37,579 bases of DNA, from contig CAMRCY010000021.1 of NCBI GenBank assembly GCA_947041165.1, positions 1 through 37,579 of the forward strand. The letters run 5' to 3'. This stretch comes from an uncultured Deferribacteraceae bacterium. GTDB lineage: Bacteria > Chrysiogenota > Deferribacteres > Deferribacterales > Mucispirillaceae. The notes beneath the pieces are model-generated. The model saw only the letters and a program-made list of their open reading frames with translations, was not told where the DNA came from and did no database searches. Below, one piece after another: positions 1-37,579 of the stretch. Numbering within the stretch: the stretch's first letter is position 1; each line of letters opens with the position of its first letter. A program made the translations under genes and the position numbers.

Positions 1-199
1 TTACCTTAATTATGGTAACACTATCTTAATTATAGCAGTGTGTATATTTGAGGTTATACTAATAGGAATAAGCTAGACTTATAAAGTGACTATGATATTT
101 GTGTAGATTAAAATAGTGCTAATTCCTTTATTCATTTATTAACATTACCTTAATTATGGTAACACTATCTTAATTATAGCAGTGTGTATATTTGAGGTT
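1..199. repeat. 55-bp direct repeat, two copies
   Basis: Bases 1-55 recur, identical as far as I can read, at 145-199, a spacing of 144 bp. Each copy begins TTACCTTAATTATGG and ends ATATTTGAGGTT, and contains two related sub-blocks built on CTTAATTAT. The 89 bp between the copies are not obviously repeated. The first copy starts at the window edge, so the array may extend further left. No coding potential is visible. Confidence 0.9.
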
Positions 200-202
200 T
201 TT

Positions 203-303
203 GGCTTAATTCTTGTGAATGATTACGATAATTTATACCGTAATTTAACCCTCATGAATCTTTGCGTAATCGATACTTAGAGCTTAATTCTTGTGGATGA
301 TTA
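203..303. repeat. 22-bp imperfect direct repeat
   Basis: A block starting GCTTAATTCTTGTG occurs at about 203-224 and again at about 282-303 with one mismatch, and both copies are followed by similar AATTTAT sequence. It continues the repeat-rich stretch at the left edge. I see no gene in 1-473; this stretch holds only AT-rich repeats. Confidence 0.75.
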
Positions 304-473
304 AGGCAATTTATATTTTTATTTTACTATACGAATTCATCAATAAAATATATGTCTTGACTTAATTTTATATGGCTACTATAACATTATGAAAATATCT
401 TAATTGTAAAATATTTGATTTTTACACATTAAAATTTTATTATGTTAGTATAGCTACTTATGGCGAGGAACAG

Positions 474-527
474 ATGACATTAATTTATAGAGATATAGCT
501 ACTGCACTTTGTTTTAAAGATAATTAA
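474..527 (+). CDS. 17-codon ORF overlapping the ABC transporter start
   Basis: An ATG at 474 follows a good ribosome-binding site (GAGGAA at 465-470). The reading frame encodes 17 residues (MTLIYRDIATALCFKDN) and its TAA overlaps the ATG of the transporter gene as TAATG. The transporter start has no clear Shine-Dalgarno of its own, so translation of the small frame could couple into it. The pattern of hydrophobic residues, then RDIATAL, resembles the last strand and helix of a CBS domain, which ends the ATPase of OpuCA-type transporters. It may therefore be a leader peptide, or the remnant of a deleted ATPase gene. The frame is open upstream only to a TGA at 390-392. Both readings are inference. 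Confidence 0.4.
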   Translation: MTLIYRDIATALCFKDN

Positions 528-2080
528 TGTTAGGGGAAAAAACCTTTAACGTTCTAATAGATGAACGTGATTTTTTTATACCACTCATAATAGAACATAT
601 CTACATATCTTCTATCGCAGTGATAATATCCACTATACTAGGTCTTGGACTTGGTATCTTTATTAGTCAATACAAATACTTCAAATTACCAGTCCTAAGC
701 ATGACAAGTCTTATATATACTATCCCTACAATCGCTATGCTTGGATTTTTAACACCTCTCACTGGTGTTGGCAATATGACTGCGATTACCGTACTTGTTA
801 TCTACGCTCTTCTTCCTATGGTTCGCAACACTTATGTCGGCATAACTGATATAAGTCACGATATCATCGAAGCTGCTGATGCGATGGGTAGTACAAAATT
901 TCAACTTCTTACAAGAATAAAATTGCCTCTAGCTATTCCTATTATTTTAACAGGTTTTAGAAATATGGTGGTTATGACTATATCTTTAGCTGGTATCGCC
1001 TCGTTTATAGGTGCAGGTGGGCTTGGAACTGCTATATATAGAGGAATATCAACCAACAATATTCAAGTCGTTCTAGCGGGCAGTATACTTATCGCACTGC
1101 TTGCATTTCTCGCAGATCAAATATTAATCAATTTCCTTAAAATGGTTAAACTTAAAAAATATCTAAACTTAAAAATAAAATCAGCTGTAATTATAGTTTT
1201 TATCGCAATCATATTTATAGTTAACCTAACTGGGAAACAATATGATATAGCTATTGCATCAAAACTTGGATCTGAACAGTTTATTTTATCTGAAATTTTA
1301 AAAATATTAATAGAAGAAAATTCTGACCTAAAGGTTAAGCTGTATAAAGGTGTCGGTGGATCAACTGCTGGTATTCATGAAGGTATGATTAAAGGTGATT
1401 TTGATCTATATCCTGAATATACAGGCACTGCATGGTTATATCTATTAAAACAAAAGTATGAGCCAGATCACGATAAGCTTCAAGCACAGCTTGAGAAAAT
1501 ATACAGCGAAGAGTATGGTATAGAATGGATATCGTACTATGGATATAATAATAGTTACGCATTAACTGTGAGAACTGAAACTGCTGAGAAATATAATCTA
1601 CAAAAATCATCAGACGTTACAGCAATAGCCGATGAATTAGTTTTCGGTGCAAACTACGATTATTATGAAAGAGATGATGGATTTTATGCTATGGCTGATG
1701 CGTATGACTTAAAATTCAAAAAGACTATAGATATGGAGATCGGTTTACGTTATATCGCTTTAGAATCTAAAGAGATAGATATACTGCCTATATTTACAAC
1801 AGACGGAGAAGTGCTAGATCTAGATGTGAAAATATTAGATGATGATAAAAACTTCTTCAAAAAATATATGGCTGGAAATGTAATCCGTAAAGAGATCTTA
1901 GTTAAACACCCTGAACTTAGAGAGATTTTAGGCAGGCTCAACAACACGATGAATAACATAGAGATATCTAAACTTAATTACGAAGTTAATATTAAAAAAA
2001 GAATAGATAGCGATGTTGCAAGAGAGTGGCTAATCAAAAAAGGACTCATCAAAGACAATGAAAACAATCGTAATAGATAG
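527..2080 (+). CDS. Glycine betaine/choline-type ABC transporter, permease fused to substrate-binding protein
   Basis: This 517-residue protein fuses the two non-ATPase parts of an osmoprotectant importer of the OpuC/BusA type. Residues 1 to about 205 form the ProW-like inner-membrane permease with several membrane spans and the EAA loop that docks the ATPase (EAADAMGSTKFQLLTRIKLP). After a further span at about 218-235, residues 240-517 form an OpuAC-type binding domain, with a typical YPEYTGTAW motif near residue 300; it would lie on the outer face of the inner membrane, tethered by the permease. This order is known in other OpuB/BusB fusions. An in-frame TAA lies two codons before the ATG, so the start is secure. 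The ATPase partner is not adjacent on either side within the window. Substrate (betaine, choline, carnitine or proline) cannot be decided from sequence. Confidence 0.9.
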   Translation: MLGEKTFNVLIDERDFFIPLIIEHIYISSIAVIISTILGLGLGIFISQYKYFKLPVLSMTSLIYTIPTIAMLGFLTPLTGVGNMTAITVLVIYALLPMVRNTYVGITDISHDIIEAADAMGSTKFQLLTRIKLPLAIPIILTGFRNMVVMTISLAGIASFIGAGGLGTAIYRGISTNNIQVVLAGSILIALLAFLADQILINFLKMVKLKKYLNLKIKSAVIIVFIAIIFIVNLTGKQYDIAIASKLGSEQFILSEILKILIEENSDLKVKLYKGVGGSTAGIHEGMIKGDFDLYPEYTGTAWLYLLKQKYEPDHDKLQAQLEKIYSEEYGIEWISYYGYNNSYALTVRTETAEKYNLQKSSDVTAIADELVFGANYDYYERDDGFYAMADAYDLKFKKTIDMEIGLRYIALESKEIDILPIFTTDGEVLDLDVKILDDDKNFFKKYMAGNVIRKEILVKHPELREILGRLNNTMNNIEISKLNYEVNIKKRIDSDVAREWLIKKGLIKDNENNRNR

Positions 2081-2297
2081 TGATAAAAAAACTGCCATAA
2101 AAGAGATCACAGTAAGCACCTTACTATCAATGTAGTGTCCTAGTATTAATGCAAGTATCTTATATATCAATATAAACTCTACTTTCTAATATTAAACAAC
2201 AAATTGAAAAACAGTCATCGCAACATTAAAAGAAATCGTAAAACATATAATTCAATCACATTCTATCAATTAAATAAAATCAATTTTGGAGATCTAA

Positions 2298-3278
2298 ATG
2301 ATTACTTTATCAACACTTAAATCAGTTATTAAAAGTAGAGTTTTTATCATCGTGTTTTCAATACTGTTAGCGATATTTTCAATGCTCTGTTTAACTCCGA
2401 TTTTCATCAATATATATGATAGTAACTCAAGCTTAGTCAATGAACATCTAAACACTCAACTTATGCGTTCAGGCGTGCTTTTCGGTATCGCAAGATTTAT
2501 AAACGGAACTATATCACTTGCTCAATCTCTACAGTTCTCTGTTGCTGTTGCATCAATTAATCCACTTGAAATTTTAGCACCAGTGAATGATTTTATTGAA
2601 CGCATATCAAACGTATCAATGATAGCTGTGTCATCAGTTTTACTACAAAAATTTCTATTAAAGATTTTTATGTGGATAGCGTTTTTTATACTCATTCCGA
2701 TAAGCTCTATACTCCTACTTTGCTCAGCTATATTTAAAGATAATCTATCTAAAATTTTACGCTTATTAAGTGTACGTTTTTTCGTATTTTCACTTCTTGT
2801 AGCGTTCACAATTCCTATATCTGTCTATCTTTCAATAGGTATTGAAAGAAGTATATTAGCATCAACAATTGATGAAAGTATGAACGCATTAAATGAAGAT
2901 AACAGAAGTATGATAGATATTAACAACAACTTATTATCTATTGCTAACAACGATTTAGAAACAACTGTTAAAGGAAGTAATGTAGATAAAAACGAAGTAA
3001 ATAATTCTGGTTTGTTAGATAAAACGAAGAACATATTTACATCTGGTTACGATAATATTGGAGAGTTTTTCTCATCAATAAATTTGTATGCGAAGGCTAA
3101 AGACACGTTAACGGCATTGCAACTTAAAGTTGAAAACACGTCTAGTTATTTTATAAAAATGTTACTCATAATATTCATCACAACATTGTTAATTCCAGTC
3201 GGCACATTCTTTATTCTAAAGGCTTCTTTTACTACAATTTTTAAGAGTGTATCAGATTTTAAAAAGGATAATATTTAG
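2298..3278 (+). CDS. Unknown multi-pass membrane protein
   Basis: I do not recognise a family for this 326-residue protein. It shows about four hydrophobic segments, near residues 15-37, 120-142, 153-180 and 284-312. Between the third and fourth is a polar, Asn/Asp/Ser-rich stretch (about 185-280) that would lie outside the membrane, and another soluble stretch lies at about 38-110. There are no Cys pairs, nucleotide motifs or enzyme signatures. The start is supported by GGAG seven bases before the ATG. It follows the ABC transporter on the same strand after 217 bp, which includes a TATAAT at 2246-2251 with no good -35, so it may have its own promoter. The next gene is convergent. Function unknown. 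Confidence 0.75.
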   Translation: MITLSTLKSVIKSRVFIIVFSILLAIFSMLCLTPIFINIYDSNSSLVNEHLNTQLMRSGVLFGIARFINGTISLAQSLQFSVAVASINPLEILAPVNDFIERISNVSMIAVSSVLLQKFLLKIFMWIAFFILIPISSILLLCSAIFKDNLSKILRLLSVRFFVFSLLVAFTIPISVYLSIGIERSILASTIDESMNALNEDNRSMIDINNNLLSIANNDLETTVKGSNVDKNEVNNSGLLDKTKNIFTSGYDNIGEFFSSINLYAKAKDTLTALQLKVENTSSYFIKMLLIIFITTLLIPVGTFFILKASFTTIFKSVSDFKKDNI

Positions 3279-3338
3279 AGATAAATAGTAACGTAGCGAT
3301 CGTTGTATCTGATAAAAATTGGACATCAAATTATTATA

Positions 3339-3381
3339 ATAAAAATTAAAATAGGTATGCTATAAAATTATAACATACCTA
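3339..3381 (-). terminator. Rho-independent terminator downstream of yajQ
   Basis: TAGGTATG (3352-3359) pairs with CATACCTA (3374-3381), and the stem can extend through AT pairs towards a small loop. On the minus strand the hairpin is followed by a T-rich tract (complement of 3339-3351). It therefore terminates leftward transcription from mnmA/yajQ, with the 78-bp repeat array lying between the gene and the terminator. On the plus strand it has no T-run. Confidence 0.7.
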
Positions 3382-3435
3382 CTAACTTATCTATCTATGG
3401 TGTAATTTATATACAACTAACTTATCATTAACCTA

Positions 3436-3614
3436 TACATATATCTATACACTTTCAACATCTTACCTATCTACGAACGCATATTTACGCTCTCAATTTT
3501 AAACTATTTTATTCACGCATATCTATACACTTTCAACATCTTGAAGATCTATGAACGCATATTTACGCTCTCGATTTTACACAAATTTACGCACGCATAT
3601 TTGTATATTGTAAC
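3436..3614. repeat. 78-bp tandem array running into the yajQ 3' end
   Basis: Two clear units, from 3441 and 3519, share ATATCTATACAC followed by TTTCAACATCTT, then GAACGCATATTTACGCTCTC. A third, more diverged partial unit begins exactly 78 bp later: CACGCATAT at 3514 matches CACGCATAT at 3592. That third unit lies within the last codons and stop of yajQ. The array sits at a convergent gene junction. No ORF or RNA is evident in it. Confidence 0.8.
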
Positions 3615-4078
3615 GGAGTATCAACCTCTAACTTTTTCATTAACTCCATAGCTGATTGAAGATCATCTATCTTTTTACCATCAACACGAACTTTGCTATC
3701 CATGATAGATGCAGTAACTTTTAGTTTGCTCTCTTTTATAGCTGAGATAAGTTTCTTAGCGATATCTTTCTCTATCCCCTCTTTCACTTTCACAACTCTT
3801 GATAGCATTGCACCACCTGCTTTTTCAACATCTTTAAACTCTAAAAATCTTGAATCCACACCTCTTTTTGTAACAACAGATATAAGCATTTCACGCAACA
3901 TAGTCATCTTCATTTCATCAGATGTTTTGAATGTGATTACCTTATCTTTTTTATTTAAATCTACTTCGGTATTCGATCCTTTAAAATCAAACCTAGTATT
4001 TAATTCTTTTTTAAGATTGTTAATCGCATTATCAAGCTCTTGTAAATCAATCTCTGAAACTGTATCAAAAGATGGCAT
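3587..4078 (-). CDS. yajQ: YajQ family nucleotide-binding protein (UPF0234)
   Basis: A 163-residue cytoplasmic protein of the YajQ family, the usual length. It has the typical opening MPSFDTVSEIDLQELDNAIN followed by the TRFDFKGS motif, and consists of two ferredoxin-like halves. Family members bind nucleotides or RNA, and a Xanthomonas homologue binds cyclic di-GMP as a transcription co-factor; the role here is not shown by sequence. The start follows AGGAG with good spacing. It lies 114 bp downstream of mnmA on the same strand and is probably co-transcribed with it. Its last codons take part in the 78-bp repeat array, and a terminator hairpin lies about 200 bp beyond its stop. Confidence 0.95.
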   Translation of the reverse strand: MPSFDTVSEIDLQELDNAINNLKKELNTRFDFKGSNTEVDLNKKDKVITFKTSDEMKMTMLREMLISVVTKRGVDSRFLEFKDVEKAGGAMLSRVVKVKEGIEKDIAKKLISAIKESKLKVTASIMDSKVRVDGKKIDDLQSAMELMKKLEVDTPLQYTNMRA

Positions 4079-4192
4079 ATATTACTCCTTTTACTTAAAA
4101 TCTATTATATTGTAAATGCTAATTTACCCGATTAAATCAGATAAATCAGCTAACTAATCTACTCTAAAGTTTAACTATCACAATCACAAAAC

Positions 4193-5245
4193 TTACTCTA
4201 TCACTCCGCCACCGATCAGCATGTCGTCAATATAAATCCCAACTGTTTGTCCTGATGCTGGTGCGAACTGTTTATTCTCGAACAAAATCTGTGCCTTATT
4301 ATCAGGAAGTTTTTCAACTGTGCAAGGCTCTTCTGTCATACGATATCTAACCTTAGCGAAACCGTTAAATATAGTTTTACTTGCAGGATGAAAATTACAC
4401 TCAATTAAACGAACTGTTTCTTCACCGATATCTTCTTTAGTTGTTAAATAAACATCGCCTGTCTTAGAGTCTATTGATTTAACATATATAGGTTCGCTAT
4501 GGCTTATATCTAAACCTTTACGCTGTCCAACTGTATAATTGTGTATACCTTTATTTTGTCCAACAATCTCACCGTTCAATATAAAGTTTCCTGTGATAAC
4601 TTTTTTAAGATAAGTAGCTAAAAAATCTCTATAATTACTGCCCTCTATAAAGCAGATATCTTGACTATCTTTCTTCTCTGCAACTGATAATCCGATCTCT
4701 TTTGCAAACACACGTATATCTTTCTTCTTAAAACTGCCTAGTGGGAAACGAAGATATTGAAGATATTCCTCTTCTATCAACGCTAGATAATACGATTGAT
4801 CTTTATCTTTATCAAGTCCCTTACTTATTATAGGGTAGCCGTTCAACTCTTTCATAATTGCATAATGTCCAGTAATAATCTTAGTTGCATTATTCTTTAC
4901 CATTTCATTATGTAGGAAAACTGTTTTTGCAAGTTTATTGCATCTACTACATGGATTAGGTGTTCTGCCATATTTATATTCTCTTATAAAATAAGATATA
5001 ATGTACTCATTAAACTCCTTTGAGTAATCAGCTAGATACCACTTAATTCCTAACTCTTCTGCCACTCGTTTTGCATCGTCGTAATTTGTATCATCATTAT
5101 CAAACATTTTTAATGTTACACCGATAACTTCTTTAGCACTGTGTTTAGCTAGATATGCTGTAAAAGATGAGTCTACTCCTCCTGACATTGCTACGATCAC
5201 TTTCTCATCACTTGATATATTCAAGTCAAAACCACTTATATTCAT
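4193..5245 (-). CDS. mnmA: tRNA-specific 2-thiouridylase MnmA
   Basis: MnmA places sulfur on C2 of the wobble uridine (U34) of tRNA-Lys, -Glu and -Gln, using ATP to adenylate the base and a persulfide from the sulfur relay. The protein is 350 residues, slightly shorter than the usual 360-370. The PP-loop SGGVDSS is at residues 21-27. The catalytic cysteine in NPCSRC is C99 (C102 is also present) and the second conserved cysteine is C198 in DSQDICFIEG. The GHYA motif and the C-terminal beta-barrel (TVGQRKGL onward) are intact. The Shine-Dalgarno is weak (AGAGAA), but no better start precedes the PP-loop. It is divergent from the RNase P RNA gene, 79 bp away, and their promoter regions must overlap. 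Confidence 0.96.
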   Translation of the reverse strand: MNISGFDLNISSDEKVIVAMSGGVDSSFTAYLAKHSAKEVIGVTLKMFDNDDTNYDDAKRVAEELGIKWYLADYSKEFNEYIISYFIREYKYGRTPNPCSRCNKLAKTVFLHNEMVKNNATKIITGHYAIMKELNGYPIISKGLDKDKDQSYYLALIEEEYLQYLRFPLGSFKKKDIRVFAKEIGLSVAEKKDSQDICFIEGSNYRDFLATYLKKVITGNFILNGEIVGQNKGIHNYTVGQRKGLDISHSEPIYVKSIDSKTGDVYLTTKEDIGEETVRLIECNFHPASKTIFNGFAKVRYRMTEEPCTVEKLPDNKAQILFENKQFAPASGQTVGIYIDDMLIGGGVIE

Positions 5246-5289
5246 TTCTCTATGTTAAGGAATATCTATATTTTTTGCAATGATAATTA

Positions 5290-5318
5290 TTGAATTATAG
5301 TAAAATAACATATATAGT
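5290..5318 (+). promoter_or_regulatory. Sigma-70-type promoter of rnpB
   Basis: TTGAAT (5290-5295) and TATAGT (5313-5318) are separated by 17 bp, and the mature RNase P RNA 5' end is predicted seven bases downstream at about 5325. The same interval read leftward contains a TATAAT (complement of 5294-5299) that could serve mnmA, so the two divergent promoters probably overlap. Confidence 0.7.
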
Positions 5319-5324
5319 ACTATT

Positions 5325-5688
5325 CTGGGTGATGCGGATGATCGCTTGTGTCTTTATTGTGCATAAGAGGAAAGTCCGAACACTTATGAGCAGGATGACC
5401 GATAACATCGGTTCGTGGTAACACGGGGATAGCGTTACAGAAAATAACCGCCATATATAAATTTATTTATGTACGGTAAGGGTGAAAATTTAGGGTAAGA
5501 ACCTATAACGATAGTTGGTAACAGCTGTCGAGAACAAGCCCCATCTGGTGCAAGACAAACCGTGAAGAGATTGCTCATATCGTTACTATTCACAGGTAGT
5601 TGCTAGAGGTAAATAGTAATATTTATCGTAGATAGATGATCATCACTCGTTAATTCGAGTACAAAATTCGGCTTATAGCATCACCCAG
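5325..5688 (+). ncRNA. rnpB: RNase P RNA, bacterial type A
   Basis: This is the catalytic RNA that cleaves 5' leaders from pre-tRNAs. The 5' arm CTGGGTGATGC (5325-5335) pairs with GCATCACCCAG (5678-5688), an 11-bp P1 helix that fixes both ends. Conserved core elements appear in order: GAGGAAAGTCCG at 5367-5378, the ACAGAAAATAACCGCC block at about 5437-5452, AAGGGTGAAA near 5478, a GGTAAGAACC block near 5493, and the distal AGATAGATGA...TTCGGCTTATAG block leading back into P1. The length (about 364 nt) and element order fit ancestral type A rather than the Bacillus type B. No convincing terminator follows; the next gene starts 245 bp downstream. Confidence 0.97.
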
Positions 5689-5874
5689 TTTCCTAAAACA
5701 TGTCGACTAAATCAAACCTCTAACCACGTATAAAATTTAGACACCTGTCATAAATTTCATATAAATATTTAAACCATTACTGATTTAAGCTTAATCGATA
5801 TCCTTTAAAACTATAACAAATTTTCAAATATGAAGCGTATTCTCTTAATAATATTGAATAAAAAAATAAAGTGA

Positions 5875-5902
5875 TTGACATCTTGTCTAAAAGATATATA
5901 AT
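5875..5902 (+). promoter_or_regulatory. Near-consensus sigma-70 promoter of carB
   Basis: A perfect TTGACA (5875-5880) and a perfect TATAAT (5897-5902) stand 16 bp apart. Transcription would start near 5909, giving a leader of about 25 bases before the carB ATG with its GGAGGG ribosome-binding site. The promoter therefore rules out translation from the in-frame GTG at 5871. Confidence 0.85.
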
Positions 5903-5933
5903 TAGCCGTTTTAATTATTATATGGAGGGCAAC

Positions 5934-8900
5934 ATGCCTGTTAGAAGTGATTTAAAAAAAATTCTCATTATTGGTTCAGGTCCAATAATCATCGGTCAAG
6001 CCTGCGAGTTTGATTATTCTGGAACTCAAGCATGTAAAGCATTAAGAGAGCTTGGCTACGAGGTTGTGCTTGTAAACTCAAATCCAGCAACGATAATGAC
6101 TGATCCTGAAATGGCTGATATAACCTATATCGAACCTCTAAACATCTATAGACTAGAAAAAATAATTGAAAAAGAAAGACCTGATGCACTCCTTCCTAAC
6201 CTTGGTGGACAAACAGGACTTAACCTAACGATGGAACTTAACGATGCTGGAATACTTGAAAAATATAACGTCGAAGTTATAGGTATCAATCTTGAAGCGA
6301 TCAAAAAAGGTGAAGATAGAATTATATTTAAAGAAACTATGGAGCAAATTGGTATTGACATGCCTAAATCTGTTCCTGCATACACTGTTGAAGAAGCTGA
6401 AAAAATCGCATCAGAACTTGGATATCCTGTAGTTTTAAGACCTGCATACACACTAGGTGGTACAGGTGGCGGTATAGTTTATAATGTTGACGAGCTTAGA
6501 AAAATAGCTGAAATCGGTATATCTGCATCTATGATCAATCAGATACTTGTTGAAGAGTCTGTATTCGGCTGGGAAGAGCTTGAATTAGAGATCGTACGTG
6601 ACATGGCAGGAAATATCATAACTATCTGCTTTATAGAAAATATCGACCCTATGGGCGTGCATACAGGTGATTCATTCTGTTCAGCACCGATGTTAACTAT
6701 ATCACAAGAAACTCAAGACAGATTGCAAGATCAAGCTTGGAGAATTGCTGAAGCTGTTGGTGTGACTGGTGGAACAAATGTTCAATTCGCTCACGATCCT
6801 GATACTGGAAAAATTGTTATTATTGAAATTAATCCTAGAACATCAAGATCGTCAGCTCTTGCATCTAAAGCAACTGGTTTCCCGATAGCATACATATCAG
6901 CGAAACTTGCATCAGGAATTCTTCTATCTGAAATTCCTCATTATAAATTCGGCACACTAGATAAATATGTTCCAAGTGGAGATTATGTAGTTATAAAATT
7001 CGCTAGATGGGCTTTTGAAAAATATCCACTAGAAAAAGATATACTAGGCACACAGATGAAAGCTGTTGGTGAAGTTATGTCTATCGGTTCAACATATAAA
7101 GAATCGTTCCTTAAAGCTATCAGATCACTTGAAAATGGTAGATTTGGTTTAGGTGAAGTTAATAAATATAAGAAACTATCTCTTGAAGAGCTAATAGCAT
7201 TACTATGGCAACCATCTTCTGAAAGACAGTGGATTATGTATGAAGCGATGAAAAAAGGCGCAACTATTGACGAGCTATTTAAACTTACTAAAATTAAAAA
7301 ATATTTCCTAGAACAGATGCAAGAGTTAATAGATCTTGAAGAGAAAATCACTTCATACACTATAGATACTCTTCCTGATGATATCTTAACTCAAGCTAAA
7401 AAAGATGGATTTGCTGATGATTATCTTTCGAAACTGTTAAAATGTGATGAGAAAGAAATTAGACAGAAACGTCATGCAATAAACCTTCGTCCATCATATC
7501 TGCCGATCGCTGTATCTGGAGTTGTTGCTGGTGATAAAGGTGGATCATCTGCTGCATACTACTACTCAACTTATAACAGACCTAAAGCAGATATCATCAA
7601 ACCAACTGGTAAAAAGAAAGTTATGGTACTTGGTTCTGGTCCTAACAGAATTGGACAAGGGATAGAGTTTGATTACTGTTCTTGTCATGCCGTGTTCGCT
7701 ATGCGTGACGCTGGATATGAAACTATAATCGTTAACTGTAATCCTGAAACTGTATCAACTGATTACGATACATCTGATAGATTATACTTTGAACCATTAA
7801 CTGTTGAAGATGTTATCGAGATTTATCACCTTGAGCAACCAGAAGGGGTTATCGTTCAGTTCGGTGGACAAACTCCATTAAACATATCTAAGAAATTAGA
7901 AGACGCTGGAATAAATATGCTCGGTACAAAACCATCTACTATCGCATCTGTTGAAGATCGTGAACTGTTCGCAAGACTTATGGAAAAACTGAATATCAAA
8001 ATGCCTGAAGCTGATACTGCAACTAAATTAACTGATGTTAAAGTTAAAGCTAATAAAATCGGCTATCCTGTAATCGTTCGTCCATCATACGTTCTTGGTG
8101 GTAGAGGAATGGCTATTATTAGAGATGATGAAGAGTTGGATACATATATTTTAACTGCTACTGAAATTAGCGAAAATCAACCCCTATTAATAGACAGATT
8201 TTTAATCAACGCACTTGAATGTGAAGCTGATGCTCTTTGTGATGGGACTGATACATTCGTGCCAACTATTATGGAACATATCGAAAGAGCTGGTGTTCAC
8301 TCTGGTGATTCAGCTTGTGTTATACCTCCTGTTACTCTATCTGAAAAAAATCAGAAGAAAATATATGAACACATGAATAGTATCGCAACAGAACTTGGTG
8401 TTGTTGGATTAATCAATGTACAGTTCGCTGTTGAAAACGATGAAGTATATATATTAGAAGCAAACCCTAGAGCATCTAGAACTGCTCCGATCGTTTCTAA
8501 AGTTTGTGGAATATCTATGGCTAAAATTGCTACGATGTTGATGGCTGGTAAAAAGTTGAAAGATTTTAATCTTAAACATAAAAAACTAGACTTCTTCGCA
8601 GTTAAAGAAGCTGTGCTACCTTTTAATAAATTTAGAGATACTGACCCTGTACTTGGGCCTGAGATGAAATCTACTGGTGAAGTTCTAGGTATAGCTGACT
8701 CGTTCGCATACGCTGTTTATAAAGCTCAAGAAGGTGCTGGAACTATTCTTCCTATGAAAGGAACTGTGCTTATATCGGTTGCTAATAAAACTGAGAAAGT
8801 TTTAGAACTTGCAAAACTGTTAGTTGAACTTGGATTTAAAATTGTCGCAACTGGTGGTACGAATGAGTTCTTAAATAAACATAATATCGCAAATGAATTC

Positions 8901-9149
8901 ATTAATAAAGAAAGTGAAGGTAGACCGAATATTACTGATATGATTTTAAATAAACAACTTGATCTTATAATAGACACTCCAGGAAATAAACAGTCTACTA
9001 GTGATGGTGCAATAATTAGAAAGCATGCAATAAAATTCAATATACCTTGTATCACAACTGTGTCTGGTGCTCTTGCATCTGTGCAAGGAATTAAAGCTGC
9101 AAAACAGGAAGTTACAAGACTTAGATCACTACAGGAGTTACATATTTAA
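5934..9149 (+). CDS. carB: Carbamoyl-phosphate synthase large subunit
   Basis: CarB makes carbamoyl phosphate from bicarbonate, two ATP and ammonia delivered by CarA, for arginine and pyrimidine synthesis. With the ATG at 5934 it has 1071 residues, the usual size. It shows two homologous halves, each starting with a KxxxxxGSGP motif (ILIIGSGPIIIGQACEFDYS near residue 11 and VMVLGSGPNRIGQGIEFDYC in the middle), two ATP-grasp domains, an oligomerisation region between them, and a C-terminal MGS-like allosteric domain (ISVANKTEKVLELAK onward). The start is chosen because GGAGGG precedes it at the right spacing and the promoter lies just upstream. carA is not adjacent, so the small subunit is encoded elsewhere. 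The gene after it is 28 bp downstream and likely co-transcribed. Confidence 0.97.
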   Translation: MPVRSDLKKILIIGSGPIIIGQACEFDYSGTQACKALRELGYEVVLVNSNPATIMTDPEMADITYIEPLNIYRLEKIIEKERPDALLPNLGGQTGLNLTMELNDAGILEKYNVEVIGINLEAIKKGEDRIIFKETMEQIGIDMPKSVPAYTVEEAEKIASELGYPVVLRPAYTLGGTGGGIVYNVDELRKIAEIGISASMINQILVEESVFGWEELELEIVRDMAGNIITICFIENIDPMGVHTGDSFCSAPMLTISQETQDRLQDQAWRIAEAVGVTGGTNVQFAHDPDTGKIVIIEINPRTSRSSALASKATGFPIAYISAKLASGILLSEIPHYKFGTLDKYVPSGDYVVIKFARWAFEKYPLEKDILGTQMKAVGEVMSIGSTYKESFLKAIRSLENGRFGLGEVNKYKKLSLEELIALLWQPSSERQWIMYEAMKKGATIDELFKLTKIKKYFLEQMQELIDLEEKITSYTIDTLPDDILTQAKKDGFADDYLSKLLKCDEKEIRQKRHAINLRPSYLPIAVSGVVAGDKGGSSAAYYYSTYNRPKADIIKPTGKKKVMVLGSGPNRIGQGIEFDYCSCHAVFAMRDAGYETIIVNCNPETVSTDYDTSDRLYFEPLTVEDVIEIYHLEQPEGVIVQFGGQTPLNISKKLEDAGINMLGTKPSTIASVEDRELFARLMEKLNIKMPEADTATKLTDVKVKANKIGYPVIVRPSYVLGGRGMAIIRDDEELDTYILTATEISENQPLLIDRFLINALECEADALCDGTDTFVPTIMEHIERAGVHSGDSACVIPPVTLSEKNQKKIYEHMNSIATELGVVGLINVQFAVENDEVYILEANPRASRTAPIVSKVCGISMAKIATMLMAGKKLKDFNLKHKKLDFFAVKEAVLPFNKFRDTDPVLGPEMKSTGEVLGIADSFAYAVYKAQEGAGTILPMKGTVLISVANKTEKVLELAKLLVELGFKIVATGGTNEFLNKHNIANEFINKESEGRPNITDMILNKQLDLIIDTPGNKQSTSDGAIIRKHAIKFNIPCITTVSGALASVQGIKAAKQEVTRLRSLQELHI

Positions 9150-9177
9150 TAGCCTATCAAACGGTAATTAATAAATT

Positions 9178-10146
9178 ATGAAAAAAGCCTTTATAAACTT
9201 AAACAAATTGTTTGACTCGAAATACACATGGATTATTCTTGCAGTAGCGATATCAATCATATTTAGAAATCCAGCTTACGGATTAATCATTGGAGTTATT
9301 TTATCTATTATTACGAAAAATCCACAGATAAAATTTACTTCAACACTTGCGAAGTCACTCTTAAAATTGTCTGTAGTTATATTAGGCTTTGGACTTAATC
9401 TATCAACAGTTATAAGTGTAGGGGTATCCTCTATTCATATAACTGTGATAGGTATCACGGCAACTATGATTTTAGGTTATCTACTTGGAAAACTGTTTTC
9501 AATCGATAGCAATATAAGAATATTATTGTCATCAGGAACTGCTATTTGTGGTGGATCTGCTATTGCGGCTATTGCACCTGCGATAAATGCAACATCATCT
9601 CAGATAGCCGTTTCGATGGCGATTGTGTTTCTGTTAAACGCTGTAGGATTAATTATTTTTCCTCCGATCGGACACCTGTTAAATCTATCACAACAAGATT
9701 TTGGTCTATGGGCTGCACTTGCAATTCATGACACATCATCTGTTGTTGGAGCTGCAACTACCTATGGAGCTATTGCACTAGCTGTTGCTACAACCGTTAA
9801 ACTTACTAGAACATTATGGATTATACCTCTATCTTTCACGATCTCTAAAATTAACAAAAGTGAAAGCAAAACCGTATTCCCATACTTTTTAATAGGGTTT
9901 ATAATAACTGCAACTATTAGAACAGTTTTGCCACAATTTGAACTTTTATTCAACCATCTTGCTATATTTGGTAAAGAAATGATGAGTGGTATTCTATTTC
10001 TGATAGGTGCTGGACTTACAACCAGTGAACTGAAAAAAATAGGTGTAAAACCATTAGTCGTAGCAGTAATATTATGGATCATTGTATCGGTGTCAACTCT
10101 GCTTGCAATTTATTATCAATTGTTTAGTATCAATTTTGGTGCTTAA
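9178..10146 (+). CDS. YeiH/YadS family (UPF0324) membrane protein, putative sulfate exporter
   Basis: A 322-residue inner-membrane protein with about ten hydrophobic spans and the family signature GTAICGGSAIAA near residue 120, followed by the conserved AIHDTSSVVGAA block. The family is often annotated as putative sulfate exporters because some members sit beside sulfur metabolism genes or CysB-like regulators; the transported substrate is not firmly established. It starts 28 bp after carB with only a weak ribosome-binding site, and no promoter is evident between them, so it probably rides on the carB transcript. That pairing gives no obvious functional link. A strong terminator follows about 85 bp after its stop. 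Confidence 0.88.
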   Translation: MKKAFINLNKLFDSKYTWIILAVAISIIFRNPAYGLIIGVILSIITKNPQIKFTSTLAKSLLKLSVVILGFGLNLSTVISVGVSSIHITVIGITATMILGYLLGKLFSIDSNIRILLSSGTAICGGSAIAAIAPAINATSSQIAVSMAIVFLLNAVGLIIFPPIGHLLNLSQQDFGLWAALAIHDTSSVVGAATTYGAIALAVATTVKLTRTLWIIPLSFTISKINKSESKTVFPYFLIGFIITATIRTVLPQFELLFNHLAIFGKEMMSGILFLIGAGLTTSELKKIGVKPLVVAVILWIIVSVSTLLAIYYQLFSINFGA

Positions 10147-10231
10147 TAAAATATTAATATTACGATATGAAAACTTGTAAGTTGTGTGCTAATCGTAATT
10201 ATAAAATATTAAAATTTAGAATAGAATTTAT

Positions 10232-10259
10232 AGGTTGCACTAGTTGCAACCTTTTTTTA
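10232..10259 (+). terminator. Rho-independent terminator after carB and the YeiH-type gene
   Basis: AGGTTGCA (10232-10239) pairs with TGCAACCT (10245-10252) across a short loop, followed directly by a run of Ts (10252-10258). This is a textbook intrinsic terminator and closes the carB transcription unit. Confidence 0.9.
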
Positions 10260-10641
10260 TAATTATGTTTAAGTTATTGCTATGACATCTGTAATTCATC
10301 TAAGATATACAAAAAGTTATTGATGTGAAAAACATAACAGCTCCATGATATATAATCAGATATATTTTAAATCATCTTGATCGTATCATCACTCATCATC
10401 TACTTTCAACCTGCTATAAGTTATAAGCAGAGGTGTGTTTTGAAAAAGGGTATTAACATTAAATTGAAAAACTGCCGATTTATAATGACCTTATATAAAA
10501 AAAATAGTATCATCTAATATGTTACATGTTCAACTCAATCAAACGTCTTATCAAGAATTGAAAAACTTGATATTGATTTCCATTCAAAATAAATTTAAGC
10601 TTACATACTATAATTAAATCAATTTTTCTAAAGGGGGAAAA
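10260..10641 (+). promoter_or_regulatory. Intergenic region with candidate promoter and Fur-box-like site for the ZIP gene
   Basis: This 382-bp gap has no ORF I can support. A TATAAT lies at 10609-10614, 27 bp before the ZIP start, without a clear -35. Just upstream, 10569-10587 matches the 19-bp classical Fur-box consensus at 12 positions (core GATATTGATTT, then CCATT). The placement and the metal-transporter target make a Fur or Zur family operator plausible, but in AT-rich DNA a 12/19 match can be chance. Confidence 0.35.
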
Positions 10642-11454
10642 ATGTTAGAATCGTTAGCAAATATAAATCCAGTTATGCTGGCACTGCTTGGAGGGTTATT
10701 TACTTGGGGAATGACTTTGGCAGGAGCATCACTAGTTTTCTTTTTTAAAGAGATTAATCAAACACTACTAAATATTATGTTGGGGTTTGCAGGTGGTGTA
10801 ATGATCGCTGCATCATTTTGGTCGCTACTGCTTCCTGCAAAAAATATGGCTGAAGGATTTGAAAATCCTTTTTTCCCTTCTTGGTTACATATCATCGGTG
10901 GACTAGCTGTTGGTGCTGGGTTTTTAATGTTCACAAATAGATTATTGCCGTTCATGAATAAAGCGTTAGGTATGACACAAAATCTAACTAAATCATGGAA
11001 GAGAAGTATTCTTCTTGTTACTGCAATGACGTTGCATAATATTCCTGAAGGTTTAGCCTACGGTGTTGCGTTTGGACTTGTTGCAACTGATCCGGCAGCG
11101 TTACCTGGAGCTGTTGCACTTGCAATCGGTATCGGTATTCAAAACTTTCCTGAAGGGGCTGCAGTTGCTATCCCTCTTCGTCAAGAAAATATGTCTCGTA
11201 CCAGAGCGTTTATGTATGGACAATTCTCAGGAATAGTTGAACCGATCTTTGCAGTGATTGGAGCTGTGTTTGCAATGACAGTTACAACATTTCTACCATT
11301 TGCACTATCGTTCGCAGCAGGTGCTATGATACTTGTTGTTGTAAAAGATCTTATACCAGAATCACAAGCTTATGAACATGAAAGCCGTTTCACAACGCAA
11401 GGTATAATACTAGGTTTTATCGTAATGACATTTTTAGATATTACACTCGGATAA
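10642..11454 (+). CDS. ZIP family divalent metal transporter (GufA/ZupT-like)
   Basis: A 270-residue inner-membrane protein of the ZIP family, which moves zinc and other divalent cations (iron, manganese) into the cytoplasm. About eight membrane spans are visible. The metal-site helices are clear: LHNIPEGLAYG near residue 131 and IQNFPEGAAVA near residue 169, followed by the conserved FSGIVEPIFAVIGA segment. The start has a strong ribosome-binding site, AAGGGGGAAAA, directly before the ATG. Metal specificity cannot be read from sequence. It is a single-gene unit between a terminator upstream and a hairpin downstream, with a Fur-box-like sequence in its promoter region. Confidence 0.93.
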   Translation: MLESLANINPVMLALLGGLFTWGMTLAGASLVFFFKEINQTLLNIMLGFAGGVMIAASFWSLLLPAKNMAEGFENPFFPSWLHIIGGLAVGAGFLMFTNRLLPFMNKALGMTQNLTKSWKRSILLVTAMTLHNIPEGLAYGVAFGLVATDPAALPGAVALAIGIGIQNFPEGAAVAIPLRQENMSRTRAFMYGQFSGIVEPIFAVIGAVFAMTVTTFLPFALSFAAGAMILVVVKDLIPESQAYEHESRFTTQGIILGFIVMTFLDITLG

Positions 11455-11465
11455 AATTTTAATAG

Positions 11466-11492
11466 CACTGCGTAGCATGTTGTCACGCAGTG
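11466..11492 (+). terminator. Hairpin after the ZIP gene, possible weak terminator
   Basis: CACTGCGT (11466-11473) and ACGCAGTG (11485-11492) form an 8-bp perfect stem with an 11-base loop, 11 bp after the stop codon. No T-run follows, only TATATTATTAATTA, so termination would be weak or factor-assisted; it may instead protect the 3' end. Confidence 0.5.
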
Positions 11493-11550
11493 TATATTAT
11501 TAATTAAAAATATTTAAACAGAATACTGTCTGAACACAACCTGATTTTTG

Positions 11551-11943
11551 AATTGAATATTGTTTAACGTAATCTAGTCTAGACAAAACACTTACACATA
11601 ACCCAATTTTAAATAGTTTAATATTTGTACTCAATACAATCATGAATTAAATATTATTTAACGTAATCTAATCTAGACAAAACACTTACACAGAACCCAA
11701 TTTTAAATAGTCTAATATTTGCACTCAATCCAATCATGAATTGAATATTATTTAACATAATCTAGTCTAGACAAAAATACTTACACTTAACCCAATTTTA
11801 AATAGTCTAATATTTGTACTCAATCCAATCATGAATTGAATATTATTTAATATAATCTAGTCTAGACAAAATACTTACACTTAACCCAATTTTAACTAGT
11901 CTAATATTTTGTACTCAATCCAATCATGAATTGAATATTATTT
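11551..11943. repeat. 94-bp tandem array, about four copies
   Basis: Units begin around AATTGAATATT and contain AATCTAGTCTAGAC, CTTACAC..AACCCAATTTTAAAT and ACTCAATCCAATCATGAATT. The marker AATCTA falls at 11571, 11665, 11759 and 11854, a period of 94, 94 and 95 bp. Copies differ by a few substitutions and one-base indels. A final partial unit ends at about 11943. The array lies at the convergent junction of the ZIP gene and the first chemoreceptor, between their terminators. The rest of 11500-12060 holds no gene I can support. Confidence 0.95.
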
Positions 11944-12059
11944 ACAGATAAACATTTAACACTCAATAGATATAGCTCACACACTTAATAAATATCGATT
12001 AATTTCCAATCATAATCATAATCACGCAGTAATCGTAACCACCACTGTAAAAATAGTTA

Positions 12060-12100
12060 TAAAAAAAGCTATAAATTATCTTTCTCAAATAACTTATAGC
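12060..12100 (-). terminator. Rho-independent terminator of the first chemoreceptor gene
   Basis: Read leftward, GCTATAAGTTAT pairs with ATAATTTATAGC and is followed at once by a run of seven Ts (complement of 12061-12067). A closely similar hairpin follows the second chemoreceptor, suggesting both gene and terminator were duplicated. Confidence 0.88.
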
Positions 12101-12154
12101 TTAATTAACTAACTCTCAAAATTTATAAAATAAAAATAATTTACTTAAAATAAT

Positions 12155-13651
12155 TTACGGTCTTTCATATCTATCAGTTAAGATATTTAAAACTCCTACT
12201 AACTCGGTTACAACATCTTGAAGCTCTCCAAATCTACTATCCTTTTCAATTTTCTTACCATCAACAACTGACTGTATTAAACCGATACCTAATGAATGGA
12301 CTCTTAAATGTAGGCTCTCTAATCCAATAAAATCAGGGTCTTTACCGTAAAGCTTCGTTCCTGTTGAGTAATAAAATTTACCGAAATCACAATGCAAGTG
12401 ATCTAGCAATTCAACAGACGTACCCTTAGTATAGTTCTCTACAACTCTATCTAAAAAACATAAGTGAGCTAATTTTGCTCTTATAAAAACGATTGACTCT
12501 AAGTTATAATCGTATTTAGAATATTTGTTATTTAATAAGTTGACAACTGTGCTTATATTAGAAAATATGCCACCTAGTTCACCTAATTTATCTACTGCTA
12601 GTAATGCTTCTTCACTCATCATATCAACGCTTTCTACAATCTGTTGAGATACACTAGATTGCTCCTCTGTTGCCACAACGATACCATGTATAGATTCATT
12701 TAAATCTAACATCGCATCTTGAACACTCACGAATGAATCAGCAGAACTTCCAAGCGATACCTGTTGACTATCAACTGTTGTAGTTACATTATTAGTAAGA
12801 GTTGATACACTTAAAATATTTTTCTGAATATTGTTAATTGCATCCTCTATCTCTTTTGTAGAGTTTAAAGTTTTTTCAGCTAACTTTCTAACCTCATCTG
12901 CAACGATTGCAAATCCTCGTCCAGCCTCTCCAGCACGTGCTGCCTCAATTGCAGCGTTTAATGCTAATAGATTTGTCTGATCTGATATCTCACTAATCGT
13001 TGATGAAACCATTGCAACTTGTTTAGCATTCTCTGTAAGCATAGATATTTCTTTGTTAAGCATCGCTATATCGTTACTTATATTATCTGAAAAATCTTTA
13101 GTGGCAGTGATCAAACCAACACCTTCTTCTGTTCTATCTAATGTTGTTTTTGCTTTATCATTTATGACTAAAGTAGAATTCACAATTGAGTTAATCGCAA
13201 GTTCCATCTCTTTCTCTGCATTAACGACGTGATTACATGTGTTGTTATTTTCTTTAGCTGAATTTGCCGCATCATCTAATGAATGCTTAAAGAAGCATGT
13301 AGCCTCTTCCACAAGTGCTAGGTTTTTCAAAACATGATATATCTCTTTTGAAAATAAACCGATGAAAGCGTTAAAAGATTTTAGAATTTCATCACTACTT
13401 TCCAGACCTGTACTATTTGAAGATATCGGAAGTAAAGATAACTCTGCATCATTACTAGTTAATGTATCAACTTTTTTAGTTACAAGTAGATATTTAGAAT
13501 ATTTACGCTTTAAAAATACAAAATTTCCTATCACTGCCAAAACAGCAAAACATGTCTTAACGACAATCGGCATCGGAACAATAATTACTAATAAAAAAAA
13601 CATAAACATAACAAATGATAAAACTATCTGTGTTCTTAGGTTGATAACCAT
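12155..13651 (-). CDS. Methyl-accepting chemotaxis protein with C-terminal CZB zinc-binding domain (copy 1)
   Basis: A 498-residue chemoreceptor. Two closely spaced membrane segments (about residues 7-26 and 30-47) are joined by a tiny loop, so there is no periplasmic sensor, and no HAMP domain is evident. The signalling hairpin tip is classical ([20 protein letters not shown], then [16 protein letters not shown]). The C-terminus is a chemoreceptor zinc-binding (CZB) domain with probable ligands H396, C421, H448 and H452, in the expected H...C...HxxxH order (HCDFGKFYY and LHLRVHSLG). CZB domains in TlpD-like receptors sense cytoplasmic zinc status or hypochlorous acid. It would pass its signal to CheA/CheW, which are not in this window. 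A paralogue lies 369 bp upstream on the same strand, and each has its own terminator. Confidence 0.93.
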
Positions 13652-13939
13652 AATGTAAAATCTCCCACTAACAAAATATTATTTAACTTTTCATTCAACT
13701 AAAATTAGATATCAATAATAAAATCTATTTTTATATATTACTTAACATATTCTTCGTAATATAATATTAATAAATAAAATTGATTTAGTAAACAACAATT
13801 ATTTATTAATAGTGATTTCATGACTTAACACTATATTATTCGGTTAAAATTCACTAAATCATGATATAAATATGTATATAATAACACATTTATTATACCA
13901 TTAAACTTAATTACAATTAAAACAATGTTTCATGATAAT

Positions 13940-13982
13940 AAATGAAGGCTATCAATTATCTTTAAGAAAATAGTTGATAGCC
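13940..13982 (-). terminator. Rho-independent terminator of the second chemoreceptor gene
   Basis: Read leftward, GGCTATCAACTA pairs with the complementary arm ending TTGATAGCC, followed by TTCATTTATT. Stem arms lie at about 13947-13960 and 13971-13982. It resembles the hairpin after the first chemoreceptor in position, loop and sequence. The T-tract is interrupted, so leakage into the next gene is possible. Confidence 0.75.
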
Positions 13983-14020
13983 TTAGTTAATTCACTTATA
14001 TAATTTTAAAACAGAAACCT

Positions 14021-15523
14021 TTATAATAATTCTTTTTTCTCATATTTGTCTATTAAGATATTTAGAGTTCCAATTAATCTACCTACAACATCTTGAAGAT
14101 CATTAAGAATTCTGTCATTCTCATCTTTTGTATTAGCAGTTATTCCTCGCATTAACTCCATACCTAATGCATGAACTTGTAAATGGAACGGTTCTAGTGC
14201 AATAAAATCAGGGTCTTTACCATAAGTTTTAATACCTTCAGAGTAATAGAACTTACCAAAATCACACTGTAGATGATCTAATAAATCTATTGCATTACCC
14301 TGCTTATAATTAGATACAACCTTCTCTAAAAAGCTTAAATGAGCTAGCTTAGCTCTTATAAAAATTATTGATTCATGGTTATATTCATATTTAGAATATT
14401 TTGCACCTAAGGTACTAACCTCTGATGCTACGTTTGAAAACATATTGCTTAAATTAACAGACATCTTCATTGATCTTACTGCTTCCTCACTCATCATATC
14501 AACATTTTCAACTATCTGCTGACTAACGCTTGATTGCTCTTCCGTTGCAACAACGATCCCATGTATAGACTCATTCAAATCTAACATCGCATCTTGTGCA
14601 CTCACAAATGAATCAGCTGAACTACCAAGTGATACCTGTTGACTATCCACCGTTGTTGTCACATTCTCTGTAAGCGTTGATACACTTTTTATGTTTTTTA
14701 AGATTGCATTAACTGCATCCTCAATCTGTTTTGTAGAGTGTAGAGTTTTTTCAGCTAGTTTTCTAACTTCATCTGCAACGATTGCAAATCCTCGTCCAGC
14801 TTCTCCAGCACGTGCTGCCTCAATCGCAGCGTTTAATGCTAATAGATTAGTTTGATCAGATATCTCACCGATAGTTGATGTCATCATCGCAACCTGCTTA
14901 GCATTCTCTGTAAGCATAGATATCTCCTTGTTAAGTCTTGAAATATCCTCAGTAATATTATCAGAAAAACCTTTAGTGGCAGTTATTAGACCAACACCCT
15001 CTTCTGTTCTATCTAATGTTATTTTCGCTTTATCATTTATTACAAGAGTTGCGCTCACTATTGAGTTGATCGCAAGTTCCATCTCTTTCTCTGCATGAGC
15101 TATATATTGACAAGCATCGTTATTCTTTTCAGCAGCATACTCAACATCATTTAATAGACGTTTAAAGAAATATGTTCCCTGCTCTACTAATGACAACTGT
15201 TTCAATATGCCATATAGCTCATTAGAAAAGAGAGCTACAAAATCATTGAACAATGTAAGAACTTCACCGTTATTTCCACTTTTATTATTACCAGCAGATA
15301 TAGGCGTTAAAGAAAGATTCTCTTCCTTTAATAATAACACTATCTTATCTGTAACAAATTCATATTGTGATAATCTTTTTTTGATAAATAAGAAATTTAA
15401 AATAATCACCAATATCGAAAAACATATCTTAACTACGATAGGCATCGGTACAAAAATGATAAATAGTAAAAAGAGAAACATCGTAAAAGATAATAAAACC
15501 TGAGCTTTAAGCGAAATAACCAT
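14021..15523 (-). CDS. Methyl-accepting chemotaxis protein with C-terminal CZB zinc-binding domain (copy 2)
   Basis: A 500-residue paralogue of the neighbouring chemoreceptor, with the same architecture: two adjacent membrane segments, no periplasmic sensor, the conserved signalling tip, and a CZB domain with probable zinc ligands H395, C420, H447 and H451 (QCDFGKFYY and FHLQVHALG). The central part, from [13 protein letters not shown] to SSVSQQIVE, is very similar between the copies, including identical runs such as [15 protein letters not shown]. The stretch before it (about residues 50-140) and the segment after the signalling hairpin differ much more. That contrast fits tandem duplication with constraint or gene conversion on the signalling region, and divergence in the input region. 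The start has AGGGAG upstream. Confidence 0.93.
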
Positions 15524-15873
15524 AAGAGAAACTCCCTACTTTATAATATATATATTAAAATATGTAACAGGCGTAATATTATAAGTTTGATAGTCAACAC
15601 CAATCAAACAAGTATATATCAATAATATAGCCAATATACTAATAATATATTAATAATAAGAAATAACAATAGTTAATTAGATTAGTTAAACAAATAGCAA
15701 GTTTTTTCAATCAAATAATATATGCATCTAGTATAAATAATTAGAATAAATTATCTATTTTATAAATGTATATATAAACTATCTGAATGCTGTAAGGATA
15801 ATCACTTGACATTGAGACAATATAATTTTATCCTTTTTTAAAGCACACTATATTATATTTAGGAATTATACCT
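15524..15873 (+). promoter_or_regulatory. Divergent intergenic region with candidate tkt promoter
   Basis: This 350-bp gap separates the second chemoreceptor (-) from tkt (+). A perfect TTGACA (15806-15811) stands 17 bp from TATCCT (15829-15834). A TATAAT at 15821-15826 is an alternative -10, but lacks a -35 at normal distance. The rest is AT-rich without repeats or ORFs that I can support. Confidence 0.4.
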
Positions 15874-17805
15874 ATGAACTTAAAAAATTTTACAGAAAAA
15901 GTAGCATCAATCGATATCAAAAACCTTGCTGAACAAGCAAAAATAGCTAGAGCAAATATTATCACTATGACAACTTTGGCAGAGTCTGGACATCCTGGAG
16001 GATCGTTATCATCGATCGATATACTAATGGCGATCTACTCTGTTGCAAATATCTCTAAGGATAACCTAACAGATATTAAGAGAGATAAAATTGTTGTATC
16101 ACACGGACATATATCTCCTGCCGTATACTCAGCACTTGCTTATAAAGGTATATTAAATATAGATAATGTGATATCTGGTTTTCGTAAAGCAGGATCTTTA
16201 TATGAAGGACATATCGAACGCTCAGTTGATGGTGTTGAATGGACTACTGGAAATTTAGGACAAGGATTATCTGTAGCCGCTGGTTTTGCGATATCTGATA
16301 ATATAAATAAAACAGATTCTGATGTATATCTTATTATGGGTGATGGAGAACAACAGAAAGGTCAAATCGCTGAAGCTAGAAGATTTATATCTAAATATAA
16401 CCTCACCAATATAACTACTTTTATCGATTTTAATGAACTACAGATATCAGGTGATATTCATTCAGTTATGCCATCACTAGATATTGCGAAATCGTTTGAA
16501 GCTGATGGATTTGAAGTTCTATATATTGACGGACACGACTATAACGATATTTTTAGTGCAATGTTGAAAAGCAAGGCGAACGATAAACCAACTGTGGTTA
16601 TAGCTAAAACAATAATGGGAAAAGGTATACCTTTTATTGAGAATAAAGCGAAATATCATGGTTCAACTTTATCAACTGATGAATATAAAGAAGCTTTAAC
16701 AATTCTTGGCTGTAAAGATAAACTTGATCACTATAAAGAATTAAGAGAAAAAATAACTCCGAGTGAACATATCATGCCAAAATATGATGTTAAAATGAAC
16801 ACTGGAAATATAATAGAATATGATAAAAACAAAGCAACAGATAATAGATCAGCTTTCGGTAACGCTCTGCTTTCTGTTGTTGAAAGCAATATCAAAGATA
16901 ACACAAACACTCCTATTGCTGTGTTTGATTGCGATCTATCTGGTTCTGTTAAAACTGATTTAGTTGCTAATAAATATCCAGATATATTCTATCAAGCTGG
17001 AATTGCTGAACATAATGCCTCTGTTATGGCTGGGGCTGCATCGGCTAATAATCTTGTGACTGTATTCGCTGATTTTGGAATGTTCGGCGTTGATGAAGTA
17101 TATAACCAACAAAGGCTAAACGGAATAAATGAGAGCAATCTTAAACTTGTTACAACACATGTTGGAACAGATGTTGGTGAAGATGGTAAAACTCATCAAT
17201 GTATAGATTATCTTGCACTTATGAGAAATATATTTGGATTTAAAGTTATTGCTCCTGCTGATCCTAACCAAACCGATCGTGCTGTTAGATTTGCATTATC
17301 AGAGTATGGAAATATACACGTTGCAATGGGAAGAAGTAAACTAAACCCTATTACTGATAGTAATGGAGAGGTATTCTTCAATAAAGATTATAAATATGAG
17401 TACGGAAAAATAGATATTATAAGAGAAGGAAATTATCCTATATTTACATACGGTGCATTTGTTGAAAAAGCATTAGCTGTGCATGAAATATTAAAAAATG
17501 GAGCTAAATTATCAACAGCTGTTATCAATATATCATCACCTTTACATATTGATGATAAAAGATTGCAATCATATCTTATGAGAGGGGTTGGATTTATATA
17601 TGAAGATCATATATCTGACTCAGGTTTATTCTCTACTATGGCAAACATTGTTGCTAAAGGTGGATATAGATGTAAACTTCTTGATTTTGGATTAAATAGA
17701 TTTCCGATGTCTGGAGCAGCTGATGAAATTCTTCTTGCGATGGAACTTGATCCTATATCTATATCTAAAAAAATTAGATCTATGAACTTAGATCAAAAAA
17801 CTTAA
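15874..17805 (+). CDS. tkt: Transketolase (full length)
   Basis: Transketolase transfers two-carbon units between sugar phosphates in the pentose phosphate pathway, using thiamine diphosphate. The 643-residue protein has all three domains in one chain. Visible motifs are the SGHPGGSLS motif near residue 38, the GHISPAVYSAL histidine motif, the thiamine diphosphate motif starting GDG at 156-158 and ending at N187, and the GIAEHNASVMAGAAS block carrying the catalytic glutamate that activates the cofactor. The C-terminal domain is present. The start ATG follows AGGAATTATACCT. The flippase gene begins 29 bp downstream and is probably co-transcribed. Some members of this group resemble DXP synthase at low identity, but the motifs fit transketolase. 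Confidence 0.92.
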   Translation: MNLKNFTEKVASIDIKNLAEQAKIARANIITMTTLAESGHPGGSLSSIDILMAIYSVANISKDNLTDIKRDKIVVSHGHISPAVYSALAYKGILNIDNVISGFRKAGSLYEGHIERSVDGVEWTTGNLGQGLSVAAGFAISDNINKTDSDVYLIMGDGEQQKGQIAEARRFISKYNLTNITTFIDFNELQISGDIHSVMPSLDIAKSFEADGFEVLYIDGHDYNDIFSAMLKSKANDKPTVVIAKTIMGKGIPFIENKAKYHGSTLSTDEYKEALTILGCKDKLDHYKELREKITPSEHIMPKYDVKMNTGNIIEYDKNKATDNRSAFGNALLSVVESNIKDNTNTPIAVFDCDLSGSVKTDLVANKYPDIFYQAGIAEHNASVMAGAASANNLVTVFADFGMFGVDEVYNQQRLNGINESNLKLVTTHVGTDVGEDGKTHQCIDYLALMRNIFGFKVIAPADPNQTDRAVRFALSEYGNIHVAMGRSKLNPITDSNGEVFFNKDYKYEYGKIDIIREGNYPIFTYGAFVEKALAVHEILKNGAKLSTAVINISSPLHIDDKRLQSYLMRGVGFIYEDHISDSGLFSTMANIVAKGGYRCKLLDFGLNRFPMSGAADEILLAMELDPISISKKIRSMNLDQKT

Positions 17806-17834
17806 TCGAAATATAGTGGAAAGATAATAATATA

Positions 17835-19184
17835 GTGATATCTAATCTTAAATATAAAGTCATATCAAAAATCGCACACACAATAGGTGTTACCGATGGT
17901 GGATTAAAAAAATATGGGATGAACTCGCTTTGGCTTATCTCTGAAAAAGTCTACGCTATCTTATTATCTCTTATTATAGGTATTGTCGTAACAAGGTATT
18001 TAGGTCCTGAAAATATCGGTATTATGACTTATGCAATCGCAATTTATGCAATAATATTTGCAATAAGCACCTTAGGATTAGATGATTTTATTATTAAAAA
18101 CGTCGTTGCCGATCGTGTGAATGCACCTAAAGTTTTAGGATCTGCTTTCTTTCTTCGTACAGTAACTAGTGTGCTGTTATTTATCTCTGCACTAATCTAT
18201 TCATATCTAACAATATCTTCTGAAAAAATGTTCCCTATAATAATAATTATATCTGCATCTGTACTCCTGCAACCTATAACATCAATCCAAATATGCTTTA
18301 TGTCTGATGTTAATAATAAACTAAAAACATTATCATACTTAATAGGTGCAACTATTGCAGCTGTTATAAAAATAGCGTTAATAGTTGCAAACGCTAGCTT
18401 AATATATTTTGCACTAATCTATTTTTTCGAACTACTATTAATATCTATCACTACGCTTATTATTTTTCATAGAAACAACTACTCATTCGATGATTGGACG
18501 ATTAATAAAGAAGAAGTTATATGTCTTATCAAAAAAGCACTACCTTTATCACTCACTATGATTGTACATACATTATTTGTTAAAATAGATGTGCTGATGA
18601 TTGAACATTATCTAACTAATATAGATTTAGGTATATACTCTGTTGCAATTAGATTGATGGAAACATGGGTGTTTATACCGATTTTTATGACTACCTCATT
18701 TATGCCATCGTTGATTGATTGTAAAGCTTGCGATAATAGTAAATATGATAGACGTATAAAACAACTACTATCTCTACTTATATGGTTCTCTATATGTTTA
18801 GGGCTTGCGACAACATTATTATCTACACAGATAGTTTCTATTCTTTTTGGAGAAGCCTTTTTAGGAGCTGCACAACCACTTACTATAATAATTTGGGTAA
18901 TACTCTTTGTGTCTGTATTGCAAGTAACTGTTAAAAAAATGATAATCGAAAATAATACATTCGGAATAATGATAAGACCTATCGTAGGGCTTGCACTAAA
19001 TGTCTGTTTAAATATTATCCTTATACCGAAATACGGAATTAAAGGTGCTGCAATATCTACAACATTATCATACCTTTTCATCGCATACTTTATAGATCTA
19101 TTTACGAAAAACGATAGAGAACTTCTATTGTTAAAATTAGGTGCTATATTTTTACCTATCAGATATTTGATAAGAAAAAAGTAG
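17835..19184 (+). CDS. Polysaccharide flippase of the MOP/Wzx superfamily
   Basis: A 449-residue integral membrane protein with roughly 12-14 hydrophobic spans and the family's typical N-terminal block (SEKVYAILLSLIIGIVVTRY, then LGPENIGIMTYA). Wzx-type proteins flip undecaprenyl-linked glycans across the inner membrane for O-antigen, capsule or exopolysaccharide. No glycosyltransferases adjoin it, so the substrate is unknown. The start is a GTG with GGAAAG eleven bases upstream; an internal ATG at residue 29 would drop a short cytoplasmic tail. It follows tkt by 29 bp. A separate strong promoter begins just after its stop, so the HIT-lap-mutS group need not depend on this transcript. Confidence 0.88.
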   Translation: MISNLKYKVISKIAHTIGVTDGGLKKYGMNSLWLISEKVYAILLSLIIGIVVTRYLGPENIGIMTYAIAIYAIIFAISTLGLDDFIIKNVVADRVNAPKVLGSAFFLRTVTSVLLFISALIYSYLTISSEKMFPIIIIISASVLLQPITSIQICFMSDVNNKLKTLSYLIGATIAAVIKIALIVANASLIYFALIYFFELLLISITTLIIFHRNNYSFDDWTINKEEVICLIKKALPLSLTMIVHTLFVKIDVLMIEHYLTNIDLGIYSVAIRLMETWVFIPIFMTTSFMPSLIDCKACDNSKYDRRIKQLLSLLIWFSICLGLATTLLSTQIVSILFGEAFLGAAQPLTIIIWVILFVSVLQVTVKKMIIENNTFGIMIRPIVGLALNVCLNIILIPKYGIKGAAISTTLSYLFIAYFIDLFTKNDRELLLLKLGAIFLPIRYLIRKK

Positions 19185-19196
19185 GGTTTATTTTTC

Positions 19197-19225
19197 TTGT
19201 ATCAATCTTTCTAATCTGTTATAAT
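19197..19225 (+). promoter_or_regulatory. Extended -10 promoter of the HIT-lapA-lapB-mutS group
   Basis: TTGTAT (19197-19202) and a perfect TATAAT (19220-19225) are 17 bp apart, with a TG one base before the -10 (19217-19218), the extended -10 form. Transcription would start near 19232, about 25 bases before the HIT gene ATG. Confidence 0.75.
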
Positions 19226-19256
19226 TAATTATATAGTGTTGTGGAGATTTAAACGT

Positions 19257-19772
19257 ATGGACAAATCTGGGGTAAAACGTTTGTGGGCTACTTGGCGATC
19301 AAAGTATGTTACCTCTAAAGACAAAGATAACTGTTGCGTTTTTTGCGATAAAATTAAATCTAGTAACGATGAGGAAACTCATCTTCTATATAGAGGAAAA
19401 AACTGTTTCGTAGCACTAAATATATATCCGTACAATAACGGACATATCATGATAATCCCATACAGACACATTGATGACATAGTATTATTAAGCAATGACG
19501 AGTCTAGAGAGATGATGAACCTTTTAAAATATTTTACACAAATATTGAAAAAAGTGATGTCGCCTGAAGGCTTCAACATAGGATTTAATATCGGAAAAGC
19601 AGCTGGTGCTGGAATTGCAGATCATATACATCTGCATCTTCTCCCTAGATGGAGTGGAGATACAAATTTTATGACAACTATAGCTGAAGTTAGAGTTATT
19701 CCTGAAGATCTTGACAGTACTTATAAAAAAATTAAAGCAGAAATTAAAATTGAGGAGATTTCAAAATGTTGA
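19257..19772 (+). CDS. HIT domain nucleotide hydrolase
   Basis: A 171-residue cytoplasmic protein of the histidine triad superfamily, which hydrolyses or transfers nucleoside monophosphates from substrates such as diadenosine polyphosphates or AMP-linked molecules. The catalytic triad HIHLHLLPRW has its histidines at 123, 125 and 127, and H127 is followed by the usual LLPRW. A Cys pair (C27, C30) near the N-terminus resembles the zinc site of longer HIT proteins with an N-terminal LWAxWR motif, seen here as RLWATWRSKY. The ATG at 19257 is preferred over an in-frame GTG at 19236 because GGAG stands ten bases before it. Its last codons overlap the lapA start, indicating translational coupling. 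Confidence 0.92.
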   Translation: MDKSGVKRLWATWRSKYVTSKDKDNCCVFCDKIKSSNDEETHLLYRGKNCFVALNIYPYNNGHIMIIPYRHIDDIVLLSNDESREMMNLLKYFTQILKKVMSPEGFNIGFNIGKAAGAGIADHIHLHLLPRWSGDTNFMTTIAEVRVIPEDLDSTYKKIKAEIKIEEISKC

Positions 19773-20119
19773 AATTTATTTCATTAATATTAAAAATCAT
19801 TCTGATTGCATACCTTGTAATCTTTTCAGTAAACAACAAATCAGTCGTTGAACTAGATATGTTTTTTGATTATCTTGTTGTCACAATGCCTCTATTCCTA
19901 TTCGCTGTGATCGTTCTATTATTAGGAATTGTTGCAGGTGCATTATCAATGATATCATACAGATTTAAATTAGGTAGAGAGATTAAAAAACTTAAAAAAG
20001 AGATAACAAAACTAAATACAGAAAATACTAAATTACGAAATATTACAATAAATTCAACAGATAGCTCGCTTGGCAATAGCATGGCTGAAAATGAATCTGT
20101 AAAAAATCAACTAAGGTAA
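19766..20119 (+). CDS. lapA: LapA domain membrane protein
   Basis: A 117-residue protein with two membrane spans (about residues 4-24 and 40-62) followed by a Lys/Glu/Asn-rich helical tail with coiled-coil character (about 70-100). This is the layout of LapA/YciS (formerly DUF1049), where the conserved element is the SVNN motif after the first span, seen here as VIFSVNNKS. In E. coli LapA works with LapB to regulate lipopolysaccharide synthesis through FtsH and LpxC. GAGGAG stands before the ATG, which overlaps the end of the HIT gene. The lapB-like gene follows after 15 bp, the same order as in E. coli. Confidence 0.85.
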   Translation: MLKFISLILKIILIAYLVIFSVNNKSVVELDMFFDYLVVTMPLFLFAVIVLLLGIVAGALSMISYRFKLGREIKKLKKEITKLNTENTKLRNITINSTDSSLGNSMAENESVKNQLR

Positions 20120-20134
20120 TTGCAAAGGTTATTT

Positions 20135-21244
20135 ATGAATATTATTACGATAGAACTATTGATTAGTGGTGTAGTTGGATTACTATTACTACTTACGTTT
20201 GTCTATTTTTTATGGATCAAATCTCCATATAAAAAAGGTGCAGATTTGAAACCTACATCAATTCTAGCTTTTGCTAAATATTTCGATAAAGATTATAAAA
20301 ATGCACTAGATGTTGCAAAAAAAATCATTATGGATCATCATGCATCTGTTGAACTATATCTGCTTATTGCAAATATATATAGAACGGTTGGAGAGAATGT
20401 AAAAGCTGCACAAAACCATGAACTCATAATCCATATGAAAGATCTTGATAATCCATCAAGACTTGCCATAACTAATGAAATTGCAAAAGATTATCTAAAT
20501 GCAAATATGCCTAATAAAGCGATCACTATTCTAACAAACTATCCTGATGCTCTATCTGTAACTGATAACATAAAACTTATGGCTATTGCACATTTAAGAA
20601 TGAAAAACTATAAAAAAGCTATGAGTTTTTACGATAGCTATTTGAAAAGATCTGAAAATAAATTGATCGGATTTGCAGAAAAAGTGTTGATAGATCAAGC
20701 TTTACATACAACTGATGAATCTAAAATATCTAAATTTATTAAAGAAGCATTAGCTAACAATCCAAAATCTCGTGCTGCAAGATTTGTTAGAGCAAGTATC
20801 GTATTAAAATCTAATGATGAAAAGAAAATCTCGCAAGAATATATATCTATATTAGAAGACAATCTTGTTAGAGATATCGCTGACTTAACTAACATTGAAG
20901 AGATCGCTATACAGATCGGATTTGAAGATAAATTGAAAATTTTTATCGATAAAGCAATTATGGAAAATAGCAATAATCCATTCGTATATATATGTAAAGC
21001 AAATATGTACCTGAAACAAAATAAAAATGAACAAGCATTAGATATCTTAGATAAATATATTGAAAGAGATGATGCAAAAGCTATCGCTTTAAAACATTAT
21101 GTATCTATTAAACACGATAAAGTATTAGAGAAAATCTTAGGTAATAAAAACTATTACGCCTGCTCTATTTGCAATACAGAGTATGAAGTATATCATGATG
21201 ATTGCAAAGTATGTTTATCAAATAATACAATTAATTTATTATAA
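20135..21244 (+). CDS. lapB: LapB-like TPR protein with C-terminal rubredoxin-type metal site
   Basis: This 369-residue protein has one N-terminal membrane anchor (about residues 8-28), a long helical repeat region of tetratricopeptide type, and a C-terminal pair of Cys motifs: C343, C346, C357 and C360. LapB/YciM has exactly this plan, with the rubredoxin-like metal site needed for function. In E. coli LapB delivers LpxC to FtsH and so limits lipid A synthesis. The TPR repeats here are divergent, so identification rests on architecture and on adjacency to lapA. The ATG at 20135 is chosen because AAAGG lies six bases upstream; a TTG at 20120 is less likely. LpxC and FtsH are not in this window. 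Confidence 0.82.
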   Translation: MNIITIELLISGVVGLLLLLTFVYFLWIKSPYKKGADLKPTSILAFAKYFDKDYKNALDVAKKIIMDHHASVELYLLIANIYRTVGENVKAAQNHELIIHMKDLDNPSRLAITNEIAKDYLNANMPNKAITILTNYPDALSVTDNIKLMAIAHLRMKNYKKAMSFYDSYLKRSENKLIGFAEKVLIDQALHTTDESKISKFIKEALANNPKSRAARFVRASIVLKSNDEKKISQEYISILEDNLVRDIADLTNIEEIAIQIGFEDKLKIFIDKAIMENSNNPFVYICKANMYLKQNKNEQALDILDKYIERDDAKAIALKHYVSIKHDKVLEKILGNKNYYACSICNTEYEVYHDDCKVCLSNNTINLL

Positions 21245-21326
21245 TAACTATAAGAAATAGATAGTATTTTATGGGGATATAAAAATAAATATTCAAGATC
21301 CTAACGTAACCAATCACACTCCAGCA

Positions 21327-24101
21327 ATGAAACAATTCTATGATATGAAAGCATCATATCCAGACTGTATATTATTCTTCCGTATGGGAGATTTTTACGA
21401 GATGTTTGGTGAAGATGCTATTGTTGCATCAGGTATTTTAGGACTCCAACTTACATCAAGAAATAAAAACGCTAAAAACAGTATCCCTTTATGTGGAATA
21501 CCCTATCACTCATATGAAAGCTATCTTAGAAAACTTATTGAAAGTGGAAAGAAAGTTGCAATATGCGAACAGCTTGAAGACCCTCGTGAAGCGATAGGTG
21601 TCGTGAAAAGAGGCGTTGTTAAAGTTGTAACTGCATCTACTGATTTAGAAAATATGGACGCTACATCGTACGATAATAATTTTCTACTTTCAATCACTCA
21701 TAACGGATCAAACTATATCACCGCTATTGCAGATATATCAACTGGTGAGCTTTATCTTAAATCTGTTCCAACAGATAGAATAGTTGATTTTATCGAACGT
21801 ATGTCACCTAAAGAAATTATCACAAATCAAAGTTACGAAGATTTGAACGATTATAATTTTCAAGTGAAAGATATTCAGTGTGGTCAAAATCGTATGAAAG
21901 AGATTATCTTAGATCATTTCGATATCACAACAACTGATAATTATTTTATAGATGAAGACACCCTACTGCCTACATATATGATACTCTCATATTTGGATGA
22001 TCTGATTATTAGCACAAAACTATCTCTACCTAAAATATTGTCTGATGATAAAGTTTTGATACTTGATTCAATCGCTGTGAAAACTTTAGATCTAGTTCCT
22101 AGCAAAGATAAAAACAATAAATCATTATTTGATGTACTAAATAAATGTAGCACGACTATGGGTGCTAGATATTTAAAATCGGCAATATTAAATCCGTTAC
22201 GTGACACGACTCTTATAAACATGCGATATTCTATCATTGAAAAACTGATAAACTCTTACGATATGACAGAAACTATTCATTCATTATTAGATAAATCTAT
22301 CGATCTATATCGTGTTGCAACAAAAATTATCACAGGCAGTATACTCCCTAAAGAGTTGATTGCGATGAGAACTCTACTTTTAAAATTGCCTGAAATTTCT
22401 GCAATACTAAACAATATTTTAGGCAACAATAATCTAAACTTGTTTCTTGATCCGATTGACGATCTTTCAACACTGATAGGCACTGCCATGAACGATAATC
22501 CATCTAATAAAGTTGGTGATGGCTCGGTTATTAGATACGGTTACAACTCTCTTATGGATGAAATTCTTGATCTCAAAAAAGATGTAGATATTAAACTTGC
22601 AACTATCGAACAGAAAGAGAGAGAAGCATCTGGAATAGGACAGTTGAAAATCGGATATAATAAAGTTTTTGGATATTATATCGAAGTTTCTAAAAGCAAT
22701 ATTAATAGAGTGCCTGATTATTTTGAACGTAAACAAACTTTAGTTAACGCTGAACGGTTTTTTACAACTGAGTTAAAAATTTTAGAGATTGATATTTTAT
22801 CAGCCGATGATCGTTTAGCAAATTTAGAGAAAGATCTTTATAATAATATCAAAACATTTGCAAGTTGCAAAGTAGATATTATTCGTAAAATTGCCACAAG
22901 CATTTCAGAGCTTGATTTCTTAATATCTCTATCTATCGTTGCTAAAAACAATTCATATTGTAGACCTACGATTTCTGAAGAGTATGAAATATCTATTAAA
23001 GATTGTAGACACCCCATTGTTGAAAAATCACAAAACTCATCATCATTTATTCCAAATGATTTTGATATAACTGATGATAACAATTTAATGATTATCACAG
23101 GCCCTAATATGTCTGGTAAAAGTACATATTTACGATCGGTTGCGATATCAGTTGTTATGGCACACATGGGTTCATTTGTCCCTGCGTCATCTTGTAAAAT
23201 GTCGTTGGTTGATAGAGTTTTTACTCGGATCGGTGCTCATGATAATATCTCTAAGGGTGAATCTACATTTATGGTTGAGATGATAGAGTCTGCAAATATC
23301 CTTAGAAATGCAACAGATAAATCTTTAATAATTCTCGATGAACTTGGTAGAGGCACATCAACTTATGACGGAATTTCTCTCGCCACTGCAATTGCAAATT
23401 ATATATTAGATCGTATAAAAGCTAAAACATTATTTACAACACATTACCATGAATTAACAACGATTGCAGATATGCACGAGAATGCTGAATGTTATAAAGT
23501 TGATATTAAAGAGTGGAAAGATGAGATAATCTTTCTGCATAAAGTTGTGAAAGGTGCAAGCGACAGAAGTTACGGTATATATGTCGCTAAACTCGCCTCT
23601 CTTCCTGATGAAGTTATTATGAATGCAAATAGAATACTTAAAACATTGGAAGAACATAGAACTGAAGATATGATGATAGATAACAATAGTAGTATTGTAA
23701 GTGGTGGAGCTTTTGCTCATAATCATAATCATAATCATGGTAGCGATGGCGTAACTGCTCGTGATAACAATAGCGATCGTGTTGTTAGCAGTGATGATAC
23801 TGATAATAATCTTGGTGCAACTCCTAATAATAATACAAGCAACACTCGTGATACAAATAGTAACAACCTCAACAACAATACTCGTAATAATAGCGAAAAT
23901 ATTAACTATAGTAATAGTGATAATTTAAATAGTTATAATAGTGGATCAATTGAAAATAAAACTCACTCATCATCACTTACAGATCAATTGACGAAAGATA
24001 AAATTGCACTTCTGGATGAGATAAAAAATCTAGATATAAATAGTATATCTCCAATGGATGCTTTAAACCTTCTATTAAAATATAAAAAGATGGTGCTTTA
24101 A
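21327..24101 (+). CDS. mutS: DNA mismatch repair protein MutS
   Basis: MutS recognises mismatches as a clamp and recruits MutL using ATP. From the first ordinary start (ATG 21327) it has 924 residues, longer than the usual 850-880. The mismatch-binding FRMGDFYEMF motif, the core and clamp domains, Walker A (GPNMSGKST, near residue 592) and Walker B (LIILDELGRGTST) are present. The chosen ATG is the second Met-equivalent of the conserved HTPMMQQY motif (here HTPAMKQF), has no ribosome-binding site, and the family similarity continues upstream, so translation probably starts at a rare codon near 21285. Between the ATPase domain and the C-terminal helices lies a roughly 100-residue Asn/Ser/Asp-rich insert including HNHNHNH. 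The usual QLSLF clamp-loader-type motif is not visible there. Confidence 0.95.
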   Translation: MKQFYDMKASYPDCILFFRMGDFYEMFGEDAIVASGILGLQLTSRNKNAKNSIPLCGIPYHSYESYLRKLIESGKKVAICEQLEDPREAIGVVKRGVVKVVTASTDLENMDATSYDNNFLLSITHNGSNYITAIADISTGELYLKSVPTDRIVDFIERMSPKEIITNQSYEDLNDYNFQVKDIQCGQNRMKEIILDHFDITTTDNYFIDEDTLLPTYMILSYLDDLIISTKLSLPKILSDDKVLILDSIAVKTLDLVPSKDKNNKSLFDVLNKCSTTMGARYLKSAILNPLRDTTLINMRYSIIEKLINSYDMTETIHSLLDKSIDLYRVATKIITGSILPKELIAMRTLLLKLPEISAILNNILGNNNLNLFLDPIDDLSTLIGTAMNDNPSNKVGDGSVIRYGYNSLMDEILDLKKDVDIKLATIEQKEREASGIGQLKIGYNKVFGYYIEVSKSNINRVPDYFERKQTLVNAERFFTTELKILEIDILSADDRLANLEKDLYNNIKTFASCKVDIIRKIATSISELDFLISLSIVAKNNSYCRPTISEEYEISIKDCRHPIVEKSQNSSSFIPNDFDITDDNNLMIITGPNMSGKSTYLRSVAISVVMAHMGSFVPASSCKMSLVDRVFTRIGAHDNISKGESTFMVEMIESANILRNATDKSLIILDELGRGTSTYDGISLATAIANYILDRIKAKTLFTTHYHELTTIADMHENAECYKVDIKEWKDEIIFLHKVVKGASDRSYGIYVAKLASLPDEVIMNANRILKTLEEHRTEDMMIDNNSSIVSGGAFAHNHNHNHGSDGVTARDNNSDRVVSSDDTDNNLGATPNNNTSNTRDTNSNNLNNNTRNNSENINYSNSDNLNSYNSGSIENKTHSSSLTDQLTKDKIALLDEIKNLDINSISPMDALNLLLKYKKMVL

Positions 24102-24679
24102 TGATAATTAGACAAAAAGATATTAGTCTCGAAGATTTTATTATTATGAATATAATATATATATTATCAAAAATACCTATCTGGGTATTAGTATTTGTAA
24201 CGGTTGCTTACAGCAGATTATCAATTTTTTCGTTAGTTACGATATCAATATCTATCCTATTATTTAGAGCTTATCTATCTTTAACAATGTTTAATATAAG
24301 CATTAGAGAATCAATTTATAAAAATTTCGCATCACTCACAGGTACGCTTTTCACAACAATCGCAACTATATCAATGGTGCTTATATACACATTATTTCTT
24401 GATAGTTTTTCAAAAATAATATTGCTATTGATCTTTATATTCACAGTTGTTTTATATCCAAAAAGTGATGTCGATCCGATAGATCTACGATATAGAAGAT
24501 ACAACAGATTGATTGGATTTATAGTAACAATTTCTTGGCTAGGCTTATTGTTGACAGATAGTACTGAATTGAAATTGCTAAACCTTGCAGTGATAATATT
24601 GTTAGAATTTATAGATCTATTTTATCTAAATGTTGTAAAAGTTTCACTTCAAGAAAACTCTGAAAGTGTAACGAGTTAA
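24101..24679 (+). CDS. Small multi-pass membrane protein, possibly a degenerate AgrB-like protein
   Basis: A 192-residue protein whose ATG overlaps the mutS stop codon (TAATG), so the two are translationally coupled. It shows about five to six hydrophobic segments, near residues 26-42, 45-62, 80-103, 105-120, 135-155 and 158-175. Length and layout, including a polar loop LYPKSDVDPIDLRYRRYNR before the last spans, recall AgrB peptide-processing membrane proteases, whose equivalent loop often reads APADT..KP. However, the AgrB catalytic His and Cys are absent (I see no Cys or His in the protein). It is therefore either an inactive relative or unrelated. I do not assign a function. Confidence 0.65.
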   Translation: MIIRQKDISLEDFIIMNIIYILSKIPIWVLVFVTVAYSRLSIFSLVTISISILLFRAYLSLTMFNISIRESIYKNFASLTGTLFTTIATISMVLIYTLFLDSFSKIILLLIFIFTVVLYPKSDVDPIDLRYRRYNRLIGFIVTISWLGLLLTDSTELKLLNLAVIILLEFIDLFYLNVVKVSLQENSESVTS

Positions 24680-24685
24680 ATTATA

Positions 24686-25130
24686 TATTCTCAACAATTA
24701 ACAACCGTTAACAAACTATACACACAAAAACACTCGTTCACCTATTCTCAACAATCAACAAACCTTCACAAACTATACACACAAAAATACTCGTTCAACA
24801 CTAGCCGATATCAACATAATCAAATAATCTAAAACATACTAAACGCTCGTTCACCTATTCTCAACAATTAACAAACCTTAACAAACTATACACAAAAAAA
24901 CACTCACTAAATACTAGCCGATATCAACATAATATAATAACATAAAATACACTAAACGCTCGTTCACCTATTCTCAACAATCAACAAACCTTAACAAACT
25001 ATACACACAAAAATACTCGTTCAACACTAGCCGATATCAACATAATGTAATAACATAAAATACACTAAACGCTCGTTCACCTATTCTCAACAATTAACGA
25101 CCGTTAGTAAATTAAACACAAAAAAACGCT
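24686..25130. repeat. 113-bp tandem array next to the glnN terminator
   Basis: The marker CTCGTTCACCTATTCTCAAC falls at 24733, 24846, 24959 and 25072, an exact 113-bp period. Each full unit also carries AACAAACTATACACA, ACTAGCCGATATCAACATAA and TAAACG. A shorter 57-bp half-unit starts the array at about 24686. The last partial unit (from about 25081) runs into the glnN terminator: its AAAAAAACGCTCGG is the terminator's 3' arm and T-tract read on the other strand. The array lies at a convergent junction and holds no ORF I can support. Confidence 0.95.
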
Positions 25131-25194
25131 CGGCGTAGATAGTGTAATCAAAAAAGATATTCACCCTCTTCTCTTAACTATCTAGCCGAACGCT
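25119..25194 (-). terminator. Long-stem rho-independent terminator of glnN
   Basis: AACGCTCGGCGTAGATAGT (25125-25143) pairs with ACTATCTAGCCGAACGCT (25177-25194), with a one-base bulge or mismatch on each side. On the minus strand the stem is followed by a run of Ts (complement of 25119-25125). The loop is 33 bases. The stem is unusually long for this genome and marks the end of the glnN transcript. Confidence 0.9.
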
Positions 25195-25235
25195 AAATTA
25201 TATTTCTCTAATAATTAAAATCTAAATAATAATCA

Positions 25236-25345
25236 AAACTCTTAACTAACTAATCATCACTCCATCAACCAATCTATCAATCACTCAGTCAATTAACTAA
25301 CTCAATTACTCAATATATCAGTTAACTAACTCAACCAATTAATTA
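25236..25345. repeat. Low-complexity CTAACT/CAAC-rich tract after glnN
   Basis: This stretch is built from degenerate short motifs such as TAACTAACT, CAACCAAT and CAATCACTCAGTCAAT, with almost no G on the plus strand. It lies between the glnN stop codon and its terminator and overlaps the last codons slightly. It looks like slippage-derived sequence; no function is evident. Confidence 0.5.
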
Positions 25346-27525
25346 ATCCACAACATCTCTTGATATGTTGGCAACGTCCATAAATTATCATCAACCAACA
25401 ACTCTAAAGCATCGCCATTTGTACGACACTCGTTCATGAGTGGAACAATTTTATCTCTCAATATCTTAGCCGTTTCATAATCATACTCTGATATAGATTG
25501 AAGTTTATCCATTGACTCATCAAGCAAATCTAAGGCTGTACACAATTGATTAATATATTTGCCAACTTTTTCTGCAATATTTTTCTGTCCTTTAGGTTCA
25601 GTTGTTATCCCTGATTGTATCGCAGCTATTATATTAGCCGATAATCTTGTGTGATAATCTATAGCTACTGGAAGAATATTATTTCTTCCAATTCGTGATG
25701 TTGATCTAGCTTCAATACTAATCGTCTTAATGTATTTCTCATATAAAATTTCTTGTCTTGCAGGAAGCTCGTTCGCTGTTAAAATATTGTATCTTGAAAA
25801 CAGTTCTACCATATGTTTATCTTGCATTGTTCTGATTGACTCAACTACATTTGGATAGTTAGGCAGTCCACGTTTTAAAGCCTCGTTATACCACTCTGTA
25901 GAGTAATTATCACCGTTATAAATCACAGCATAATGTTCTGTTAAATATTTTTTAAGTATCTTGCTTGACGCGGTTGTAACATCATCACCTTTTGCAATAT
26001 AACTCTCAATATCTGTCGCTATATCATCAATTGATGCGATGATTGCTGCGTTCATCACAAATATAGCCTGTGCAATACTCTGTGATGCTCCTTGTGCTCT
26101 AAACTCAAATTTATTACCTGTGAATGCCATAGGTGATGTACGATTTCTATCCGTTGCATCTTTTGGTAGTTTAGGAATAGTTATTACACCTAAATCAAGA
26201 TCCGAACTTTTATTGATAACACCGTTACTACCCTTCACTATATTGTCAACAACTTGCATCAACTGAGATCCTAAAAACACAGACATAATAGCTGGTGGTG
26301 CTTCATTTGCTCCAAGTCTATGATCGTTCCCTGGACATACTGTTCCAAGTCTAAACGCTTCAGGATATTTATGTAATGCTCTTATGATTGAAGTTAAAAA
26401 TACTAAAAATTGTATATTTTTTTCAGGCGTGTTTCCAGGCTCTAATAAGTTATTTCCATCATCATCAGCCATAGACCAGTTATTATGTTTACCACTTCCG
26501 TTCACATAAGCAAACGGTTTTTCATGAAGTAAGCACTCAAAATTATGATCTTTAGCTGTATCTTTTAACACGTTCATTATTATTAAATTGTGATCAGATG
26601 CGATGTTTGCTTGCTCATAAATACTCGCTAACTCAAACTGCATCGGTGCAACTTCGTTATGTCTTGTTTTAGCAGGCACACCCAATTTGATTAATCGCTC
26701 TTCTGCATCTTCCATGAACGCTAACACCCTTGATGGTATTGCACCGAAATAATGATCGTCAAGCTCTTGTCCTTTAGGAGGTTTTGCACCATATAAAGTT
26801 CTGCCTGTTGCATATAGATCTGGACGTAATAGATAAAATTCTCTATCAATAAGGAAATATTCTTGTTCAGCTCCGATCGTATTAATCACCTCTTTAGATG
26901 TTGATCCAAAAAGTTTTAACACTCTCAATGCTTGAGTAGATAACGCTGCGACTGATTTTAAAAGTGGAATTTTTCTATCTAAACACTCACCAGTGTATGA
27001 TATGAAAACCGTAGGAATATATAAAATATTTCCATTTTTATTTTCATTTATAAATACAGGAGATGTTGGATCCCATGCAGTATATCCTCTTGCCTCAAAT
27101 GTTGATCTTATTCCACCTGATGGAAATGATGATGCATCAGGCTCACCCTTAATCAACATCTTGCCAGAAAATTCTGATATAACTTGTCCATCTGCAAGAA
27201 GAGATGTGAACGAATCATGTTTCTCAGCCGTTGCACCAGTCATAGATTGAAACCAATGAGTGTAGTGCGTAGCACCGTTTGATACAGCCCAATCTTTTAT
27301 CGTATTTGCAACAATATCAGCTAATGATAAATCAAGTGGTTCACCGTTCTTTAACATCTTTTGCAATTTGTTGAAAGCATATTTAGGTAGACGTTCTCTC
27401 ATCACTTTTTCGTTAAAAACATTCATTCCATATTTATCAACAATATTTTTATCGTCACCACTCTTTACAACATCAAGCACTTCACGTTTCGATATAGTCA
27501 TAAAAGCACGTTTTCTAAAATTCAT
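25339..27525 (-). CDS. glnN: Glutamine synthetase type III
   Basis: A GSIII (GlnN) enzyme of 728 residues, the usual size and much longer than GSI or GSII, that makes glutamine from glutamate, ammonia and ATP in the cytoplasm. Family signatures are clear: [15 protein letters not shown], the [10 protein letters not shown] block, [20 protein letters not shown] in the N-terminal half and the [10 protein letters not shown] substrate-site region. GSIII occurs in Bacteroidetes, cyanobacteria and various anaerobes. The start has AGGAAGAGAGAG immediately upstream. It is a single-gene unit with a long-stem terminator. The 603-bp upstream gap to mgsA could hold nitrogen control sites, but I recognise none. 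No P-II gene is adjacent. Confidence 0.97.
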
Positions 27526-28128
27526 ACTCTCTCTTCCTTAATTCTTATTAATACTTTAATGAATAAAATCTTCTAATTTTTCAATTAAAAAGCCTTCATT
27601 CTAAAATTGTTTTATCTATTTTTATATAAATAAACAACACGTTCAAACTAGGTGTATATGGTACTTGTATTTTGCCTAAAAATCAACAACAGTATATACA
27701 AAATATAGTATTAAATTAATTAATTAATATTTTTAACTCAAAAACATCGGTTATATCATAAAATATAGGCATAATCATTAAGTTTTATATATATTATTTA
27801 TACATAATCTTGATATTTTATATTGTACACTTATATTGCTTATATAATTTTAAAGATAAATAATAAATAATTACAATATTTTGACAGATATATCTATTTT
27901 TAATTACCAATTTATAGTATAATATTACAAGATAGATAGTATGATTTACAAATAAGAACAATATAATTAGCTACATACATATATATAGTTCCAATTTTGT
28001 ATTGTTTGATGAAATTTTATAGTTATAATAAAGTTTTATTTGCAAAAACATGCTAAAAGGATTAACTTTATAATTCAAACATAGCTACAACATTATATTA
28101 TGTAGCAAAAAATCAGGAGAAGTTTATT
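27526..28128. promoter_or_regulatory. 603-bp divergent AT-rich region between glnN and mgsA
   Basis: No ORF, tRNA or recognised riboswitch is visible. A TTGACA at 27881-27886 and a TATAAT at 27918-27923 point towards mgsA, but they are 31 bp apart and so do not form one promoter; the TATAAT may act alone. Read leftward, TTGAAC followed by TATAAA near 27640 is a poor glnN candidate because the spacing is only about 14 bp. There are no tandem repeats here, unlike the convergent junctions. Confidence 0.4.
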
Positions 28129-28587
28129 ATGATGAAAAAAAGAAAATCGATAGGGCTTGTAGCCCATGATGCTAGAAAACCAGATCTTATCGAATGGGTT
28201 GAATTTAACGGAAAACGCTTATCAGATCACACTCTAATATGTACTGGTACAACTGGTTCACTTATTGAGAAAGTGTATATGAAAAAGTTTCCTGATCTGA
28301 AAACACATATAACTAAACTTAAATCAGGACCGTTAGGTGGAGATCAACAGATCGGTGCACTTATAGCTGAAAAGAAAGTTGATGTACTTATATTCTTTAT
28401 CGATCCTATGACAACTCAACCTCATGATGTTGATATTAAAGCCTTAACAAGATTATGTTCAGTTTATAATATAACTCTTGCTTGCACTAGATCAACTGCT
28501 GATTTTGTTATATCATCTCCATTATTTGATGAAGATTATAGCCCTGTACATATCGATTATGATGCTTATCTATCAAGAAGAGTTTAA
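28129..28587 (+). CDS. mgsA: Methylglyoxal synthase
   Basis: MgsA converts dihydroxyacetone phosphate to methylglyoxal and phosphate, a bypass of lower glycolysis used under phosphate limitation or sugar-phosphate stress. At 152 residues it matches the E. coli enzyme. The active-site blocks are present: VAHDARK near the N-terminus, the phosphate-binding CTGTTGSLIEK, SGPLGGDQQIGA with the catalytic aspartate in GDQQ, and FFIDPMTTQPHDVD. The ATG at 28129 follows AGGAGA by eight bases; a second ATG directly after it is an equivalent start. It is a one-gene unit closed by a bidirectional terminator shared with gatB. Confidence 0.96.
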   Translation: MMKKRKSIGLVAHDARKPDLIEWVEFNGKRLSDHTLICTGTTGSLIEKVYMKKFPDLKTHITKLKSGPLGGDQQIGALIAEKKVDVLIFFIDPMTTQPHDVDIKALTRLCSVYNITLACTRSTADFVISSPLFDEDYSPVHIDYDAYLSRRV

Positions 28588-28610
28588 TTAATTAACCGAT
28601 TATAAAACAT

Positions 28611-28668
28611 AAAAAAATCTATAAGAGAGTTCTGTTTTACTTGCTCCCTTATAGATTATATTTTTTAA
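28611..28668. terminator. Bidirectional terminator between mgsA and gatB
   Basis: AATCTATAAG (28616-28625) pairs with CTTATAGATT (28648-28657). A run of As precedes it (28611-28617) and a T-rich tract follows it (28657-28666), so it can stop transcription from mgsA rightward and from gatCAB leftward. Confidence 0.85.
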
Positions 28669-28675
28669 ACATCGT

Positions 28676-28768
28676 CGCATATAACTTTCTAATATTATTG
28701 TGCGTAACTTTCAAACAATTACCCCATATAACTTTCAAATATTATAGTGCGTAGCTTTCAAACAATCA
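28676..28768. repeat. 57-bp direct repeat with nested half-units
   Basis: CATATAACTTTC occurs at 28678 and 28735, 57 bp apart, each followed by a related GCGTAACTTTCAAACAAT or GCGTAGCTTTCAAACAAT block. The unit is itself two diverged halves of about 28 bp that share AACTTTC. It lies between the bidirectional terminator and the gatB stop codon at a convergent junction. Confidence 0.85.
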
Positions 28769-28815
28769 TCATCAAACTAAGTCAGTTTAATAGTTTTATA
28801 TAACAGAACTTAAAA

Positions 28816-30285
28816 CTACCCTAGTTTTTCTGCAAGCACTTTATTGATTGAAGCTGGATTAACTTTTCCACCTGTTGCTTTCATAACTTGTCCAACAAAG
28901 AAGCCTTGCAGTTTTTTATCCCCTGCTTTAAATCTTTCAACTTCTGATGGATTGTCTTCTAGAATTTTGTTAATCGCAAGCTCTATAGCTGAATTATCTG
29001 TTACCTGTTTTAATCCTAACTCATCAATCAATACATCAACATCTTTATCTGTTTCTTCTATCTTAATGATTAAGTCTTTAACAGTTCTTAAAGATATTGT
29101 ATCATCTTCTAACCTTGCAACTAATGTTCCTAATCTTTTTGCTGTAACTTTTGTGTTTTGAATTTCAACCTTTTTATCTGTCAACATCGCTGCTAGTTCA
29201 CCAGAAATTAAATTAACTAATTTTTTAAGATTTACACCTTTAACAGATAACGCCTCTTCAAAATATTCTGAGATATCTTTATCTGATGCAACTCTATCTG
29301 CTTCATCCTCAGTTAATTTAAACTCTTTAATAAATCTTTCAGCCTTAGCCTCAGGAAGTTCAGGCATACTATCTTTAATAAGTTTTATCTGCTCATCACT
29401 TACAAGAAGTGGAAAAGCTAAATCTGGACATGGAAAATATCTATAATCATTAGCGTTCTCTTTTCCTCTCATCGATCTTGTGATCTTCTTTGCAGAGTCA
29501 AATAATCTAGTTTCTTGATCTATCGTGCCACCATTATCATATACATCAATATGACGTTTCGCTTCATACTCAATAGCCTGCATCATATATCTTATTGAGT
29601 TGATATTTTTAATCTCACAACGTGTTCTAAGTTCAGTTTCGCCAACGTGTCTAACAGATACATTTGCATCACAACGCATAGAACCTTCATCCATATTTCC
29701 ATCACAAGTATCAAGAGTTCTAACGATCTTTCTAAGTTTAGTTAGATATTCTCCAGCCTCATACGGTGATCTCATATCTGGTTTTGATACGATCTCCATA
29801 AGTGCAACGCCCGATCTATTAAGATCTATACAAGATTTGCTTGGCAATAAATCATGGATAGATTTTCCTGCATCTTGCTCTAAATGTAATCTTTCTACAC
29901 CTATTCTTTTGGTAGATCCATCTTCTAATTTTATATCTAAATATCCCTCACCTACGATCGGTTTATCGAACTGGCTTATCTGATATCCTTGTGGCAGATC
30001 TGCATAGAAATAATTCTTTCTTGCAAACTCTGATCTATTATTTATCTTAGCATTAATTCCTAATCCTGTTTTCACAGCTTGCTCTACACAGAATTTATTT
30101 ACAACAGGAAGCATACCTGGAAACCCTGCATCAATAAACGATACCGTTTCGTTTGGGTTAGATCCTGATGATGCTGATGCAGCTGAAAATAGTTTCGATT
30201 CTGATCTAACTTGACAATGAACTTCAAGCCCAATAACTACTTCATAATCTGCATTTTTGCCTTTTAATATATATTCATTACTCAT
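28816..30285 (-). CDS. gatB: Asp-tRNA(Asn)/Glu-tRNA(Gln) amidotransferase subunit B
   Basis: GatB binds mischarged Glu-tRNA(Gln) or Asp-tRNA(Asn) and activates the acid group with ATP for amidation. The 489-residue protein has the conserved opening EVVIGLEVHCQVRSESKLF, the NRSGVALMEIVSKPDMRSP motif of the kinase/cradle domain, and the C-terminal YqeY-like tRNA-binding helices. It is the last gene of gatC-gatA-gatB, starting two bases after the gatA stop, so the three are translationally coupled and made together. Presence of the complex means at least one of glutaminyl- or asparaginyl-tRNA is made indirectly in this organism. Confidence 0.97.
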   Translation of the reverse strand: MSNEYILKGKNADYEVVIGLEVHCQVRSESKLFSAASASSGSNPNETVSFIDAGFPGMLPVVNKFCVEQAVKTGLGINAKINNRSEFARKNYFYADLPQGYQISQFDKPIVGEGYLDIKLEDGSTKRIGVERLHLEQDAGKSIHDLLPSKSCIDLNRSGVALMEIVSKPDMRSPYEAGEYLTKLRKIVRTLDTCDGNMDEGSMRCDANVSVRHVGETELRTRCEIKNINSIRYMMQAIEYEAKRHIDVYDNGGTIDQETRLFDSAKKITRSMRGKENANDYRYFPCPDLAFPLLVSDEQIKLIKDSMPELPEAKAERFIKEFKLTEDEADRVASDKDISEYFEEALSVKGVNLKKLVNLISGELAAMLTDKKVEIQNTKVTAKRLGTLVARLEDDTISLRTVKDLIIKIEETDKDVDVLIDELGLKQVTDNSAIELAINKILEDNPSEVERFKAGDKKLQGFFVGQVMKATGGKVNPASINKVLAEKLG

Positions 30286-30287
30286 AA

Positions 30288-31742
30288 CTATTTAGCCCCT
30301 TCTATAACTTTTGCAGCTTTCAATATTGTAGCTTCATCAAAATCTCTACCCACTAACTGAATACCGATCGGCAATTTTTCAGTTGATGATAATGCAATAG
30401 GAACTGAGATCGCTGGAAGTCTTGCAAGGTTTATTGGAACAGTGAAAATATCTTGTAAATACATCGTTATCGGATCAAAACTTTTACTCTCTTCAACTGT
30501 GAACGCTGGCATTGGAGTAGTTGGTGTCATAATTAAATCAACATCTTTAAAAACATTTAGATAATCTTGACGTATTAATTTCTGTACCTTTAACGCTTTT
30601 AGATAGTATGCATCGTAATATCCTGCTGATAAAACATATGTACCAACCATTATTCTTCGCTTAACCTCTTCACCGAAACCAGCAGTTCTTGTGTTTAGAT
30701 ACATATCATCAAGTGTGTCGCCATCAACCCTTAAACCAAACCTAACGCCATCGTATCTTGCAAGGTTAGATGATGCCTCAGCTGGTGCTAAAATATAATA
30801 TGTTGCAAGTGCGTATTTTAAGTTAGGTAAAGAGATCTCTACAATCTCTGCCCCTGCATCTTTTAATATTCTAACAGCTTTATCTTTCCACGACTGCTCT
30901 ATATCTTTATCTATATTTTCATTTAATAACTCTTTCGGTATTCCGATCTTCATCCCCTTAACACCATCACAAATACCGTTTGTGAAATCAGGAACTGCAA
31001 TATCAACCGATGTTGAATCATTCTCATCAAAGCCTGCCATATGGTTTAACATAATAGCCGTATCTTCAACCGTTTTACACATAGGTCCTGCTTGATCTAG
31101 CGATGAAGCATATGCTATAATACCAAATCTTGAACATCTACCATATGTTGGTTTAAGCCCTACAATACCTGTAAATGCTGCTGGTTGTCTGATTGATCCA
31201 CCTGTGTCTGTTCCAAGCGATCCTGCTGCTAAGCCACCTGCAACTGATGCTGCAGATCCACCTGATGATCCACCTGTTACAACTTCTTTATTATCCGTTG
31301 CTCGCTTGATAGGGTTTATTGCCTCACCGAAATAACTCGTTAGATTAGCTCCACCCATAGCAAACTCATCTAAATTTGTTTTACCTAAAAATATAGATCC
31401 AGCAGTTAACAATTGAGATGTTACAGTTGATTCATAAGGAGGTACAAAATCATCTAATATATGTGATGCAGCTGTTGTTCTAATATCTTTAGTACAAAAC
31501 AGATCTTTAACACCGATCGGTACTCCGTCCATCTTAGATAACCTGCTACCTTTACCAATTCTCTCATCTGATAATTTAGATTGAGCCATCGCCTCATCCG
31601 CAGTCACAGTAATATAAGCGTTCAAGTTACTGCTTGCATCTATGTTTTTAAGATACGCTTCAGTTACTTCGCTCGCTTTAAACTCTTTTTTATCGTATCC
31701 GATATTTAACTCTTTAATAGTTAGATCAGTTAATTTACTCAT
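30288..31742 (-). CDS. gatA: Asp-tRNA(Asn)/Glu-tRNA(Gln) amidotransferase subunit A
   Basis: GatA is the amidase that releases ammonia from glutamine and channels it to GatB. The 484-residue protein carries the amidase-signature Ser-cisSer-Lys triad: the lysine in GVPIGVKDLF near residue 77, the cis-serine in GGSSGGSAA, and the nucleophilic serine in GSLGTDTGGSIRQPAAFTG. Length and motif order are those of GatA rather than of a stand-alone amidase. It lies between gatC and gatB with two-base gaps on each side. Confidence 0.97.
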   Translation of the reverse strand: MSKLTDLTIKELNIGYDKKEFKASEVTEAYLKNIDASSNLNAYITVTADEAMAQSKLSDERIGKGSRLSKMDGVPIGVKDLFCTKDIRTTAASHILDDFVPPYESTVTSQLLTAGSIFLGKTNLDEFAMGGANLTSYFGEAINPIKRATDNKEVVTGGSSGGSAASVAGGLAAGSLGTDTGGSIRQPAAFTGIVGLKPTYGRCSRFGIIAYASSLDQAGPMCKTVEDTAIMLNHMAGFDENDSTSVDIAVPDFTNGICDGVKGMKIGIPKELLNENIDKDIEQSWKDKAVRILKDAGAEIVEISLPNLKYALATYYILAPAEASSNLARYDGVRFGLRVDGDTLDDMYLNTRTAGFGEEVKRRIMVGTYVLSAGYYDAYYLKALKVQKLIRQDYLNVFKDVDLIMTPTTPMPAFTVEESKSFDPITMYLQDIFTVPINLARLPAISVPIALSSTEKLPIGIQLVGRDFDEATILKAAKVIEGAK

Positions 31743-31744
31743 TA

Positions 31745-32026
31745 TTAATCAACCACCTTTGGAACTGTAAAGAAAGACTCATACGGTTCTTTTGCATTTC
31801 TAATCAACTCTTTGCTAAGTCCAGATATTTTCACAATATCTTCTCTAACTCTTAACCCTGCTTCAACATCAGAACTGTTTTCTTCTAATGATGATACATC
31901 AGCTTGTTGCAAAATATCGATCCAGTCTATAATCTGTCCCATATCTTTCTCAATTGATTCTAACTCTTTATCTTCAAATTTCAATCTTGCTAATTTAGCA
32001 ATACCTAAAACTTCTTTCCTATCCAT
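31745..32026 (-). CDS. gatC: Asp-tRNA(Asn)/Glu-tRNA(Gln) amidotransferase subunit C
   Basis: A 93-residue protein that wraps around GatA and stabilises the GatCAB complex. It begins MDRKEVLGIAKLARLKF, typical of GatC, and ends with a conserved C-terminal stretch (LRVREDIV) that contacts GatA and GatB. The ATG at 32026 is chosen because GGAG stands six bases before it; an in-frame TTG four codons upstream overlaps that Shine-Dalgarno and is unlikely. It is the first gene of the operon. The upstream gap to the ccmF terminator is AT-rich with no clear promoter that I can defend. Confidence 0.95.
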   Translation of the reverse strand: MDRKEVLGIAKLARLKFEDKELESIEKDMGQIIDWIDILQQADVSSLEENSSDVEAGLRVREDIVKISGLSKELIRNAKEPYESFFTVPKVVD

Positions 32027-32213
32027 TACAAACTCCAAATATTAAAATATCAGTTCGTGATTATATATCATCAAGATAATAATTAAAAGAGATAATTTCT
32101 ATATAAGCAATATAAAATCAATTTTAAATCAACATCTAAATAATACTTAAATTCTATAAACCATAAAATTTATAAATAATGAAAATTATCTATCTATAAT
32201 AAGTATCGATACA

Positions 32214-32247
32214 TAAAAAACCACTCTCCAAAATAATTGAAGAGTGG
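32214..32247 (-). terminator. Rho-independent terminator of ccmF
   Basis: CCACTCT (32221-32227) pairs with AGAGTGG (32241-32247) around an AT-rich loop. On the minus strand a run of Ts follows (complement of 32215-32220). It lies 58 bp beyond the ccmF stop and separates ccmF from the gatCAB unit on the same strand. Confidence 0.88.
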
Positions 32248-32304
32248 CGTAATATAAGCATATATAACACTTATCTTTTATAACATAAATAAATAAATCA
32301 GTTA

Positions 32305-34248
32305 CTACTCAATAGTTTTCTCACTACCCTTTATAGCACCCTTTTTTCTAAAGCGTACAAGTGTGTAGATACCACCAAATGCCATAACAAAACAACCAAC
32401 CCATATAAATCCTATGAACGGTTGTAAAATGATCTGGATACGTGCTTCACTCTTCTCTAAATCAAATCCTGATAGAATAAAATATAGATCGCCCTTAACC
32501 ATTGAATAATACGACACCTCTGCAAAATATTGCTCTGGTCTACTATCATATAAACGCATCTCTGGGTATGCATATGAAATAAATTCGCCATCTTCAAAAA
32601 CTTCTATCTCAAGATATGAAGCTAGGAAGTTATCGTATCGTTTTTCAACGATCTTACCGATTTTTAATTCGTACTGATCTACCTGTAAAGTAGAGTCTTG
32701 TATAACAACCTCGTCAGTCTCTTTATTGTAGAACGCTGACATAGTAACACCAAATGCCATTAATACAACACCGAAATGTATGATAACTGCACTTAATGCT
32801 GTGTTTTTATATTTTAACACTGATATAATACTTGAACCTTTAAATAACTGGAGCTTGCGTATTATAAGTGCTGTTAAACTAAATGCCATAAATCCGATTA
32901 GGAAAACACTTGATAGTATTGTGTAGCCAAGACCAACAAATACTGCCATCGCAACTACCATTACTATCGCTGGAATAATTAATACCTTCAGAAACGAGCT
33001 TACAGTGTAATTACCAAACTTGATTAATAACCCTACACCTGAAAGTAATATCAATGCTGAGAAAAATGGTAGCGATACCCTATTGAAATAACTTAACTCA
33101 ACAGTGCTTTTTGTTCCAGTAAATAACTCTGAAAACCATGGTAATACAGTTCCGAAAAGAACAACAAATGTAGTCGCTAAAAATAACCAGTTAGCTACAA
33201 AGAATACGCCTTCTCTTGAAAAATATTTGAACTCAGCTTCATCTGCAAGAATTTTTCTGTGTCTATATAATAAATATATAAATATAATTGCTGAAATTGC
33301 CATAAATATAAGGAAAAAGTTTCCGATACTATCTTTTGAGAAACTATGTACCGATTCAATCACACCTGATCTTGTTATAAATGTTCCAAATATAGTCAAC
33401 TCAAATGTTATCAACGCTAAGATAAAGCCCCACGCCTTTAATCTGCCTTTTGCCGTATATATAATTGATGTATGAATAAATGCAGTAGCCGTTAACCAAG
33501 GAAGTAACGATGCGTTCTCAACTGGATCCCATGCCCAGTAACCACCCCAACCTAACTCAACATATGCCCACCAGCCACCAATTACGATACCTAATGTTAA
33601 AAATACCCATGTTGTGATTGTCCATACTCTTGATAACTTGATCCACATGTTTGAAAAATCATTAGTTATAAGCGCTGCAAATGCATGTGCTATAACTATA
33701 TTAAATCCAACATACCCGATATAAAGCGTAGGTGGATGGATAACCATTCCTGGATTTTGAAGCATAGGATTTAAACCCTGTCCATTACGTGGAATAAAAT
33801 CTAACATCTTAAATGGATTTTGTTCGAAAACACATAAAAATGCGAAAAATACCATAGATAATGATAGAACTGCAAAAACTACAGATTTATACTCTATCGA
33901 TTGTTTTTTTAATCTTATTATTTCAATATATGTGAATAATCCTATTAAAAATAACCAAAATAACAGTGAACCTGCTTGTCCAGCCCATAATCCCGAAATT
34001 TTATAGAATAATGGTAGCGATAAATCTGTGTACCTTGCTACATATTCTATTGAGAAATCTGATACAACTAATGCTACCACTAAAATAATTGATGCTATCG
34101 TAACACTTACGATGCTTGCTGTTAAAATATTCGTACCTAGCTTCATGTAATGCTCTGATCTCTCTTTATAAGAGTAAACAAACATTCCTGCCGATACAGC
34201 TGATAAAAGAAGAACAATAACTTGAAAAATATTGCCCGACAATCCCAT
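32305..34248 (-). CDS. ccmF: Cytochrome c maturation heme lyase CcmF
   Basis: CcmF is the inner-membrane component of system I cytochrome c biogenesis that takes heme from holo-CcmE and attaches it to apocytochromes c. At 647 residues with about 14-15 membrane spans it matches the family. The tryptophan-rich WWD motif reads WGGYWAWDPVENASLLPWL, and the upstream MVIHPPTLYIGYVG block contains one of the conserved histidines. A periplasmic domain lies near the C-terminus (about residues 505-600). The start has GAGGTGGAG before it. No other ccm gene adjoins it, so the rest of the system must be elsewhere. It implies exported c-type cytochromes. NrfE-type nitrite reductase assembly proteins are close relatives and cannot be fully excluded. 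Confidence 0.95.
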   Translation of the reverse strand: MGLSGNIFQVIVLLLSAVSAGMFVYSYKERSEHYMKLGTNILTASIVSVTIASIILVVALVVSDFSIEYVARYTDLSLPLFYKISGLWAGQAGSLLFWLFLIGLFTYIEIIRLKKQSIEYKSVVFAVLSLSMVFFAFLCVFEQNPFKMLDFIPRNGQGLNPMLQNPGMVIHPPTLYIGYVGFNIVIAHAFAALITNDFSNMWIKLSRVWTITTWVFLTLGIVIGGWWAYVELGWGGYWAWDPVENASLLPWLTATAFIHTSIIYTAKGRLKAWGFILALITFELTIFGTFITRSGVIESVHSFSKDSIGNFFLIFMAISAIIFIYLLYRHRKILADEAEFKYFSREGVFFVANWLFLATTFVVLFGTVLPWFSELFTGTKSTVELSYFNRVSLPFFSALILLSGVGLLIKFGNYTVSSFLKVLIIPAIVMVVAMAVFVGLGYTILSSVFLIGFMAFSLTALIIRKLQLFKGSSIISVLKYKNTALSAVIIHFGVVLMAFGVTMSAFYNKETDEVVIQDSTLQVDQYELKIGKIVEKRYDNFLASYLEIEVFEDGEFISYAYPEMRLYDSRPEQYFAEVSYYSMVKGDLYFILSGFDLEKSEARIQIILQPFIGFIWVGCFVMAFGGIYTLVRFRKKGAIKGSEKTIE

Positions 34249-34289
34249 TCTCCACCTCTAACTTAATAAATAAATAATATATTAATTAT

Positions 34290-34339
34290 CTAAGAAAACT
34301 CTTAGCGAATATCCTATTTACTCACGATTTCATATCGTG
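34290..34339 (-). promoter_or_regulatory. Two small palindromes in the ccmF leader
   Basis: CTAAGA/TCTTAG (34290-34305, 4-base spacer) and CACGAT/ATCGTG (34323-34339, 5-base spacer) are perfect 6-bp inverted repeats. The second sits at the predicted ccmF transcription start and could be an operator; the first would form a hairpin in the leader RNA. Neither has a T-run. Confidence 0.4.
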
Positions 34340-34347
34340 TAAGACAT

Positions 34348-34376
34348 ATAATATAGATGTTAGTTCATTAATGCAA
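34348..34376 (-). promoter_or_regulatory. Sigma-70-type promoter of ccmF
   Basis: On the minus strand TTGCAT (34376-34371) and TATTAT (34353-34348) stand 17 bp apart. Transcription would begin near 34341, giving a leader of about 90 bases that contains both palindromes. Confidence 0.6.
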
Positions 34377-34420
34377 TAATTTTATTAACAAAACTCTTAA
34401 TAAAATTATGAATAAAAGTG

Positions 34421-34449
34421 TTGACAGTTAATTAAAAAAATGAAATAAC
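34421..34449 (+). promoter_or_regulatory. Promoter of the metal sensor and efflux operon
   Basis: A perfect TTGACA (34421-34426) is followed after 17 bp by AATAAC (34444-34449), a 4/6 match to the -10, with a TG at 34441-34442 supporting an extended -10. The downstream inverted repeat begins inside the -10, so a bound repressor would block polymerase. Confidence 0.65.
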
Positions 34450-34474
34450 ATATCATTGAGTAATGATATGTTAT
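34445..34474 (+). promoter_or_regulatory. Perfect 13-4-13 inverted repeat, probable metal-sensor operator
   Basis: The left arm ATAACATATCATT (34445-34457) is the exact reverse complement of 34462-34474, with a GAGT spacer. SmtB/CadC/ArsR repressors bind inverted repeats overlapping their own promoters, and this one covers the -10 and start region ahead of such a gene. Autoregulation is inferred from position. Confidence 0.75.
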
Positions 34475-34535
34475 GAGAATTACTGTTATATAAATATATT
34501 TTATTACTTACACTGCTATAAATCAGGAGGTGGCT

Positions 34536-34904
34536 ATGGATAATGATGAACTTATCTGCTCTGAGAAAATCGTTGATAAAGAGAAAGTTGATAAGGCACG
34601 CAAAAATCTTTTTCCAGATACAGTAACATCAAAGCTCGCTATATTCTTTAAGATATTTGGGGATAGCACAAGACTTAAAATATTGATGGCGTTAGATGTT
34701 TCTGAATTATGCGTATGCGATATTATGGCTACGCTTAACATGAAGCAATCGACTGTATCTCAACAGTTAAAATTATTAAGAGATGTTAAAGTTGTCAAGT
34801 GTAGACAAGAGGGAAAACAGGTTTTCTACTCACTTGATGATTGCCACATACATAAAATTCTAAGCGTTGGAATTGAACATATTAAGGAGGACAAATATGA
34901 GTAA
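34536..34904 (+). CDS. SmtB/CadC-type (ArsR family) metal-responsive repressor
   Basis: A 122-residue winged-helix repressor. The helix-turn-helix centres on KQSTVSQQLKLLRDV. Two possible metal sites are visible. The alpha-5 site ligands known from SmtB line up exactly in spacing: D102, H104, H115 and E118. The alpha-3N-type site of CadC could be formed by C59 and C61 in ELCVCD with the N-terminal C8. Metal binding would release DNA and induce the operon; zinc, cadmium or lead are the likely inducers. The ATG at 34536 follows AGGAGG by five bases; a GTG at 34530 overlaps that site and is rejected. The gene overlaps the ATPase start by eight bases. Confidence 0.93.
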   Translation: MDNDELICSEKIVDKEKVDKARKNLFPDTVTSKLAIFFKIFGDSTRLKILMALDVSELCVCDIMATLNMKQSTVSQQLKLLRDVKVVKCRQEGKQVFYSLDDCHIHKILSVGIEHIKEDKYE

Positions 34905-36816
34905 TCACTGCTGCAACTCATCTGATAGTTGCGAAATTCAAACTAATGAACAAGATAATACATTTAAGGTTAAAAAAGAGTTTACGATCTTAATCACATA
35001 TATATCGATATTTCTAATAGCTAACATATTTTATTACGTGTTAGAGGATAACTTAATTTTATATCACTCAGGGATAGCAATAATGCTGCTTGTGTATCTT
35101 TTTTCTGGATACCCTATATTCAAATACACCTTTCAAGATTTGAGAAAGAAAATTGTGTTTACTGAAAATTTTCTCATGACCTCTGTCACGATCATTGCAA
35201 TTGCTATCGGTCAATACAGTGAGGCTGCTGCGATTATATTATTTTATAGAGTAGGAATGTTTTTAGAAGATTGGGCTGTGTCTAAATCTAGACGATCAAT
35301 TGAGTCACTGCTAAGATTTAAAGTTGATTATGTTATAAAAATTGTGAACAATCAACCGATATCTGTTAAAGCTGAAGATGTTGAAGTTGGTGATATTATT
35401 GAGATCGCTGTTGGTGAAAAAGTGCCACTTGATTCTATGGTGATAGACGGTGAAACAACTCTTGATATGAAATCATTAACTGGAGAATCTGTTCCTAAAT
35501 ATGTTAAAACTGATGATGAAATGCTTGCAGGAAGTATCAATCTAACTACTAGTATTAAGGCTCGTGTTTTAAAAATTTATTCAGACTCTCACATCGCTAA
35601 GATTATAAACCTTGTTGAGTCTGCTAAAGAAAATAAAGCAACAACTGAAAAATTTATTAGAGTTTTTGCAAGATATTATACTCCATCAGTATTTATTTTT
35701 GCTATATTAATAGTTGTTGTTTCGCAACTTTTTGGATTAGGCGATCTTAACACTTGGATATATCGTGCATTAGTGGTGCTTGTTGTGTCTTGTCCTTGTG
35801 CGTTAGTGATATCTATTCCTATGGGTTATTTTGTGTCGATAGGGGCTGCAACTAAGGCTGGAGTGCTTATTAAAGGTGCTAACTATCTTGAAGCGTTGAA
35901 TAACGTATCGCTTATCGCTTTCGATAAAACAGGGACTTTAACTAACGGTACTTTTGATATTGTGGAACTTAAAGCTGATGACACAAAACTACTGAATAAA
36001 GTTGCAAAATATTCTATGGCAAAATCTAACCACCCTATTTCTAAATCAATTTTTAGATCTATTGAAATGGATGTAGATTACGATATGATAGGAAAATATA
36101 CAGAAATAGCTGGGAGTGGTGTTGAGCTTCTGCTTGAAAAGAAAAAGGTTATTGCAGGAACTTTAAAACTTCTGAGCAAAAACAATATTGATGTGCCTGA
36201 TAGTGATAAACTTGAAGACACCGAAACAATTGTTTATTTTGCAATGGATAAAACGTATATTGGTAAGATAGTTTTAAGAGATAATCTTCGTGATGACTCT
36301 CTACAAGCGATTGATAATATAAGAAAAATGGGAATTGATAATCTCTTGATTTTGTCTGGTGATAAAAAATCAATCGTTGAATCAATCGCTAATAAACTTG
36401 GTATAAAAAAATTCTTCGGAGAACTTCTTCCTGATGAAAAAGCTACAATATTTAAAGAAGAGATGGCTAAAACTAAAGGTATGAGTATATATATTGGAGA
36501 TGGCATAAACGATGCACCTGTTATCGCATTATCTGATATAGGAATGTCGATCGCTGATGTTTCATCTGATATAGCACTTGAAAGTGCTGATGTTATATTT
36601 ATGAACCCATCGATAAACTCGATCTCTACGACACTTAAATTAGCTAAAAAAAGCAGAAAGATAATTATTGAAAATATCGTATTTGCACTCGGAACAAAAC
36701 TGTTAATTATCGTGCTTGGATTACTTGGTTTTGCATCAATTTATATGGCTGTGTTCGGAGATGTTGGTGTTACTCTGCTTGCACTACTAAACGCATTAAG
36801 ACTTATGAGGATTTAA
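34897..36816 (+). CDS. cadA: Heavy-metal exporting P-type ATPase (CadA/ZntA-like, P1B)
   Basis: A 639-residue inner-membrane pump that would export divalent metal ions using ATP. The metal path motif SCPCAL (C299, C301) is typical of the Zn/Cd/Pb subgroup. The phosphorylation motif DKTGTLT starts at D343, NHPISKS carries the conserved His-Pro, and the hinge GDGINDAP spans about 534-541. There is no N-terminal HMA domain with GMxCxxC; instead a short Cys-rich tail (C5, C6, C12) precedes the first span. The ATG at 34897 has AAGGAGG before it and overlaps the repressor's end, so the two are coupled. Exact metal specificity is inferred from the CPC motif and the neighbouring sensor. Confidence 0.94.
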   Translation: MSNHCCNSSDSCEIQTNEQDNTFKVKKEFTILITYISIFLIANIFYYVLEDNLILYHSGIAIMLLVYLFSGYPIFKYTFQDLRKKIVFTENFLMTSVTIIAIAIGQYSEAAAIILFYRVGMFLEDWAVSKSRRSIESLLRFKVDYVIKIVNNQPISVKAEDVEVGDIIEIAVGEKVPLDSMVIDGETTLDMKSLTGESVPKYVKTDDEMLAGSINLTTSIKARVLKIYSDSHIAKIINLVESAKENKATTEKFIRVFARYYTPSVFIFAILIVVVSQLFGLGDLNTWIYRALVVLVVSCPCALVISIPMGYFVSIGAATKAGVLIKGANYLEALNNVSLIAFDKTGTLTNGTFDIVELKADDTKLLNKVAKYSMAKSNHPISKSIFRSIEMDVDYDMIGKYTEIAGSGVELLLEKKKVIAGTLKLLSKNNIDVPDSDKLEDTETIVYFAMDKTYIGKIVLRDNLRDDSLQAIDNIRKMGIDNLLILSGDKKSIVESIANKLGIKKFFGELLPDEKATIFKEEMAKTKGMSIYIGDGINDAPVIALSDIGMSIADVSSDIALESADVIFMNPSINSISTTLKLAKKSRKIIIENIVFALGTKLLIIVLGLLGFASIYMAVFGDVGVTLLALLNALRLMRI

Positions 36817-36817
36817 T

Positions 36818-36937
36818 ATGATTATATTTATAACGATACTTTTAATGGTATCAATTTACATACTAATATCAATGAAGATAGAAAATAGTAAAGCGAAACA
36901 AAAAGTTTCTAAAAGAAAAAATAGTACGAAAAGATAG
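36818..36937 (+). CDS. 39-residue single-span membrane peptide
   Basis: This small ORF starts one base after the ATPase stop codon and has GAGG nine bases upstream, inside the ATPase 3' end. It encodes one hydrophobic segment (IIFITILLMVSIYILISM, residues 2-19) followed by a Lys/Arg-rich tail (KIENSKAKQKVSKRKNSTKR). Spacing, ribosome-binding site and composition support it as a real gene, the third in the metal operon. Small membrane peptides near transporters sometimes modulate them, but no family is recognised and a role with the pump is only inferred from position. Confidence 0.6.
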   Translation: MIIFITILLMVSIYILISMKIENSKAKQKVSKRKNSTKR

Positions 36938-37027
36938 TTTGTATCGTAAAAATATTGGTGATTATTTTCTTAAACTGATTTAGAACTGTTTAGGCTATGA
37001 TTACCAGATATTTACAGCTTGGCTGTG

Positions 37028-37579
37028 TTAATGTTTGCAACTCATGTATATTAAGAATGTTTGCAACTTGCGTATGTGAATTGTTTATAATGTGCATGTA
37101 CTAATAACATTTGCGATTTGCGTATGTGAATTGTTTACAATGTGAGTGTACTAAAATATTTGTGATTTGCTTGTGCTAACAATACGTATGACTTGTGTAT
37201 GTTGAGATACTTGCAACTTATGTGTACAATAACATTTGTAACGTGCGTGTGTGCAATGTTTACAATGTGCATGTACTAATAACATTTGCAACTTACTTGT
37301 GTTAAAACATTTGTAACGTGCGTGTGTACAATGTGCATGTACTAATAATATTTGCAACTTGCGTATGTGAATTGTTTACAATATGCATGTACTAATAACA
37401 TTTGCGATTTGCTTGTGCTAACAATACGTATGACTTTTGCGTGCGTTGATATACTTGCAACTTTGCTTATGTACAATGTTTACAATGTGCATGTACTAAT
37501 AACATTTGCAACTTATGTGTGCAATGTTTACAATGTGCATGTACTAATAACATTTGCAACTTGCGTATGTGAATTGTTT
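37028..37579. repeat. Mosaic repeat array with higher-order periodicity, running off the window
   Basis: The block GCATGTACTAATAA (one copy ends TAATAATA) starts at 37094, 37269, 37335, 37385, 37489 and 37537, mixed with AACATTTGCAACTT and CGTATGTGAATTGTTTACAA units. A longer segment, GATTTGCTTGTGCTAACAAT, recurs at 37164 and 37406, and with the 37094/37335 pair this indicates a higher-order unit of about 241 bp built from shorter units of about 48-66 bp. The array continues past the right edge. The stretch 36938-37027 holds nothing I recognise. Confidence 0.92.

Follow-up and report, generated by a model that had tools for sequence, protein, structure and literature searches.

A long, asparagine-rich and predicted disordered linker in MutS of a Mucispirillaceae genus lacking a recognizable clamp-binding motif

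The mutS gene and its C-terminal linker

The stretch of DNA analyzed here (37,579 nucleotides, hereafter the window) is contig 21 in the 2.14-Mb genome (70 contigs; G000) of an uncultured Deferribacteraceae bacterium assigned to the Mucispirillaceae. It contains a mutS gene whose reading frame is open for 946 amino acids (Table 1). Domains I–V of MutS1 were all present and in order, with every Pfam match above the cut-off, and E. coli MutS structures were the best solved-structure matches. The Walker A motif GPNMSGKS, the Walker B residues DE, and the FxE mismatch motif fall in invariant or nearly invariant alignment columns, the invariant ones being F23, E25, G592–M595, G597–S599, and D671–E672. 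The C-terminal helix pair is intact, being both conserved in sequence and helical in the AlphaFold2 model. Elsewhere in the window, two adjacent chemoreceptor-like genes that appear very similar by eye lie at 12155–15523 on the minus strand.

Table 1 Features of the mutS locus, in window coordinates.
Feature	Position	Strand	Remarks
33-nt block TTTTATGGGGATATAAAAATAAATATTCAAGAT	21267..21299	+	Upstream of the mutS ATG; GGGG, then in-frame ATA (21285) and ATT (21291)
mutS CDS	21327..24101	+	924 aa from the first canonical ATG; Pfam MutS_I to MutS_V over cut-off
N/S/D/T-rich linker, predicted disordered	23658..23984	+	aa 778–886; AlphaFold2 pLDDT <50 over residues 778–892
TCATAA tandem repeat, 3.7 copies	23717..23738	+	Encodes HNHNHNH; window species only
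Conserved linker patch	23901..23942	+	aa 859–872, I-x-Y-S-N-x-x-N-L-x-x-Y-N-S; 4/4 species
HSSSL	23964..23978	+	aa 880–884; opposite HLSLL in G002, near QNLLP in G003; aa 876–886 dN/dS 0.78
C-terminal piece, QLTK and helix pair	23985..24098	+	aa 887–924; dN/dS 0.08; MutS C-terminal (dimer/tetramer) domain

At the start of the gene, the codons upstream of the ATG (..KINIQDxNxxNHTPAM) are conserved despite the absence of any in-frame ATG, GTG or TTG 5' of position 21327 in the mutS frame. The 33-nt block upstream of the ATG was identical in all four genus members, while the longest four-way identical run in the first 770 mutS codons measured 24 nt; the first 21 nt of the block have a single mismatch-free occurrence in the genome. 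A non-canonical ATA or ATT start for mutS is possible on this evidence, and perhaps a short leader ORF (ATG GGG ATA TAA) precedes the gene.

The initial annotation had described an insert of about 100 residues, rich in Asn, Ser, Asp and Thr, between the ATPase end of MutS and the C-terminal helix pair. This was borne out by composition: N, S, D and T together made up 0.60 of a 115-residue stretch around the linker vs 0.30 of the MutS body, and N alone 0.243 vs 0.065. The position originally assigned, 23660–23985, corresponds to aa 778–887, and the linker length was corrected to about 109 residues. Charged Asp is plentiful in the linker and Gln occurs once, and the GC content of the linker DNA (0.316) is unchanged from that of the window (0.317). 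A 437-kb portion of this genome that includes the window contains 349 ORFs with a length of 100 aa or more, and among these MutS has the richest 50-residue N/S/D/T segment (0.76). Searches of the MutS tail against plasmids (blastn) gave no match, and the tail by itself yielded nothing beyond chance matches when searched against solved structures.

Disorder, also proposed at the outset, was assessed with an AlphaFold2 model of MutS built on a 25-sequence alignment (mean pLDDT 74). The model places a helix at residues 761–783 ahead of the linker and helices at 894–900 and 909–923 after it. Residues 778–892 had pLDDT below 50, with blocks near 27, and almost no secondary structure, and block pLDDT was 66–82 from residue 891 onward. 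The linker is thus predicted to be intrinsically disordered.

Linker length and clamp motif among relatives

The genus was sampled with four genomes, one per species, and the MutS proteins of the other three members are 87–89% identical to that of the window. The linker measures 109, 94, 77, and 74 residues in the four species, so its length is not fixed within the genus. By a wider definition, which gives 120 residues for the window, the linkers of 23 measured relatives from other genera span 32–38 residues; the pattern behind this definition missed L005, L036, L039, L040, and L051, leaving three genus and 23 other rows. Two loci, L051 (stop inside the match) and L025 (an N-terminal fragment), are without a MutS tail. 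Across the order, 43 of 45 genomes had a MutS-family match; the tail survey covered the fetched loci, with about a dozen further genomes with MutS matches lying outside it.

The sliding-clamp motif of MutS reads QMSLL in E. coli, QLSFF in B. subtilis, and DLPLF in Caulobacter, according to the part of PMC8034640 drawn on here. A clamp-like hexapeptide, [QEK][PTQ]xL[VIL]F, was present in every one of the 26 intact MutS tails fetched from other genera of the order and in none of the four genus members, and neither QLxLF nor QxxLxF was matched in the linker of any of the four. Two matrices, one made from 27 hexapeptides and one from 63 pentapeptides, were then run over the complete tail of each of the four genus proteins. 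The best scores in the genus tails were –2.6 to 3.5, values often equaled by shuffled tails, whereas the source motifs scored 13.2 or more with the hexapeptide matrix and 8.0 or more with the pentapeptide matrix. The matrices are not perfect, since the motif of Clostridium uliginosum, used as a control, scored just 6.0. The early impression that no clamp motif is visible in this MutS therefore extends to the genus as sampled. The genus proteins share domains I–V, the catalytic motifs and the C-terminal helix pair with bacterial MutS that carry a clamp motif, and differ from them in having no such motif and an N/S/D/T-rich linker 2–4 times the length found in relatives.

The segment in which the motif would sit (residues 876–886) looks relaxed, given its dN/dS of 0.78 (all dN/dS values are pairwise over the four species). 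Within it, HSSSL is a possible, though weak, candidate for an eroded clamp motif, and the sequences near the same place in two congeners, HLSLL and QNLLP, may be relics of one.

A broader set of 80 MutS loci was examined with an anchor that left seven unparsed; of the 73 parsed, 63 matched a loose clamp pattern and 10 did not. The MutS of C. uliginosum (L093) has a long, low-complexity, N/S/T-rich linker (145 aa, by another definition) in the same place as the genus linker but, unlike the genus, retains the clamp-like sequence QLDFTF close to the helix pair. Long MutS linkers are accordingly not new, and it is the combination of a long linker with genus-wide motif loss that is unusual in this sample. 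Literature word searches found no report of an N-rich MutS linker or of a natural, genus-wide loss of the MutS clamp motif.

Other candidate clamp clients were less informative. In the DinB tails the usual clamp motif was absent in the rows read, but two of the eight rows (G000 and G022) showed the wrong ORF and DinB was left out as a control for that reason. The C-terminal part of DnaE keeps a T[IL]EDF-like piece in the genus, which is not an established clamp motif here. In MutL, no Gln-type clamp motif was seen by eye in any of 11 aligned members of the order, so this protein cannot reveal a change in the genus.

Codon usage and expansions in other proteins

The linker DNA had been thought to derive from slippage, and this view is upheld in part. 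Serines in the window linker are encoded by AGY in 14 of 18 cases, compared with 14 of 67 in the MutS body (p=1.4e-5), and the same bias is found in the linkers of the other three species (p=7.8e-5, 1.2e-6, and 1.4e-4). The codons AAT, AGT, GAT, ACT, and CAT all lie within one base of AAT, consistent with an origin in AAT-type repeats. On the other side, Tandem Repeats Finder found no long microsatellite left in the linker DNA, only a clean hexamer array of 22 bp and a poor array of 31 bp, and simple-repeat counts in the genus were at most slightly higher than in the sister genus; slippage is consequently read from codons. Together with the in-frame changes in length, codon usage suggests that the linker grew by slippage of AAT-type repeats. 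The HNHNHNH cluster pointed out earlier is real and is encoded by the clean hexamer; in the alignment both the TCATAA array and the cluster were absent from the three congeners (G001–G003), i.e., they occur in one species of four.

In AT-rich eukaryotes, Plasmodium and Dictyostelium among them, housekeeping proteins are known to carry Asn-rich, low-complexity inserts in their linkers and surface loops. Expansions of this kind were found in other proteins of the genus as well, which makes them a habit of the lineage and not a peculiarity of MutS. In HypF, one loop contains additional residues in the three genus members in which the protein was found and in none of five outgroups. The N-terminal linker of ParB is longer and N/D-rich in all four genus members and shorter and not N-rich in five outgroups, and N-richness was likewise seen in IF-2 and in the linker of MutL. 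As observations on individual loci, HypF of G000 (L160:11265-13796) has a long N/D-rich insert inside a Sua5/YrdC-like domain, much shorter in the other two members, and ParB of G000 (L172:13618-14592) has an N-terminal linker of nearly constant length across the genus. A further frame, L165:12315-12914, consists of SHTVxN repeats and gave a weak match, below cut-off, to a Plasmodium His-rich protein model.

To quantify the habit, about 400 kb per genome was sampled in two genus and two sister-genus genomes, all with a GC content of 0.309–0.317. ORFs with a 50-aa segment of N/S/D/T content ≥0.5 numbered 44 of 677 in the genus vs 16 of 687 in the sister genus (pooled p=1.8e-4), or, by genome, 24/326 and 20/351 vs 5/342 and 11/345. 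The excess fades at stricter cut-offs (16 vs 5 at 0.55, p=0.015; 12 vs 5 at 0.6, p=0.09), and the counts include tandem-repeat and probably secreted proteins. The expansions thus reach proteins of DNA repair, hydrogenase maturation, and chromosome partition at the same GC content as the sister genus. They resemble the Plasmodium and Dictyostelium inserts in being N-rich and in occupying loops and linkers of housekeeping proteins, and differ from them in being bacterial, smaller in scale, and in a single genus, with a sister genus of similar GC that does not share the habit.

Constraint on MutS and interpretation of the linker

Purifying selection on the MutS body is strong (dN/dS 0.07), by which test the protein is functional. 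The 22 residues ahead of the variable part (771–792) are even more constrained (dN/dS 0.02), while the alignable variable linker gave a dN/dS of 0.34 at a high dS (1.75). The genomic context agrees with a repair system being present: a MutL with the DQHxxxE endonuclease motif was found in three genus genomes, the contig of the fourth ending within mutL, and DnaN in all four. With respect to other MutS-like proteins, G000 shows only a 609-aa MutS-like frame besides MutS; a 764-residue MutS2-like frame of its three congeners is unmatched there, which may be an assembly gap.

We consider it likely, with some reservation, that the linker is a tolerated, lineage-specific disordered spacer grown by slippage, that the clamp motif was eroded on the same branch, and that MutS still works. 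In the ancestor of the genus, a short linker between the ATPase and the helix pair would have lengthened through in-frame slippage of AAT-like trinucleotides, and point mutations would then have let it drift toward codons for Asn, Ser, Asp, Thr, and His. Changes in length would be tolerated because the linker merely tethers two folded parts. The clamp motif, kept by relatives just before the helix pair, would have been lost or eroded on the same branch, and other proteins in the genus would have acquired expansions in their loops and linkers through the same habit. As C. uliginosum keeps a clamp-like motif together with a long linker, the insert need not entail loss of the motif, and the two changes may be independent of each other.

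MutS of the genus would then probably function without binding stably to the sliding clamp. Replacing the Caulobacter MutS motif (849–853) with AAAAA abolished replisome foci and left mutation rates normal, and the clamp motif of Caulobacter MutL, unlike that of MutS, did matter for repair (both from the part of PMC8034640 used here). By analogy, repair in the genus should work without the MutS motif. The genus would thus be a natural case of clamp-motif loss in a MutS under strong selection, and it bears on the conditions under which repair requires MutS to dock on the clamp; the Caulobacter mutant indicates that such docking is not always required.

The linker is not a neutral spacer throughout, because a 14-residue patch (Table 1) is conserved. 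In the patch, I, Y-S-N, N-L, and Y-N-S are the same in every one of the four species, with synonymous codon differences at I, Y, S, and N, whereas its neighbors have diverged; over residues 853–875, pN was 0.177 at a saturated pS of 0.80. In its pattern of conservation it is the sole part of the linker that behaves like a binding motif, and it may represent a newly arisen docking site. It could even have replaced the clamp motif and bind the clamp, MutL or another partner, a reading that we regard as unlikely but the most credible of the alternatives. A comparable patch, YTNSPTLxDHY, is conserved in the MutL linker in all three genus members with sequence there, and among the sampled ORFs of four genomes the sole matches to Y[ST]N[SN]..L.{2,3}[YF] were MutS and MutL of the window's genome. 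However, this pattern was drawn up after both patches had been seen, and its rarity therefore cannot serve as an independent test. The MutS patch is short and made of residues that are common in the linker anyway, and a sister-genus MutL (G006) has a similar HTNSSLNTSY, so the patch in MutL may be of older origin and have no connection with that in MutS. We know of no clamp motif that resembles IxYSNxxNLxxYNS. The resemblance of the MutS patch, YSN[SN][ND]NLxxY, to the MutL patch could also mean that a new linker motif, Y[ST]NSxxLxx(x)Y, has taken over from the usual clamp motifs in both proteins and docks them on a common partner. If so, mismatch repair would be coupled to replication by a rewired contact, but the post hoc pattern and the similar stretch in the sister-genus MutL make this a long shot.

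Compared with a spacer that is simply tolerated, a linker that tunes mismatch repair by changing length, as the initial annotation suggested, is improbable. A precedent exists in mutL of Salmonella and E. coli, where copy-number change of a 6-bp repeat switches repair (PMC2955026, in the part used here), and the TCATAA array likewise is an in-frame hexamer in a repair gene. The Salmonella repeat, however, lies in the ATP lid, whereas the MutS hexamer sits outside any catalytic element, adds His-Asn pairs to a disordered spacer, is found in one of four species, and shows no sign of an off-state. Because the sole clean repeat is short (22 bp), in frame, and within a spacer already variable among species, the switch is unsupported; linkers of 74–109 residues all accompany a constrained MutS body.

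An N-rich, predicted disordered segment might also act as a prion-like or condensate-forming domain that clusters MutS, and prion-like domains have been predicted in bacteria (PMC4606120, in the part used here). We find this very doubtful, as the linker is rich in charged Asp and has just one Gln, is not conserved apart from one patch, and has comparable counterparts in unrelated proteins of the genus. Still harder to sustain is the view that MutS is decaying and the genus a natural mutator: the motif is gone and low-complexity protein stretches are commoner than in the sister genus, but the body is constrained, the catalytic motifs are intact, and long homopolymers were neither clearly more nor clearly less frequent (15 and 3 in the two samples of the genus vs 13 and 10 in the sister genus). 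A metal site at the His cluster, also raised initially, has next to no probability, HNHNHNH being present in the window species and missing in the other three.
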